NCBI GenBank assembly: GCA_001798885.1 | Contig: MGQW01000015.1 | Coordinates: forward strand, 253-64,252 | Source of the DNA: Deltaproteobacteria bacterium RBG_16_64_85 | GTDB taxonomy: Bacteria; Desulfobacterota; Deferrimicrobia; Deferrimicrobiales; Deferrimicrobiaceae | Length of the DNA stretch: 64,000 bases | Reading direction: 5' to 3' | Shown here: positions 1 through 64,000 of the stretch, piece after piece | Layout of the letters: each line of letters begins with the position of its first letter | Numbering within the stretch: position 1 is the first letter of the stretch | Program-made: the position numbers and the translations under genes | The notes under the pieces: model-generated | Databases searched by the model: none | The model's input: the letters and a program-made list of their open reading frames with translations, nothing else | What the model was told of the DNA's origin: nothing

Positions 1-19
1 GGTCGTAGTTGAAGGACAT
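1..19 (-). CDS. korB: 2-oxoacid:ferredoxin oxidoreductase subunit beta, 5' end only
   Basis: Only the first six codons (M-S-F-N-Y-D) lie inside the window. The ATG at 19-17 directly follows the TAG stop of the alpha subunit at 22-20, and an AAGGAGG Shine-Dalgarno sequence lies inside the last codons of that gene, so the two are translationally coupled. In this family the alpha subunit is normally followed by the thiamine-diphosphate-binding beta subunit, and M-S-F-N-Y-D is a typical beeline start for such a subunit. The identity therefore rests on context and very little sequence. Confidence 0.6.
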
Positions 20-1150
20 CTATTTGACCTCCTTGATCTTATCGAGGATCTGGGTGGGCGTGATGGGGTCGCCGTCGACACGGTAGATCCCCTCCACCTT
101 GCACTTCCCCTTCGCGCACCGGTCCACCTCGTAAATGATCTGGCCCAGCGACAGTTCCGGCACGACGATCGCGCTGACGCGGGAGGCCAGCGCCGCCACT
201 TCCTCCTCCGGGAACGGCCAGATGGTGAGAGGCCGGAAGAGCCCCGCCTTGATCCCCGCAGCCCGCGCGAGCTCCACACCGCTCTTGCCGGAACGCCCGG
301 AGACGCCGTAGGCGAAGACGGCCACCTCGGCGTCGTCGAGCATGACGGTTTCGTACCGGATGATGTCCTTCCTGTTCCCCTCGACCTTCCGGATGAGGCG
401 CAGCTCGTCCGTATGGATCCGCGGGTCGGCGTTCACCGGGAACCCGTCGGAGTGATGGTTCAGGCCCGTGATGTGCTGGCGGTACCCGCTGAAGAAGTCG
501 GCCACCGGAGGGACATCCCCCTTGGTCTCGTCGAACGGTTTGTATTCGGAGGGCGAACAGGTCGGCCGGCGGCGGTTCTCCAGCGGCAGGACCCCCTTGT
601 CCGGAATTTCGATCTTCTCCCGCATGTGGCCCACGACCTCGTCGTAGGCCACGATCACGGGGGTGCGGTACCTCTCCGCGAGGTTGAACGCCCGCACCGT
701 CTCGGAGAAGATCTCCTGTACGTACGCCGGAGTCAGGCAGATGACCGGGTGGTCGCCGTGCGTCCCCCACTTGCACTGCATGATGTCGCTCTGGCTGGGG
801 CCGGTCGGGACCCCGGTCGACGGCCCGCCGCGCATCACGTCGACGATGACGCACGGGACCTCGCAGAGCATCCCGAAACCCATGTTCTCCTGCTTGAGCG
901 AAAACCCGGGCCCGGAGGTGGCGGTCATCGATTTCCTGCCCGCCAGCGACGCGCCGATAATCGCGCCGACGGACGCGATCTCGTCCTCCATCTGCAGGAT
1001 GACCCCGTCGATGAACGGGAGTTTCCGCGCCAGATACTCCGCCACCTCGGTGGCGGGGGTGATCGGGTACCCGGCGAAGAAGGTGCACCCCGCGTAGAGC
1101 GCCCCTTCCGCGCACGCCTCGTTGCCTTGAAGCAGTTTGAACGTGCCCAC
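20..1150 (-). CDS. korA: 2-oxoglutarate:ferredoxin oxidoreductase subunit alpha
   Basis: This 376-residue protein is the alpha subunit of a 2-oxoacid:ferredoxin oxidoreductase, most likely acting on 2-oxoglutarate: 2-oxoglutarate + CoA + oxidised ferredoxin gives succinyl-CoA + CO2 + reduced ferredoxin. The N-terminal pyrimidine-binding domain shows YPITPATEVAE near residue 28 and TSGPGFSLKQENMGF near residue 90, both typical of KorA/VorB proteins. The reading frame stays open further upstream, but a GTG at 1150 preceded by AAAGGAG gives the family N-terminus (GTFKLLQGNEA). It lies 2 bp downstream of the ferredoxin subunit and immediately before korB, in one transcription unit with sucC and sucD. 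That neighbourhood favours 2-oxoglutarate over pyruvate or branched-chain 2-oxoacids, but substrate choice is inferred. Confidence 0.9.
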   Translation of the reverse strand: MGTFKLLQGNEACAEGALYAGCTFFAGYPITPATEVAEYLARKLPFIDGVILQMEDEIASVGAIIGASLAGRKSMTATSGPGFSLKQENMGFGMLCEVPCVIVDVMRGGPSTGVPTGPSQSDIMQCKWGTHGDHPVICLTPAYVQEIFSETVRAFNLAERYRTPVIVAYDEVVGHMREKIEIPDKGVLPLENRRRPTCSPSEYKPFDETKGDVPPVADFFSGYRQHITGLNHHSDGFPVNADPRIHTDELRLIRKVEGNRKDIIRYETVMLDDAEVAVFAYGVSGRSGKSGVELARAAGIKAGLFRPLTIWPFPEEEVAALASRVSAIVVPELSLGQIIYEVDRCAKGKCKVEGIYRVDGDPITPTQILDKIKEVK

Positions 1151-1152
1151 CG

Positions 1153-1455
1153 TTATTCTCCTTTTGGGATTTCTTGTTCTTCCGTTGTTTTCTTGTCGAC
1201 GATTTTCTTGTCGATGATTTTCTTGTCGATGAAGATGGCAAAGTCGGGGCACCGCAGCTCGCACAACATACAGGCATTGCACTTGTCGATGTCGATCACC
1301 TTCACGAGGAACATCTCCATGCCCAGCACCAGCGTGGGGCAAAGCTTCACGCAGATCTCGCACCCCTTGCAGTAGCGCGGGATGATGCTGATCTTGACCT
1401 CCGGATTCTCTGTTGTCTCGATCTTTTCCGCCGTCGTCGCCTGCACGTTTGCCAT
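1153..1455 (-). CDS. korD: 2-oxoglutarate:ferredoxin oxidoreductase, 4Fe-4S ferredoxin subunit delta
   Basis: This 100-residue protein is a small 2[4Fe-4S] ferredoxin. Cys29, 32, 35 and 39 form the first CxxCxxCxxxCP cluster motif and Cys59, 62, 65 and 69 the second. It would act as the electron-relaying delta subunit of the Kor complex whose alpha subunit is encoded 2 bp downstream. The start at 1455 gives MANVQATTAEK, and an open frame further upstream overlaps sucD and is not needed. The C-terminal tail after the second cluster is unusual: residues 77-91 repeat I-D-K-K-I / I-D-K-K-I / V-D-K-K-T, encoded by three nearly identical 15-bp units. The tail is highly charged and probably lies outside the ferredoxin fold. 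Confidence 0.88.
   Translation of the reverse strand: MANVQATTAEKIETTENPEVKISIIPRYCKGCEICVKLCPTLVLGMEMFLVKVIDIDKCNACMLCELRCPDFAIFIDKKIIDKKIVDKKTTEEQEIPKGE
1188..1232. repeat. Three tandem 15-bp units within korD
   Basis: Three consecutive 15-bp units occupy 1188-1202, 1203-1217 and 1218-1232. Units two and three are identical and unit one differs by a single C/T change. Because the unit is a multiple of three it adds five codons per copy (roughly F/I-I-D-K-K) to the C-terminal tail of the ferredoxin subunit without breaking the frame. This looks like a recent in-frame expansion by replication slippage. Confidence 0.9.
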
Positions 1456-1474
1456 TGCCTCCGTCCTTCCTTGA

Positions 1475-2356
1475 TTAATGGACTTTCTTTCCAAGTCGTT
1501 TCGCCAGCGTGATCCCGAGGTCCGCCGGTGCCTCGGACACGGAGATCCCGGCCGCCTTGAACGCCTCAATCTTCTCCGCCGCAGTCCCCTTCCCGCCGGA
1601 GATGATGGCACCCGCGTGGCCCATCCGTTTCCCCTTCGGGGCGGTCTGGCCCGCGACGAAGCCGACGACCGGCTTGTTCATCTTCGCCTTCACGAACGCG
1701 GCGGCCTCTTCCTCCGCGGTCCCGCCGATCTCGCCGATCAGGATGACCGATTCGGTCTTCGGGTCGTTCTGGAAGGCCGACAGGACATCGATGAAGTTCG
1801 TCCCGTTGACCGGGTCCCCTCCGATCCCGACGCATGTGGACTGCCCCATCCCTAACATCGTCACCTGGTGCACGGCCTCGTAGGTGAGCGTTCCGGAGCG
1901 GGAGACGATCCCGACCGTCCCCGGCTTGTGGATGTAACCCGGCATGATCCCGATCTTGCACTCGCCGGGGGTGATGACGCCGGGGCAGTTGGGGCCGACC
2001 AGCCGGGTCTTCTTCCCTTCCATATACCGTTTTACCTTCACCATGTCCAGTATGGGGAGCCCCTCGGTGATGCAGACGGTGAGGTCCACTCCCGCGTCGA
2101 CCGCCTCGCAGATCGCATCCGCGGCGAAGGCCGGCGGGACGTAGATGACCGTGGCGTTCGCGCCGGTCGCCTTGACGGCATCCGCCACCGTGTTGAATAC
2201 GGGCACACCCTCCACCTTGGAGCCGGCCTTCCCCGGGGTGACGCCGCCGACGATCTTCGTGCCGTATTCCAGCATCTGTTTGGTGTGGAAAGCCCCCACC
2301 GCGCCGGTGATGCCCTGGACGAGAACCTTGGTTTCCTTGTTGATCCAGATGCTCAT
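1475..2356 (-). CDS. sucD: Succinate--CoA ligase subunit alpha
   Basis: SucD is the CoA-binding and phosphohistidine subunit of succinyl-CoA synthetase, which interconverts succinyl-CoA and succinate with ADP/GDP phosphorylation. The 293-residue product matches the usual length (E. coli about 289). The N-terminal Rossmann CoA-binding region shows [11 protein letters not shown] at residues 14-24, and the active-site histidine is His247 in [12 protein letters not shown]. The chosen ATG at 2356 gives [18 protein letters not shown], the standard start; the open frame upstream overlaps sucC. It follows sucC by 11 bp and precedes the kor genes, so succinyl-CoA made by the ferredoxin-linked oxidoreductase can be used directly. 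Confidence 0.96.
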
Positions 2357-2367
2357 GTTCGTCCCCC

Positions 2368-3534
<1,167 letters not shown>

Positions 3535-3616
3535 GACCCTTCGGTTCCTCCCGGATAGAGTGTTATCGGATGTTCCGCAATGCCTGGATCAGCGCGACGG
3601 GGCCCAAATGGGACTT

Positions 3617-3645
3617 ATTATAGCGGAGGGCCGGAATCCGCGCAA
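3617..3645 (-). promoter_or_regulatory. Candidate sigma-70 promoter for sucCD-kor
   Basis: On the minus strand a perfect TATAAT (-10, 3622-3617) lies 17 bp downstream of TTGCGC (3645-3640). The -10 match is exact but the -35 matches only its first three bases. It is the only good candidate in the 120-bp gap between mdh and sucC, about 80 bp upstream of the sucC start. Confidence 0.55.
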
Positions 3646-3654
3646 AAGACTTCC

Positions 3655-4617
<963 letters not shown>

Positions 4618-4644
4618 TCAGACGGATTCACGGCACCGCCTGCG

Positions 4645-4788
4645 CTACCTGCGGTACTTGCGGGCGGCTAGGGAATATCCCCAGTCCTTGAGGCCCCTTC
4701 GGTGAACTTCTTGGTGTTCCCCTTGTGGACCAGGTTGGCGGATCTTCTCTCCATCTTTGGGCGGAACCAAGGTCTTGAACGGGGCCAT
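4645..4788 (-). pseudogene. icd: Decayed fragment of NADP-dependent isocitrate dehydrogenase
   Basis: A 47-codon frame starts at ATG 4788 behind a GGAGG and reads MAPFKTLVPPKDGEKI, the classical Icd N-terminus. It then jumps with no matching sequence for some 200 residues. Read one frame over, the next stretch gives NLVHKGNTKKFTEGA, the conserved Icd segment around the VHKGN..KFTEGA motif. After the loss of one base the original frame resumes with LKDWGYSLAARKYR and stops. So the ends of an icd gene remain with a large internal deletion and a compensated pair of frame changes; no enzyme can result. It sits 48 bp upstream of mdh. The rest of the 344-bp gap (4597-4940) holds only the mdh ribosome-binding site and the promoter at 4867-4893. 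Confidence 0.8.
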
Positions 4789-4866
4789 CTTGCCCTCCGC
4801 CGGCAATGGAAATTAAGGGGTGATTTCTAACCGGAATGGGTGATCCTTCCCCCAGACCGAGCATAC

Positions 4867-4893
4867 AGTATACAATGGGGTTGGGGATGTCAA
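4867..4893 (-). promoter_or_regulatory. Candidate sigma-70 promoter upstream of icd remnant and mdh
   Basis: The minus strand shows a perfect TTGACA (4893-4888) and TATACT (4872-4867) with a 15-bp spacer, slightly shorter than optimal. It precedes the icd remnant by about 80 bp and presumably was the icd-mdh promoter; with icd lost it leaves mdh with a leader of more than 250 nt. Confidence 0.55.
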
Positions 4894-4940
4894 GTAAAAC
4901 CGAGCGATTTCCCGCTTGGCGAAGCAGCGGCGGTTCGCCG

Positions 4941-6017
4941 CTATTTTCGCTTCGTTCCGCTCCCCCGAAGGGCCGCGAGAATCCCCGCCGTGTCGACCCG
5001 TTCGCCGACGAGGCTGACTCCCCGCTCGATCTTTTCCTTCTCCCGGATCCGAAGCCGGCCCATCAGGCGCTCGAATTTCTCCACCGTGAAGAGCGTGTCT
5101 TCCTGAACGACCAGGATCGGAACCCCCGCCTCCTGCGCGCGGGAACGGATGAGCTCGTTCGGGGCGACGCCCCCGGTCAGCACCATGCAGGTGGTGTCGG
5201 TTTCCAGGGCGGCGAGCTGGATGTCGGCCCGGTGCCCCCCCGTGATCACGGCCTTCCGGGGGGTGCGCCGGAAGACGCGCAGCGCGCTGTCCACATCCAT
5301 CGCCCCGATGCAGAACCGCTCGATCATCGTGCCCAGGGCCTCCTCCCCGCAGGCGACGTCCGCGGAAAGGCTCTCGGAAAGCGTCTTCACGCTCACGCTG
5401 TCGAGCACCGCATCCGACGGCATCGCGCCGAACACGCGGAGGTTCCTCGCAGCGAAGTACGGGAGGACGGTTTCCCGGAGAAACGCCTCCTGCGCCTTCG
5501 CCACGCGGTTGAGCACCACTCCCAGGAGCCTCTCCCTGAGCTCGCCGGCGGCCCAGAGGATCTGATCCATCGACTTCTCGCCGGAGAACCTGTCCACGAG
5601 GAGGACCCTGCAGTCGAGCTCGGAAATCAGCGCCAGCGGGGAGATTCCCAGGAAGACACCGTCGCGCAGATTGGCCGCGCCCCCGAGCAGGAGCGCGTCG
5701 GTGCGGGAGGCGGCCTTTTCGACGGCGTCCAGGATGCGGTTCTTGAGGCGGAGAGGCTCGCCCCGGTACGCTGCCATAACGAGGTCCTGGGTGATGACGA
5801 CCGGACAGACGGCTTCCGGCGGACCCGGGAGGCCGAGTTCGGACGCGAGGAAGGAAGCATCTTCATCGACCACCCTTCCCCCCTCCACCACCGGGATTTT
5901 CCCGAGAGGCTTGACGTATCCGACGGCAACCCCTTCGCGCGCCCAAAGCTTCGCCAGGGCGAGCGCGACGAGGGTTTTCCCTGCGAACGAAGAGGTCGAC
6001 GCCACGTACAGTTTCAT
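4941..6017 (-). CDS. BioD-like P-loop / DRTGG-domain protein
   Basis: The 358-residue product resembles the N-terminal regulatory half of long phosphotransacetylases. A BioD/CobB-like P-loop domain starts at once (STSSFAGKTLVALALAKLW, residues 8-26, with T-D-A-L-L-L-G-G-A further on), and a DRTGG-type domain occupies roughly residues 215-330 (TGGHRADIQLAALETD and CMVLTGG). The catalytic phosphotransacetylase domain is absent. The start codon overlaps the stop of the ADP-forming acyl-CoA synthetase by 4 bp (ATGA), so the two are translationally coupled. Stand-alone proteins of this type near acyl-CoA synthetases are known in archaea and bacteria and are thought to sense nucleotide or acyl-CoA state, but the actual role is unproven. 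Confidence 0.75.
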   Translation of the reverse strand: MKLYVASTSSFAGKTLVALALAKLWAREGVAVGYVKPLGKIPVVEGGRVVDEDASFLASELGLPGPPEAVCPVVITQDLVMAAYRGEPLRLKNRILDAVEKAASRTDALLLGGAANLRDGVFLGISPLALISELDCRVLLVDRFSGEKSMDQILWAAGELRERLLGVVLNRVAKAQEAFLRETVLPYFAARNLRVFGAMPSDAVLDSVSVKTLSESLSADVACGEEALGTMIERFCIGAMDVDSALRVFRRTPRKAVITGGHRADIQLAALETDTTCMVLTGGVAPNELIRSRAQEAGVPILVVQEDTLFTVEKFERLMGRLRIREKEKIERGVSLVGERVDTAGILAALRGSGTKRK

Positions 6018-8122
6018 GTTTTCGCCTCCGCGATGGTCATCCGGCAGTCGATCGCCCGGATGCCGCGCCCTTTCGGCATCACCAGAACCGGATTGAGATC
6101 GAGTTCCTGGATCTCGGGGAAATCCAGGGACAGCCGCGAAACCCGGAGCAGTCCGTCGACGATCCCGCCTTCATCGGAGGGGGCACTTCCCCGGAAGGAC
6201 GAGAGCAGCGGATAGGCCCGGATTTCCCGGACCATCTCCACGGCGTCCCGCCGCGACAACGGCGCAACCCGGAACGACACGTCCTTCAGGACCTCCACGT
6301 TGATTCCCCCCAGGCCGAACATGAGAAGGGGGCCGAACTGCGGGTCGCGGCTCATCCCCAGGATCACCTCCCGGCCTCCGGTCACCATCTCCTGGACGGA
6401 TACGCCGGCGATCCAGGCGGACGGGACCATGCGCCGCGCCGTGGAGGTGATCTCCACGAACGCCCGGGCCACCGATTCCGCGTCCGACAGGTTCAGCCGG
6501 ACCCCCCCGACGTCCGTCTTGTGCAGGATGTCCGGAGAGACGATCTTCATCGCCACCGGGCGCCGCAGCTCCTCGAACGCCCGGACCGCCTCCTGGCTCG
6601 TCTGCGCAAACGCGTGCCTCGGGAACCAGAATCCGTAGGCCTCCAGGATGGAGCGGCCCTCCTCCTCGCCCAGCGTCTTCTTCCCCGCGTCCAGCGCGGC
6701 CCGGATCGCCGCGCGCGCTTCCGCCTGCCGGATCCCCGCCAGTTCCGAGGAGTCCGGCGGAACCCCTCCCTGTACGCTGTGGTACCGGAGCATGGCGTGT
6801 AACGACCGCACGGCCCTCTCCGGGACGGGATAGTTGGGAATCCCGCCCGTGGAAAGTATCCTTCGGGCCTCCATCACGGAGGCTTCGCCGAGAAACGAGG
6901 CGAAGGCGGTCCTGCCGGATCCCGCAAGAGCCTGGACGGTGGCTTGTGCCGTTCCCTCCGGCTCGGTCATCGCCTGCGGGGTCAGAAGAACCAGAACGGC
7001 GTCGATCGAGGGATCCTCGCGGATGGCGGACAAGGCCTCCCGGTACCGGTCGGCCCGGGCGTCCCCGATAATATCCACGGGATTTCCCAGGCTCGCCGTG
7101 GAAGGGAGCTTCCCGGAAAGCCGCCCCCGCAGTCCCGGGGAGATCTCGGCGAGGGGAATGCCGAGTTTCTCCGCCGTGTCCGCCGCCAGGATCCCGGGCC
7201 CCCCGGCATTGGTGAGGATGAGCAGGCGGTCGCCTCGCGGCATGGGCTGCAGGGCAAACCCGAGGGCAAAGTCGAGCAGGTCCTCCACGGTTTCCGCCCG
7301 CAGGATTCCCCCCTGGCGGAACGCCGCCGCGTAGGCACGGTCCGAACCGGCCAGGCTTCCCGTGTGAGAGGATGCGGCCCTCGCCCCCGCGGCGGTGGAT
7401 CCTGCCTTGACGAGGATGACCGGCTTTCTTGCCGTCACCTCCCGCGAGACGCGCAGGAAGCGGATCCCGTCGTCGATGCTTTCGACGTATCCCAGGATGA
7501 CCCGGGTCTCCGGGTCGCTCGACAGGTATTCCATGACATCCGATTCCGAGATGTCCGCCTTGTTGCCGAGACTGACGAATTTCGAAAAGCCGACGTTCTC
7601 GCCGATCGCCCAGTCCAGGATGGCGGTGCACAGGGCGCCGGACTGCGAGAAGAAGGAAATCGCGCCCGTGGGAGGGGTTCCCGCGGCAAAGGATGCGTTG
7701 AGCCGGGCGTGCGTGTTGATGAGGCCGAGGCAATTGGGCCCCAGCACCCTGACCTTCGAACTCCGCGCGGTTTCGCGGAGAGCGCGTTCCAGGACCGCCC
7801 CCTCCCCGCCGGTTTCCTTGAATCCGGCGGAAATGACGATGGCGGCCCTCATCCCCTTTTCCGCCAGCCGGGGGAGGGCGTCGAGGATGGCCAGGGGAGG
7901 AACGACGAAGACCCCCAGATCGACGGGGCCGGGGATCCCTTCGACGGAGGCATGGATGGGCCGTCCGAGCACCTCTCCTCCCCCCGGATTCACCCCGTGG
8001 ATCTCGCCGGGGAAACCAGCATGGATCAGGTTGGCGAACACGCCGTGGCCGACCTTCTCCGGCTTTCGGGAGGCCCCTACGACGACGACGGATTTCGGGT
8101 GAAACAGCTCGTCCGGGATCAC
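6014..8122 (-). CDS. Acetate/acyl--CoA ligase (ADP-forming), fused alpha-beta subunits
   Basis: This 702-residue protein is an NDP-forming acyl-CoA synthetase in which alpha and beta domains are joined. It makes ATP from acetyl-CoA or another acyl-CoA plus ADP and phosphate. The CoA-binding Rossmann domain starts at HPKSVVVVGASRKPEKVGHG (residues 8-27), the ligase domain carries SQSGAL near residue 159 and the phosphorylated histidine His253 in SSHTGSLAGSD, and an ATP-grasp domain follows in the C-terminal third. The frame is open to a TTG at 8170, but the GTG at 8122 gives the usual short leader and leaves room for a divergent promoter; the start is uncertain. The gene overlaps its DRTGG partner by 4 bp. 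Confidence 0.88.
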   Translation of the reverse strand: MIPDELFHPKSVVVVGASRKPEKVGHGVFANLIHAGFPGEIHGVNPGGGEVLGRPIHASVEGIPGPVDLGVFVVPPLAILDALPRLAEKGMRAAIVISAGFKETGGEGAVLERALRETARSSKVRVLGPNCLGLINTHARLNASFAAGTPPTGAISFFSQSGALCTAILDWAIGENVGFSKFVSLGNKADISESDVMEYLSSDPETRVILGYVESIDDGIRFLRVSREVTARKPVILVKAGSTAAGARAASSHTGSLAGSDRAYAAAFRQGGILRAETVEDLLDFALGFALQPMPRGDRLLILTNAGGPGILAADTAEKLGIPLAEISPGLRGRLSGKLPSTASLGNPVDIIGDARADRYREALSAIREDPSIDAVLVLLTPQAMTEPEGTAQATVQALAGSGRTAFASFLGEASVMEARRILSTGGIPNYPVPERAVRSLHAMLRYHSVQGGVPPDSSELAGIRQAEARAAIRAALDAGKKTLGEEEGRSILEAYGFWFPRHAFAQTSQEAVRAFEELRRPVAMKIVSPDILHKTDVGGVRLNLSDAESVARAFVEITSTARRMVPSAWIAGVSVQEMVTGGREVILGMSRDPQFGPLLMFGLGGINVEVLKDVSFRVAPLSRRDAVEMVREIRAYPLLSSFRGSAPSDEGGIVDGLLRVSRLSLDFPEIQELDLNPVLVMPKGRGIRAIDCRMTIAEAKT

Positions 8123-8199
8123 AGGAGCAAATGTATTCTTATTTGTTGCTTCATGGTAGGGAAAAACCAAAAGGAGGGCTTTGCGGGAAGGGGCGCGAA

Positions 8200-8355
8200 A
8201 TGAGGAATCGACATCTTCTTCTTTTCCTGGCGTTTCTTCTTGCGGTTTCCCAGGCCTCCGGGTGCGCCAAACGCCAACTGACCAAGAGCCAGGCCGACCG
8301 GTTGGACGCCAACGCGACCAAGATCGCGAAGGCGGAATTCGACAGCGGAAGGTGA
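8200..8355 (+). CDS. Small predicted lipoprotein
   Basis: A 51-residue protein begins MRNRHLLLFLAFLLAV and runs to a lipobox-like SQASGC with the candidate lipidated cysteine at residue 22. The mature part is only about 30 charged residues (KRQLTKSQADRLDANATKIA). A GGAAGGGG sequence lies 6 bp before the ATG. The gene is alone on the plus strand, divergent from the acyl-CoA synthetase and ending 8 bp before the 3' end of aspS. No family is recognised; location in the outer or inner membrane as a short lipoprotein is inferred from the signal sequence. Confidence 0.6.
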   Translation: MRNRHLLLFLAFLLAVSQASGCAKRQLTKSQADRLDANATKIAKAEFDSGR

Positions 8356-8363
8356 CGATCTCC

Positions 8364-10160
8364 CTATTTCTTTTCCGGGGCGGTCACCCGGATGTGAAGT
8401 TCCCTCAGCTGCCGGTTGTCCACGGGCGACGGGGCGTCGGTCATGAGGCAGGTCGCTTTCTGTGTCTTCGGGAAGGCGATCACGTCCCGGAGCGACCGGG
8501 CTCCGGAGAGAATCATCGCCAGGCGGTCCAGGCCGAAGGCGATCCCGCCGTGGGGCGGCGCGCCGAACTCCAGCGCCTCCAGAAGGAAGCCGAATTTCAC
8601 CTTCGCCTCCTCCGGGCCGATGTTGAGAAGCCGGAACATCTTCGACTGGATGTCCTGCCGGTGGATCCGGATGCTTCCTCCCCCGATCTCGGAGCCGTTC
8701 AGCACCAGGTCGTAGGCCTTTGCGCGGGCCTTTCCCGGATCCGTGTCCAGGAGCGGGAGATCCCCGTCCAGCGGAGCGGTGAAGGGGTGGTGCATCGCCG
8801 CGTACCGCTTCTCCTCCTTGTCCCACTCCAGGAGCGGAAAATCGACGACCCACAGGAAGTCGTAGCGGGACGTGTCGACGAGGTTCAGTTTTTCGCCCAG
8901 GTGAAGCCGCAGACGCCCCAGGGAGTCGCAGGCGATGAGGAATTCATCCGCTACCATGAGGATCAGGTCCCCCGGCTTGGCGCCGCTTCGGGAGAGAAGG
9001 CCTTTCTGCTGCTCCTCCTTGTAATGCTTGGCAAGGGGGGAGGAAAGCCCCTGCGCGGTGACCTTCCACCAGGAGAGGCCTCGTGCGCCGCCGATCCTGG
9101 CCACCTCCTCCAGCGCCGCCAGCTCGGAGCGGCTCGCCTCGCCCATGCCGGGGACCGTGATCCCGCGGATCACGCCGCCCTTGACCGCCGCCTCTGCGAA
9201 CACCCGGAATTCGGTGTCCTTGAGCAGGTCCGTGTATTCCGTGATCTCGAGGCCGAACCGGGTGTCCGGCTTGTCGACCCCGAAACGGTCCATCGCTTCC
9301 CGGTAGCCCATACGGGGAAACGGCAAAGGGATCCGTACATCCAGGACGTCCCGGAAAATCCTCGCCATCAACCCCTCCATCATCAGGAAGAGATCCTCCC
9401 GGTCGATGAACGACATCTCCACGTCGATCTGCGTGAATTCCGGCTGGCGGTCGGCGCGCAGGTCCTCGTCACGGAAGCATTTCACGATCTGGGCGTACCG
9501 GTCGTACCCGGCGATCATCAGGATCTGCTTGAATAGCTGCGGGGACTGCGGGAGGGCGAAAAACATCCCGGGGTTGACGCGCGAGGGCACCAGGTAGTCC
9601 CGCGCCCCTTCCGGGGTGCTCTTCGTCAGGACCGGCGTTTCGATTTCGAAGAACCCGTTCTCGAAGAAGTACTCCCGGACGGCCCTCGCCAGAACGGCCC
9701 GCGACCGGAAGACGCCCTGGATCGAGGGGCGGCGCAGGTCGAGATACCGGTACTTCAGGCGCACGTTCTCGGCGACGTCGGTCTCCTCCTCGAGCGCGAA
9801 CGGGATCGGCCTGGACTCGTTGAGGATCGCCAGCGATGCGGCCGCCACCTCGACCTCCCCCGTGGGAAGGTTCGGGTTCTCCGTTCCCTTCGGCCGTCTC
9901 CGCACCGTCCCACGGATCGAGAGGACGTACTCCACCCGCAGCCCATCGGCTCTCTCGTGCGCCTCCGGGGAATCCCCGGGATTGAACACCACCTGAACCA
10001 GTCCTTCCCGGTCGCGCAGGTCGACGAACACGAGGCCGCCGTGGTCCCTGCGGCGGTGAACCCATCCGCAAAGGACGATCTCCTTCCCCACGTGGTCGGG
10101 GCGTACCTGCCCGCAGTAGTGGGTCCGTTTATGCTCCGGAAGGAACGCGTCCACCGTCAC
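8364..10160 (-). CDS. aspS: Aspartate--tRNA ligase
   Basis: AspRS charges tRNA-Asp. The 598-residue product is the length of bacterial AspRS with the GAD insertion domain. The N-terminal OB-fold shows GWVHRRRDHGGLVFVDLRD near residues 32-50, class II motif 2 is in CFRDEDLRADRQPEFTQID near residue 230, and motif 3 is GIAFGLDRLAMI near residue 555. Start and stop match the family; the ATG at 10160 overlaps the hisS stop by 4 bp, so hisS and aspS are coupled. Whether it is discriminating or also charges tRNA-Asn cannot be decided from this window. Confidence 0.96.
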   Translation of the reverse strand: MTVDAFLPEHKRTHYCGQVRPDHVGKEIVLCGWVHRRRDHGGLVFVDLRDREGLVQVVFNPGDSPEAHERADGLRVEYVLSIRGTVRRRPKGTENPNLPTGEVEVAAASLAILNESRPIPFALEEETDVAENVRLKYRYLDLRRPSIQGVFRSRAVLARAVREYFFENGFFEIETPVLTKSTPEGARDYLVPSRVNPGMFFALPQSPQLFKQILMIAGYDRYAQIVKCFRDEDLRADRQPEFTQIDVEMSFIDREDLFLMMEGLMARIFRDVLDVRIPLPFPRMGYREAMDRFGVDKPDTRFGLEITEYTDLLKDTEFRVFAEAAVKGGVIRGITVPGMGEASRSELAALEEVARIGGARGLSWWKVTAQGLSSPLAKHYKEEQQKGLLSRSGAKPGDLILMVADEFLIACDSLGRLRLHLGEKLNLVDTSRYDFLWVVDFPLLEWDKEEKRYAAMHHPFTAPLDGDLPLLDTDPGKARAKAYDLVLNGSEIGGGSIRIHRQDIQSKMFRLLNIGPEEAKVKFGFLLEALEFGAPPHGGIAFGLDRLAMILSGARSLRDVIAFPKTQKATCLMTDAPSPVDNRQLRELHIRVTAPEKK

Positions 10161-11419
10161 TCCTCCTTTGTCAGGCGGATGAGCCTGCGCATCGCTTCGT
10201 CCTTGGGGATCTCTTCCTGGCTCCCCGCCGCCATGTCGCGGAAACCAACGGCGCCGCGGGCGTCCTCGGAATCGCCAAAGACGACAACGGCACTCGCCCC
10301 CGACCGGTCCGCACGCCGGAACTGCGCCTTGACGCTGCGTCCCTCATAGTCCATCTCGGCGCGGACGCCCCTCCCGATCAGCTCCATCTTCCACCGGAAC
10401 GCCTCGTCGAGAAATCTGGAATTCGACGTCACGAGGAAGACCTCCACGGCACGCCCCTCGCCTTCCCCTTCCCCCAGCAGCATCAGCAGGCGCTCCACGC
10501 CGATGGCAAACCCGATGGCCGGGATGCGCTCCTTCCCCCCGACCATTTCCGCCAGCCCGTCGTACCGTCCTCCCGCGGCCACGGTGTTCTGGGCCCCCAT
10601 CCCGGGGATGACGAATTCGAACGTGGTCCTCCGGTAATAATCGAGCCCGCGAACCATCCGGGGATTCCGGGAAAACGGAATCCCGATCGCCGCGAGCTCC
10701 TTCTCGACGGACTCGAAGTGGAGCCGGCAGTCGTCGCAGAGGGAATCCAGGATCGACGGCGCGCCGGCCGTGGCCTGCATGCACCGGTCGGACTTGCAGT
10801 CGATCACCCGGAGCGGGTTCTGGACGCGGCGGCGCCGGCAGTCCTCGCACAGGGTTCCTTCCCGGGAGGCAAGGAAGGCGGAAAGCTTCCGATGGTATTG
10901 CGGGCGGCACGCGGGGTCCCCGAGGGAGTTGATCTCCAGGGAAACGGTGGTCAACCCTGTTTCCGCGAGAAACCCGGAGAGGAAGGTCAGCACCTCGACG
11001 TCCGCGTACGGCGAGTCGGTGCCGAACAGCTCCGCTCCGAACTGGTGGAACTGGCGCAGGCGCCCCTTCTGGGGACGTTCGTGGCGGAACATCGGGCCCG
11101 CGTAGCACAGGCGAACCGGCCATTCCGCAAGCCCGGCCCGATGCTCGAGGAGGGCGCGAACCACCGGCGCAGTCCCTTCCGGCCGCATCGTGAGGCCCTC
11201 TCCGGAGCGGTCGGTGAAGGAATACATCTCTTTCTCGACGATGTCGGTGCTCTCCCCCACGGCCCGGGCGAACAGCTCGGTTCTCTCCAGGATGGGGGTC
11301 CGGATCTGACGAAAGCCGAAACGCGCGGCATGCGCGAGATACGCGGCCTCAAGGGCGGCCCACCTTGCCGACTCGGGGGGAAGAATGTCCTTCATCCCCC
11401 GCACGGAGGGGACGGTCAT
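10157..11419 (-). CDS. hisS: Histidine--tRNA ligase
   Basis: HisRS charges tRNA-His. The 420-residue class II synthetase begins with the typical RGMKDILPPES segment. It has motif 2 around MFRHERPQKGRLRQFHQFG (near residue 112), the histidine-binding RGLDYYRRTTFEF motif (near residue 260) and motif 3 AIGFAIGVERLLML. A C-terminal anticodon-binding domain follows. It sits between a diguanylate cyclase gene (4-bp overlap at its start) and aspS (4-bp overlap at its stop), forming a tight operon. Confidence 0.96.
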   Translation of the reverse strand: MTVPSVRGMKDILPPESARWAALEAAYLAHAARFGFRQIRTPILERTELFARAVGESTDIVEKEMYSFTDRSGEGLTMRPEGTAPVVRALLEHRAGLAEWPVRLCYAGPMFRHERPQKGRLRQFHQFGAELFGTDSPYADVEVLTFLSGFLAETGLTTVSLEINSLGDPACRPQYHRKLSAFLASREGTLCEDCRRRRVQNPLRVIDCKSDRCMQATAGAPSILDSLCDDCRLHFESVEKELAAIGIPFSRNPRMVRGLDYYRRTTFEFVIPGMGAQNTVAAGGRYDGLAEMVGGKERIPAIGFAIGVERLLMLLGEGEGEGRAVEVFLVTSNSRFLDEAFRWKMELIGRGVRAEMDYEGRSVKAQFRRADRSGASAVVVFGDSEDARGAVGFRDMAAGSQEEIPKDEAMRRLIRLTKEE

Positions 11420-12807
11420 GACACGTTTTGCGGGGTCGCGAGATAGACCACGTTGCGCGTGGAATCTTTTCCCCTGTACATCGCCTGATCGGCCATGCTG
11501 AGGAGGTTCTGCTTGGTGGACGCGTGCTCGGGAAAGGCCGCGATCCCGATGGAGAGGGTGAGGCGGATGGCGAGGCCGAAATCCTGTCCGAACGTCTTCC
11601 CTTCGACCATTTTGCGCATCCTTTCCGCGACGAGCAGCGCATCCTCGGCGTTCGTCTCCACGAGCAGGACCACGAACTCGTCCCCCCCGTAGCGAACAAC
11701 GGTGTCCGTCTCGCGGACGCAGGAGCGCAATACCGCTCCGACCTCCACCAGGACCCGGCTGCCCACCAGGTGGCCGTAGGCGTCGTTCACGCGCTTGAAG
11801 AAGTCCAGGTCCATAAAAAGGACCGAAAAAAAGTTCCGGTACCGCTCGGACCGCTTCAGCTCCCTGTCCAGAACGACGTTCAGGTAGCGGCTATTGTACT
11901 GTTTCGTGAGATCGTCGATGTAGATCAGGTTCTGCGTCTCGACGCTGCGCTCGGCGTTCAGCAGAGCGAACCGGGCCTGGCGGTAGAAGAAGTTCAGGAA
12001 CGGGCTGTCGAGGACGTCGATACCGGGGGTGCCTCGCATGGTGAGGACGACATACATCTGCGAGCCCGGGGACAGGTCGAACCGGATCGTGAAGAACGTC
12101 CGGTTCTCTCCCAACACGGCATCATCCTCCGGCCGGAGGGACCCCAGCAGGTCGGCCGAAAAAACCGCCGGAACCGGGCCGCTCTTCCGGACCAGGGCCC
12201 CGCCGAAGCGGAGCAGGAAGATTCCCGCGAGCGAATCGTCGGGGAAGCCCGCAGCGGCGACGATGGAATAGCCCTGCCCGCTCCCTTCCTGCTCGCGGAA
12301 CAGGACGCCGAAGGACCCCCCGAGTGACTCCTTGAACATCTCGATGACGGTCAGGGACAGCAGGTCCATGTCGGTGGTGGTGATGACCGGAAAGCAGTAG
12401 TCGAACAGCTCGTCGTAGGAAGTCTTGCGCAGCAGGCCATACCCCTGAAAGAGATACTTCTCCAACGTGGAAATCAGCCCCCCGTCCAGGTCCTCATCGA
12501 AGAGGATTTCCGAGGCCCCCCCCCGCAAGGCCCCCAGAACGGACGGCCCGCCTTTCTTGGGCAGGATCAGGATCAGGGGGGTCTTGGGGGCAAGCCGGAG
12601 AATGCCGCGGACGAATTCCTCGGCGCTTTGCCGCTTGGAGAACTTCCGTGAGACGATCACCGAGAAGTTTTCCTTGGCGAGAACAGCCACTCCCTTGTCC
12701 CAATCGGAGAGAACCGTCAATGGGATGTCGGCGAAGGCGGACTTCCGTACCTTTAATGCGATGGCCCCCGGATCAGGAGCCATGATCAGTATGCGCTGTT
12801 TTGCCAT
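11416..12807 (-). CDS. Diguanylate cyclase with receiver-like and GAF-like N-terminus
   Basis: The 463-residue protein ends in a GGDEF domain that should make cyclic di-GMP from two GTP. The signature GGDEF is intact at residues 374-378, with the metal-binding Asp333/Asp335 region (FMDLDFFKRVND) upstream. An inhibitory I-site RETD at 365-368 is exactly five residues before GGDEF, indicating product feedback inhibition. Residues 1-120 resemble a receiver-like alpha/beta fold without an obvious phospho-acceptor set, and residues 130-285 look GAF-like, so input is probably a ligand or partner. It starts behind a GAGGAA and overlaps hisS by 4 bp, an odd partnership that may simply reflect gene packing. 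Confidence 0.85.
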   Translation of the reverse strand: MAKQRILIMAPDPGAIALKVRKSAFADIPLTVLSDWDKGVAVLAKENFSVIVSRKFSKRQSAEEFVRGILRLAPKTPLILILPKKGGPSVLGALRGGASEILFDEDLDGGLISTLEKYLFQGYGLLRKTSYDELFDYCFPVITTTDMDLLSLTVIEMFKESLGGSFGVLFREQEGSGQGYSIVAAAGFPDDSLAGIFLLRFGGALVRKSGPVPAVFSADLLGSLRPEDDAVLGENRTFFTIRFDLSPGSQMYVVLTMRGTPGIDVLDSPFLNFFYRQARFALLNAERSVETQNLIYIDDLTKQYNSRYLNVVLDRELKRSERYRNFFSVLFMDLDFFKRVNDAYGHLVGSRVLVEVGAVLRSCVRETDTVVRYGGDEFVVLLVETNAEDALLVAERMRKMVEGKTFGQDFGLAIRLTLSIGIAAFPEHASTKQNLLSMADQAMYRGKDSTRNVVYLATPQNVS

Positions 12808-12853
12808 TTCCTCATTCGGACAAGGTAGTTAGGTAAGCTTTTTCCTGTCGCTA

Positions 12854-15232
12854 TCAAGGCAGGCGCCACAAAAGTTTCCAGGTCCGCGGTCCGCCCTCCT
12901 GTCCGCAGTATACCGCAACACCGTCCGAGAGCACAGTCAATGCCCCGTTTTCCAAGAGAAAACATCCCATCGAGGCTAGCAGATTTTCCCTGCCGAAACA
13001 AATTCTATTTTGGGAAATGACGACGGAGGGCCTGGCTGCGGCGATCCAGGATGCCGGGGCCGCGCCCGGAGAACCGTGGTGAGGAAGGAAGAGAATCCTT
13101 TCTTCATCGCATTTCCCCTCCACCCTTCCCCAGACAACGGGCCCCGTTTCCACATCGCCGGGCAGCCACACGGAAAGCCGGCCATGGCGGATTTCGAGGA
13201 CGAGGCTTAGCTCATTGATGCCGGTGGAGTTCCCGCTTCTCCCGGCGCTGCGCACGGAGACTTCCGCCCTGCCAGCGGAGAAGACTTCCCCTCCGTATTT
13301 CCGCCGCACGAGGCAGGCCTTGCGCACGACCGCATCCCCGAAGGACGAGAGCGGAACCTCTCCGGGAATCCAGATCTCGTCGACGGGAAACCCGTCGAGG
13401 AGGGACGCAGCTCCACCGAAATGGTCCTCGTGGGGGTGGGTGAGGACCAGCACGTCCACTCTCCGCACCCCTCGGCTTCTCAGGAAGGGCGAGACGATTC
13501 TTCTCCCCGCATCCCCGTGCGCCGCACTGCCGCAATCGACGACCATGTGGCGCCCGTCGGGGAAGGAAATGACGTGCGCGGCCCCTTTTCCCACGTTGAG
13601 CGCAGTGACGCTCAGTCGGGGATCGGGGAGAGCCGCATACGGCAGGTGAATCCACACCAGAAAGGCCGAAGCCGCGGCCAGCGGAGCAGGCCACGAATTT
13701 CTTCCGAGTTTCCTGAGGGTAATCGTCCCCCATACGGCGGCCATCATGCAGCAAAACGGAGCGGCCGTTCCCGCCGGAGGAAGGGGAAAGTATCCCCACC
13801 CTTCGCCGGAGAGGCTAGCCAGCAAGGAAAGGGACGCGGTGAGGCCTTGCGCCACGAGGCGGACGGGCACCCCCAGGGCATCGATCGAGAGCGACCCGGC
13901 CACCGCGGCGAGGAATGCACCCATGACCCCCGCCGTCCCGAGGAGCGGTCCGAATGCCAGGTTCCAGAGAACGGCGCCGGCGGGGAAGGCCCCGAAAAAG
14001 GCGGCGCTGATCGGCAGCGTTCCCAGGAACGCGACCGCGGAGGCAACGAGAGCGTCCTTTCCCCACTCCGCCAGCCAGCGCGTCGGTGAGCGGGAGCGGG
14101 CCTTTTGCGGTCTTGCGGCAAAGGCGGCGATCAGGAAAAAGGTCGCCCCGTAGGACAGGAGGAAGGAGGGGGAAACGATCTGGAAGGGAGATGCGATGAT
14201 CGTCAGGAAGAAAAGGAGCGACCACCCCAGGTCCGCTCTCCGGATGCCGCAGACGTTCCAGAGAAGCACGGCCAGCGTGATCATCCCTGCGGATCGGACG
14301 GCCGGGACCGGTGCACCCGCCATGAAAACGTACGCCCAGCAGACGGGGACGGAGAGAAGCGTCGAAATCCGATTGAGGTCCGGCGTTCCCTGCCTTCGCC
14401 GGAAGGCCCAGATCACGCCCCGCACCAGGAACGAATGGGTGATGAAGAAGATCGCGACGTTGATCCCGGAAATGGCCAGCAGGTGCGCCAGACCCGTCTT
14501 TCTCAGCAAGGTCACCATGGGATGCGAGGAGGGGGGAACTTCCCCAGTCGTCAGGGAGAGGAGGTAGAGGGCCCCGTCGGACCGTCCTGCGTGCCGACCC
14601 ATCCAGCGCGACGTCCTTTCGCGGGCGCTCCGGAAAACGCTCCATACGCCGCCCCATCCTTCTTTCTGCCGCAGGAACACCGCTCGCGAGGCCTCCGTCG
14701 AAAACACGTACTGGATACCCATCGCCATCGCGCTCCACTCCCTGGGAAGCTCTTCGGGGTTGCCGAGGCTTCTCATCGCATGAAGGCGGCCAGTGGCCCG
14801 GACTTCGAACGGCAATCCGTCGGCACCGTACGGAGTCCGGACGGAAAGAAGCACCTTTCCCAGGACGACCGAGCCGGAGCCGTCCAGGCGGGAGACCGAG
14901 GCGTTCCCGGCCACGCCGCTCCAGCCGGCATCGTTGGGCCTCACCTCCTCCACGTCCGCCCGCAGGACCACCTCATTGTCCAGGAACCCTCGCAGCTGCG
15001 CCGGCTCCACGAGGGGGATCCTGCCGGCTGCCAGGGAGCCGCACAGGGCCATGACCGACAGGGCGGCGGCCAGGGGGAACTTTCCGAACGGCAGGCACAG
15101 GAAGGCGAGGAGAATGCCGCCCGCCGCCAGGGAGGGCCAGGCGGGCCCGGAGGCAAGCCCGAGGAACAGCCCGGCCATGTAGGCCAGAAGGAGAAGGAAG
15201 ATGGGGCCGTGTCCCCGGAACGGATAATCCAT
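12854..15232 (-). CDS. comEC: ComEC/Rec2 family DNA internalisation protein
   Basis: The 792-residue protein has the full ComEC layout. A short soluble N-terminal DUF4131-type segment is followed by a large multi-spanning competence domain (roughly residues 215-500, with HLLAISGINVAIFFITHSFL), and then a metallo-beta-lactamase-like domain with the metal motif LTHPHEDHFGG near residue 600. ComEC forms the inner-membrane channel that brings single-stranded DNA into competent cells. The gene is full length. Its 5' end lies 20 bp from a long palindrome shared with the end of uvrC. No other competence genes are in the window. Confidence 0.88.
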   Translation of the reverse strand: MDYPFRGHGPIFLLLLAYMAGLFLGLASGPAWPSLAAGGILLAFLCLPFGKFPLAAALSVMALCGSLAAGRIPLVEPAQLRGFLDNEVVLRADVEEVRPNDAGWSGVAGNASVSRLDGSGSVVLGKVLLSVRTPYGADGLPFEVRATGRLHAMRSLGNPEELPREWSAMAMGIQYVFSTEASRAVFLRQKEGWGGVWSVFRSARERTSRWMGRHAGRSDGALYLLSLTTGEVPPSSHPMVTLLRKTGLAHLLAISGINVAIFFITHSFLVRGVIWAFRRRQGTPDLNRISTLLSVPVCWAYVFMAGAPVPAVRSAGMITLAVLLWNVCGIRRADLGWSLLFFLTIIASPFQIVSPSFLLSYGATFFLIAAFAARPQKARSRSPTRWLAEWGKDALVASAVAFLGTLPISAAFFGAFPAGAVLWNLAFGPLLGTAGVMGAFLAAVAGSLSIDALGVPVRLVAQGLTASLSLLASLSGEGWGYFPLPPAGTAAPFCCMMAAVWGTITLRKLGRNSWPAPLAAASAFLVWIHLPYAALPDPRLSVTALNVGKGAAHVISFPDGRHMVVDCGSAAHGDAGRRIVSPFLRSRGVRRVDVLVLTHPHEDHFGGAASLLDGFPVDEIWIPGEVPLSSFGDAVVRKACLVRRKYGGEVFSAGRAEVSVRSAGRSGNSTGINELSLVLEIRHGRLSVWLPGDVETGPVVWGRVEGKCDEERILFLPHHGSPGAAPASWIAAARPSVVISQNRICFGRENLLASMGCFLLENGALTVLSDGVAVYCGQEGGPRTWKLLWRLP

Positions 15233-15253
15233 CCCCGGGGGAGTGCAACCCCC

Positions 15254-15425
15254 GTTCCGGCTGGCGACGACTTAATCCGGCGACGTTCAAAATAACTTTG
15301 TCTGGGGGACGTTCTTAAACTTTTTAAATCGCTGTCGCCATCGCGAAAAAAGTTTAAGAACGTCCCCGAACTTCAGACAAAGTTATTTTGAAAATCCATG
15401 CGTTGAAGTCGTCGCCAGCCGGAAC
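15254..15425. repeat. Long interrupted palindrome (REP/BIME-like) between comEC and uvrC
   Basis: Three pairs of perfectly matching arms nest around a short loop: 15254-15273 with 15406-15425 (20 bp), 15286-15304 with 15374-15392 (19 bp), and 15305-15325 with 15347-15367 (21 bp). The inner arm GGGGACGTTCTTAAACTTTTT resembles the repetitive extragenic palindromes mobilised by Y1 (REP-associated) transposases in Deltaproteobacteria, recalled from general knowledge. No transposase is present here. The right-hand outer arms overlap the last codons and the stop codon of uvrC. Confidence 0.85.
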
Positions 15426-17062
15426 GCCCTCTTCGTCCTGCGGGCGCGGTGGAACGCGAGGGCGAACCGGTGTGCCTCGTCCCGCACGCGCATCAGCAGG
15501 AGCAGTACGGGATCGTTGGGGGGTAGGACAATGGGGTTCTTCCTGCCCGGCAGGAAGATCCTGTCGCGGAAGACTTTCGTACCGCCGCGCATCCGCTCCT
15601 TGGCCAAGGCGATGACGGGGAGGAAACCCACGCCGGCACCCCTCATCGCCGCCATCGCCGAGGAAAGCTGTCCCTTTCCCCCATCGATGAGGATCAGGTC
15701 CGGCATCCCCGCGAAGTCCTCGTCGTGCGCGAACCTGCGTCGGACCACCTGCTCCATCATCGCGAAGTCGTCCTGTCCCTCCATCCCCCGTACCGCGAAC
15801 TTCCGGTACCACTTCTTCGCCGCCTTGCCTCCGACGAAAGCCACCATAGACCCGACCGGTTCCGTGCCGGAGAGGTTCGAGATGTCGAACCCATCGATCC
15901 GCAGGGGAGGCTTCGGAAGGTGGCACAAGGATGCCAGGCGGGAGGACAGCTCCTCGTAGGCTGCCTCCTTTTCTTTCCGCATCCGGTGCGCTTCCAAGGC
16001 GTTTGTATTGGCCAGGGCGGCCAGGCGGGCACGCTCCCCCGCGCCGGGAACCTTGATCCGGACCCGGTTCCCGGCCCTGTCGGAAAGAAGCGAGGCCAGG
16101 GGTTCGCGGTCCGGGATTTCCATCGGAAGGAGAATCTCCCCGGGGAAGTACGCCCCCTCGGCGTAATGCTGGAGGAGAAAGGAGGAGAGGGCCTCGTCCT
16201 CGGCCCCCTCCACTCGGAACGAGTAGCTGTGGGCGTCGGAGAGCCGCCCGGAGCGCACGTGGAGGACCGCCCCGGTCGCCTCGGGACCCTCGCGGTGCCA
16301 GCCGATCGCGTCCACGTCCCCGGGCACGGTGCGGACCACCCTCTGCCGGACAAGCGTCCCCTCCACGGTCGCGATCCGGTCGCGGATCTTCGCCGCCTCT
16401 TCGAACCTCCTCTCCCGCGCCATCCGCAACATCTCCTCCTTCCAGATTTTCGCGACGTCGCGGTAGTTTCCTTTCAGAAAGCGGATGGCGTTGTCCACAA
16501 CGGGGAGATACTCCTCCCGGGTGATTTTCCCCGCGCACGCGCCGCCGCACCGCCCCATCTGGTAGTTGAGGCACGGCCTGCGCCGGGAGGCGAACTTCTT
16601 CGGGGAGCACGAGCAGAGAGGGAAGAGCCGGAACAGCAGGCGCAGCGTCTCCCGGATCCCCCGGGCGGAAGAATACGGCCCGAAGTAGGCGGTGCCGTCC
16701 TTCGCGACCCGCCGGACGAGCTCTGGTCGGGGGAACTCCTCCTTCCGGTCGATCCGCAGCAGGAGGTACTCCTTATCGTCCCTTAAAAAGACGTTGAACG
16801 GGGGGCGATGCTCCTTGATGAGAGTGTTTTCGAGGAGCAGCGCCTCCTTCTCCGTGGCCGTGACGATGCATCGTACGTCGGCAATGCGGCGCACTAGGTG
16901 CGGAATCTGGGGGCGGCCGTCGCCACCTGGCACCGTGTAGTTGTGGAGCCTCGCGCGCAACTCCTTCGCCTTCCCCACGTAGAGGACTTTCCCTCGGGCG
17001 TCCGACATGAGATAGACGCCGGGGGCGCGGGGAAACGTCTTCCAGTCGGAAAGGGCCGCCAT
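15383..17062 (-). CDS. uvrC: UvrABC system protein C lacking its C-terminal helix-hairpin-helix domain
   Basis: UvrC makes the dual incisions in nucleotide excision repair. The 559-residue product has the GIY-YIG nuclease at the N-terminus (APGVYLMSDARGKVLYVGKA), a UVR motif for UvrB contact (RRFEEAAKIRDRI), and the RNase H-like 5'-nuclease core (DGFDISNLSG, LILIDGGKGQLSSA and the histidine in RDEAHRFALAFH). Normal UvrC continues after HRxxRxKR with about 55 residues of tandem helix-hairpin-helix. Here it runs into the palindrome, reads AFRLATTSTHGFSK and stops. The start at 17062 is 5 bp after uvrB. The DNA-binding tail is important for incision in E. coli, so activity may be reduced. Confidence 0.9.
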   Translation of the reverse strand: MAALSDWKTFPRAPGVYLMSDARGKVLYVGKAKELRARLHNYTVPGGDGRPQIPHLVRRIADVRCIVTATEKEALLLENTLIKEHRPPFNVFLRDDKEYLLLRIDRKEEFPRPELVRRVAKDGTAYFGPYSSARGIRETLRLLFRLFPLCSCSPKKFASRRRPCLNYQMGRCGGACAGKITREEYLPVVDNAIRFLKGNYRDVAKIWKEEMLRMARERRFEEAAKIRDRIATVEGTLVRQRVVRTVPGDVDAIGWHREGPEATGAVLHVRSGRLSDAHSYSFRVEGAEDEALSSFLLQHYAEGAYFPGEILLPMEIPDREPLASLLSDRAGNRVRIKVPGAGERARLAALANTNALEAHRMRKEKEAAYEELSSRLASLCHLPKPPLRIDGFDISNLSGTEPVGSMVAFVGGKAAKKWYRKFAVRGMEGQDDFAMMEQVVRRRFAHDEDFAGMPDLILIDGGKGQLSSAMAAMRGAGVGFLPVIALAKERMRGGTKVFRDRIFLPGRKNPIVLPPNDPVLLLLMRVRDEAHRFALAFHRARRTKRAFRLATTSTHGFSK

Positions 17063-17066
17063 CCCG

Positions 17067-19058
17067 CTACCTCGCCGAAAGCTCCAGCTTTTCCAGCGCC
17101 AGTAGACGGTCTCGGATCTCGGCCGCCAGCTCGAAGTCCAGCTTCTTCGCCGCCCGCTCCATCTCACGGCGCAGTTTCTTGAGTGTCTTCGCCAATTCCT
17201 CGTAGGAGGCGTACTTCCACATCTCCCCGGTTTCCACGGTGACGTAATCCGCCTCGCATACCTGGCCGATCGGTGCCGCGATGTTCTTCTTCACCGTCTC
17301 CGGCGTGATGCCGTGCCGCTCGTTGAACGCTCTCTGCTTCTCCCGTCGCCGCCCGGTCTCCGAGATCGCCTCCCGCATCGAATCCGTCACATGGTCGGCG
17401 TAGAGGATCACCTTTCCCAAGACGTTGCGGGACGCGCGGCCGAACGTCTGGATGAGCGAACGCGCCGACCGCAGGAACCCTTCCTTGTCGGCGTCCAGGA
17501 TGGCGACGAGCGACACCTCCGGGAGGTCCAGCCCCTCCCGCAGGAGGTTGATCCCGATGAGGACGTCGAACTTCCCCAGGCGCAGGTTGCGGATGATGTT
17601 CACCCGCTCCAGAGTGTCGATGTCGGAGTGAAGGTACTCGACGCGAACGCCCTGCCCTTCGTAGTGCTCGGTAAGGTCCTCGGCCATCCGCTTGGTGAGC
17701 GTCGTCACCAGGACGCGCTCCCCCGCCGCCGCCCGCGTGCGGATTTCCTGGAGCAGATCGTCCACCTGCCTGCCGGCGGGCCGGACCTCAACCTCGGGGT
17801 CGACCAGACCCGTCGGCCGGATGATTTGTTCCGCGACCACCCCGCCGCTCTCCTGCAGCTCGTACGTCCCCGGCGTTGCCGAGACGAAGATCGTCTGGCC
17901 CGTGATCCGGTTGAACTCCTCGAACCGCAGCGGCCGGTTGTCGAGCGCCGAGGGGAGCCGGAACCCGAACTCGACGAGTGTCTCCTTTCTGGAGCGGTCG
18001 CCGTTGTACATCCCGTTGAGCTGGGGGACGGTGATGTGGGACTCGTCGATGAAGGTCAGGTGGCCGCTGGGGAAGTAGTCCAGGAGCGTGTGCGGCGGCT
18101 GTCCGGGCTTCCGGCCGTCGAGGTGGCGCGAGTAGTTTTCGATTCCGCTGCAGAACCCCATCTGCCGGATCATCTCCAGGTCGTAGGTGGTCCGCTGTCC
18201 GAGGCGCTCGACCTCCAAGATCTTGCCTTGAACCGAAAGCGCCTCCAGGCGCTCCGCGAGCTCCCCCTCGATTCCCTTGACGGCCCGTTCGAGGTGGTCC
18301 TCCGGGGTCACGTAATGGCTGGCCGGAAAGATGACTGTCTCCCGGACATCGACCAGCCGCGTCCCCCGAAGCGGCTCCACGTAACGGACCCGCGCGACCG
18401 TGTCCTCCTCGTATTCGATACGCAGGACCCGGTCCTCTTCGTACGCGGGGAACAGCTCCACCGCGTCGCCGCGTACCCGGAAGGTACCGCGGTGAAAGTC
18501 GATGTCGTTCCGTTCGTACTGGATTTCGACCAGCCGGCGCAGCAACGCGTTTCTCGGGAAGGGAGCCCCCTCCGAGACACGCACGGTCAGCCGGTTGTAG
18601 AACTCCGGGGAGCCCAGCCCGTAGATGCAGGACACGGACGCCACGACCACCACGTCGGTCCGCGTCATCACGGAGCGGGTGGCGCTGTGACGCATCTTGT
18701 CGATCTGCTCGTTGATCGACGAGTCCTTCTCGATGAAGGTGTCGGTCTGGGGAATGTACGCCTCGGGCTGGTAGTAGTCGTAGTAGGAGACGAAATACTC
18801 GACGGCGTTATCGGGGAACAGCTCCTTGAACTCGGCGAAGAGCTGGGCGGCGAGCGTTTTGTTGGGGGCGATGACCAGTGCAGGCCGGTTCGTCTCCGCG
18901 ATGACGTTCGCCATCGTGAACGTCTTGCCGGAACCGGTCACGCCGAGCAGGACCTGGCGCGGCATGCCCTGCGAAAGGCCGGCCACGAGCGTACGGATCG
19001 CCTCCGGCTGGTCCCCCGACGGGGCGAACGGCGAATTCAGGCGGAACCGGTTCTCCAA
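17067..19058 (-). CDS. uvrB: UvrABC system protein B
   Basis: UvrB is the damage-verifying helicase-like subunit of excision repair; it loads at lesions from UvrA and recruits UvrC. The 663-residue protein has the Walker A motif [10 protein letters not shown], the beta-hairpin region around [12 protein letters not shown], helicase motifs DESHIT and [14 protein letters not shown], and a C-terminal UVR domain ([21 protein letters not shown]) for UvrC contact. The frame is open far upstream. I chose the TTG at 19058 because it follows GAGGGGG at good spacing and gives the classical (M)[20 protein letters not shown] start; an ATG at 19094 without a clear ribosome-binding site is the alternative. 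uvrC follows 4 bp downstream. Confidence 0.93.
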
Positions 19059-19500
19059 CGCGTAAACCCCCTCGTCACATTTACGGTGACCCATCGAGGC
19101 GCGCAGAAAGGCGCAGTGCCCAGCCTTCACGGAAGGCGCTGCGCCGCCGGGTGCGTCTTCGATACCGCAGCAGTGAGGTCTGAACGAGGCCTGCCGGCGG
19201 AGCCGCCGCAGGAGGGGGGCGCAGTGAGACCGGCCTTCAGGGTTCCGTTCCCGCAGAGGCCGTGCACCGAGAGGGTCGATGCGCCGCGTCCGGCGAGGCG
19301 CCCGACCGAAGCGTACCCGCTGCGGTACGGTGAGGGAGGGCAACGATGCCGGAGCGGATGCAGCGGCCCTCGAATGCCGGGATCTGAGGGAATGGAGCCC
19401 TGGAGGCCGGTGCGCAGCCGTGGGGGTCCACCGCACGGCGAGCCACGACCGGAGTCCCCCTCCGAGGCGGCGCAGCTGATCGCGGCGACTGGGCGGAACG
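19059..19500. other. GC-rich intergenic stretch upstream of uvrB
   Basis: About 400 bp between cysS and uvrB (both minus strand) contain no supportable gene. The open frames there are by-products of high GC. The sequence is rich in short purine-biased GC blocks such as GGCGCAGTGAG and CGGAAGGCGCTGCGCC, several of which recur in the long gap at 45489-45931, one on the opposite strand. No clear promoter, terminator or RNA fold was recognised by eye. Confidence 0.5.
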
Positions 19501-21012
19501 CTATGTCTTGTACTTCCACGTCGTTCCGCCCTTGGAGTCCTCGAGCAGGATTCCCGACGCCTCGAGCTCCTTCCGGATCCGGTCGGCCTCCGCGAAGTCC
19601 TTCCTGGCGCGGGCGACCTTGCGGGCCTCGATGCGCCGGAGGATCTCCGCTTCACTGAGACGGTCTCCCGTACGTGAGCCGGGCGAATATCCGACTTCCG
19701 ATTGCACGCTAATTTCGACGCTTATATTTCCAACGTGCGTGTAATCAAGCCGGAAGTAGTCCTTCGCCGACATCTGGAGGAGCCCCAGCACCCCGAACAG
19801 CGGCTCGAGGATCGCGTAACCCGCTAGGAATTGCCCGGCCTTCTCCTTCTCCGCGGCCGTGTCGGCGGGAGCCAGCCGGTTGAGCGCCCGCGCGGCGTCG
19901 AAGAGATACCCCAGGGCCGCGGCCGTGTTGAAGTCATCGTCCATCGCCTCTTCGAACTTCGCCGGCGCGTCCCGCAGAGGAGAGAACTCGCTCCCCTCCG
20001 GAAAGGAGGAGGCCCCGGCGGACGAGCAGCTCTCCGCCTTCTCCTTCACCCGGTAGAGGCGGTCCAGCCCCGCCTTCGCCTCGGCGAGGCTCCGGTCGGA
20101 ATGGTCGATCGGGCTCCGGTAATGGCTCGACGCGAAGAAGAACCGGAGCACCTCGGGTTTTACCTTCTTCAGCACCTCGCGGAGGGTGAAGAAGTTCCCG
20201 AGCGACTTGCTCATCTTCTCCTGGTTGATGTTGACGAACCCGTTATGGATCCAGTAGCGGGCGAAAGGCTTTCCCGTCACTCCTTCCGACTGGGCGATCT
20301 CGTTCTCGTGATGGGGGAACACAAGGTCCTTCCCCCCCCCGTGGATATCGAACGTCTCCCCCAGGTGCTTCATCGCCATCGCGGAGCACTCGATGTGCCA
20401 CCCCGGGCGCCCCGCCCCCCAGGGGCTGTCCCAGGAGGGCTCTCCAGGCTTCGACGACTTCCAGAGCGCGAAGTCGAGCGGGTCCCGTTTCCGCTCGTCC
20501 ACGTCCACGCGCGCCCCGGCCAGCAGGTCTTCCGTGTTCTTCCCCGACAGCCTGCCGTATGCCGGGAATCCCTTGACGGAATAATAAACGTCCCTCCCGA
20601 CAACATACGCCTTCTCCGTCGCGACCAGCCGATCCACGAGCCCGATGATCTCCGCAATATGCTTTGTCGCTCGCGGCTCGACATCAGGGCGCAGAAGCCC
20701 CATCCGGTCGAAGTCCTCGTAGAAGGCCTTGATATAGCGTTCCGCAATTTCTTCGGTCTTCATCCCCTCCTGGTTCGCCCGCCGGATGATCTTGTCGTCG
20801 ATATCGGTGAAGTTGCGCACGAAGGTGACATCGTACCCGCGGTGCCGCAGATAGCGCACGAAGATGTCGAAAACCACGTTCGCGCGGGCATGCCCGACGT
20901 GGCAGAGATCATAGACCGTCACCCCGCAGACGTACATCTTCACTTTCCCCGGGGCGATCGGGACGAACGGCTCCTTCCGGTTTCCCAAGGTGTTGAAAAC
21001 GGTCAACGCCAT
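19501..21012 (-). CDS. cysS: Cysteine--tRNA ligase
   Basis: CysRS charges tRNA-Cys. The 503-residue class I synthetase has the HIGH-type signature within [21 protein letters not shown] (residues 28-48), zinc-binding residues in [13 protein letters not shown], and KMSKSLGNF near residue 269. The C-terminal anticodon-recognition part carries an unusual insert of about 25 residues (about 421-447, starting RLDYTHVGN) before LSEAEI. Its DNA (19672-19752) is AT-richer than the neighbours and contains an imperfect inverted repeat. The start follows the ispDF partner directly: the ispDF stop TGA is adjacent to this ATG on the other side, so translation is coupled (TGAATG). Confidence 0.95.
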
Positions 21013-22203
21013 TCAGGAGGTACCCCTTTCGATCGTGGAGATCGGCCGGAACCCCGCAAGCAGAGCCACGGCCCATGCCGAGATGCCTTCCCCTCTCCCC
21101 TCGAAGCCCATCCCCTCCGTTGTCTTCCCCTTCAGACTTACGCGCTCGGCGCCCACGGACAGGATCTCCGCGATGGAGGCGCGCAGCGCCTGGGCGATCG
21201 GCGCGATCCGGGGCTCCTCGCAAACGACCACGGCGTCGAGCCCAACGAGAGCGTAGCCCAGCTCCTCCATCCTCCCGCGTGTGTGCTCGAGGATTTTCCG
21301 GCCGGGGATCCCCCGGGTCTCCTCCAGGTCGGGGGGAAAGTGGTGCCCGATGTCACGGTCGCCCATCGCCCCGTAAAGGGCGTCGGCGATCGCGTGGAGA
21401 AGGACGTCTCCGTCGGAGTGCCCCAAGAGCCCTTTCGCGTGCTCCACTTTGACTCCTCCGAGCCAAAGCTCCCTACCCTCGACGAGCCGGTGGGCGTCGC
21501 CCCCCAGGCCGATCCGGAATTCGGCCTCCTCGCGGAGCAGTCCCTCCGCCATCCGAAGCTCCTCCGGAATCGTGATCTTGATGTTCGCCTCTTCCCCGGG
21601 GATCGGGGTCACCGGGTATCCGGCCGCTTCCACGAGCGACGCGTCATCGGTCCCCCGACGTCCTGCGGCGCCCGCCTTCTCGTAGGCCCTCCGGAGAATC
21701 CCGGCGCGGAAAGCCTGCGGAGTCTGTGCGCGGTACAGCAGGGACCGGTCGACGGTGGAAAGCGTCTTCCCCTTCCGGTCCCACTCCTTCACGGTTTCCC
21801 GGACGGGAAGGACGGGCACGACGGCGCCGTGCTCCCTGGCCAGCTCCACGCATCGCGCCAGAAGATCGCAGGAAACAAACGGCCGCACAGCATCATGGAC
21901 GAGGATCACCTCCGCCTCTCCCGGCACGGCCGCGAGGGCAATGCGGACGGAGTCCTGCCGCTCGGCTCCGCCGTCGACCACCTGCAGCACCTTCGGCCGG
22001 CCGCGGTACGACACCTTGACGTCCCCTGGAAAGTGGGGGGGAAGAGCCAGGAGGATCCCGTCGATCTGCGGCGAGGCCGCGAGCGTGGAAATCGTCCGAT
22101 CGACGATCGGGCGTCCGCCGAGGAGGAGGAACTGCTTCGGAACAGTTGCCCCCATCCGCATTCCCGCCCCGCCGGCGACCACAATGGCGACGACCCTAGC
22201 CAT
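21013..22203 (-). CDS. ispDF: Bifunctional 2-C-methyl-D-erythritol 4-phosphate cytidylyltransferase / 2,4-cyclodiphosphate synthase
   Basis: This 396-residue fusion covers two non-consecutive steps of the MEP isoprenoid pathway. The IspD half (about residues 1-230) transfers CMP to methylerythritol phosphate and has the nucleotide motif AIVVAGGAGMRMG, VHDAVRPFV and the TDDASLVEA segment. The IspF half (about 236-396) forms the cyclodiphosphate and shows GLGGDAHRLVEG, GHSDGDVLLHAIADALYGA and the zinc-binding DIGHHFPP. Fusions of IspD and IspF are known in several proteobacterial groups. A GGAGGGGAA precedes the ATG at 22203. It lies downstream of carD and immediately upstream of cysS. Confidence 0.95.
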   Translation of the reverse strand: MARVVAIVVAGGAGMRMGATVPKQFLLLGGRPIVDRTISTLAASPQIDGILLALPPHFPGDVKVSYRGRPKVLQVVDGGAERQDSVRIALAAVPGEAEVILVHDAVRPFVSCDLLARCVELAREHGAVVPVLPVRETVKEWDRKGKTLSTVDRSLLYRAQTPQAFRAGILRRAYEKAGAAGRRGTDDASLVEAAGYPVTPIPGEEANIKITIPEELRMAEGLLREEAEFRIGLGGDAHRLVEGRELWLGGVKVEHAKGLLGHSDGDVLLHAIADALYGAMGDRDIGHHFPPDLEETRGIPGRKILEHTRGRMEELGYALVGLDAVVVCEEPRIAPIAQALRASIAEILSVGAERVSLKGKTTEGMGFEGRGEGISAWAVALLAGFRPISTIERGTS

Positions 22204-22347
22204 TTCCCCTCCGTGCGGAAACGTTGCCCCGACCCGTGCAGCAACTCCTCATCGTGCACGGACGCATCATCTTCATGTTCTTCGACAGGCCCGGCGGTTG
22301 CGGGCAGACGTTGGGAAAAATGCCGAACGCCAACGTGCGGAGGAGGC

Positions 22348-22836
22348 TTACAGGTTCAGGAAGCGGCGCAGGTCCTCCTCGACGGCTTCCTCCGTTACGG
22401 CCTTGGCGAGAGAGATTTCCTTGACGAGGAGGGAACGGGCCGTGTCCAGCATCTTCCGCTCCCCGAAGGACAGGGCCTTCTCCCCCTTCAGCAGGAGCAG
22501 GTTGCGCAGGACCTCGGCGATTTCGAACGGGGATCCGGATTTGAGCTTGTCCATGTACTGGCGGTAGCGGCGGTTCCACGGCTTGGGCTCGACATCCATC
22601 TCCCGCGCCCGGAGGATCTTGTAGACCGAGGTGACGGCCCGGCTATCCATGATGCGGCGCAGGCCTACCTGGTTCGTATTGTTGACCGGAACCATGATCG
22701 TGATCCCCGTGTCCAGGATGCGTAAAACGTAAAACGATTCCCGCCTCCCCCCCGAGATCGACTTCGTTTCGATCGCCTGGATGATTCCGACGCCGTGAGC
22801 CGGATAGACTGCCATATCCCCAACCTTGAAGCTCAT
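22348..22836 (-). CDS. CarD/CdnL-type transcriptional regulator
   Basis: The 162-residue protein begins MSFKVGDMAVYPAHGVGIIQAIE, the Tudor-like RNA-polymerase-binding fold of CarD/CdnL proteins (also found in TRCF). It is followed by a helical C-terminal part that contacts the upstream edge of the transcription bubble. It is expected to bind the RNA polymerase beta subunit and stabilise open complexes at rRNA and other promoters. The ATG at 22836 has GGAGG 10 bp upstream; a longer open frame runs through the promoter and is rejected. A strong consensus promoter lies at 22894-22922. Confidence 0.9.
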   Translation of the reverse strand: MSFKVGDMAVYPAHGVGIIQAIETKSISGGRRESFYVLRILDTGITIMVPVNNTNQVGLRRIMDSRAVTSVYKILRAREMDVEPKPWNRRYRQYMDKLKSGSPFEIAEVLRNLLLLKGEKALSFGERKMLDTARSLLVKEISLAKAVTEEAVEEDLRRFLNL

Positions 22837-22893
22837 TGGACTCTGACCTCCGAGGAGTTTCGGGAAGTGTCTTGGAGCTGCTCCGAATAATGT

Positions 22894-22922
22894 ATTATAA
22901 TTGCCGAATTCCCATCCGTCAA
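22894..22922 (-). promoter_or_regulatory. Sigma-70 promoter of carD
   Basis: On the minus strand TTGACG (22922-22917) and TATAAT (22899-22894) are separated by exactly 17 bp, one mismatch from consensus in total. The distance to the carD start is about 60 bp. The divergent DUF362 gene starts 15 bp beyond the -35, so its own promoter must overlap this region. Confidence 0.8.
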
Positions 22923-22936
22923 TGCGGGGTTTCTGC

Positions 22937-24004
22937 ATGCAGTCGACAGTTTGGTTCACGGACCTGTCCGCGCCGCCCGGGAAAAGCCTCCTCGACAAGA
23001 CGGGGAATCTCCTGCGCGCCGCCGGGCTCTCCGAAAGGATCGAGCCTGGCGACCTGACGGCGGTGAAGCTTCACTTCGGGGAGACGGGAAATACCGCCTT
23101 CCTCCGCCCCATTTTCGTCCGCAAGGTCGTCGAGGAGGTCGCTGCCGCGGGCGGAAAACCCTTCCTCACCGACACCAACACGCTTTACCTGGGCGGACGG
23201 AGCAACGCCGTCGATCACCTCCGGACGGCCGTCACGAACGGATTCGCATACGCCGTGGCGGATGCTCCCATCGTCATCGCGGACGGACTGCGGGGCGAGA
23301 GCGCCGTCCCGGTTCCCGTCGGAGGGAGGATCTTCCGCGAGGTCTCCATCGGTGCCGAGATCGTCAACGCCGATGCCATGGTCGTGCTCACGCACTTCAA
23401 GGGGCACGAGCTTTCCGGGTTCGGCGGCGCCATCAAGAACCTCGGAATGGGGTGCGCTTCCCGGGCGGGAAAACTCGCCCAGCACTCGACCGTATCGCCG
23501 TTCGTCGACCCGGCGAACTGCACGGGCTGCGGAACGTGCGCAGCCCACTGCCCCTCGGGCGCCATCTCGGTCCTCTCGGTCAAGGCGCTCATCGATTCGA
23601 AAACCTGCATCGGCTGCGCGGACTGCATTGTGGTCTGCCCCGAGCACACGGTGAAGATCGACTGGAACGAGGCAGCGCCCATGGTGCAGAAAAAGATGGT
23701 GGAGCATGCCCTTGGTGCTCTCGAGGGGAAGAGGGACTCCATCCTGTTCCTCACCTTCGTCATGCAGATCTCCCCCTACTGCGACTGCTACGGCAACAGC
23801 GACCGGCCGATCGCGCCGGACGTCGGGATCCTCGCTTCCTGCGATCCGGTCGCCATCGACCAGGCATCCGCGGATCTCGTGATCCGGGCGGCGGGTTCGG
23901 ATCCCTTCCGGAAAACCCACCCCTCCATCGACTGGACGACCCAGCTGTCCTACGGCGAGGAAATGGGACTCGGCTCACGGAAGTACGAGCTCACGACGCT
24001 GTGA
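22937..24004 (+). CDS. DUF362 domain-containing 4Fe-4S protein
   Basis: The 355-residue protein combines a DUF362 domain (KLHFGETGNTAFLRP near residue 42, FKGHELSGFGGAIKNLGMG near residue 155) with two ferredoxin-like clusters, CTGCGTCAAHCP and CIGCADCIVVCP, inserted in the second half. Such proteins are common in anaerobes and probably move electrons, but the partner is unknown. ATG 22937 gives MQSTVWFTDL; another ATG lies 15 bp upstream. The gene ends in a GTGA overlap with the activase gene, so the two are co-translated and may work together, for instance by supplying electrons to the activase. Confidence 0.8.
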   Translation: MQSTVWFTDLSAPPGKSLLDKTGNLLRAAGLSERIEPGDLTAVKLHFGETGNTAFLRPIFVRKVVEEVAAAGGKPFLTDTNTLYLGGRSNAVDHLRTAVTNGFAYAVADAPIVIADGLRGESAVPVPVGGRIFREVSIGAEIVNADAMVVLTHFKGHELSGFGGAIKNLGMGCASRAGKLAQHSTVSPFVDPANCTGCGTCAAHCPSGAISVLSVKALIDSKTCIGCADCIVVCPEHTVKIDWNEAAPMVQKKMVEHALGALEGKRDSILFLTFVMQISPYCDCYGNSDRPIAPDVGILASCDPVAIDQASADLVIRAAGSDPFRKTHPSIDWTTQLSYGEEMGLGSRKYELTTL

Positions 24005-24801
24005 CTCCGCGCCGGGTTCTCTTCGCCGGGATCGACGTCGGGTCCCTCACCACCGACGTGGTCCTCCTCGACGGGAAGGGAACGGTGGCCGGGCACGCCA
24101 TCGTCGCCACCGGCGTCTCCACGCAAAAAGCATCCGGGGAGGCCCTTTCCCGTGCTCTCGCGATCTCCGGGGGAACCGCGACCGACATCGCAATCACCGT
24201 TTCGACGGGCTACGGACGCGAGAGGGTGCCCGCTGCCGACCTGAATGTCACCGAGATCACCTGCCACGCGCGGGGGGCCCGCCACCTGTTCCCCTTCGCT
24301 GCGACGGTGCTCGACATCGGGGGGCAGGACAGCAAGGTCATCCGGCTCTCCCCGGATGGCCGGGTGGTCGACTTCGCGATGAACGACAAGTGCGCTGCAG
24401 GCACAGGGCGGTTCCTGGAAGTGATGGCGCGGACCCTGGAGATGGACCTGGATCAGATGGGGCCACTCGCCCTGCTCTCCCGAAGGTCGCTGTCCGTCAG
24501 TTCGATGTGCACGGTGTTCGCCGAGTCGGAGGTCGTCTCCCTGATCGCGACGGGGGCCTCCGCCGAGGACATCGCATGGGGAGTGCACCTGGCCATAGCG
24601 AACCGGATCGCGGCGCTCGCCGAGCGGGTCGGCTGCGAAGCCCCCGCCGTCATGACGGGAGGGGTCGCGAAAAACCCCGCTGCCCGCAAGGCCCTCGAGG
24701 ACCGGTTCGGCATCCCGCTCCTGGTTCCCGAAGAGCCTCAGCTGGCGGGAGCGCTGGGGGCGGCTCTCATCGCGCGGGAGAAGAGCCGGCCCCGCCACTG
24801 A
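24001..24801 (+). CDS. 2-hydroxyacyl-CoA dehydratase activase-type ATPase (BadF/BadG/BcrA/BcrD/HgdC family)
   Basis: This 266-residue ASKHA-fold ATPase matches the activators of 2-hydroxyacyl-CoA dehydratases and benzoyl-CoA reductases, which use ATP to inject a low-potential electron. It has the phosphate-binding GIDVGSLTTDVVLLDGKG at the start and GGQDSKVI. The two conserved cysteines that hold a single [4Fe-4S] between subunits lie in DKCAAGTGRFLE and SSMCTVFAESEV. The GTG start at 24001 overlaps the DUF362 stop. No dehydratase subunits are adjacent, so the target is unknown. Its 3' end is 12 bp from that of the convergent HD-GYP gene. Confidence 0.85.
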   Translation: MTPRRVLFAGIDVGSLTTDVVLLDGKGTVAGHAIVATGVSTQKASGEALSRALAISGGTATDIAITVSTGYGRERVPAADLNVTEITCHARGARHLFPFAATVLDIGGQDSKVIRLSPDGRVVDFAMNDKCAAGTGRFLEVMARTLEMDLDQMGPLALLSRRSLSVSSMCTVFAESEVVSLIATGASAEDIAWGVHLAIANRIAALAERVGCEAPAVMTGGVAKNPAARKALEDRFGIPLLVPEEPQLAGALGAALIAREKSRPRH

Positions 24802-24813
24802 CCCCCTTTTCCC

Positions 24814-25875
24814 CTACCACGATTGGTGGGTTTCGAAGATCTCGCGGAACTTCTCCGCGCTATCCTTGAAGATCTGGAGGATCCGGGGATCGAAATGGCC
24901 CGGGTTCGTGCGGTGCCCCCCCCCGGTCAGGATCGCCACGGCGCGCTCGTGGTCGAACGGGGGCTTGTAGGGACGCTTGCTTCTCAGGGCGTCGTACTGG
25001 TCAATCAGGTTCATGATCCGCCCCTCGATCGGGATCGCTTCCCCCTTGAGCCCCTGCGGATAGCCAGTGCCGTCCCACCGCTCGTGGTGGCACAGCGCGA
25101 ACCGCTCCGCCGACTTCAGGTAGGGGCTGCCGGACCCGCGCAGGATCCTCGCCCCGATCGTGGTGTGGGTCTTCATGATCTCGAATTCCTCGTCCGTCAG
25201 GATCCCGGGCTTGAGCAGGATGGCGTCCGGAATGCCGACCTTTCCGATGTCGTGCATCGGGCTCGCATAGAACATGATGTCGGCCTCCTCCCCCGAGATG
25301 CCGAGGCTCTTCACGACGACTTCGGTGTAGTAGCTGATCCGCTTGACGTGGACATAGGAGTCGACGTCCCGGTACTCCGAGGCGAGCGTCAGCCGCTGGA
25401 CGGTTTCCAGCAGGGACTCCATGAGCTGCCGGGTCCTCTCCTGGACTTGCCGCTCGAGGATCCTGCCCTGTTCCTCGAGGGAGTCCTGGTACCGCTTCGT
25501 CTTCAGGAGGTTGTTCGCCCGGACGACCAGCTCCGTGTTGTCGACCGGCTTCGTGAGGAAGTCGTTCGCGCCCGCCTCCAGCGCCTTGATCCTGGACTCC
25601 CGGTCCGTGTCGGCCGTGAGCATGACCACCGGGATCTTGCGGGTAACCGAGTCCTCCCTGAGTCTGCGGCACGTCTGGAAACCGTCCATCCCCGGCATCG
25701 AGATGTCGAGGAAGATGAGATCGGGATGCAGGTCCCTGGCCTTCAGCAGCCCCTCGACTCCGTCGGACGCGCTCTCGAACCGGAACCCGTTGCTCCGGAG
25801 AACCGCGCCGATGACCTCCGTGACAAGAGCATCGTCATCGACCATCAGGATCTTTTCATGGGGCTCGTGGCTCAT
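24814..25875 (-). CDS. Response regulator with HD-GYP phosphodiesterase domain
   Basis: The 353-residue protein has an N-terminal receiver domain with the acidic pocket D13-D15, phospho-acceptor Asp57 (IFLDISMPGMDG), Thr at MLTAD and Lys109 (TKPV). A coiled linker (about 130-160) leads to an HD-GYP domain with His208-Asp209 in MHDIGKVGIPD, HHERWDGTGYPQGLKG (GYP at 271-273) and the downstream DQYDAL. HD-GYP proteins hydrolyse cyclic di-GMP; all hallmark residues appear present. No cognate kinase is adjacent. With the cyclase at 11.4-12.8 kb and the degenerate GGDEF at 29.8 kb this window carries three cyclic-di-GMP-related proteins. Confidence 0.9.
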   Translation of the reverse strand: MSHEPHEKILMVDDDALVTEVIGAVLRSNGFRFESASDGVEGLLKARDLHPDLIFLDISMPGMDGFQTCRRLREDSVTRKIPVVMLTADTDRESRIKALEAGANDFLTKPVDNTELVVRANNLLKTKRYQDSLEEQGRILERQVQERTRQLMESLLETVQRLTLASEYRDVDSYVHVKRISYYTEVVVKSLGISGEEADIMFYASPMHDIGKVGIPDAILLKPGILTDEEFEIMKTHTTIGARILRGSGSPYLKSAERFALCHHERWDGTGYPQGLKGEAIPIEGRIMNLIDQYDALRSKRPYKPPFDHERAVAILTGGGHRTNPGHFDPRILQIFKDSAEKFREIFETHQSW

Positions 25876-25910
25876 CGCCTGGCGCCTACCTCCTCATCCG
25901 GTAGTATCCT

Positions 25911-27059
25911 TCAGAGGCGACCGATTTCCTCGGCGAGAATCTCGAAGAACCGGGCGATCTCTTCGGGCGTGTTGTAGAAGTGCGGGGAGACGCGGATCCC
26001 CCCAGAGCGGGGCGAACAGACCACGTTCCTCGCGAGGAGCGCTTTCCAGAGGGGGTGCGGATCGGCGCCCGGAACCCGGAAGGTGACGATGCCCGAGCGG
26101 TCCTCCGGGTGCCGCGGCGAAACGACCTCGTACCCCTGCCGCAAGGCGGTCTCGATCGCTCCGTCGGTCAACCGGCGCACCCTTTCCCAGATCCGGTCCA
26201 CCCCGATCGACAACAGCAGTTCGAGCGACGCGTTGAATGCGGCCAGGCCGACGGTGTTGAAGCTTCCCGGCTCGAAGCGGCGGGCGTCGGGGGAGAGACG
26301 AAAATCGTAGTTTTCGAAGTCGAAGCGATTCTGGACCGAGTGCCATCCCAGCTCGACCGGCTCCACCATCTCCATCACCTCCCTGGAGATGTAGAACCCC
26401 CCGATCCCTTCCGGCGAGAGCAGCCACTTGTGCCCGTCCGCGGAGAGGGAGTCGATTCCGTACGACCGGACGTCGATCGGCAGGACCCCCAGGCTCTGGA
26501 TCGCGTCCACGTTGAAGAAGATCCCTTTCTTCTGGCAGAACTCCCCGATTCCGGGGAGGTCGTTGCGGTACCCGTTGGCGAACTCCACCGAGGAGAGCGT
26601 GATCAGGCGGGTCTTCCCGTCGCACGCGGCGAAAAGGTCCTCCTTGCGGACCCTGCCCTCGCGGGCCGTCACCATCCGCACCTCGACGTTGCGCGACGCC
26701 AGCCGCATCCAGGGGTAGACGTTCGCGGGGAACTCGACGTTGGCGGTGACCAGGTTGTCCCCTTCCTTCCACGGGAACCCTGCGGCGATGAAGGAAAGCC
26801 CCTCGGAGGTGTTCTTGATGAAGGCGACCTCCTCGGGGGACGCCCCGATCATGCGGGCGAACCGGCCGCGCGCCTCATCCGCAATGTCCTGCCACTTCCG
26901 AAGGTGGAACGCCCCCTCGTCGCGGAACCGGTAGAGCAATCGGGCGCCGGCCTCCGCGGCACGGGCCGGAATCGGAGAGACCCCGGCGTGGTTCAGGTAA
27001 AGGAACCGTTCCGTGACCGGAAATTCGGCGGCGCGGATGGGGCCTACGTCGATCGGCAA
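25911..27059 (-). CDS. Class V PLP-dependent aminotransferase / cysteine desulfurase-like protein
   Basis: The 382-residue protein is a fold-type I PLP enzyme of the class V (NifS/CsdA/isopenicillin-N-epimerase-like) family. The PLP lysine is Lys211 in SADGHKWLLSPEGIGG, with NVDAIQSLG and EFPANVYPW upstream and the GGIRVSPHFYNT end. It lacks an obvious cysteine-desulfurase catalytic loop, although Cys residues occur near the C-terminus (NVVCSPRSGG), so whether it mobilises sulfur or acts on another amino compound is open. It is divergent from an E1-like/PP-loop/LarE operon with only 72 bp between, which suggests a shared sulfur-transfer role. Confidence 0.75.
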   Translation of the reverse strand: MPIDVGPIRAAEFPVTERFLYLNHAGVSPIPARAAEAGARLLYRFRDEGAFHLRKWQDIADEARGRFARMIGASPEEVAFIKNTSEGLSFIAAGFPWKEGDNLVTANVEFPANVYPWMRLASRNVEVRMVTAREGRVRKEDLFAACDGKTRLITLSSVEFANGYRNDLPGIGEFCQKKGIFFNVDAIQSLGVLPIDVRSYGIDSLSADGHKWLLSPEGIGGFYISREVMEMVEPVELGWHSVQNRFDFENYDFRLSPDARRFEPGSFNTVGLAAFNASLELLLSIGVDRIWERVRRLTDGAIETALRQGYEVVSPRHPEDRSGIVTFRVPGADPHPLWKALLARNVVCSPRSGGIRVSPHFYNTPEEIARFFEILAEEIGRL

Positions 27060-27119
27060 TGGACCTCCAGCGGGCGTCGCTCCCCCCTATGCTATCAGGA
27101 GCGCCCGGAAATTCTAGGG

Positions 27120-27125
27120 TATAAT
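27120..27125 (+). promoter_or_regulatory. Perfect -10 hexamer directly before the E1-like gene
   Basis: TATAAT occupies 27120-27125 and the ATG of the E1-like gene starts at 27132. Transcription would start at or within a base or two of the ATG. No Shine-Dalgarno sequence and no good -35 were found, so the mRNA may be leaderless. Confidence 0.45.
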
Positions 27126-27131
27126 ACTTCG

Positions 27132-27944
27132 ATGGAGTGGAACGACCAAGACGTCCTGAGGTACAGCCGGAACCTCCTCCTGCGGGAAATCGGCTCCTCC
27201 GGCCAGGAGAAGCTCTTTTCCTCGTCCGCGCTCGTGGTGGGAGCGGGGGGGCTGGGCTCGCCCGCGCTCCTTTATCTCGCCGCTGCGGGAGTGGGCCGGA
27301 TCGGGATCATCGACGGAGATCGCGTCGACCTGTCCAACCTCAACCGGCAGATGATTCATGGAGAGCATTCGGTGGGCCTCGGCAAGGCGGACTCCGCGGG
27401 AGCGGCCCTTCGGGCGTTCCGGTCGGACCTCGTGGTGGAGGTTCACGATACCGCACTCACGACGGACAACGCCCTGGACCTTTTCCGCCGCTACGACGTC
27501 ATCGTCGACGGGAGCGACAACTTCCCGACGAAATACCTGTGCAACGACGCGTCGATCTTGACGGGCGTCCCGCTGGTCCACGCGGGGGTCCTGCGGTTCG
27601 GGGGACAGATCCTCACGGTGATCCCCTGCAAGGGGCCGTGCTTGCGGTGCCTCCTCCCCGAGATCCCCCCCCGCAAGGACGCCCCGACCTGCTCCGAGGC
27701 GGGAATTCTGGGTGCATCGGCGGGCGTCGTGGGATCGTGGCAAGCGGTGGAGGCCGTCAAGTTGCTGCTGGGGATCGGCGAACCGCTGAGCGGGAGGCTG
27801 ATGATGATCGACACGCTGGACGCCTCCGTCTCCACGCTCACGGTCCCGAAGGACCCGGGATGCCCGGCTTGCGGGGGGTCGCCGCGGATCCTCCCGCCGC
27901 TCTCTCCCCTCGAATATCACCTGGAACGGAGCTGCCCGCTATGA
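27132..27944 (+). CDS. ThiF/MoeB/HesA-family E1-like adenylyltransferase
   Basis: The 270-residue protein activates the C-terminus of a ubiquitin-like sulfur carrier by adenylation. It has RYSRNLLLREIGSSGQEKL at the start and the nucleotide motif GAGGLGSPALLYLAAAGVG (residues 38-56). DGDRVDLSNLNRQ, the DGSDNFPTKYLCND motif, a zinc site from CLRCL and CPACGG, and a cysteine in TCSEAGILGASAG follow. No ThiS or MoaD carrier gene is adjacent. The stop overlaps the start of the PP-loop gene (ATGA), so both are made together, suggesting delivery of activated sulfur to that enzyme. Confidence 0.85.
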   Translation: MEWNDQDVLRYSRNLLLREIGSSGQEKLFSSSALVVGAGGLGSPALLYLAAAGVGRIGIIDGDRVDLSNLNRQMIHGEHSVGLGKADSAGAALRAFRSDLVVEVHDTALTTDNALDLFRRYDVIVDGSDNFPTKYLCNDASILTGVPLVHAGVLRFGGQILTVIPCKGPCLRCLLPEIPPRKDAPTCSEAGILGASAGVVGSWQAVEAVKLLLGIGEPLSGRLMMIDTLDASVSTLTVPKDPGCPACGGSPRILPPLSPLEYHLERSCPL

Positions 27945-28996
27945 AACCGGCCGTCTTGCGGCCCCCCGTGCGCGCGGTGATCCTGTTGTCGGGGGGCTTG
28001 GACAGCACACTGGCCGCGAAGATGATGCTCGACCAGGGGATCGAGCTCTTCGCCCTCCACTTCACCTCCCCGTTCTGCACCTGCTCGCGCCCGCCGGACG
28101 GCGCATCCGGCGGGGGAGGCGGGGCGGGATGCCACTCCCAGGCGCAGATCGTCGCCGGGAGAATGGGGATCCCGATCCGGACCGTTTCCAAGGGAAAGGA
28201 GTACGTCGACATCATCCGCGCCCCGAAACATGGCCGGGGATCCGCGATGAACCCCTGTGTGGACTGCCGGATCTTCACGCTCCGGAAAGGGCGGGAGTAC
28301 ATGGAGGAGATCGGCGCCTCGTTCCTGGTCACCGGGGAAGTCGTGGGACAGCGCCCGATGTCCCAGCGCGGCGACGCTTTGCGGGTCATCGAGAAGCACA
28401 GCGGATGCGCGGGGTTCGTCCTGCGCCCCCTGTCGGCCCGGAACCTCGAACCGACGATCCCCGAGCGCGAGGGATGGGTCGACCGGGATAGGCTCCTCGA
28501 CATCGCCGGCCGCTCCCGCAAGGAGCAGATCCGCCTGGCGGAAGAGTGGAACATCGCCGACTACCCTTGCCCGGCCGGCGGCTGCCTTCTCACCGACAAG
28601 ACCTTTTCGGTCAAAGTGAAGGACCTGCTCGATTATTGCCTTTCGCCGGACATGGCGGACCTTCACCTTCTCAAAGTCGGGAGGCACTTCCGGATGCCGG
28701 ACGGGAGGAAGGTGATCGTGGGGAGGGACGAAGCGGAAAACCGGAAGCTCGAGGCGCTCGGCAAGGGGAAGCTGCGTATCTATGTCGCGGAAGGGTTCTC
28801 CGGGCCTTCCATCGGGATCAACGGGACAAACGGGGAAACGCCCGTGGAACTGCTTGCGCGCTTCTTCACGCGGTACAGCAAACCCGGCACCCGGACGCCC
28901 TTCCGCGTGCGCGAGATGACGGACGGAACGGAAAGGGAAATTCATCTCCCGTACGACCCGGATTTCTCCGGGGTGGAATGTGCGCTCCTTTCCTGA
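27941..28996 (+). CDS. PP-loop tRNA-thiolase-like protein with NFACT-R-like C-terminus
   Basis: The 351-residue protein starts with an ATP-pyrophosphatase PP-loop (LLSGGLDSTLAAKM, residues 17-30) and carries paired cysteines typical of sulfur-inserting enzymes: CTCS, the MnmA-like MNPCVDCRIF and YPCPAGGCLLTD. About 100 residues from the end it has HFRMPDGRKVIVGRDEAEN, closely resembling the NFACT-R (DUF814) motif. The likely role is ATP-dependent thiolation, probably of a tRNA, but the substrate is not shown. It overlaps the E1-like gene by 4 bp upstream and larE by 17 bp downstream. Confidence 0.75.
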   Translation: MKPAVLRPPVRAVILLSGGLDSTLAAKMMLDQGIELFALHFTSPFCTCSRPPDGASGGGGGAGCHSQAQIVAGRMGIPIRTVSKGKEYVDIIRAPKHGRGSAMNPCVDCRIFTLRKGREYMEEIGASFLVTGEVVGQRPMSQRGDALRVIEKHSGCAGFVLRPLSARNLEPTIPEREGWVDRDRLLDIAGRSRKEQIRLAEEWNIADYPCPAGGCLLTDKTFSVKVKDLLDYCLSPDMADLHLLKVGRHFRMPDGRKVIVGRDEAENRKLEALGKGKLRIYVAEGFSGPSIGINGTNGETPVELLARFFTRYSKPGTRTPFRVREMTDGTEREIHLPYDPDFSGVECALLS

Positions 28997-29849
28997 CCCG
29001 TTGGAGAATACGGACCTCTCCGGCCCGGCGAAGGAAAAGTGGGATGCGCTGCTGTCCTCCTTGCGGAAGATGGGTTCGGCCGTGATCGCCTTCAGCGGCG
29101 GGGTGGACAGCACCTTCCTCCTGCACGCCGCCCGCGCGGCGCTTCGCGACCGCGTCCTCGCGGTCACCGCCACATCCCCAACCTACCCGAAGTCGGAGCG
29201 GGACGAGGCGGAAGCGATCGCCCGGAAGTGGGGCGTTCCTCACCGGTTCATCGAGTCGAACGAGCTGGGCATCCCTGGCTTTTCTTCCAATCCTCCCGAC
29301 CGGTGCTATCACTGCAAAAAGGAGCTGTTCGGGCTCCTCGCAGGGATTGCCCGCAAGGAGAGGTTCGCCGCGGTCTGCGACGGCACCAACGCCGACGACC
29401 TCCACGACTTCCGACCCGGCCGCCGTGCGGCGAAGGAGCTCGGCGTGCGAAGTCCCCTGCTGGAAAACGGGATCACGAAGGAGGAAATCCGCGCGTTGAG
29501 CCGGTGCCTTGGCCTGCCGACCGCGGAGAAGGGATCCTTCGCCTGCCTCTCCTCCCGGTTCCCGTATGGGACCGAGATCACGGAGGAGTCCTTGCGGCGC
29601 GTGGAGTCCTGCGAGGAGATCTTGCGGGGATTCGGCTTCCGGCAGTTCCGCGTCCGCGTGCACGGCGCCGTGGCGCGCATCGAGGTCGGGCAGGAGGAGA
29701 TTTCCCGCCTCTTCGACGCGGAGGTCGCGGACGCCGTCCACGAGGGGTTCCGGAGGAACGGCTTCCTCTACGTTTCCGTCGATCTCAAGGGATACCGGAC
29801 GGGATCGATGAACGAGGGCGGTCCGGCCCGCCCTCCCGTCACATTTTGA
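28980..29849 (+). CDS. larE: LarE-type ATP-dependent sacrificial sulfur transferase
   Basis: LarE adenylates a pyridinium biscarboxylate mononucleotide and donates sulfur from a cysteine to build the nickel-pincer cofactor of lactate racemase-type enzymes. The 289-residue product has the PP-loop AFSGGVDSTFLLHAA near residue 37 and the conserved cysteine in GSFACLSSRFPYG. A YHCKKELF motif lies near residue 110. The GTG start at 28980 overlaps the preceding PP-loop gene by 17 bp. LarB, LarC and LarA are not in the window, so this could also be a LarE relative serving another sulfur-transfer step. Its 3' end overlaps the convergent GAF/GGDEF gene by 11 bp. Confidence 0.8.
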   Translation: MRSFPDPLENTDLSGPAKEKWDALLSSLRKMGSAVIAFSGGVDSTFLLHAARAALRDRVLAVTATSPTYPKSERDEAEAIARKWGVPHRFIESNELGIPGFSSNPPDRCYHCKKELFGLLAGIARKERFAAVCDGTNADDLHDFRPGRRAAKELGVRSPLLENGITKEEIRALSRCLGLPTAEKGSFACLSSRFPYGTEITEESLRRVESCEEILRGFGFRQFRVRVHGAVARIEVGQEEISRLFDAEVADAVHEGFRRNGFLYVSVDLKGYRTGSMNEGGPARPPVTF

Positions 29850-31278
29850 GGATGTTCGACTTGAAGATCAGCTTCTCGTGGTCGTCCCCGTCCTCGGGGT
29901 AGGAGGCGTGCCCGAACCGGAGGTCGACCCGAACGTCCTTGATGCGCTTGCGGATCTCCTCCACCTCGGTGTGGATCGCCTTTTTGATCCGGGGGATGGC
30001 GCTCATCCTTCCGTCCTCCGCCTCGGGCAGGATCATCCCGAACTTCCACTCGCTGATCCGCGCGACAACGTCATACTCCCGCAGGGAGCCTCGGAGCACG
30101 GAGGCCAACCGCTTCACGACGATCTCCCCCCGGTCGACGGCGGCGAATTCCCGTCCGGTAAGCTTCGGGGTCACCTCGCAGATCATGAGGACGAGCCTGC
30201 GCTTGAAGCGCTTCGCCCGGGAAAGCTCGTGGTGGAGGCGGCCCTGGAAATATTTGAGCGTAGGGAGGCCGGTCGCTTCGTCGAGGTTCTTCAGGCGATC
30301 GTTCCTCTCGAACGCGATGGCGTTGCCGATGGCCTTCTCGACGTACCGGATGAACTTCTCGAACGTCCCCCTATCGTCGTTGTTGAACGAGGTGGGGTAG
30401 AACGTCTTGTGCGGGAACTTGTCGAAGATCGACACCGTGCCGATGATCTCCCCGTCGCTCTTCAGGGGGAGGCAGAGCAGCGTTCGGGCGATGCCGGCGA
30501 ACTCCTTCCACCCTTCCTCCTCCGCCACATCGCGGACGAGGATCGAAGACGCCCCCTTCAGGACCTCCGTCACCGCCTTCTTGTCCATCCGGAAGAGGTC
30601 CTTCTGGTCGCTTTCCGCCTTCATCCCGTAGAAATCCCGGATGGCGTATTTCCCGGTCGCCGCGTCCAGGAGGCGGATGACGCACGACTCGGCCTCCATG
30701 ATCAGGCAGGCCGAGGTGGCGACCAGCTTCTGGAGCCTCAGGAGATCCAGCGTGGAGATGATATTGATGCCCGCCTCGTTGATGGCGGCGATTTTCGTCA
30801 TCCGGAGCGCTGCCGACTCCTCGCGCAGCGACACCCCGATCGAGTCGGACAGGAGCATGGCCGCCTCGTCCAGCGCCGCCACCCGCTCCTGCGGGATCCC
30901 GCTGGCCGAAGTCATCTGGATCACCAGCACGCCGAGCGGTTCGTCCGAGGAGAGGAGGGGGAAGAAGACCATGTCGCCGCGGAGCCGGCTGCCGGGTGAC
31001 CGGTGGATCTCGGAAAGGGTTACGACCCTTCGCTCACGGAGGGCCAGGTCCTCCACCGTCCCCGCCGAAGAGAAGTGGAAGATCTCCGGCGAGGGGGTGT
31101 AACGAAGCGTCGTCGATCGCAGGTAAAAATCCTCGGAGTCCCGGTCGAACAGGAGGACCGAGGACACGCCGCCGGAGAGGAAGGCACCGATCGCGGTCGT
31201 GAATTCCCGGAGCCGCTCCTCGATCGGCTTCCCCGACCGGAGGATTTCCCCCGCCTGTTTGACGAATTCCCGCGGCAT
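29839..31278 (-). CDS. GAF-domain protein with degenerate GGDEF domain
   Basis: The 479-residue protein has two GAF-like sensory regions (about residues 10-150 and 165-320) followed by a diguanylate-cyclase fold (DEATGLPTLKYFQGRLHHELSRAKRF). The catalytic GGDEF is replaced by SEWKF in ARISEWKFGMILPEAEDG, so cyclase activity is very unlikely and the domain is probably a binding or signalling module. It starts 1 bp after the stop of the MglA-like GTPase gene and is the last gene of a long minus-strand run, so a role as effector or regulator of that GTPase is plausible but inferred. Confidence 0.78.
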   Translation of the reverse strand: MPREFVKQAGEILRSGKPIEERLREFTTAIGAFLSGGVSSVLLFDRDSEDFYLRSTTLRYTPSPEIFHFSSAGTVEDLALRERRVVTLSEIHRSPGSRLRGDMVFFPLLSSDEPLGVLVIQMTSASGIPQERVAALDEAAMLLSDSIGVSLREESAALRMTKIAAINEAGINIISTLDLLRLQKLVATSACLIMEAESCVIRLLDAATGKYAIRDFYGMKAESDQKDLFRMDKKAVTEVLKGASSILVRDVAEEEGWKEFAGIARTLLCLPLKSDGEIIGTVSIFDKFPHKTFYPTSFNNDDRGTFEKFIRYVEKAIGNAIAFERNDRLKNLDEATGLPTLKYFQGRLHHELSRAKRFKRRLVLMICEVTPKLTGREFAAVDRGEIVVKRLASVLRGSLREYDVVARISEWKFGMILPEAEDGRMSAIPRIKKAIHTEVEEIRKRIKDVRVDLRFGHASYPEDGDDHEKLIFKSNILKM

Positions 31279-31279
31279 G

Positions 31280-32359
31280 CTACGCCTGTTCCTCCATCGT
31301 GATGCGGATCCGCATCCGGACGATATTCCCCCGGACGTCCAGGAACATCGCGGGGAGCACGGCATAACCTTCCGGAGAGAGGTACGGATTCTCGAACTTC
31401 AGGAACGTCAGGCCGCCCTCCTCCGTTTCCAGCGAGACCCCTGTGCGGAACTCCTTCTCTGCGGGTGGCGCGGGCGCCGAAATCTCGATCTCGATCTCGT
31501 CCAGGCCCTCCAGCAGTCCCCGCCTAGGCGCGACCGGCTCCTGGACCGCCGGCGGCGCGCCGGGGAGAATCTCGATTTCGTTCGGCACGGAAGCAGCGGT
31601 CTGCGGGAAAGCCGGCATCTCCGCGGCGGGAGGCGTTTCCCGGGTTTCCTGGATCTCCTCGATGTCGGAGATCTCTTCGAGGGCCTCCGCTTCCCGCGGG
31701 CGGAAGGATTCCCCGATCTTTGCATCCGCCAGCTCCCCGATCTCCTCGTGCTCCGCCGATTCCCCCGGCATGAGGAGCGTCTTCCGGAGGTGGGAGAATA
31801 CCATCCGGGAGACCGTTACCAGGGTCTCGGAAACCCCCACGCCGTCCTTGGCGATCCCCTCGACGACGGGAACCTTCCTGGGATTGAGCTTCACACTCAT
31901 TTCCTGGACCGACATGACTTGCTTGAGGTCGCGCTTGTTGTACTGCAGGACGAAGGGGAGATCTTCGAGCTTCTTCCCGTACGTGGCGAGGTTCTCCACC
32001 AGGTTCTTGAGACTCTCCACGTTGCTCTGCGCCATGTCCGCCTGGGAGTCGGCGACGAAGACGACGCCGTCCACCCCCTGGAGGACGAGCCTCCGCGTGG
32101 CGTTGTAGAACACCTGGCCGGGGACGGTGTAGAGGTGGAACCGGACCTTGAATCCCTTGATCTGCCCGAGGTCGACGGGGAGAAAATCGAAGAACAACGT
32201 CCGGTCGGTCTCCGTCGGGAGGGAAATGAGCCTCCCCTTCTGCTCGGGCCGGAGAATGCGGTGGACCATCTCAATGTTGGTCGTCTTTCCGGAGAGCCCC
32301 GGCCCGTAGTAGACGATCTTTGCGCTCAGCTCTCTTGTCGCGTAGTTGAATAGGGCCAT
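31280..32359 (-). CDS. MglA-like small Ras-family GTPase with C-terminal extension
   Basis: Residues 1-195 are an MglA-type GTPase: MALFNYATRELSAKIVYYGPGLSGKTTN with the P-loop at 19-27, TVPGQVFYN in place of the usual DxxGQ, and the guanine motif NKRD near residue 141. MglA sets cell polarity and drives gliding or twitching in Myxococcus and relatives. Unlike MglA (about 195 residues) this one has 165 extra residues: an acidic, proline-rich linker (about 200-300) and a small C-terminal domain. No MglB partner is adjacent. It lies between a hypothetical gene and the GAF/degenerate GGDEF gene in one transcript. Confidence 0.85.
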   Translation of the reverse strand: MALFNYATRELSAKIVYYGPGLSGKTTNIEMVHRILRPEQKGRLISLPTETDRTLFFDFLPVDLGQIKGFKVRFHLYTVPGQVFYNATRRLVLQGVDGVVFVADSQADMAQSNVESLKNLVENLATYGKKLEDLPFVLQYNKRDLKQVMSVQEMSVKLNPRKVPVVEGIAKDGVGVSETLVTVSRMVFSHLRKTLLMPGESAEHEEIGELADAKIGESFRPREAEALEEISDIEEIQETRETPPAAEMPAFPQTAASVPNEIEILPGAPPAVQEPVAPRRGLLEGLDEIEIEISAPAPPAEKEFRTGVSLETEEGGLTFLKFENPYLSPEGYAVLPAMFLDVRGNIVRMRIRITMEEQA

Positions 32360-32380
32360 CCTGTCTCTCCGAACCTCCGA

Positions 32381-32854
32381 TCAGCGTCTGCGAATCGCCA
32401 GCCTCTTTGCCTCCCGCCGGACGAGCGCCGATATGCTGCGGTTATGGCTGATGAGATTCAACTCGTTCACATTGAGACGCAAAAGGAATCGCATCGCCGC
32501 GGATACCGGGCTCCGCGGGTTCGAGATCACCAACCAGAGCAAATGGTGATTATTCATGTACTCCCGGTTCTCGGCGATGATCCGGAGCACTTCCTCGTTG
32601 GTCAATGCCGAGGCGGCGTACGACACGACATCGGCCTCGGAAAGACGGGGACTGTTCATCACCGCGCGGGCGACGATCTTGTTCTGGTCCCGGGAGAGGA
32701 TCTGCCGTACCTCCTTGTTCCCCTTGGCAGCCAGCTCCACCCTCTCCGGCACCGCGAGCCCCGCGATGAAATTCTGAAGCGATCCCCGGACGCCCTCATC
32801 GACCGGTTGGTCCTCCGTCAAGCTTACCTTAATCTTCCGGTTTTCGCCTTCCAT
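32381..32854 (-). CDS. Conserved hypothetical helical protein
   Basis: The 157-residue protein has no signal peptide or membrane segment. It looks all-helical, with short repeats such as NSPRLSEADVVSYAASALTNEEVLRII and ISNPRSPVSAAMRFLL, reminiscent of HEAT-like or leucine-rich-variant repeat proteins. The tail is basic (RREAKRLAIRRR). The ATG at 32854 overlaps the stop of the EF-G paralogue by one base (TAATG), so the two are translationally coupled, and the MglA-like GTPase follows 21 bp downstream. I do not recognise a function; a scaffold for the GTPase is a guess from context. Confidence 0.6.
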   Translation of the reverse strand: MEGENRKIKVSLTEDQPVDEGVRGSLQNFIAGLAVPERVELAAKGNKEVRQILSRDQNKIVARAVMNSPRLSEADVVSYAASALTNEEVLRIIAENREYMNNHHLLWLVISNPRSPVSAAMRFLLRLNVNELNLISHNRSISALVRREAKRLAIRRR

Positions 32855-34938
32855 TACTCCTCTTCTTCCCCCCCCGACTCCTTCTTTGACTCGGCGATTA
32901 CTTTTTCAGCGATGGCCGCTGGAATTTCCTCGTACTGGGAGACGGCCATGGTGAACTGGCCCCTTCCCGAAGTGATCGACCGCAGATCGGAGGAATACCG
33001 GAGCACTTCCGCCAGCGGGACCTGGACCTGGACGACCTGGTTCTTCCCGTGGGCATCCACTCCCAGCACGCGCCCACGACGCCCGTTGAGGTCCCCGATG
33101 ATGTCGCCGACGTTCTCCTCGGGGACGACGACCTCCATCTCGACGATGGGCTCCAGAAGGATCGGCTTGGCTTCGAGGGCCGCCTTTTTGAACGCGAGTG
33201 ACCCGGCGATCTTGAACGCCATTTCCGAGGAGTCGACGGTGTGGAAGGAGCCGTCGAAAACGGTCACCCGTACGTCGACCACGGGGTAGCCCGCGATGAC
33301 CCCCTTGCCCAGCCGCTCCACGACCCCCTTCTCCACTGCGGGGATGTATTGCCGCGGGATCGACCCGCCGACGATCGCGTCGACGTACTCGAACCCCTTG
33401 CCGCGGGGCAGCGGCTCGATCCGGATCCAGCAGTCGCCGTACTGTCCGCGCCCTCCGGTCTGCTTCTTGTGTTTCCCCTGCGCCTCGGCCTTCCCCTTGA
33501 TGGTCTCCAGGTATGGAATCTTGGGGGTGCGCAGCTCCACCTCGACGCCGTACTGGCGCTTGAGCTTCTCGACGACCACCTCGAGGTGCGTCTCCCCCAT
33601 CCCGGCCAGGATGAACTCCCTGGTCTGCGCCTCCTTCCGGAACCGGATGGTGGGGTCCTCCTCGATCATCCTCGCCAGGGAAGTGCCCAGCTTATCCTCG
33701 TCGTTGCGGGTCTTCGGCCGGATGGCAAAGGAGATGACCGGCTCGACCACGGAGGGCCGCGGGTATACGATCGCACGCTTCGGGTCGCACAGGGTGTCCC
33801 CGGTGGAGGTCTCCTTGAACTTCGCCACCGCGACGATCTCGCCCGCGGAAGCCGAGCCGACAGGCTTCTGCTTCTTCCCCTCGAGCTTCAGGATCTGGCC
33901 GATCCGCTCCGTGGCCTCCTTGCTGGAGTTCAGGGGCGCCATGTCGGGGGACAGGATTCCCGAGAAGATCTTGAAGATGGAGAGTTTCCCCGCATAGGGA
34001 TCGGCCAGCGTCTTGAACACCTGGGCGGAGAAGGGGGCCTTTTCGTCGATGGCACGTTTCTCCTCGGCCTTGGTCTTGGGGTTGACCCCCTTGACCTCGT
34101 TCCTGTAGGAGGGGTCGGGCAGCGCGAAGCAGATCATGTCCATCAGCGGCTGGATCCCGACGTTTCGGAGGGCGGACCCGCAGAGGACGGGGAGAAACTT
34201 CTTCGCCCGCACTCCCGCGGTGAACCCCTTCCGTATCTCCTCCTCGGAGAGCTCGGTCCCCTCGAGGTACTTCTCGATGAGAGCGTCGTCGGATTCGGCC
34301 GACGCCTCGATGAGCTTCTCCCGTGCTTTTTTTGCGCCTTCCGCGAGGTCGGGGGGAAGGTCGGCCTGGTCGAACTCCCCGGAGTCGCCCTTGTACACGA
34401 GCGCTTTCATCCGGAACAGGTCCACCACGCCCTTGAACCCCGTTTCCCTGCCGATCGGCATCTGCACCGCGACCGCGTTCACCTTGAGGATGCCGGCGAT
34501 TTCCTCGAGGGCCTTGTCGAAATCCGCCCGCTCCCGGTCCATCTTCGATACGAACGCCAGTACCGGTACGTCGGAATCGGCGGCAAACTTCCACATCTTC
34601 TCGGTCTGTACCTCGACGCCGGAAACGGCGTTCACGACGAGCACGGCGCCATCCAGCACCCGCATGCAGGCGCGCGTGTCCGCCTCGAAGTTGATGTAGC
34701 CCGGCGTGTCCGCGACGGTCACCTCCACCTTGTTCCAGGTGTAATGATGGAAAGAGGTGCCGATCGTGATCTTCCGGCGGATTTCCTCGGGATCGTAATC
34801 GAAGTTGGAGCTTCCGTCGTCCACCCTCCCCATCCGGTCGGTCGCCTTCGCATTGAACAGCAGCGCCTCCGCCAGCGTGGTCTTCCCCGCGCCCCCATGC
34901 GCGATGATCCCGACGTTTCTCAGTTGACGGATATCCAC
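32854..34938 (-). CDS. EF-G-like translation GTPase (EF-G paralogue)
   Basis: The 694-residue protein has the five-domain EF-G layout, with RNVGIIAHGGAGKTTLAEALL at the start, DTPGYINFEADTRACMRVLDGAV, SKMDRERADFD and the domain IV/V region (GGRGQYGDCWIRIEPLP). It differs from standard EF-G in key GTPase motifs: AHGGAGKTTL instead of AHIDAGKTTT, Tyr81 where the switch II catalytic histidine is normally found (DTPGH), and SKMD instead of NKMD. This places it in the EF-G-like paralogue group whose role is not settled, and it should not be taken as the main elongation factor. It starts with GTG at 34938 behind GAGGAGG and is coupled to the hypothetical gene downstream. Confidence 0.85.
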   Translation of the reverse strand: MDIRQLRNVGIIAHGGAGKTTLAEALLFNAKATDRMGRVDDGSSNFDYDPEEIRRKITIGTSFHHYTWNKVEVTVADTPGYINFEADTRACMRVLDGAVLVVNAVSGVEVQTEKMWKFAADSDVPVLAFVSKMDRERADFDKALEEIAGILKVNAVAVQMPIGRETGFKGVVDLFRMKALVYKGDSGEFDQADLPPDLAEGAKKAREKLIEASAESDDALIEKYLEGTELSEEEIRKGFTAGVRAKKFLPVLCGSALRNVGIQPLMDMICFALPDPSYRNEVKGVNPKTKAEEKRAIDEKAPFSAQVFKTLADPYAGKLSIFKIFSGILSPDMAPLNSSKEATERIGQILKLEGKKQKPVGSASAGEIVAVAKFKETSTGDTLCDPKRAIVYPRPSVVEPVISFAIRPKTRNDEDKLGTSLARMIEEDPTIRFRKEAQTREFILAGMGETHLEVVVEKLKRQYGVEVELRTPKIPYLETIKGKAEAQGKHKKQTGGRGQYGDCWIRIEPLPRGKGFEYVDAIVGGSIPRQYIPAVEKGVVERLGKGVIAGYPVVDVRVTVFDGSFHTVDSSEMAFKIAGSLAFKKAALEAKPILLEPIVEMEVVVPEENVGDIIGDLNGRRGRVLGVDAHGKNQVVQVQVPLAEVLRYSSDLRSITSGRGQFTMAVSQYEEIPAAIAEKVIAESKKESGGEEEE

Positions 34939-34979
34939 GTTCCTTCGTCCCTCCTCAAAGGCGGTCGGCTCCCCCCGAT

Positions 34980-35756
34980 TCAGGGCCCCGGCGCCAGGTT
35001 CCTCTCGTATATAATACGCAGTCCGTCGAGAGTCAAATTTTCATCAATTACGTGGACTTTGGAAGACTCCGAGGCGATCGTCCGCGCCAGCCCTCCCGTG
35101 GCAATGACGAGAGGGTCCAGGCGGAGCTCCCTCTTCATGCGTTCGATGATCCCCTCCACGAGCGCGACGTAGCCGAAGAAGATGCCCGATTGCATCGCGG
35201 CCACGGTGTTCTTCCCGATGACCGTCGGCGGTTTTACGATTTCCACCCGCGGCAGCTTCGAGGCCTGGAGGAAAAGGGCTTCGGCGGAGATGTTCGCTCC
35301 CGGGGCGATGATCCCGCCCATGTAGTCGCCGGTTTCCGAAACGTAGTCGAACGTCGTCGCCGTGCCGAAGTCGACGACGATGCAGGCTTTCTTGTGCCGG
35401 GAAAAGGCTGCCACGGCGTTGACGACCCGGTCGGCGCCGACCTCCTTGGGGTTGTCCATCTTGATCGAAATGCCGGTCTTGACGCCGGGGCCGACGACCA
35501 GGGGAGCGATACCGAAGTAGCGCACGCAGAGATCGACGATCGTCGGGGTGAGCGGGGGGACGACGGAGGCGATGGCGATCGCGTGGATCTCGCGGGAGGA
35601 GAAGTGGCTGCCGTCGTACAGGTTCCGGATGAGGATCCCGTACTCGTCGCTTGTTTTTTCCCGGTCCGTCCAGACGCGCCAGTGGTGGACGAGCTTCTCT
35701 CCCTCGTAAACTCCCAGGACCGTGTGCGTGTTCCCGACGTCAATGACGAGAAGCAA
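34980..35756 (-). CDS. coaX: Type III pantothenate kinase
   Basis: CoaX catalyses the first step of CoA synthesis, ATP-dependent phosphorylation of pantothenate. The 258-residue ASKHA-fold protein has the N-terminal phosphate motif [14 protein letters not shown] (residues 6-19), [11 protein letters not shown] near residue 105, [11 protein letters not shown] near residue 128 and [16 protein letters not shown]. It lies 6 bp downstream of birA, the frequent partner of coaX in many bacteria. Confidence 0.94.
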
Positions 35757-35762
35757 CCGCCG

Positions 35763-36740
35763 TCACCTCTCGAACTCGAGGATTTCTCCGCTGGCGACCT
35801 TCTCCAAACGGGACGCGCCCTCGCGGCGGAAAAGGAGCAGCCCGGATTCATCCACTCCGAGGACCCTTCCACGGGCTTCCTCCCCGCCGTGCCGCAGAAG
35901 CACCCTCTTCCCGGACAGAACGTCCCGCCGATTCCAATCGGGGAGAAGCGACTTGAACCCGCCGGACAGAAACGCCCCGTAACATTCGGCGAAGGAGTCG
36001 AGGAACCGCGCGAGCACTTCCACCCGCCGGAAGGCCCTCCCCGCCAGAATTTTCAGGGAGGTCGCCTTTTCCCGAAGCTCCCCCGGGAAAGCGGAAGATT
36101 CCGCGTTGACGTTGAGGCCCACGCCGATCACCGCGTGGCGCACGCGGTCTGGGTCGGCGGACATCTCCGCCAGGATCCCCGCGGCTTTCCGCCCGTCGAG
36201 GTACAGGTCGTTCGGCCATTTCAGCTTCGAACGAAGGCCCGATACGTCCTCGACAGCCGCCGCGAGGGCAACGGCCGTGACCAGCGTGAGCTGCGGGACG
36301 CGCAGGGGGGCGATCGGAGGGCGCAGGAGCAGCGACAGGTACAGGTTGACGCCGGGGGGCGATTCCCACTTCCGGCCCAGCCGACCCTGGCCGCCCGTCT
36401 GGGCATCGGCGCAGACGACGGTGGCATGGGGGGCGCCCTTCCCGGCAAGCTCCACCGCCCGGGTGTTGGTGCTGTCGGTGACGGGAAAGAAAAGGAAGGC
36501 CTTCCAGAATTCGCGGCGGGACAGGCGGGAAAAAAGTTCCGGTTCCTCGATCAGGTCGGGTCGCCCGAGAAGCCGGTAGCCGGCCCCCCGGGCCCCTTCA
36601 ATGCCGAAGCCTCGTCGTCTCAACCCCTGAACCTGTTTCCATACGGCGGCGCGGGTCGTTCCCAACCGTCTCCCGATTTCCTGGCCGGAAACGAAGTGCC
36701 CCTCGCACTCCTCGAGTATCCGCTGGAGCAGTTCCCCCAT
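35763..36740 (-). CDS. birA: Bifunctional biotin--protein ligase / biotin operon repressor
   Basis: The 325-residue protein has an N-terminal winged-helix domain (residues 3-62, GQEIGRRLGTTRAAVWKQVQ) and a biotin ligase domain with the GGQGRLGRKWESPPGVNLYL loop and KWPNDLYLDGRK. It attaches biotin to the carrier protein of the carboxylase and should also repress biotin genes. Its placement downstream of the carboxylase/mutase genes, including the biotin carrier at 39188-39691 that it would modify, is functionally sensible. coaX follows 6 bp downstream. Confidence 0.93.
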   Translation of the reverse strand: MGELLQRILEECEGHFVSGQEIGRRLGTTRAAVWKQVQGLRRRGFGIEGARGAGYRLLGRPDLIEEPELFSRLSRREFWKAFLFFPVTDSTNTRAVELAGKGAPHATVVCADAQTGGQGRLGRKWESPPGVNLYLSLLLRPPIAPLRVPQLTLVTAVALAAAVEDVSGLRSKLKWPNDLYLDGRKAAGILAEMSADPDRVRHAVIGVGLNVNAESSAFPGELREKATSLKILAGRAFRRVEVLARFLDSFAECYGAFLSGGFKSLLPDWNRRDVLSGKRVLLRHGGEEARGRVLGVDESGLLLFRREGASRLEKVASGEILEFER

Positions 36741-36827
36741 CCTTCTCCCGTTCTTCTAGAGCCGCAGGTCGACGTTTCTTCCATTTAGCCTTCGACCCTC
36801 GCGGAAATCAACCGAAAACGGAGCTCC

Positions 36828-37409
36828 CTACAGGGGGATCGCGGAATAGGGGTCGGCGCGGCGCGCCCATTCGCTTTGCGGATATGTCGCCTTCAGGGTT
36901 TCGTACGCCCGGCGCAGCTCCTTCGGGTCGTGCGTGTGCTTGTATCCGGCCACCCCCAGGAGGAAAACGGCTTCCGGGGTCGCCCCCGCGTTCGGGTGCC
37001 GGTCGATGACGGTCTGGAACTGTGCCATCGCCTCCGCCATCCGGTCGGTGTCGAAGAGGATCTTCCCCATCCCGAGCCCGAGGTGGGCGAGGAGGTCATC
37101 GGAAGGCACATACCCCACGAACCGGTGGTGCTCCTTGCCCCCGGAATCGTGGACGAGGAATGTGGGGGTCCACTTGATCCCGAACCGCTCCATCAACCCG
37201 GTCGGCTTTTCCCAGATACACAGGCTTCTCAGGGGAATGAACTGTTCTTCGAGGAACTTCCGGACCTTCTCGTCGGAATACGGACCCGTATTCATCCTGG
37301 CGCAGCCGATTCAGCCATCGAACCAGAAGTCCTGGAACACGGGCTTGCCGCTCTTGCGCGCCTTCTCGAGCGCGGCGTCGAATTCGGTCTCCCACCGGAT
37401 CTCGGCCAT
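36828..37409 (-). CDS. Thioredoxin-fold selenoprotein (Sec at residue 33, UxxC)
   Basis: Translation from ATG 37409, behind a near-ideal GGGAGGG, gives MAEIRWETEFDAALEKARKS, then KPVFQDFWFDG, an in-frame TGA at 37313-37311, and IGCARMNTGPYSDEKVRKF. The TGA falls where the first redox cysteine of a thioredoxin-like CxxC is expected, giving U-I-G-C with Cys36. A perfect hairpin with GGUC at its tip begins 18 nt after the TGA, matching bacterial SECIS geometry. The frame continues for 160 codons: a thioredoxin fold with the cis-proline motif IKWTPTFLVHD, then a TPR-like helical tail. Total 193 residues. A frameshift-free restart at Met39 would lose the active site, so Sec readthrough is the best reading; a plain nonsense mutation is the alternative. 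Confidence 0.8.
37276..37293 (-). promoter_or_regulatory. SECIS-like hairpin after the Sec TGA codon
   Basis: On the coding strand GAATACGG-GT-CCGTATTC is a perfect 8-bp stem, or a 6-bp stem with a GGGUCC loop. The GGUC at its tip is as in the E. coli formate dehydrogenase SECIS. The tip lies about 25-28 nt downstream of the TGA at 37313-37311, within the 16-37 nt range known for SelB-dependent bacterial SECIS elements. Confidence 0.7.
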
Positions 37410-37485
37410 CGTCGCCCTCCCTTTCGAACCGAAGGTTCACCGCAAATCCGCCAAGTAAGATGCGGAAAGGCGCCGGGGGTTTGTT

Positions 37486-39177
<1,692 letters not shown>

Positions 39178-39187
39178 CCCTTCCCCC

Positions 39188-39691
39188 CTACCCCACCAGG
39201 AGCAGCTTCGCCCCGGACTCGACGATCTCGCCTTCCTTCACGAAGATTTCCTTGACCGTCCCCGTGACCGCGGCCTTGAGCTCGTTCTCCATCTTCATCG
39301 CCTCGACGACGATGACCCCCTGGTCGGCCTTGACCTTCTCCCCCACGGTGACCAGGAGCTTCACCACCTTCCCCGGCATCGGCGAGGCGACCATCGCCTT
39401 TCCGGCCGCCCCCTTTCCCCCGGAACGCACCATCGCCTTGCGCTGCTCGTTCATCAACGTGAACTTGTAGCAGTCGCCGGCGATCAGCACCTCGAACTCC
39501 TCGTCCTTCTTTCCCTGGACGTCCACCTCGAACGAGGCGTCCCCGTAAAGGACGGACCAGACGCTGCTCTGCACATGGTGCGCATCCACCAGGTGTTCCT
39601 GCCCGTCGATCGTGACCGAATACCGGGCGACCCCCGTCTCCCGGACGGTGACTTTCACTTCCTTCTCGCCGATCGTCCCGATGTAGTTCAT
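39188..39691 (-). CDS. Biotin carboxyl carrier protein of acyl-CoA carboxylase
   Basis: The 167-residue protein has a C-terminal biotinyl domain with the biotin-accepting Lys133 in [10 protein letters not shown], preceded by the [12 protein letters not shown] segment. It also has an N-terminal region ([16 protein letters not shown]) typical of carriers in propionyl-CoA/oxaloacetate-type carboxylases. A longer open frame runs into the biotin carboxylase gene, but the ATG at 39691 starts cleanly 8 bp after that gene's stop. It shuttles carboxybiotin between the biotin carboxylase and the carboxyltransferase encoded upstream, and would be biotinylated by the BirA of this operon. Confidence 0.92.
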
Positions 39692-39699
39692 GGCCGCTC

Positions 39700-41211
39700 C
39701 TAGCCGGGTTTCCGCATGCCGGGCCGGGTGGAGTACTTCCACATCGAGACCGGTCCGGCGGCCTCCACGGGTTTCTGCGCCATCGCGTGCTTCCTCTCCT
39801 CGAGGAACGCCTGGATCGCAGCCGTGATCATCGCGACGTCTCCGTGCTCGAGCCGGCGCTCTCCCTCTTCCTTGAAGAAGACCTTGTCGATGAAGTTCGT
39901 ATCGAAGTTCCCCTCGATGAAGTGCCGGTTCTTCATCACGCGGATGTGGAACGGGATGGTCGTCTTCACCCCGGTGACGACGTACTCGTTGAGCGCCCGC
40001 CTCATCCGGGCGATCGCCTCCGTCCGGTTCTTCCCCCACACGACCAGCTTCGAGATGATCGGGTCGTAGTAGATGGGGATCTCGAACCCCTCGAAGACCC
40101 CCGAGTCGTCCCGCACTCCCGGGCCCCCGGGGGTGCGCAGCGAGGTGATGAGTCCCGGGCAGGGGAAGAAGTTCCGGTCGGGGTCCTCCGCGTAGACGCG
40201 GCACTCGATGGCGTGGCCGGTCTGGAGGACGTCTTCCTGCCGGATGGAGAGCTTCTCGCCGGCCGCCACGAGGATCTGCTCCTTCACGATGTCGATTCCC
40301 GTCACCATCTCGGTGACCGGGTGCTCGACCTGGAGCCTCGTGTTCATCTCGAGGAAGTAGAAGTTGCGTTTCCCGTCGACGAGGAATTCGCACGTCCCGG
40401 CCCCTTCATACCGGACCGCGCGGGCCGCTTCGATCGCCACCTTTCCCATCGCCGCCCGCATCTCCGGGGTGACGATCACCGACGGCGACTCCTCGATCAC
40501 TTTCTGGTGGCGCCGCTGGATCGAGCACTCGCGCTCGCACAGGTGGACGTAGTTCCCGTGGGAATCGCCCAGGATCTGGATCTCGACGTGCCGGGGCTGC
40601 TCGATGTACTTCTCGATGTAGACGGAGTCGTCGCCGAAGGCGGACTTCGCCTCGGATTTCGCCATCCGGAGGGAGGAATGGAGTTCCCCCTCCTCCTTGA
40701 CGAGCCGCAATCCCTTGCCGCCGCCGCCTGCGGTGGCCTTCAGCATCACCGGAAACCCGATCTCCTTCGCAATCCGCAGGACTTCTTCCTCGGTCGAGAT
40801 CGGCTCAATCGTTCCGGGGACGACCGGCACGCCGGCCGCCTGAACCGTCTTGCGGGCGACGGTCTTGGACCCCATCGTCCGCATCGCGTGGGCGGATGGG
40901 CCGATCAGCTTGATCTTCTCCTTCTCGCACCGGTCCGCGAAGCGGGGATTCTCGGCGAGGAAGCCGTACCCGGGGTGGATCGCCTCCGCACCGCTCTTCC
41001 TCGCCACGCCGATGATCTTGTCGATGACGAGGTACGATTCCGAGGCGGGGGACGGCCCGATGAGAACCGCCTCGTCGGCGTACCGGACGTGCAGCGCGTG
41101 CCGGTCGACCTCGGAGTACACCGCGACGGTCGGGATCCCCATCTCGCGGCAGGCCCGCTCCACGCGGACGGCGATCTCCCCCCGGTTCGCGATCAGGATT
41201 TTCTTGAACAC
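39700..41211 (-). CDS. Biotin carboxylase subunit of acyl-CoA (propionyl-CoA) carboxylase
   Basis: This 503-residue ATP-grasp enzyme carboxylates biotin with bicarbonate and ATP. It starts FKKILIANRGEIAVRVERAC and has the glycine-rich ATP loop ATAGGGGKGLRLV near residue 160, HLCERECSIQRRHQKVIEESP and the catalytic MNTRLQVEHPVTEMVTGID near residue 290. Its place between the carboxyltransferase gene (11 bp) and the biotin carrier gene (8 bp), followed by methylmalonyl-CoA mutase, makes propionyl-CoA carboxylase the likely complex, though acetyl-CoA use cannot be excluded. Confidence 0.94.
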   Translation of the reverse strand: MFKKILIANRGEIAVRVERACREMGIPTVAVYSEVDRHALHVRYADEAVLIGPSPASESYLVIDKIIGVARKSGAEAIHPGYGFLAENPRFADRCEKEKIKLIGPSAHAMRTMGSKTVARKTVQAAGVPVVPGTIEPISTEEEVLRIAKEIGFPVMLKATAGGGGKGLRLVKEEGELHSSLRMAKSEAKSAFGDDSVYIEKYIEQPRHVEIQILGDSHGNYVHLCERECSIQRRHQKVIEESPSVIVTPEMRAAMGKVAIEAARAVRYEGAGTCEFLVDGKRNFYFLEMNTRLQVEHPVTEMVTGIDIVKEQILVAAGEKLSIRQEDVLQTGHAIECRVYAEDPDRNFFPCPGLITSLRTPGGPGVRDDSGVFEGFEIPIYYDPIISKLVVWGKNRTEAIARMRRALNEYVVTGVKTTIPFHIRVMKNRHFIEGNFDTNFIDKVFFKEEGERRLEHGDVAMITAAIQAFLEERKHAMAQKPVEAAGPVSMWKYSTRPGMRKPG

Positions 41212-41222
41212 GGGATGCCCTC

Positions 41223-42767
<1,545 letters not shown>

Positions 42768-42806
42768 GCCCCCCCTCCTGGCAGTTATTCCAGACGGTGA
42801 TGGAGT

Positions 42807-42835
42807 TTCATAACATCCCGCGTGTAGGGTGTCAA
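42807..42835 (-). promoter_or_regulatory. Sigma-70 promoter of the carboxylase/mutase operon
   Basis: On the minus strand a perfect TTGACA (42835-42830) and TATGAA (42812-42807) are spaced by 17 bp. The TGA stop codon of the upstream glcF-type gene (42834-42832) lies inside the -35 box. The start of the carboxyltransferase gene is 40 bp downstream. Confidence 0.7.
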
Positions 42836-44100
42836 CGGCGGGGCAGGGCGCCGGCAACGAGCTCGGCGATATGGACCACGCGCAGGGAAGGCCGGGTGCG
42901 GGCGGCCATGTCGCGCATCTGAAGAATGCACCCCGAACAGGCGGTGGAGATCACCCGGGCGCCGCCCTTTGCGGCAAGCGAAATCTTGTTCTCCCCGATC
43001 CGCGCGGAGGTGGCGTAGTCGCGGATGTTGAACGTCCCTCCGTATCCGCAGCACAGGTCGGCCCCCGGGATCTCCGCGAACGCCGGGCCAACGGCGCTCC
43101 GCAGCACCTCCCGCGCCTCCGCCCCCTTTCCGAGGGTGCCGGAGAGATGGCACGGGTCGTGGTAGCCGATCTCCCCGACCATTTCGCCTTCGGGCGACTC
43201 CCGCAGGCGGGAGACGACCCCGGAATCCAGGAGGAAGCCCGCGTAATCCTCGCAGCGGCTGGAGACCCAGACAGCGTCCTCCCGCAGCGGGTGCTTTTCC
43301 GGGAGGAGGGCGGACAGGTTTCGCTTGAACATCAGCAGGCAGGAGCCGCAGGGAAAAACGATTCTTCCCGGCTCGGCGGCCCGCAGCCGGCGGACATTCT
43401 CCTCGGCGCAGCTGCGGGCTGCTTTCCAATCGCCCGACACCATCGCCGGGAGGCCGCAGCAGGCGGCGTCCCGAAAAACGGCGATCGCCTTACCGGAGGC
43501 CTTCATGGACTCGTAGGAAGCCCTCCCCACCTGCGGGAAAACGTGGTCGAAGACGCACCCGACGAACAGCATCACATCGCCGGTCGCCGCTTCCCCGGGC
43601 GCGAGGGAAGCGATGAACCCCCTTGGGGGGAGCTTGGGGACCGTGCGCCCCGAAAAGCCGAACGCTTCCGGAAACCGGTAATGAAGGCCGCTTCCGGTGG
43701 GGATTTTCTTCGCCAGGATTTTCTGAGCGGCGGCGGCAGCGGCTCGCGCGGCGTCCCTTTTCTTCGGGGACGGCATCACCCCGCCGAAGAGAACCTGTTT
43801 CCACACGGGGATGCCGACCTCCCGGGCGATGTCGGCTCTCCCTTTCATGAGGATTTCCTCGACCAGAACCTGGTTGGGGCAGGCGCGTTCGCACCGGCCG
43901 CACAGAAGACAATCGGCGAGCGCCTCCTGGACCGCCTCCAGATTGTAGTCCCGGCCCGAAAGCGCCGCGTCGACCAGGGCGATCTTCCCCCGCGCGACCG
44001 AGATCTCCGCCTTCCGCTCGGGGTAGAGGGTGCAGACCGTCCGGCAGGTCCCGCACTTGGCGCATGCGCCCGTCAGGGCGCGCAGTTCGTCGTCCCTCAC
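42832..44100 (-). CDS. Glycolate/D-lactate oxidase-type Fe-S subunit (GlcF-like)
   Basis: The 422-residue protein has two ferredoxin-type motifs near the N-terminus ([15 protein letters not shown] and [13 protein letters not shown]) followed by two CCG domains of the heterodisulfide-reductase type ([14 protein letters not shown] and [11 protein letters not shown], with [12 protein letters not shown]). It should relay electrons from the FAD subunit encoded just upstream to a carrier or the membrane. The GTG at 44100 overlaps the stop of that gene (GTGA), so the two subunits are made together. Confidence 0.87.
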
Positions 44101-45488
44101 GGCCGTACCGACGTCTCGTCGGGGAAGATCTTTCCGGGATTGAGGATCCCGTTGGGGTCGAAGCAGCTTTTCAGCCGCTTCATCACCGAAACGCCCAGGG
44201 GACCGACCTCCATCTCGAGGAAGGGGGCCTTCGAAATTCCGACGCCGTGCTCTCCGGAGATCGTCCCGCCCAGTTCCACCGTCTTGCGGAAGACTTCCTC
44301 CACCGCCCCGTCGGCGCGTCGCCGCTCCTCCTCGTCCTTCCCGGAAATCATGATATTGACGTGGATGTTCCCGTCCCCCGCGTGCCCGAAGTTGACGATC
44401 TTGAGGTTCCTGCGCAATGCCAGGTCGGAGAGAAAGGAAAACATCTCCGCGAGGCGGCTGCGGGGGACGACGATGTCCTCGTTGATCTTCACGGGGTTCA
44501 CCTTCCGGATCGCCGGGGAGATCGACCGGCGCAGCTCCCACAGCTTTTCCCGCCCGGAGACGTCGGCGGCCCGGCTCACCTCCATCGCACCGAACCGGCG
44601 GCACGCCTCCTCGACCCTATCCGCTTCCTGGGCCACGGAGGCCTCCGGCCCGTCGACCTCGATCAGGAGGGCGCACCCGGCCCCTTCGGGGACCGGCAGG
44701 TCGATGATCTCCCGCACGCAGTCGATGGCGGTGCGGTCCATCAGTTCCATCGCGCAGGGGGTGATCCGCTCTTCCACCATCCCGGCCACCGCCCGGGCGC
44801 CCTGCTCGCTGGCGCGGAAGAAGGCCAGCAGCGTCGCCACGGATTCCGGAAGGGGGATCAGCTTCAGCGTCGCCTTCGTGAGGATTCCCAGCGTCCCCTC
44901 GGATCCGACCAGCATCCGGGTGAGGTCGTATCCGACGACCCCCTTTATGGTATAGACGCCCGTGCGCACGAGTTCCCCGGTCCCCAGGACGGCCTCGAGA
45001 CCCAGGACGTAGTCCCGCGTCACGCCGTACTTGACGGCGCACATCCCGCCGGCGCACTCGGCGAGGTTCCCTCCGATCGTGCAGAACTTCAGCGACGCGG
45101 GGTCGGGAGGGTAATAAAGGCCCTTTTTCCTCGCTTCCTCCTTCAACGTCCCGGTCACCACGCCCGGCTCGACGACGGCGACGAGGTTCTCCGTGTCGAT
45201 CGAGAGAATCCGGTCCATCCGCTCGGTGGACAGGACGACCCCGCCCCGGACCGGCAGGGAGCCGCCGGAGAACCCCGATCCGGCGCCGCGGGGCACCACC
45301 GGGAACCGGTGCTCGTTGGCGAGCAGCACGGTCCTGCGGATCTCCTCCGCGCTCAGGGGAAAGACGACCGCGTCTGGGAGATACTCCTTCCCCGTGGCGT
45401 CGAACGAATAACAGATGCGGTCCTCGAGTGAGGTCTTGAGCCGCTCCCCGAAGATCGCCCGGAGAGCGGGAATCGCCTTCTCATTCAT
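44097..45488 (-). CDS. FAD-linked oxidase (GlcD/D-lactate dehydrogenase-like)
   Basis: The 463-residue flavoprotein has a PCMH-type FAD-binding domain (VVPRGAGSGFSGGSLPVRGG near residue 68, CTIGGNLAECAGGMCAVKYG near residue 125) and a C-terminal oxidase domain ending in GTISGEHGVGISKAPFL and CFDPNGILNPGKIF. It oxidises a 2-hydroxy acid such as glycolate or D-lactate; the exact substrate is not decided by sequence. The ATG at 45488 gives MNEKAIPALRAIFGERLKTS; the longer open frame upstream runs through a GC-rich gap. Its partner Fe-S gene overlaps by 4 bp. Confidence 0.87.
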   Translation of the reverse strand: MNEKAIPALRAIFGERLKTSLEDRICYSFDATGKEYLPDAVVFPLSAEEIRRTVLLANEHRFPVVPRGAGSGFSGGSLPVRGGVVLSTERMDRILSIDTENLVAVVEPGVVTGTLKEEARKKGLYYPPDPASLKFCTIGGNLAECAGGMCAVKYGVTRDYVLGLEAVLGTGELVRTGVYTIKGVVGYDLTRMLVGSEGTLGILTKATLKLIPLPESVATLLAFFRASEQGARAVAGMVEERITPCAMELMDRTAIDCVREIIDLPVPEGAGCALLIEVDGPEASVAQEADRVEEACRRFGAMEVSRAADVSGREKLWELRRSISPAIRKVNPVKINEDIVVPRSRLAEMFSFLSDLALRRNLKIVNFGHAGDGNIHVNIMISGKDEEERRRADGAVEEVFRKTVELGGTISGEHGVGISKAPFLEMEVGPLGVSVMKRLKSCFDPNGILNPGKIFPDETSVRP

Positions 45489-45931
45489 CCGGATAGTGTA
45501 CCATGCCGCCGGCTCCCGTCCGCTCTTGCGCCGGACCCTTCTTCGCCTTCGCCGGACCCACCTGCTAAGGGAAAGAAGCTGTAATCGGCAATTTCTCCGC
45601 CGCGTTTGCGCGCCCAAACGGAAGGCGCGCCACGCCGATGGTAGGTCCGGCGCAGCGGGTCGCCGAGGCGGAACCGTCCGATTCAGTAATACAAATCTTG
45701 TAACAAACCAACTTGGCGGACCGCGCAGGGTGAACGAAGAGCGGGGAAGGGCCGCGGAGCACGTACAGAGGGATGCAGGGGAGCCGAAGGCGAGAGCGAG
45801 CACGGAGCTACCGGAGGCGCAGCGCCTTCCGTTGATGGCGCGTACCGCACGGGGCGGCTAAGCTGGCCCCCCTGCGGGGAAACGAAGCCGCTTGCGGAGG
45901 CGCAGTGTGAGCGGCGGCCTGGCCGGGGGCG
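45489..45931. other. GC-rich intergenic stretch upstream of the glcD-type gene
   Basis: This 443-bp gap between two minus-strand genes contains no supportable gene. It is mostly GC-rich with repeated small blocks (GGAGGCGCAGCGCCTTCC, GCGGAGGCGCAGTGTGAG) akin to those at 19059-19500. An AT-richer island around 45680-45712 contains TTGGTTTGTTACAAGATTTG followed by TATTAC on the minus strand, a weak promoter candidate for the glcDF pair. Confidence 0.5.
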
Positions 45932-46696
45932 TTATCCCAGGGAGTGGAGGAAGGAGGCGATGACGTTGTTCATCTCGACCGGCTTCTCGAGCATCGCGAT
46001 GTGCCCGGCGCCGCGGAGGATCTTGAGCACGGCGCCGCGGAGGTTGGTGGCGAGAAATTCGGAGTACTTGAGGGGCGTGAGCCGGTCGTCGTCGCCGACG
46101 ACGACCAGTGCGGGGACGTTGATCTCTCCCAGCCGGCCGCGCACGTCGAAGGCGTCGCACGCCCGGAAATCGGAAGCGAAGGTCGACGGCTTCGTGGAGA
46201 GAACGTCCCTCGTGACGTCTTCCCGGAGGGCCGGGTCGGCCGCCTTCGCCATCATCCATTCGACGAGTTCCGGGGCGAACTCCCTGAACCGGGCGGCGAT
46301 CCCGTCGAAGATCACCGGGCTGACCTTCAGTTTCGCACCCGTTCCCGCCAGGATCAGCGCCTCCAGGCCCCCGATCCGGCTCAACGCGGCCTGCAGGGCG
46401 ATGGCCCCTCCCATGGAATGGCCCGCGAGGACGAATTTCGAAAGCCCGGTCTCCTTCACGAAGTTCGCCAGCCAGGCGGCATACCCCTCCACCGTTTCCC
46501 GGGGAGGTCCCATGGATTCGGCGTGCCCCGGCAGGTCCGGAACGACCAGCCGCGCGACGCCCTTGAGGCCCGCCCACTGGTCGCGCCACGTGTGATGCGA
46601 CCCCCCCGACCCGTGGAGGAAGACCACCGTGCGGGGCATGGGCTTGACGGTGTCCTGGAAATGGACATCGAATTCCTGAACGATGACTTCCGGCAT
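45932..46696 (-). CDS. Alpha/beta-fold hydrolase
   Basis: The 254-residue protein has the alpha/beta hydrolase layout: the oxyanion segment VVFLHGSGGSHHTWRDQW near residue 24, the nucleophile elbow GHSMGG with its serine near residue 95, an aspartate in VVVGDDDRLTP and the catalytic histidine in RGAGHIAMLEKP. The substrate is not evident; ester, lactone or thioester hydrolysis are all possible. It lacks a signal peptide and is probably cytoplasmic. It is divergent from the membrane Fe-S oxidoreductase gene, which with the nearby acyl-CoA dehydrogenase hints at acyl metabolism. Confidence 0.8.
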   Translation of the reverse strand: MPEVIVQEFDVHFQDTVKPMPRTVVFLHGSGGSHHTWRDQWAGLKGVARLVVPDLPGHAESMGPPRETVEGYAAWLANFVKETGLSKFVLAGHSMGGAIALQAALSRIGGLEALILAGTGAKLKVSPVIFDGIAARFREFAPELVEWMMAKAADPALREDVTRDVLSTKPSTFASDFRACDAFDVRGRLGEINVPALVVVGDDDRLTPLKYSEFLATNLRGAVLKILRGAGHIAMLEKPVEMNNVIASFLHSLG

Positions 46697-46776
46697 GAGG
46701 CGACCCCCTCACCGGGGAGAGAAGTGTCCCCGGCCAGTATATCCAATCTGCCGCGGCCGATTCGTGAATATTTGTC

Positions 46777-46806
46777 TTGAGCCGCCCGGTGCCGGTCTGA
46801 TAATAC
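46777..46806 (+). promoter_or_regulatory. Candidate sigma-70 promoter of the membrane Fe-S oxidoreductase
   Basis: TTGAGC (46777-46782) and TAATAC (46801-46806) are separated by 18 bp, ending 31 bp before the ATG at 46838. Both hexamers are partial matches; they are the best pair in the divergent gap. Confidence 0.5.
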
Positions 46807-46837
46807 TATCCGCTGAATCTCTCCCACGGAGCCCTCC

Positions 46838-48856
46838 ATGAAAACCATCGGCCGCGAGATCCTGTGGAACCTGCCCTCCTCGACGGCGGCGATCATGTAT
46901 TCCCTCTTCGGAGCGGTCGTCGTCATCTTCGCGTGGGGGATCTATCAGAGAGTCAACGCCTACCGGCGGGGGCGCGCGGAGAGGGAAGACCGCCTGGACG
47001 ACCTCTGGGGCCGCCTGGTGGACGCCTTCCGGATCGGCCTCGGACAGCAAAAGGTCCTCGAACGGAAGGTCGGCGGGCTGATGCACCTTTCCATCTACTC
47101 GGCCTTCATCGTCCTGTTCATCGTCACCTGCCTCGTGGCGCTCGAATTCGACTTCGGCGTTCGCATCCTGGACGGCGATTTCTACATCGTGTTCAAGCTG
47201 TTCGCGGAAACCTTCGGCTTGGTGCTCCTCGCGGGGATCTTCGTGGCCCTCGCGCGCCGCTACCTCTTCCGGCCAAAAGGATTGACCCGGGAGGGCGACG
47301 ATCTCCTCCAGCTCCTTCTCATCGGCGCGATCGGGGTCACCGGCTTCCTGATCGAGACCGTGCGGCTCGCCGCGACCGATCCCGTCGCGGCCCCGGTGTC
47401 CTACGTCAGCCACGCCATCGCTCCCCTCTTCTCCGGCGTGGCGATCGAGGACCTCCTCTCGGCGCACCGGGCGCTCTGGTGGACGCACCTGCTGCTCGCC
47501 TTCGGCTTCCTCGCCACGATCCCGATGTCCAAGATGTTCCACCTGGGGGCCGGTCCGGTGAATATCTTCCTGCGGACCTCCCGTCCGAAGGGGGCGCTCC
47601 AGCCGATTCCCGGCATCGAGGACGAGGAGAAGATCGGCGTCACGGACGTGGAGGACTTCTCCTGGAAGCAGCTTCTCTCCTCTGACGCCTGCACGAAGTG
47701 CGGGAGGTGCCAGGACGAGTGCCCCGCTTTCGCCGCGGAGATGCCGTTGTCTCCCCGGGACGTGGTCCTCAAGACCCGCGACCAGATGAGCCGGGAACTC
47801 TACTGGAGCCTCGTCCCCTCCGCGGCCGATCTGGACATGAAGACGGGCCGGCCCGTCGTCCCGGCATTCACGTTCGAGGTCCTTTCCCCCGACGAGGTCT
47901 GGTCCTGCACCACCTGCCGCGCCTGCATGCAGGCGTGCCCGGTGCTGATCGAACATATCGACATGATCGTCGACGTCCGCCGCGGCTACGTCGCCGGCTC
48001 CAGGATCCCCGACGCTGCGCGCACCGCCTTGAAGAAGATGGGCGACACGGGCAACCCGTGGGGGCTTCCCCAGGACGACCGCGTTCAATGGACCGCCGGG
48101 CTCGACGTACCCGTAGCGGCGGACAAGAAGAAATTCGAGTACCTCTACTGGCCGGGGTGCGCCGGTGCGTACGATCCGCGCAACCAGAAGGTCACCCGGA
48201 CCATCGCCTCGCTGCTCTCCCGCGCCGGCGTCGACTACGCCATCCTCGGACTCGAGGAGATGTGCTGCGGGGCCTTCGCGCGCCCGATGGGCGAGGAAGG
48301 GCTCTTCCAGCTGGGCATGGTCGAGATGGTGAAGGAGGTCTTCGCCTCCTACAACGTCAAGAAGGTGATCACGCAGTGCCCCCACTGCTTCAACTCGTTC
48401 CGGAAGGAATACCCGCAATTCGGTGTAAACGTGGAGGCGATCCATCATTCCGTCCTGCTGCGCGACCTGATCGCCCAGGGGAAGCTCTACCCTTCGAAAG
48501 CGGTCAACCGGCTGGTGGCATTCCACGACTCCTGCTACCTGGGCAGGCACAACGAATTTTACGACGCCCCCCGGGAAGCATTGGGAGCGGTTCCCGGAAT
48601 CACCATCAACGAGATGTCGAAGAACCGCGAGCGGGGATTCTGCTGCGGCGGCGGCGGCGGCGGGATGTGGCTCGAACTGCCCGGGAGGCGGATCAACCAC
48701 CTGCGCTTCGACCAGGCGATGCGTACCGGGGCCAACGCAATCGGGTCGGCCTGCCCCTACTGCCTCATCATGTTCGATGACGCGGCGAAGTTCCACAACC
48801 TGGACGAGTCGGTCCAGACGAAGGACATCGCGGAAATCATAGCCGAATCTTTGTAG
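46838..48856 (+). CDS. Membrane-bound Fe-S oxidoreductase, likely ETF:menaquinone oxidoreductase
   Basis: The 672-residue protein joins a NarI-like membrane part with about five helices (near residues 18-36, 84-104, 120-140, 158-175, 212-230) to a soluble heterodisulfide-reductase-like part. The latter has two [4Fe-4S] motifs (CTKCGRCQDECP from residue 285, CTTCRACMQACP) and two CCG domains (MCCGAFARPMG and FCCGGGGGGMW). Proteins of this architecture are proposed to carry electrons from electron-transfer flavoprotein into menaquinone during fatty-acid oxidation in Deltaproteobacteria and other anaerobes. No ETF genes are adjacent, but an acyl-CoA dehydrogenase with its regulator lies 2 kb downstream, supporting that role. 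Confidence 0.85.
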   Translation: MKTIGREILWNLPSSTAAIMYSLFGAVVVIFAWGIYQRVNAYRRGRAEREDRLDDLWGRLVDAFRIGLGQQKVLERKVGGLMHLSIYSAFIVLFIVTCLVALEFDFGVRILDGDFYIVFKLFAETFGLVLLAGIFVALARRYLFRPKGLTREGDDLLQLLLIGAIGVTGFLIETVRLAATDPVAAPVSYVSHAIAPLFSGVAIEDLLSAHRALWWTHLLLAFGFLATIPMSKMFHLGAGPVNIFLRTSRPKGALQPIPGIEDEEKIGVTDVEDFSWKQLLSSDACTKCGRCQDECPAFAAEMPLSPRDVVLKTRDQMSRELYWSLVPSAADLDMKTGRPVVPAFTFEVLSPDEVWSCTTCRACMQACPVLIEHIDMIVDVRRGYVAGSRIPDAARTALKKMGDTGNPWGLPQDDRVQWTAGLDVPVAADKKKFEYLYWPGCAGAYDPRNQKVTRTIASLLSRAGVDYAILGLEEMCCGAFARPMGEEGLFQLGMVEMVKEVFASYNVKKVITQCPHCFNSFRKEYPQFGVNVEAIHHSVLLRDLIAQGKLYPSKAVNRLVAFHDSCYLGRHNEFYDAPREALGAVPGITINEMSKNRERGFCCGGGGGGMWLELPGRRINHLRFDQAMRTGANAIGSACPYCLIMFDDAAKFHNLDESVQTKDIAEIIAESL

Positions 48857-48874
48857 TTCAGGAAAACCAATCAA

Positions 48875-48949
48875 ACAATAGTATTTGTAATATAACAACT
48901 ATACTTTTATTGTTGACATTATATATTGTACGGAAACAATAATAATTGT
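48875..48949 (+). promoter_or_regulatory. AT-rich promoter with repeated ACAATA/TATTGT operator half-sites
   Basis: A sharply AT-rich island contains TTGACA at 48913-48918 with ACAATA at 48936-48941 (17-bp spacing) as -10. Two inverted pairs of the same half-site are present: ACAATA 48875-48880 with TATTGT 48908-48913, and TATTGT 48924-48929 with ACAATA 48936-48941 (6-bp spacing) placed between and over the core elements. A further ATTGT ends the island. The layout suggests repression, probably by the HTH protein encoded directly downstream. Confidence 0.6.
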
Positions 48950-48965
48950 AGCCAGGCTTTTTGCT

Positions 48966-48981
48966 GGCAATCTCCATTGCC
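48966..48981 (+). promoter_or_regulatory. Leader hairpin abutting the ribosome-binding site
   Basis: GGCAAT-CTCC-ATTGCC forms a perfect 6-bp stem with a 4-nt loop, and the next bases are the GGAAGGA ribosome-binding site of the HTH/ADP-ribosylglycohydrolase-like gene (ATG 48996). It could modulate translation or mRNA stability; it lacks a U-tract and so is not a typical terminator. Confidence 0.4.
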
Positions 48982-48995
48982 GGAAGGATCAATCG

Positions 48996-50663
48996 ATGCA
49001 TAACGTCCCGGAAAGCTTTCTCTCAAAAATCTTGAAGAAACGGATCGAATCTCTCGGGTACGCATCCCTGAAAAAATTCCATTCCGACCGGCCGGAGCTG
49101 GGTTGCAGCTACGAGCTCCTCCGGCAGGTGGTCTATGCCGGGAGGGTCCCCAGGAGCGAAACCCTCCTCCGGATCCTCCACGCGATGCGGTTCACCCCTT
49201 CCCAGGCCCGGAGGGTCATGGAGTTCCATTACCGCGGTTATGTTCCGCAGGAGGGCGCTCCGCAGTCACCCCCCACCGACACCGGGGAAGAGAATCCGCA
49301 TGAATCCCGGGAAACCGCCGGAGGCGAACCCTCCGGCCCGGCGTCCGCCGGCCTCGGCGGCGAGGGCGAGCGCCAGGCGGCGCTTTCCCTCCACGATCCT
49401 GCGGAAATCGCCTCCTGCCTGTCCCGCTCTCTCCAGAAGATCCCCCTGCAGGGGAACGAGGACTTCTGGGAAATCATCCGCCAGATGGCGGGAATCGCCG
49501 AGCGCAAGGTCCAGGAACTCGCGCGCAGGAAGGAGGATCAGCCTCTCCTTTTCGAAAAGGAGCCCGAGGTGATCTACCACTTCCTGGTACGGAGGGCGAA
49601 GATCCCTCCCTACCTGTCCAAGGGGGAAAACCTCCCGCTGGAGTTTGCCCGGGGGATCGACTACGCGGACCGTTTCCGGGGGGCGATCCTCGGTGCGGTG
49701 ATCGGAGAGGTACTCGGCAGGCCCGCCCAGGGGCTTTCCCCCAGGGACATCCGGGAGCTCTACGGGCAGATCGAGGGATATGCTCCCCTGCGCTCCCACG
49801 GACGGGGGCCGGCGGCCGGATATCCTTCCCCGCCTGCGTCTCTCCTGCTGGCGCGATCCCTGCTTCGCCAGGGGAGGGTCGATCCGGAGGAGATCGCCTG
49901 TCTTTTCGCGACCGCCCCGGGCCGATCCCGCGGAGGCGCGGAGGCGGAGTTCGCGGCGAACCTGGCGGATCGCGGATATCCCTGGTTCGAGTCGGGCGTG
50001 AACGCCGCCGACAGCGCCCCCGCTTCCTGGGTCGTGCCGCTGTCGCTGCTCCGGGCGGCGGATTTCCGCCGGATGAAGCTGGAGGCGGGGATCATCGCCT
50101 CGATCACGCACCCCAACGCCGCGGCTATCGCAGGAGCCATCGCCCAGGCGACCGCCATCGCCCGGCTGCTCCACACCCCATCCGGTTCCCTCGACGTCCT
50201 GGGGTTTGCTCGCGGCATCTCTCCGGCCATCACCGGCATCGAGCCGGACCGGGCGGCCCGCAGCCGGCAGAGCCGGCAATCCCCCACGCTTCTGCGGAAG
50301 CTGGGGACCGAACTAGCGGCTCTCCTTCTGCGGCGCGCGGAGATCGAGGAAATGCAGGAATCGCTGGGGAACGGAACCGCCGTACAGGAAGGCCTGCCGT
50401 TTGCGTGGGCCTGCTTCCTGCGCTCGCCGGAGAGTTTCTCCGAGGTCGTCCTGCCGGCGGCCAACCTCGGCAACGACGCCGAAGGCACCGCATCCATGGC
50501 GGGAAGCCTGTGCGGGGCCTACGTCGGCGCGTCCGCGATCCCGGAACGGTTCCTGTCGGGCCTGCCTTGGAGGAAGGAGCTTGAACAGGCGGCGGAGGAT
50601 CTGCTCACCCTCGCCCGCCGCGATCCCGAGAAGGGAGGGACGGGCTCCCCTACCGCATCATGA
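48996..50663 (+). CDS. HTH protein fused to a degenerate ADP-ribosylglycohydrolase domain
   Basis: The 555-residue protein begins with a helix-turn-helix-like domain (about residues 5-80; SYELLRQVVYAGRVPRSETL resembles XRE-type recognition). A low-complexity linker (85-130) and a helical segment follow, then from residue 224 an ADP-ribosylglycohydrolase (DraG/ARH) fold: DRFRGAILGAVIGEVLGRP, ITHPNAAAIAGAIAQATAIA and a C-terminal GNDAEGTASMAGSLCGAYVG with IPERFLSGLPWRKELE. The usual metal-binding TDDT and GGDTDT motifs are lost (YPSPPA and GNDAEG), so hydrolase activity is doubtful and the domain may only bind ADP-ribose or a nucleotide. Repeated half-sites in its promoter suggest autoregulation. 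Its 3' end overlaps the convergent acyl-CoA dehydrogenase gene by 14 bp. Confidence 0.7.
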   Translation: MHNVPESFLSKILKKRIESLGYASLKKFHSDRPELGCSYELLRQVVYAGRVPRSETLLRILHAMRFTPSQARRVMEFHYRGYVPQEGAPQSPPTDTGEENPHESRETAGGEPSGPASAGLGGEGERQAALSLHDPAEIASCLSRSLQKIPLQGNEDFWEIIRQMAGIAERKVQELARRKEDQPLLFEKEPEVIYHFLVRRAKIPPYLSKGENLPLEFARGIDYADRFRGAILGAVIGEVLGRPAQGLSPRDIRELYGQIEGYAPLRSHGRGPAAGYPSPPASLLLARSLLRQGRVDPEEIACLFATAPGRSRGGAEAEFAANLADRGYPWFESGVNAADSAPASWVVPLSLLRAADFRRMKLEAGIIASITHPNAAAIAGAIAQATAIARLLHTPSGSLDVLGFARGISPAITGIEPDRAARSRQSRQSPTLLRKLGTELAALLLRRAEIEEMQESLGNGTAVQEGLPFAWACFLRSPESFSEVVLPAANLGNDAEGTASMAGSLCGAYVGASAIPERFLSGLPWRKELEQAAEDLLTLARRDPEKGGTGSPTAS

Positions 50664-51792
50664 TCTCCTTGGCGATCACCAGGCGCTGGATCTGGCTGGT
50701 CCCCTCGTAGATCTGGAGAAGCTTCGCGTCGCGCATCAGCTTCTCCACCGGGTAATCCTTCATGTAGCCGTAGCCCCCGAAGATCTGGACCGCGTCGGTG
50801 GTCACGCGCATGGCAAGATCCGCGGCGAACGCCTTGGCGAAGGAGGACTCCTTCGTGTTGCGCCGGCCCTGGTCGAGCAGCCAGGCGCTCTTGAGGGTGA
50901 GCAGGCGCGCCGCCTCGATGTCCATCGCCATGTCGGCCAGCAGGAAGTGGATCGCCTGGTTCATCGCGATCGGCATCCCGAACTGCACCCGCTCCTTCGA
51001 GTACTGCATCGCGTGCTCGAAGGCCGCACGCGCCACGCCGACGGACATCGACGCGACCGTCGGCCTCGCATAGTCCAGCGTCTTCATCGCGATCTTGAAT
51101 CCGTCCCCTTCCTTGCCCAGGAGGCTCGCTGCCGGCACGCGCACGTCCTCGAACAGGACGTCCGAGGTGTCGGAGGCACGCTGCCCCATCTTGTCCTCCT
51201 TCTTGCCGGAGGAGACCCCGGGGAGGAGCCGGGGGACGACGAACGCCGAAAGTCCCTTGTGCCCCTTGGATCGGTCGGTGGAAGCGAACACGGTATACTG
51301 CGAGGCGTAGGTCCCGTTGGTGATGAAGCACTTCCTTCCGTTCAGGAGATACCCGTCCCCGTCCTTTTTCGCGGTGGTCGCGATCCCTCCCGCGTCCGAG
51401 CCCGCACCCGGCTCCGTGAGGCAGAAGGAGGCGTACATCAATTCCCTCGCGAAGGGGGCGACGAACTCCTTTTTCTGGTCCTCCGTCCCGGCGAGGAGGA
51501 TCGGCGTCAGGGCCAGCCCGTTGTTGGTCATCGAGGTCGTGATCCCGGAGCACCCCCATCCCAGCTCCTCCTCGATGATGCAGGATTCGATGGATCCCAG
51601 GCCCAGTCCCCCGTGCGCCTCGGGGATGAACCCCGTCATCAGCCCCAGGTCGAACGCCTTCTGGAAAATCTCCTTCGGGAAGGTTCCCGTGCGGTCGCAT
51701 TCCCCGGCCTTCGGACGGATTTCGTTTGCCGCGAACTTGCGCGCCAAGTCCTGCAACGCGACCTGCTCTTCCGTGAGATCGAACCCGATCAT
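50650..51792 (-). CDS. Acyl-CoA dehydrogenase
   Basis: This 380-residue flavoenzyme introduces the 2,3-double bond into acyl-CoA, the first step of beta-oxidation. It shows FCLTEPGAGSDAGGIATTA near residue 127, GRKCFITNGTYASQYTVFA, the signature GYGYMKDYPVEKLMRDAKLL and the catalytic glutamate in QIYEGTSQIQRLVIAKE. Chain-length preference is not clear from sequence. The ATG at 51792 gives MIGFDLTEEQVALQDLARKF and overlaps the stop of the TetR gene by 4 bp, so regulator and enzyme form one operon controlled from the FadR-like operator at 52431-52448. Confidence 0.93.
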   Translation of the reverse strand: MIGFDLTEEQVALQDLARKFAANEIRPKAGECDRTGTFPKEIFQKAFDLGLMTGFIPEAHGGLGLGSIESCIIEEELGWGCSGITTSMTNNGLALTPILLAGTEDQKKEFVAPFARELMYASFCLTEPGAGSDAGGIATTAKKDGDGYLLNGRKCFITNGTYASQYTVFASTDRSKGHKGLSAFVVPRLLPGVSSGKKEDKMGQRASDTSDVLFEDVRVPAASLLGKEGDGFKIAMKTLDYARPTVASMSVGVARAAFEHAMQYSKERVQFGMPIAMNQAIHFLLADMAMDIEAARLLTLKSAWLLDQGRRNTKESSFAKAFAADLAMRVTTDAVQIFGGYGYMKDYPVEKLMRDAKLLQIYEGTSQIQRLVIAKEIMMR

Positions 51793-52418
51793 CCTCCTCC
51801 TCCCTTCATCGATGCGGGCCCTGTCAGCCCCCCGGCAAAAATCCGGTAGATCTCGTCCGCCGCCGCGGCCGGATCGTATTTCCGCTTCCGGGACAGCACA
51901 TAGGCCAGCGAGATCTCGTCCAGCGCCCCGAAGATCGCCCGGCGCGCCAGCGTGACGTTCAGGTCGGGCCGGAAGACTCCTTCCCGCTTCCCGTCCTCGA
52001 GGATTCCGCTGATGACGTCCAGGTACTCCAGAAACTTCACCGGGACATATTCCTTCATGAACTTTTTGCTCTGACGCAGCTCCACCTGGATGACCTCGAT
52101 GAGGCCCGCCTCCCGCGTGAGAAGATCCATATGGTTCCGGATGAAGATCCGCAACCGGGAGAGCGCGTCGCCCTCGTCTGCGACGCGAACCCGGATCTCC
52201 GCCACCACTTCCCCCATCTTCTCCTCGAACAAGGAGATCAGGAGGTCGTCCTTGTTCTTGAAATAAAGGTAGATCGTCCCGTCCGCCACGCCCGCCAGCC
52301 GGGCGATCTCGGAGATCTTGGAGTTGAAGTAGCCCTTCTGGGAGAAGATCCGGATCGCCGCGCGCAGAATCCTCTCCCGTTTGGCGACCCCTCCCCCCCG
52401 CGGCCCGCGCCTGGCCAT
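51789..52418 (-). CDS. TetR-family transcriptional regulator (FadR-like)
   Basis: The 209-residue protein has an N-terminal TetR helix-turn-helix (ILRAAIRIFSQKGYFNSKIS, then ISEIARLAGVADGTIYLYFK) and an all-helical ligand-binding C-terminus. The ATG at 52418 follows AGGAGG at good spacing; an ATG 27 bp upstream lies inside the operator and is less likely. It precedes acyl-CoA dehydrogenase with a 4-bp overlap. The adjacent 18-bp palindrome resembles the operator of Bacillus FadR, and TetR regulators beside acyl-CoA dehydrogenases usually respond to long-chain acyl-CoA, so autorepression relieved by acyl-CoA is the likely mode. Confidence 0.87.
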   Translation of the reverse strand: MARRGPRGGGVAKRERILRAAIRIFSQKGYFNSKISEIARLAGVADGTIYLYFKNKDDLLISLFEEKMGEVVAEIRVRVADEGDALSRLRIFIRNHMDLLTREAGLIEVIQVELRQSKKFMKEYVPVKFLEYLDVISGILEDGKREGVFRPDLNVTLARRAIFGALDEISLAYVLSRKRKYDPAAAADEIYRIFAGGLTGPASMKGGGG

Positions 52419-52430
52419 AGCACCTCCTGA

Positions 52431-52448
52431 TGAATGAACAATCATTCA
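52431..52448. promoter_or_regulatory. FadR-like operator palindrome upstream of the TetR/acyl-CoA dehydrogenase pair
   Basis: TGAATGA-ACAA-TCATTCA is a perfect 7-bp inverted repeat with a 4-bp centre, 13 bp upstream of the TetR start. It differs at one position from the Bacillus subtilis FadR operator consensus as I recall it (TGAATGAMTANTCATTCA). A perfect TTGACA lies on the minus strand at 52482-52477, with only a weak -10 (TACTCA) 17 bp away. Confidence 0.7.
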
Positions 52449-52528
52449 TAAATTGAGTAACATGTCGCGAAAACCCTGTCAAGAGCCGGCAAACCTTACT
52501 GCGCGAATCGGGAAAAAGGGGACCGGCG

Positions 52529-53308
52529 TTATTCGCGGAAGCCCAGGCGCGTGGACAGTACCTTGGCGCAACGGGACACTTCCGGACCGACCGACTGCTC
52601 GATCTTCTCGTCGGAGAGCCGGTGCGCGGGGCCGGAGACGCTCAACGCAGCGATCACCTTCCGCGTGTAGTCGCGGACCGGCGAAGCGATGCAGCGCAGA
52701 CCGTCCTCGAACTCCTCGCAGTCGGTGGCGTATTCCCGCTCGCTGGCCGTTGCAAGGTTCTTCAGAAGTTCTTCCATGTGGAGGATCGTGTTCTTCGTGT
52801 ATCGGGAAAGCCCCGAGTGGAAGCGTTTCCGCAGCTCCTCTTCCGATTCGAAGGCGACCAGCGCCTTCCCCGCCGCGGTCGCGTGAATCGGCATGTGGAG
52901 TCCGACGCGGGAGATGACCCGCACCGTGGAGGTCGTTTCCACCGCATCGAGGTAGACCACGTCGTTGCCCCGCAGGATGGAGAGATAACTGGTCTCCCCC
53001 GACTTTTCGGCAAGTTCGTGCAGGATCGGCTGCGCCTGTTTGAGCAGGCCCCGCTGATGGATGAAGGTCTGCCCGAGCTCCAGGCACTTGATCCCGAGGC
53101 GGTAATTGTCGTTCGTTTTGTTCTGCTCGATGTAGTTCCTGGACTGCAGGGTCGCCAGGATACGGAAAACGTTGTTTTTGTGCAGCTTCAGCTTTTTGCT
53201 GAGTTCCGTGACTCCCAGTTCGTCCAGGTCTCCGCGGAACTCCTCGAGGACATCGAGGGCATGTGCGACCGACTGAATGATGTAATTCGATTTGTCGCGC
53301 CTGACCAT
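52529..53308 (-). CDS. IclR-family transcriptional regulator
   Basis: The 259-residue protein has an N-terminal winged helix-turn-helix (VTELSKKLKLHKNNVFRILATL, DNYRLGIKCLELG) and a C-terminal IclR ligand-binding domain (GNDVVYLDAVET, HATAAGKALVAF, DCEEFEDGLRCIASPVRDY). IclR proteins usually control catabolism of small carboxylic or aromatic acids. The ATG at 53308 follows GGAGGGCGGGAG. It is an isolated gene with its own promoter and lies upstream of the TetR/acyl-CoA dehydrogenase pair in the same direction; the target is not evident. Confidence 0.88.
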   Translation of the reverse strand: MVRRDKSNYIIQSVAHALDVLEEFRGDLDELGVTELSKKLKLHKNNVFRILATLQSRNYIEQNKTNDNYRLGIKCLELGQTFIHQRGLLKQAQPILHELAEKSGETSYLSILRGNDVVYLDAVETTSTVRVISRVGLHMPIHATAAGKALVAFESEEELRKRFHSGLSRYTKNTILHMEELLKNLATASEREYATDCEEFEDGLRCIASPVRDYTRKVIAALSVSGPAHRLSDEKIEQSVGPEVSRCAKVLSTRLGFRE

Positions 53309-53358
53309 CTCCCGCCCTCCGTGCCGTCCGTTTGAAAGAGGATTACAAAACATTGTTA

Positions 53359-53387
53359 CATATATTCCATACGACAGGAGGTGTCAA
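53359..53387 (-). promoter_or_regulatory. Sigma-70 promoter of the IclR gene
   Basis: On the minus strand TTGACA (53387-53382) and TATATG (53364-53359) are separated by 17 bp, about 50 bp before the IclR start. Two TTACA-like direct repeats overlap the -10 region and could be regulator contacts. The rest of the gap up to 53519 is AT-rich and shows no gene. Confidence 0.65.
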
Positions 53388-53519
53388 CAGGAAAACATAA
53401 CGCCTTTATCCGGTTTGGAATTCGGAGATACGGACCTGGAACTAGAGTTGAAACCGATTGGAAAGAAAACAGCTTTTTCGGTATATTACCACTGTGGAAT
53501 GCCTAAAATAAAATGGGTT

Positions 53520-54104
53520 TCATTTGAACTTGGGCTTCGCCGGGCCGGCCATCCCCCGCATCCTCTCGATTTCGCTCTTGAGGGAGTCGCGATAGGGATA
53601 GTTCGGTACGTTTTCCAGTAGCGCTTCCCAGGTCCGGATCCCCCCCTCGACGTCGTTCTTGTCATGGATGAGGATGATCCCCAGGTTGTAGCGGGACTGT
53701 GCGTGCCGCGTGTCCATCGAAATCGCCTTCTTCAGCTCCTCCACGGCCCGGTCCGGGTCCCCGGTCCTGCGGAAACAGACCGCCATGTCGGTCCTCACGT
53801 TAACGTTCCTGGGGTCGAGAGCCAGGGCCTTCTGGTAATGTTCGATCGCCAGGAGATCCTGCCTCGTGTCGAAGTAGAGGTTTCCGATGTTGATCAGCGC
53901 CTGCAGGTTGTTCGGGTCCCTCTTCAGGATCTCCTTGTAGTTCCCGATCTGGGAGAGGGCATTCATGTGGATCGTCTCCCCCTCCCCCGCCGGCGGCGGC
54001 GCCTCCTTCTTGCGGCACCCCGCCTGGAAAAACAGGACTAGCGCCATCGCGACCGCCATCGCCGCCATCCGCATCCGACGAATTCGGTTGCCGTCTTGCC
54101 TCAT
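53520..54104 (-). CDS. TPR-repeat lipoprotein
   Basis: The 194-residue protein starts with a signal sequence (MRQDGNRIRRMRMAAMAVAM then ALVLFFQAGC) whose lipobox cysteine is residue 30, so it should be membrane anchored on the periplasmic side. The mature part has about three tetratricopeptide repeats (KRDPNNLQALINIGNLYFDT, IEHYQKALALDPRNVNVRTD, AISMDTRHAQSRYNLGIILI), which mediate protein contacts. The ATG overlaps the folK stop (ATGA). No specific family is recognised. Confidence 0.75.
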   Translation of the reverse strand: MRQDGNRIRRMRMAAMAVAMALVLFFQAGCRKKEAPPPAGEGETIHMNALSQIGNYKEILKRDPNNLQALINIGNLYFDTRQDLLAIEHYQKALALDPRNVNVRTDMAVCFRRTGDPDRAVEELKKAISMDTRHAQSRYNLGIILIHDKNDVEGGIRTWEALLENVPNYPYRDSLKSEIERMRGMAGPAKPKFK

Positions 54105-54559
54105 ATCGGAAACACCTCGAGAGGATCCCGGCAGGCGGTAAGAAGTTCCCGAACGGTTCTTCCCTCCGGAGGAACGACCGCCCCGGGCGCGATTTCGGAG
54201 GCCGGCAACAGGCAGAACCTGCGGAACGGGAGGCCCGGATGGGGGATGACCAGGTGCGGCTCGATTACCACCTTGTCCCCCATCAGGAGAATGTCGATGT
54301 CCAGTTCCCGCGGCCCCCATCTTCCTCCGGCGGTTTTCCGCCCGGCCACTGCCTCCACTTCCTTCACGAACCTCAGGAGATCCTCCGGCGGGAGGCTGCT
54401 TCTCCCCCGCACCGCCAAGTTCAGGAACCACGGCTGGCCCCGCCTTCCCCAAGGTTCGCCCGCGTAAACTCGGGAAACCTGATCCACATCCACTTCCCCG
54501 GAGAGCAAGGTAAGGCCTTCCCGCAGCCGCCTGACCCGCCTCCCGACGTTGCTCCCCAA
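54101..54559 (-). CDS. folK: 2-amino-4-hydroxy-6-hydroxymethyldihydropteridine diphosphokinase
   Basis: FolK transfers pyrophosphate from ATP to the pterin alcohol in folate synthesis. The sequence shows LGSNVGRRVRRLREGLTLL, YAGEPWGRRGQPWFLNLAV, the HPPK signature GRWGPRELDIDILLMGD and PHLVIPHPGLPFRRFCLLP. The start is odd: the in-frame bases before LGSN encode VILL, needed for the first strand, but no ATG or GTG precedes them nearby. The given coordinate uses the TTG within LLLGSN; an ATT at 54592 behind AAAGGATG would restore the strand. The gene is squeezed after dapL and overlaps the TPR lipoprotein by 4 bp. Confidence 0.85.
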   Translation of the reverse strand: MGSNVGRRVRRLREGLTLLSGEVDVDQVSRVYAGEPWGRRGQPWFLNLAVRGRSSLPPEDLLRFVKEVEAVAGRKTAGGRWGPRELDIDILLMGDKVVIEPHLVIPHPGLPFRRFCLLPASEIAPGAVVPPEGRTVRELLTACRDPLEVFPI

Positions 54560-54585
54560 CAGGAGGATGACGTCGCCGCCGGGGG

Positions 54586-55755
54586 CTAGAATCCGATCCG
54601 TTTCATCCTTTCGAGCGCTTCCCGTATCCGTCGCTTCTCCTTGGTCAACGCAATGCGGATGTATCCTTCCCCGCTCCGGCCGAAACCGTTCCCGGGGGTC
54701 GTGACGATTCCCGCATTCGTAAGCAGGTGCCCGCAGAACGTGGCCGACGTGTACCCTTTCGGGACGGGGATCCACACGTAGAACGTGGCCGCGGGGGTGA
54801 CGGGATCCAGTCCCAGGGCGCGCAGGCCCGGGAGGAGCACATCCCTGCGCTCCTGGTACGTCTTCCGGATGGCATCGGTCACCGCCTGCCCGCTTCGCAG
54901 CGCAGCGACGGCCGCCCCCTGGATCGCCTGGAAGGCTCCGCTGTCCACGTTGGTCTTGACCTTTCCCAGTCCCCCGACCAGCCCGGGGTTCCCCACCGCG
55001 AAGCCGATGCGCCACCCGGTCATGTTGAAGGTCTTCGAGAGGGAGTGGAACTCGATGCAGCGCTTCTTGGCGCCGGGGAGCTCGAGGATGCTCATCGGCC
55101 GGAGGCCGTCGAAGTAGATCTCCGTGTACGCCACGTCGTGGGCCACGATGAGGTCGTGCTCCTCCGCGAAAACGAGCACCTTCCTGTAGAACTTCCGATC
55201 GGCGATCGCGGAGGTGGGGTTGTTCGGGTAATTGATGAACAGGATTTTCGCCTTCGCCAGGACGCCGGCGGGGATCCGGTCCAGCTCGGGGAGAAACCCG
55301 TTTTCCCGTCTCAGCGGCAGGAAGTGGGATTTCCCCCCTGCGAACATCGTGGCGATGTGGTAGACGGGGTACCCGGGGTCCGGGACCAGGACGATGTCGC
55401 CGGGGTTGACGAAGGCCAGGGGAAAGTGGGCGATCCCTTCCTTGGACCCGATGAGCGCCACGACCTCGTTCGCCGGGTCGAGCGAAACCCCGAACCGTTT
55501 CTTGTACCATCCGGCGGCGGCGGCCCGAAACTGCGGAAGCCCCTCGTACGAGGGATATTGGTGGTTGGCCGGAATCGCCGCTTCCCGCTTCATCCGTTCC
55601 ACGATGAACTGCGGCGTCGGGCGGTCCGGATCCCCCACCCCGAGGTCGATGATGTCCACGCCCCGCGCCCGGACCTGCTGCTTCTTCCGATCGAGCTCCG
55701 CGAACAGGTACGGGGGAAGCGCCTGGATCCGGCGGGACAGAGGGAAGCGGTTCAT
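54586..55755 (-). CDS. dapL: LL-diaminopimelate aminotransferase
   Basis: DapL converts tetrahydrodipicolinate directly to LL-diaminopimelate with glutamate, bypassing the acylated intermediates of the classical lysine route. The 389-residue fold-type I PLP enzyme has IIDLGVGDPDRPTPQFIVER near residue 36, GSKEGIAHFPLAFVNPGD, NYPNNPTSAIAD, HDVAYTEIYFDG and the PLP lysine in HSLSKTFNMTGWRIGF. Its context with dapB, dapA, dapF and lysA and the absence of dapD/dapE support DapL over a generic aspartate aminotransferase. The ATG at 55755 gives MNRFPLSRRIQALPPYLFAE; one seven codons upstream is possible. Confidence 0.9.
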   Translation of the reverse strand: MNRFPLSRRIQALPPYLFAELDRKKQQVRARGVDIIDLGVGDPDRPTPQFIVERMKREAAIPANHQYPSYEGLPQFRAAAAGWYKKRFGVSLDPANEVVALIGSKEGIAHFPLAFVNPGDIVLVPDPGYPVYHIATMFAGGKSHFLPLRRENGFLPELDRIPAGVLAKAKILFINYPNNPTSAIADRKFYRKVLVFAEEHDLIVAHDVAYTEIYFDGLRPMSILELPGAKKRCIEFHSLSKTFNMTGWRIGFAVGNPGLVGGLGKVKTNVDSGAFQAIQGAAVAALRSGQAVTDAIRKTYQERRDVLLPGLRALGLDPVTPAATFYVWIPVPKGYTSATFCGHLLTNAGIVTTPGNGFGRSGEGYIRIALTKEKRRIREALERMKRIGF

Positions 55756-55779
55756 GGCGGTGGATCCCTTTCGCATGGT

Positions 55780-56544
55780 TTATGGCGCGACGACCCGGTT
55801 GTTCAAAGAGCCGATTCCCTCCACTTCGATCGTCATGACATCCCCCACCTTCACCGGTCCCACTCCCGGGGGCGTTCCGGTGGCGATGACATCGCCCGGG
55901 AAAAGGGTCATGATGTGCGAGATGAACTCCACCAGCCGGTAGACGGAAGCTCCCATTTCCCGTGTGTTCCCGTCCTGTCGGATCTCCCCGTTCACCAGGC
56001 ACCGGACCCGAAGGGTAGAGGGGTCGAGTTCCGTCTCGATCCAGGGGCCGATCGGCGCAAAGGTATCGAACCCCTTTGCGCGGGCGTACAATCCGTCCTT
56101 CACCTGAAGGTCGCGGGCGGTCACGTCGTTGATGCAGGTGTACCCGAGGATCGCCGAAGACGCGTCTTTTTCCTTCACGGCCCTGGCAACCCTCCCGATC
56201 ACCACGGCCAGCTCGGCCTCGTAATCGAGCCGCTGCGTCGCCGGCGGATAGACGACATCTCCTCCCGGATGATTCAGGGCCGAGGGGGCCTTGAGGAAGA
56301 GGAGCGGCTCTTCGGGAATCTTCTTCCCCATCTCTCGCGCGTGGTCCTTGTAGTTTAGCCCCACCGCGACGATCTTGGAGGGGACGACGGGGGCAAGCAG
56401 GCGGACCTCCCGCAGGCGGTACCGGTTTCCCGTGAAACGGATCCCGTCGAACGGCTGCCCCCCGGTCTCGCAGATCTCTCCGCTTCCCAGGTCCAGCACG
56501 CCCCAGGAGATTTTCCCGGCCTTCTCGAACCGCAGGATCTTCAT
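55780..56544 (-). CDS. Fumarylacetoacetate hydrolase family protein
   Basis: The 254-residue protein has the FAH fold signatures: [15 protein letters not shown] near residue 60, [36 protein letters not shown] with metal-binding acidic residues, and [20 protein letters not shown]. Members cleave or decarboxylate acylpyruvates and related oxo-acids; oxaloacetate decarboxylation and acylpyruvate hydrolysis are both possible. It lies inside the dap operon, with a 4-bp overlap to the dapB stop at its start. Its role in lysine synthesis is not known and it may clear a damaged or side product. Confidence 0.82.
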
Positions 56545-57353
56545 CGGGCCTGGATTCCCAGCACGGCGCGCATGTCATAGAGCCCGTGCGGCTTTCCCAC
56601 AACCCAAGCCGCCGCGCGTACCGCTCCCCGCGCAAACGTCTCCCGGCTGTGGGCACGGTGGGTGATCTCGAAACGCTCGCCGATCCCCCCGAAGACGAGG
56701 GTGTGCTCGCCCACCACATCGCCCGCCCGCACCGCGAAGACGCCGATCTCCTTCCGGGACCGTTCCCCCACCATCCCCTCCCGACCGTAAATCCCCACAT
56801 CCTTCATCTCGCGGCCGAGCGCTCCCGCCACGACGTCCGCCAACCTCACGGCCGTCCCGGAAGGGGAATCCTTCTTGAACCGGTGATGGACCTCGACGAT
56901 CTCCACGTCGTACTCGTCGCCCAGGATCCTGGCCACGTCGGCCGCCACCTTGAACATGAGGTTCACCCCCACGCTCATGTTGGGCGACAGGACGCACGGG
57001 ATCCCCTTCGCCGCGTCCCGGACCTGGGAAAGCTGTTCCGGCGTGAATCCCGTGCTCCCGATGACCATCGCTTTCCCGGCGCCGGCCGTCTGCCGTGCGT
57101 TCCCCACGGAGGATGCGGCATGCGTGAAGTCGATCGCCACGTCGGCCGAAGCGATGGCTTTCGGGAAGTCGTCCGTGACCGGAACGCCGGACTTCCCGAC
57201 ACCGGCCGCTTCGAACGCGTCCTGCCCGAGGAGCGGATGTCCCTGGCACTCCACCGCGCCCGAGATTTCGAGCCCGAACGGACGCTCCTTGAGCGCTGCG
57301 AGGATCGCCCTCCCCATCCTGCCCATCGCCCCGCAAACGACGACTCTCGCCAT
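56541..57353 (-). CDS. dapB: 4-hydroxy-tetrahydrodipicolinate reductase
   Basis: DapB reduces the dapA product to tetrahydrodipicolinate with NAD(P)H. The 270-residue protein starts [20 protein letters not shown], the dinucleotide-binding loop, and has [31 protein letters not shown] and the substrate-binding [15 protein letters not shown]. The ATG at 57353 is 8 bp after dapA; a longer open frame through dapA is rejected. It overlaps the FAH-family gene by 4 bp. Confidence 0.95.
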
Positions 57354-57361
57354 GGAATTCC

Positions 57362-58234
57362 CTACACCAGCCGGAGGTCGGAAAGGACGGCTGCAAGCTT
57401 CTTCCGGTTGCCGTCTGACATCGCGCACAAGGGCAGGCGGATCTCCTCCCGGATCATCTTCATCATCGCAAGCGCCGTCTTCGCCGGGATCGGGCTGGTT
57501 TCGATGAACAGGACATGGAACAGCGGCCACAGGCGATAGTGTATCTCTCGCGCCTTCGAGAACTCCCCCAGGACGAAGGCGTCGTACAGGTCCGCCATCG
57601 CCTTCGGCACGACGTTCGACGCCACGGAGATCACCCCTTTCGCCCCCAGCGCCATCATCGGGAAGAACAGGCCGTCGTCCCCCGAAAGAAGGCAGAATTT
57701 CCTCGGCGTCATCCGGAGGATGTCGCAGATCTGGGATAGGTTCCCCGAGGCCTCCTTCACCCCCACGATGTTCCTCACTTCGGCCAGGCGCGCCACCGTC
57801 TCGGCCGTCATGTTCACACCGGTGCGGCCCGGGACGTTGTACAGAATGAGGGGGATGTCGGCCGACTCGGCCACGGCGCGGAAGTGGCGGTAAAGCCCTT
57901 CCTGCGTCGGCTTGTTGTAATACGGAGTGATGACCAAGGCCGCGTCGGCCCCCGCTTTCTTCGCGTACCGGGTCAACGTGACCGCTTCCTTCGTGTTGTT
58001 CGATCCCGTCCCGGCGATCACCGGTACGCGCCCCGCGGCCGCTTCGATGACGATGTCGATGACGGCCTCGTGCTCGTCGACCGACAAAGTCGGGGACTCC
58101 CCCGTCGTCCCGCACGGGACGATCCCGTCGGTCCCGTTCCGGATCTGGAACTCCACCAGTTTCTTGAGCCCCTTCCGGTCCAGCTTCCCGTTCAGAAACG
58201 GCGTGACTGTCGCGACGATTGCCCCGTGAAACAT
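57362..58234 (-). CDS. dapA: 4-hydroxy-tetrahydrodipicolinate synthase
   Basis: DapA condenses pyruvate with aspartate semialdehyde, the committed step of diaminopimelate synthesis. The 290-residue TIM-barrel protein has CGTTGESPTLS near residue 41, the tyrosine in LYNVPGRTGVN (Tyr132, Arg137) and the Schiff-base Lys160 in IVGVKEASGN. The ATG at 58234 gives MFHGAIVATVTPFLNGKLD. It lies between dapF (17 bp) and dapB (8 bp). Confidence 0.96.
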   Translation of the reverse strand: MFHGAIVATVTPFLNGKLDRKGLKKLVEFQIRNGTDGIVPCGTTGESPTLSVDEHEAVIDIVIEAAAGRVPVIAGTGSNNTKEAVTLTRYAKKAGADAALVITPYYNKPTQEGLYRHFRAVAESADIPLILYNVPGRTGVNMTAETVARLAEVRNIVGVKEASGNLSQICDILRMTPRKFCLLSGDDGLFFPMMALGAKGVISVASNVVPKAMADLYDAFVLGEFSKAREIHYRLWPLFHVLFIETSPIPAKTALAMMKMIREEIRLPLCAMSDGNRKKLAAVLSDLRLV

Positions 58235-58251
58235 CGTGTCCTCCCCTCTTT

Positions 58252-59079
58252 TCAGTAGCGGTACGCTTCCTGGAAGATCACCCCGTCGCAGGACCACGAT
58301 GTGTCCCCTTCCAGGTAAACCTCTCCGAAACCTCCCTGATCCGGGTCGAAGTGGATGGTGAGGATTTCCCCGCCGCGGGTGCGCACCGGGACCGGCGGGC
58401 GGACGGTTCCGTGCACGGCGGAAAGGATCCCGGCCGCGACAGCCCCCGTCCCGCACGCGAGGGTCTCCCCCTCCACGCCGCGCTCGTAGGTGCGAATCCA
58501 TACCGTGCCGTCCTTGACCCGCACGAAATTGACGTTGGTGCCACGCGGGGCAAAGACGCGGTGCGTCCGGATTCCCCGCCCCGTCCCCATCAAGTCGATC
58601 TTCTCCAGGTCGGGGACGAACAGGACGGCGTGCGGAACCCCCGTGTCGAGGAAAGAGTACGTGATCTTCCTGCCGCCCAGAGTCAGGGATTTCGCCAGCG
58701 CAAGTCCGTGCGGCGGCGTCATCTGGAGTTTGACCGTGCGCCCCTTGACCTCCGCCCGGATGAGGCCGGCGTCGGTCTCGAAACCAAGCGTGCGACGCGC
58801 GATGCCCCGTTCGACGGCAAACCGGGCCGCACAGCGTCCGCCGTTGCCGCACATCTCCGCGCGCGAGCCGTCGGCGTTATAGAACTGCCAGCGGAAGTCG
58901 GCCCTGCGCGAATTCTCGATGAAGATCACCCCGTCGGCGCCGACGGAGCGCGAGCGGTCGCAGACCTTTCCGACGAACGCCGGAAGGTCAACGCCGCGCA
59001 GGATCCCCCCGCGGTTGTCGATCAGCAAAAAATCATTTCCGCTGCCGTTGAGCTTCGAAAACGGAATTTTCTTCTCCAT
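58252..59079 (-). CDS. dapF: Diaminopimelate epimerase
   Basis: DapF converts LL- to meso-diaminopimelate. The 275-residue cofactor-independent epimerase has the two catalytic cysteines in MCGNGGRCAARFA (first half) and LACGTGAVAAGIL (second half), plus KLNGSGNDFLLIDN near the N-terminus. Since DapL makes LL-diaminopimelate, DapF is required for the route used here. A weak promoter (TTAAAA, 17 bp, TATTTT) lies just upstream, making dapF the likely first gene of the dapF-dapA-dapB unit. Confidence 0.95.
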   Translation of the reverse strand: MEKKIPFSKLNGSGNDFLLIDNRGGILRGVDLPAFVGKVCDRSRSVGADGVIFIENSRRADFRWQFYNADGSRAEMCGNGGRCAARFAVERGIARRTLGFETDAGLIRAEVKGRTVKLQMTPPHGLALAKSLTLGGRKITYSFLDTGVPHAVLFVPDLEKIDLMGTGRGIRTHRVFAPRGTNVNFVRVKDGTVWIRTYERGVEGETLACGTGAVAAGILSAVHGTVRPPVPVRTRGGEILTIHFDPDQGGFGEVYLEGDTSWSCDGVIFQEAYRY

Positions 59080-59096
59080 CCGGTCCCCGCACGCAG

Positions 59097-59125
59097 AAAA
59101 TACGAATCGAATTTTGACATTTTAA
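59097..59125 (-). promoter_or_regulatory. Candidate promoter of the dapF-dapA-dapB unit
   Basis: TTAAAA (59125-59120) and TATTTT (59102-59097) on the minus strand have a 17-bp spacer and end 17 bp before the dapF ATG. Each hexamer matches four of six consensus bases. Confidence 0.4.
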
Positions 59126-59141
59126 CAGAACCCCGGAATGG

Positions 59142-59224
59142 CGGGGGACACCCTTTATGGGCGGGGACACTCCTTGCTCTATCGTCGAAAACACCAGGAG
59201 TGCCCCCGATGCCGCGTGTCCCCC
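59142..59224. repeat. REP-like GGGGACAC inverted repeats between dapF and lysA
   Basis: GGGGACACTCCT at about 59163-59174 pairs with AGGAGTGCCCCC at about 59196-59207 (11 of 12). Flanking copies of the core, GGGGACACC at 59143-59151 and GTGTCCCC at 59216-59223, bracket it. The pattern resembles the GGGGACAC-type extragenic palindromes of Deltaproteobacteria (recalled, not searched). It lies directly at the 3' end of lysA. Confidence 0.65.
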
Positions 59225-59225
59225 T

Positions 59226-60521
59226 CTACCGAGGTTTACGCCTCCTGGCGGCGAGAAACGACGCCGTCCTCTCGCCGCCGGCGAGAGCCCGAACCGGTTC
59301 CCGCTCCCGGACCACCTCGAATCGCGCCCCCGAGACCATCACCTCGGCCGCCCGCGGACGCGAGTTGTAATTGGACGACATCGAGAATCCGTACGCACCT
59401 GCGCTCATGACCGCGAGGAGATCACCCGAGCGAACCAGCGGCAGCCTCCGGTCCCTCGCGAGGAAATCTCCCGACTCGCAGATCGGACCGACAATATCTG
59501 CCGTGACCTTCTTCCTCGCGGCCGGGCCGACGGGAACGATCGCGTGATACGAACCGTAGAGAGAAGGGCGAGCAAGGTCGTTCATCGCCGCATCCACGAT
59601 GAAGAAACGCTTCTTCCCCTTCCCTTTCAGGGAAGTCGCCTCCTTCGTGTAGAGCACGCGGGTCAGAAGGATCCCTGCGTTTCCCACCAGCACTCTCCCC
59701 GGCTCGAGCACAAGGGTGACGTCCAGGCCCGCGAAAGCGCTCAAGATCGCGTCGGCATACTGCTTCGGGTGAGGGGGAAGCTCCTCGTTATACGTGATCC
59801 CCAGCCCTCCGCCGATGTCGACCAGACGGATGGGAAGCCCTTTCCGGATCAGCCGGTCGACCAGGAGCCGGACCCTCCCGGCGGCGTCCACGAAGGGCGA
59901 GATCTCGGTGAGCTGCGAACCGATGTGGCAGTCGACGCCGACCACCTCGATGTGCTTCCGCCTCGCCGCCCATTCGTAGTCGCGGATCGCCTGCCCGATG
60001 TGGATCCCGAACTTGTTCTTCTTGAGGCCCGTCGAGATGTACGGGTGGGTCTTCGGATCGACGTCCGGATTCACGCGCAGCGAGATCGGCGCCCGCTTCC
60101 GCATCCGCCCCGCCACGGCATCGATCGTCTCCAGTTCCTGGCGGGACTCCACGTTGAACATCAGGATCCCCCGGCGCAACGCCTCCTCGATCTCCCAGAC
60201 CTGCTTCCCCACCCCCGAATAGACGATTTTCGACGGCGGGGCCCCCGCGGCGAGCGCCCGTACGAGTTCCCCTCCGGACACGATGTCCGCTCCGCTGCCG
60301 AGGTTCGTGAACGCCCGGATGACCGACCCGTTGGAGTTGGCCTTCATGGAATAGCAGACCACGTGCGGGATGCTGGCGAACGCCTCGTCGAACACCTTGT
60401 AGTGATGGGAGAGGGTGGCATGGCTGTATACATAGACGGGGGTCCCCACCACCTCCGCGATCCGGCGCAGCGGAACGCCTTCACAAACCATCTCCCCCCG
60501 CCTTACGCAGAAATGGTGCAT
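59226..60521 (-). CDS. lysA: Diaminopimelate decarboxylase
   Basis: LysA makes L-lysine by decarboxylating meso-diaminopimelate. The 431-residue fold-type III PLP protein has the PLP lysine in [16 protein letters not shown] near residue 55, [10 protein letters not shown] near residue 198, [10 protein letters not shown], the [11 protein letters not shown] motif and the active-site [11 protein letters not shown] near residue 350. It lies directly after a 47-residue lipoprotein gene resembling LptM, an arrangement seen in many proteobacteria. Confidence 0.95.
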
Positions 60522-60525
60522 CGGC

Positions 60526-60669
60526 TCACCTCAACAACGAGGATCGGTAACGGATCGGAGATTCGCCCTGGAGCGGCTCCGGCTTCGCCTTGCGGCCGCA
60601 ACCAAGGACGGCATTCAAAGCGACAAGGAGGAGAAGCGAGAAAAAGACCGTCCGCACCCATCGTCTCAT
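60526..60669 (-). CDS. lptM: LptM-like small lipoprotein
   Basis: A 47-residue protein begins [20 protein letters not shown] and has a lipobox LGCG with the lipidated cysteine at residue 24, then the short tail [19 protein letters not shown]. Size, lipobox and position just upstream of lysA match the LptM/YifL family, which helps LPS-transport LptD mature in enterobacteria. The tail only loosely resembles the enterobacterial one, so the function is inferred. Its ATG overlaps the argH stop (ATGA). Confidence 0.7.
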
Positions 60670-62039
60670 TTCTTCTTGAGCTCCTCGAGCCGGCGGCGGA
60701 CCAATTCCGGCCCCGTTCCCCCGCGGGTGTTGCGGAGTCGAACGGAGCGGGAAAGGGAGATTGCGTCCCTCACGTCCTCGCCGATCCTCCCATGGAAGGA
60801 CCGCAGCTCCTTGAGGCTCAGGTCCTTGAGTCTTTTCCCGTTTTCCTCGCAATAGCGGACGATCCGTCCCGTGATCTCGTGGGCCTTCCGGAACGGGACC
60901 CCCTTCCGGGCCAAATAGTCCGCAAGGTCGGTCGCGGTGAGGAAGCCGTCGTCGCAGGCCGCCCGCATCCGCTCCTCGTTCACGGCCATTCCCTCGATGA
61001 GGAGGGCCGTCCCGATCAGCGACTCCTTGATCGACCGCGCGGAATCGAACACGGGCTCCTTGTCCTCCTGCATGTCGCGGTTGTAGGAAAGGGGGAGCCC
61101 CTTCATGAGGGTCAGGAGATTCATCAGGTTCCCGTAGGCGCGGCCCGCCTTTCCGCGGATCAGCTCCGGGACGTCGGGGTTCTTCTTCTGGGGCATGATG
61201 CTGCTCCCCGTGCACATCGCCTCCGGAAGAGACAGGAAGCCGAACTCGGAGGAGGACCAGTAGACCATTTCCTCGGAGAGGCGGGACAGGTGCATCATCG
61301 TCACCGCGCACGCGAACAGGAATTCGGCTGCGAAATCGCGGTCCGAGACCGCGTCGATGCTGTTCTCGCACACTCCCTCCATCCCGAGCTCCCTGGCCAC
61401 GGACTCGCGGTCCAGCGGGAACGTGGTGCCGGCCAGGGCACCCGCCCCGAGGGGCGATACGTTCGCGCGGCGGCGCGTTTCCCGGAACCGTTCCTCGTCT
61501 CGCGAAAACATCTCGTGATACGCCAGGAGGTGGTGGGAAAAGAGGACCGGCTGGGCCCGCTGCATGTGGGTGTAGCCGGGCATCACGACGCCGTAGCACT
61601 CTTCGGCGCGTTGCAGGATCCGCTCCCGGACCTTGTCGATCCGCGTGAGAATCTCGTCGATCTCGTCCCGGAGATAGAGCCGCAGGTCCAGCGCGACCTG
61701 GTCGTTGCGGCTCCTTCCGGTGTGGAGCTTGCCGCCGATCTTCCCCACTTTCCGGATCAGACGCTGCTCCACCGCCATGTGGATGTCTTCCTGGGAAAGA
61801 TCGAAGGAGATCTTCCCCGACTCGATCTCCCGCCGGATATCGGCCAGCGCCGCGACGATCCGGTCCGCCTCCGCCCTCGGGATGATCTTCTGCCTGCCCA
61901 GCATCCGGGCGTGGGCGATGCTCCCGGCGATGTCCTGCCGGTAGAGCAGGATGTCGAACGGGATCGAGGCGGTGAACTCCTCGACGAACCGGTCGGTCCC
62001 GTCGGCGAACCGCCCTCCCCAGGCCTTTTTCTTCGCCAT
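60666..62039 (-). CDS. argH: Argininosuccinate lyase
   Basis: ArgH splits argininosuccinate into arginine and fumarate. The 457-residue fumarase-superfamily protein starts WGGRFADGTDRFVEEFTASI and has TGRSRNDQVALDLRLYLRDE near residue 112, PGYTHMQRAQPVLFSHHLLA near residue 155 and the signature GSSIMPQKKNPDVPELIRGK near residue 280. The ATG at 62039 is preferred over an in-frame TTG three codons upstream that overlaps argG. Confidence 0.95.
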   Translation of the reverse strand: MAKKKAWGGRFADGTDRFVEEFTASIPFDILLYRQDIAGSIAHARMLGRQKIIPRAEADRIVAALADIRREIESGKISFDLSQEDIHMAVEQRLIRKVGKIGGKLHTGRSRNDQVALDLRLYLRDEIDEILTRIDKVRERILQRAEECYGVVMPGYTHMQRAQPVLFSHHLLAYHEMFSRDEERFRETRRRANVSPLGAGALAGTTFPLDRESVARELGMEGVCENSIDAVSDRDFAAEFLFACAVTMMHLSRLSEEMVYWSSSEFGFLSLPEAMCTGSSIMPQKKNPDVPELIRGKAGRAYGNLMNLLTLMKGLPLSYNRDMQEDKEPVFDSARSIKESLIGTALLIEGMAVNEERMRAACDDGFLTATDLADYLARKGVPFRKAHEITGRIVRYCEENGKRLKDLSLKELRSFHGRIGEDVRDAISLSRSVRLRNTRGGTGPELVRRRLEELKKK

Positions 62040-62044
62040 CTCCG

Positions 62045-63253
62045 TCAACCCTTCCCGCTCTTGAGCATCGAGCGGATCTTGAGGCGCAGCGCGTTGATTT
62101 TAATGAAGCCGGTGGCGTCCGCCTGGTTAAAGACCGTCTCCTTCTCGAAGGTGGCGAAATCGGTCCGGTAGAGAGACACCGGGCTCTTCCGGCCGGCGAC
62201 GGTGCAGTTCCCCTTGTACAGCTTGAGCCGGGCCGTTCCGATCACGTTCTCCTGCGTCTTCTCGATCATCGACCGGAGCAGCTCCATCTCCGGCGAATAC
62301 CAGTATCCGTAGTAGATCAGCTCCGCGAATTTCGGAATCAGCGAATCCCGCAGGTGCATGACCTCCCGGTCGAGGGTGATCGACTCGACCGCCCGGTGCG
62401 CGGCGTAGAGGACCGTTCCGCCCGGCGTTTCGTATACCCCGCGCGACTTCATCCCCACGTAGCGGTTTTCCACCAGGTCCACCCGCCCGATCCCGTGGAT
62501 CCCGCCGATCCGGTTCAGATGCGCCAGCAGCTTCGCGGGCCCCATTTTCTTCCCGTCGACCGCCGTAGGGACCCCCCGGACGAAGTCCACCTCCACGTAG
62601 ACGGGCTTGCCGGGCGCCTTCTCGGGGGACCGGGTGAGGACGTACATGTCCTCGGGCGGCTCCGCCCATGGGTCTTCGAGGATCCCCCCCTCGAAACTGA
62701 TGTGCATCAGGTTCCGGTCGCTGGAGTACGGCTTCTTCGCGGTGACCGGCGTCGGGATGCCGTGCTTCTTCGCATAGTTCACGAGGTCCGTGCGGGAGGA
62801 AAACTCCCATTCCCGCCAGGGCACGATCACGCGGATGCCCGGCAGGAGGGCGTAATAGGTGAGCTCGAACCGAACCTGGTCGTTCCCCTTGCCGGTGGCG
62901 CCGTGGGAAACGGCGTCGGCTTTCTCCTTCCGGACCACCTCGATCTGCTTCTTCGCGATCAGCGGGCGGGCGACGGAGGTCCCCAGGAGGTACGAACCCT
63001 CGTAGACGGCATTCGCCTTGAGCGCCGGAAAGATGAAATCGCGGACGAACTCGTCCTTTACGTCCTCCACGTACACTTTCGACGCCCCGGTCTTCTTCGC
63101 CTTGGCGCGGACGGGGCCCAGTTCTTCCCCCTGCCCCAGGTCGGCCACGAAAGCGATCACCTCGCAGTCATAGGTCTCGACGAGCCACCGCAGGATGACC
63201 GAGGTGTCCAGCCCCCCGGAATACGCGAGAACGACCTTCTTGACCTTTTCCAA
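62045..63253 (-). CDS. argG: Argininosuccinate synthase
   Basis: ArgG joins citrulline and aspartate using ATP. The 402-residue protein has the PP-loop [16 protein letters not shown] at residues 9-24, [15 protein letters not shown] near residue 114, [15 protein letters not shown] and [20 protein letters not shown]. It lies between argF (18 bp) and argH in one operon. Confidence 0.96.
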
Positions 63254-63271
63254 TTCCGCTTCCTCCGTCCG

Positions 63272-64000
63272 TTAGTGTGGGATAAACCTTGCGAGGAGCG
63301 CCATCTGGACGTGCATGCGGTTTTCCGCCTCGTCGAACACGGCCGACTGCGGCCCTTCCATCACCTCATCGGTGATCTCCTCTCCTCGATGGGCGGGCAG
63401 GCAGTGCATGACGATCGCGCCTCTCCGCGCCTCCCGCAGGAGGGCAGCGTCGACTCGGTAGCCTCGAAACGCGTCAAGTCGCCGCCTTCTCTCCTTCTCC
63501 TGCCCCATGCTGGTCCATACGTCCGTATAGAGGATGTCGGCGCCCTTCGCCGCATCCGCCGGGTCGCGGACGACCCGGACGTCACCTTTCCCTCTGGCAG
63601 CGGCCTCCCGCAGGATCTTCACGTTCGGCTCGAACCCCTTCGGGCACGCGGCGCGGAGGGAAAACCCGAGCAGGTGCGCTGCCTCCACCCACGAATTGGC
63701 GACGTTGTTGCCGTCGCCGATGAAGGCGACCTTCATCCTGCGGAGATCGATTCCCCGCTCCTGCGCCGTCATCAGGTCGGCGAGCACCTGGCAGGGATGG
63801 TGGTCGTCGGTCAGGCCATTGATCACCGGGACGCTCGCCCAGGCGGCCATCTCCTCCACCGTCTCCTGGAGAAACGTCCGGATCATGATGCCGTCCACGT
63901 ACCGGGAGAGCACCCGGGCGGTGTCCCGGACCGGCTCGCCCCGGCCGATCTGGCTGTCCGCCGGGGACAGAAAGAGGGCGACCCCTCCCAGCCGGGTCAT
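63272..64000 (-). CDS. argF: Ornithine carbamoyltransferase, C-terminal part
   Basis: ArgF forms citrulline from ornithine and carbamoyl phosphate. The frame runs off the window edge, so about 65 N-terminal residues including the S-T-R-T carbamoyl-phosphate motif are missing; the ATG at 64000 is internal. The visible 242 residues include RDTARVLSRYVDGIMIRTF, the HPCQVLADLMT motif, KVAFIGDGNNVANSW (ornithine domain), DVWTSMGQEKERRRR and the catalytic HCLPAHRGEEI. argF-argG-argH are contiguous. Confidence 0.93.
   Translation of the reverse strand: MTRLGGVALFLSPADSQIGRGEPVRDTARVLSRYVDGIMIRTFLQETVEEMAAWASVPVINGLTDDHHPCQVLADLMTAQERGIDLRRMKVAFIGDGNNVANSWVEAAHLLGFSLRAACPKGFEPNVKILREAAARGKGDVRVVRDPADAAKGADILYTDVWTSMGQEKERRRRLDAFRGYRVDAALLREARRGAIVMHCLPAHRGEEITDEVMEGPQSAVFDEAENRMHVQMALLARFIPH

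Follow-up and report, generated by a model that had tools for sequence, protein, structure and literature searches.

The 'Thiol:disulfide interchange protein' (WP_011366075.1) is the PF13098/UxxC entry of a catalogue of 119 families published in 2026 (PMC13188914, Table 1); three sequences stood under this name in the list of 2006, which gave it for G. metallireducens, G. uraniireducens and Syntrophus aciditrophicus and listed a separate Sec thioredoxin for both Geobacter species (PMC1794560). No Trx-TPR family is named among the 119 families (PMC13188914), neither a TPR tail nor a Sec/Cys history appears in the descriptions of these two sources (PMC13188914, PMC1794560), and a literature search for a Trx-TPR selenoprotein returned nothing relevant.

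The protein described here, encoded in a window of 64,000 nucleotides (the whole stretch of DNA that was analysed), resembles the 'Thiol:disulfide interchange protein' in its PF13098 match above the cut-off, the UxxC motif and the Geobacter-type distribution; the TPR tail and the Sec/Cys history are noted only for the present family. With DsbD-gamma/Thioredoxin_7, which is among the closest solved structures, the Trx fold is common; the protein differs from DsbD in having no membrane part and no signal peptide evident on inspection of the N-terminus, and in its predicted Sec and TPR tail. The order of N-terminal Trx and C-terminal TPR parts is shared with CnoX/YbbN, but the TPR part is shorter, the motif is UIGC and not WCGPC/SxxC, and the superposition is weak (PMC6282202). 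The WUPHC Sec thioredoxin of Geobacter likewise has a Trx fold and UxxC; it is a separate gene of the same genome (L262) and has no TPR.

The features of the locus are collected in Table 1. The 193-codon frame is interrupted once, by the TGA of codon 33, and the active site reads ...DFWFDG-U-I-G-C-ARM...; the in-frame TGA, the I-G-C and the 157 residues after it, which the initial annotation had pointed out, were confirmed, and so was the ribosome-binding site ahead of the ATG, the site and the ATG both being conserved in relatives.

Table 1: Predicted selenoprotein gene, its elements and its neighbours in the window.
Feature	Positions	Strand	Remarks
Predicted selenoprotein gene, 193 aa	36828..37409	minus	ATG 37409, TAG 36830-36828
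In-frame TGA, codon 33, predicted Sec of U-x-G-C	37311..37313	minus	conserved column in relatives
TGC codon 36, putative resolving Cys of U-I-G-C	37302..37304	minus	Cys at +3 in 96/96 Sec (TGA) forms
Putative bSECIS hairpin GAAUACG-GGUC-CGUAUUC	37276..37293	minus	loop 37286-37283
Shine-Dalgarno GGAGGG	37415..37420	minus	purine-rich GGAGG likewise placed in most relatives
Upstream gene, methylmalonyl-CoA mutase-like, 563 aa	37486..39177	minus	stop = TGA; neighbour conserved within family
Downstream gene, BirA-like, 325 aa	35763..36740	minus	neighbour in most same-family relatives
CoaX-like gene, beyond BirA-like gene	34980-35756		neighbour in most same-family relatives

The search for relatives covered closely related genomes, two orders of the phylum and, from the phylum at large, 395 genomes; the loci retrieved yielded 118 distinct members of full length, all of the same phylum, to which the column counts refer. 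The column of residue 33 holds TGA in 96 members, Cys in 20 and neither in 2; Cys at this column had been expected from alignment with homologues. The active-site motifs were UIGC (77), ULGC (14), CIGC (10) and a few others; no second TGA was found in the aligned frame of any of the 118 members, and the nearest named records, the Deltaproteobacteria bacterium CSP1-8 and the isolate CSMAG_819, carry TGA at the same place. Since the TGA is conserved at this column in 96/118 distinct relatives, a sequencing error or a pseudogene is excluded; a TGC or TGT misread as TGA is contradicted by its retention in independent assemblies. A TAG in one relative (G141), considered as a second recoded codon, sits at the extreme C-terminus and is the stop.

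The hairpin with GGUC at its tip, proposed earlier to lie at the distance of a bacterial SECIS, was borne out: a perfect stem of 7 bp begins 17 nt after the UGA, the UGA-to-loop distance is 24 nt, and covariation supports it. The published bSECIS definition asks for a loop of 3–9 nt, a stem of 4–16 bp, a distance of 16–37 nt from the UGA, an MFE ≤ −7.5 and a G within the first two loop positions (PMC13188914); the hairpin was counted as conforming, with its 4-nt loop, 7 bp, 24 nt and an MFE of −9.8 kcal/mol for the 44-nt stretch (−7.0 kcal/mol for the bare hairpin). Folding energy was discarded as evidence for a SECIS, the z-scores being uninformative (hairpin by itself −1.2, 44-nt stretch +0.6, 71-nt stretch +1.6), and an Rfam search of the window gave no match.

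A comparison of 62 distinct Sec sequences shows G as the opening base of the loop in 62/62, with U or G after it; the six outer pairs are formed in 94.6% of cells, a fraction attained by none of 2000 shuffles, and 25 two-sided compensatory changes were counted against a shuffle maximum of 14. The shuffles leave relatedness in, and registers slid by 1–3 bases (21–65% paired) and the Cys forms served as further controls. Further pair types were marginal (8 against a shuffle mean of 6.3; 54/2000 shuffles attain 8). In the Cys forms 5, 4 or 2 of the 7 hairpin pairs are formed, with degraded stems in a Cys genus, e.g., GGAAGAG-GTCA-CCTTCGC. Between close relatives the SECIS segment changes at 0.065/0.019/0.083 for codon positions 1/2/3; in ten close relatives, 8/9 of the amino-acid-invariant codons from +2 to about +12 are held to a single codon versus 9/60 elsewhere (gene-wide 17/69, 8 of them in the SECIS stretch). 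As judged from the alignment, the conservation and covariation of the putative SECIS are far beyond chance, and the predicted hairpin decays in Cys forms. By eye, a subset with GGACGCG-GTCG-CGTACCC pairs more poorly when set in this register; a shifted register may apply there.

The host MAG (2.2 Mb, 96 contigs, 99% complete) contains a selA match of 570 bits, over the cut-off, a tRNA-Sec with anticodon TCA (UCA), and selB, found by profile search with 295 bits in its best stretch and 323.6 bits together with in-frame neighbours (cut-off 242). For selD a fragment at a contig start was found (G000:C32:6-467; L050, L053), a two-piece match below the curated cut-off, presumably because it is incomplete at the contig edge. 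The sel genes whose presence in the genome had been proposed as a check are thus over their cut-offs for selA, selB and tRNA-Sec, with selD as a contig-edge fragment below it. Of 39 TGA-carrying genomes tested, 37 have selB over the cut-off; the two TGA forms without a selB match (G003, G301) come from fragmented MAGs, ca. 92% complete. With sel genes present, Sec or Cys at column 33 and a genuine TGA, the three points on which the initial annotation had staked its proposal, the reading as a thioredoxin-fold selenoprotein with a UIGC active site is strongly supported.

Ordinary ORF calling returns only the product from Met39 (36828-37295, 155 aa), as had been foreseen for automatic annotation, with loss of the active site. 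This frame is what favours a protein that truly starts at Met39, the TGA being the ordinary stop of an upstream remnant; such a start would cost both redox residues, the Shine-Dalgarno sequence and ATG of the longer frame are conserved, and so are W6, D27, F28 and column 33. Moreover, between close relatives codon positions 1/2/3 change at 0.16/0.20/0.40 upstream of the TGA and at 0.17/0.13/0.39 downstream of it; judged by these rates, the pattern before the TGA is of the coding type, like the downstream part, and a start at Met39 is exceedingly improbable. Reassignment of TGA in the host genome, e.g., to Trp, has nothing specific in its favour and practically negligible probability: TGA is the stop of the adjoining mutase gene, also in close relatives, the relatives show Cys and never Trp at column 33, and tRNA-Sec(UCA) is present in the host. 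Insertion of Sec at UGA33 is, on these data, almost certain.

On the tree the Sec state changed at least four times, and Cys forms occur in four separate places, namely a Geobacteraceae group, family f59, and the genomes G009 and G040 (G040 and locus L121 are long branches of unsure tree position). The Cys-form Geobacteraceae group presumably includes Citrifermentans bemidjiense. The C-I-G-C homologues that the initial annotation named among Geobacter-type thioredoxin-fold proteins were found, with exactly this motif, in relatives which we take to be Geobacter. The TGC form of G009 goes with a best selB-model match of 186 bits, EF-Tu-like and under the cut-off, and its congener G014 has the TGA form and selB of 327 bits. 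Cys forms also stand alongside selB in G040 and several f59 members; therefore loss of selB is not the sole route to Cys.

Some f59 relatives, L085, L086 and L091 among them, have CxGS or no active-site redox residue and keep the remaining sequence and the tail; here the redox function has apparently been lost and the scaffold retained. In one locus, L229 (G578:C9), the match is split and TGA occurs twice, the frame being seemingly disrupted near the C-terminus, perhaps through an assembly error. In other orders, L152, L153, L154, L172, L179, L180 and L181 show the subtype of the window (DFWF..U[IL]GC..MNTGPYS) with a near-identical hairpin (L152 differs by one base) and group with the family of the window in a single supported clade; either horizontal transfer or an old duplication would account for them.

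Residues 17-110 match Pfam Thioredoxin_2 (PF13098) with 45.7 bits (cut-off 27). The AlphaFold2 model (17-sequence alignment; pLDDT 96.6, pTM 0.91) has a Trx domain at about residues 1-110, followed by TPR-like helices 103-190; the thioredoxin fold that had been proposed is borne out by both. Residue 33, modelled as Cys, lies directly before helix 34-41, and the alignment shows W6, D27, F28, residue 33, G35, C36, M39 and W80-T81-P82 as invariant. The TPR-like C-terminal tail was absent from the first account; TPR matches in this part fall below the Pfam cut-offs and the helical tail comes from the model. By sequence and Foldseek, the nearest solved structures are DsbD-gamma and other Trx proteins, with YbbN among the Trx-TPR proteins.

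In the proposed mechanism, UGA33 would, on comparative evidence, be read as selenocysteine by SelB and tRNA-Sec, guided by the hairpin downstream, to give a cytosolic selenoprotein of 193 residues. Its Thioredoxin_2/DsbD-gamma-like Trx domain would present U33-x-G-C36 at the start of the active-site helix together with a cis-Pro-type motif, W80-T81-P82. Sec33 would attack disulfides or other oxidised sulfur of partner proteins, Cys36 would resolve the selenenyl-sulfide and the TPR tail would dock the partner; that is, a dithiol-type Sec/Cys reductase with TPR-based partner binding is suggested. The gene neighbourhood gave no substrate clue, mutase, BirA and CoaX pointing to none; the order mutase-gene-birA-coaX is conserved only in the window's own family, and the neighbours differ in the other loci examined. 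The best overall explanation, and a likely one, is a cytosolic Sec Trx-TPR reductase, probably of the catalogued PF13098 UxxC family.

A selenium-dependent chaperedoxin of the CnoX/YbbN type, acting mainly as a holdase with its Trx domain shielding clients, would share the Trx + TPR architecture, and the YbbN structures 3qdn and 3qou are among the best Foldseek matches. The superposition reaches a TM-score of only 0.40-0.42 at 12 Å rmsd (0.29 on target length) and does not extend over the full length, the protein has 193 versus ca. 285 residues, and neither WCGPC nor the gamma-proteobacterial SxxC is present; this function is quite improbable.

In genome G579, which we take to be Geobacter uraniireducens, the sole TGA gene above the PF13098 cut-off belongs to the present family (30 bits); the other TGA match (L262; 21 bits, below the cut-off) is the WUPHC thioredoxin, with a Zn-ribbon-like N-terminus. 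Two such matches being found, one of them a Sec thioredoxin, the present family is probably the catalogued 'Thiol:disulfide interchange protein', by elimination and on the assumed genome identity, with WP_011366075.1 known by description. The same pair of genes stands against a genuine selenoprotein of an uncatalogued family, in which case the catalogue entry would be a different PF13098 protein. In its favour are the comparison of WP_011366075.1 by description and not by sequence, the lack of a Trx-TPR name among the 119 families (PMC13188914), the other TGA Thioredoxin_2 proteins of the phylum (L144 and L146, UPHC; L145, UTFC), and NCBIfam release 20, no model of which exceeds its cut-off for the window protein: DsbD gives 38.6 bits against 330, matching the last ca. 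110 model positions, TsoB 36.6/805, VPGUxxT 27.2/275 and Trx7/PDZ 20/300 bits. An uncatalogued family is nevertheless rather doubtful; that it would moreover be a phylum-wide selenium-based Trx-TPR reductase or chaperedoxin, with Sec dominant and probably ancestral (96 vs 20), is unlikely. Nearly every detail of the initial annotation proved correct. Of its 'new selenoprotein', the selenoprotein stood, without an NCBIfam model, and the newness became doubtful, the protein probably belonging to the PF13098 UxxC family already listed.

Other in-frame TGA codons were encountered in Thioredoxin_2 proteins. L144 (G348) and L146 (G365), both on the minus strand, encode single-domain proteins with EFYMEGUPHC and EIYLEGUPHC, respectively, possibly another selenoprotein family; the related L147, L148 and L149 have Cys in place of the TGA. 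L145:141-452 (G104) encodes an apparently secreted protein with a UTFC motif (FHADWUTFCKKM).

Wherever genes of the present family are called from Met39 they are mis-annotated and the active site is lost. The lineage of the window is known from metagenome assemblies; the selenoprotein is well supported there, and its family has so far been poorly described. The family offers a natural series of Sec/Cys exchange, in which tree changes are accompanied by SECIS decay and one genome is without detectable selB, and, being widespread within a single phylum, it is a tractable target for asking what advantage Sec gives to a Trx-fold reductase.
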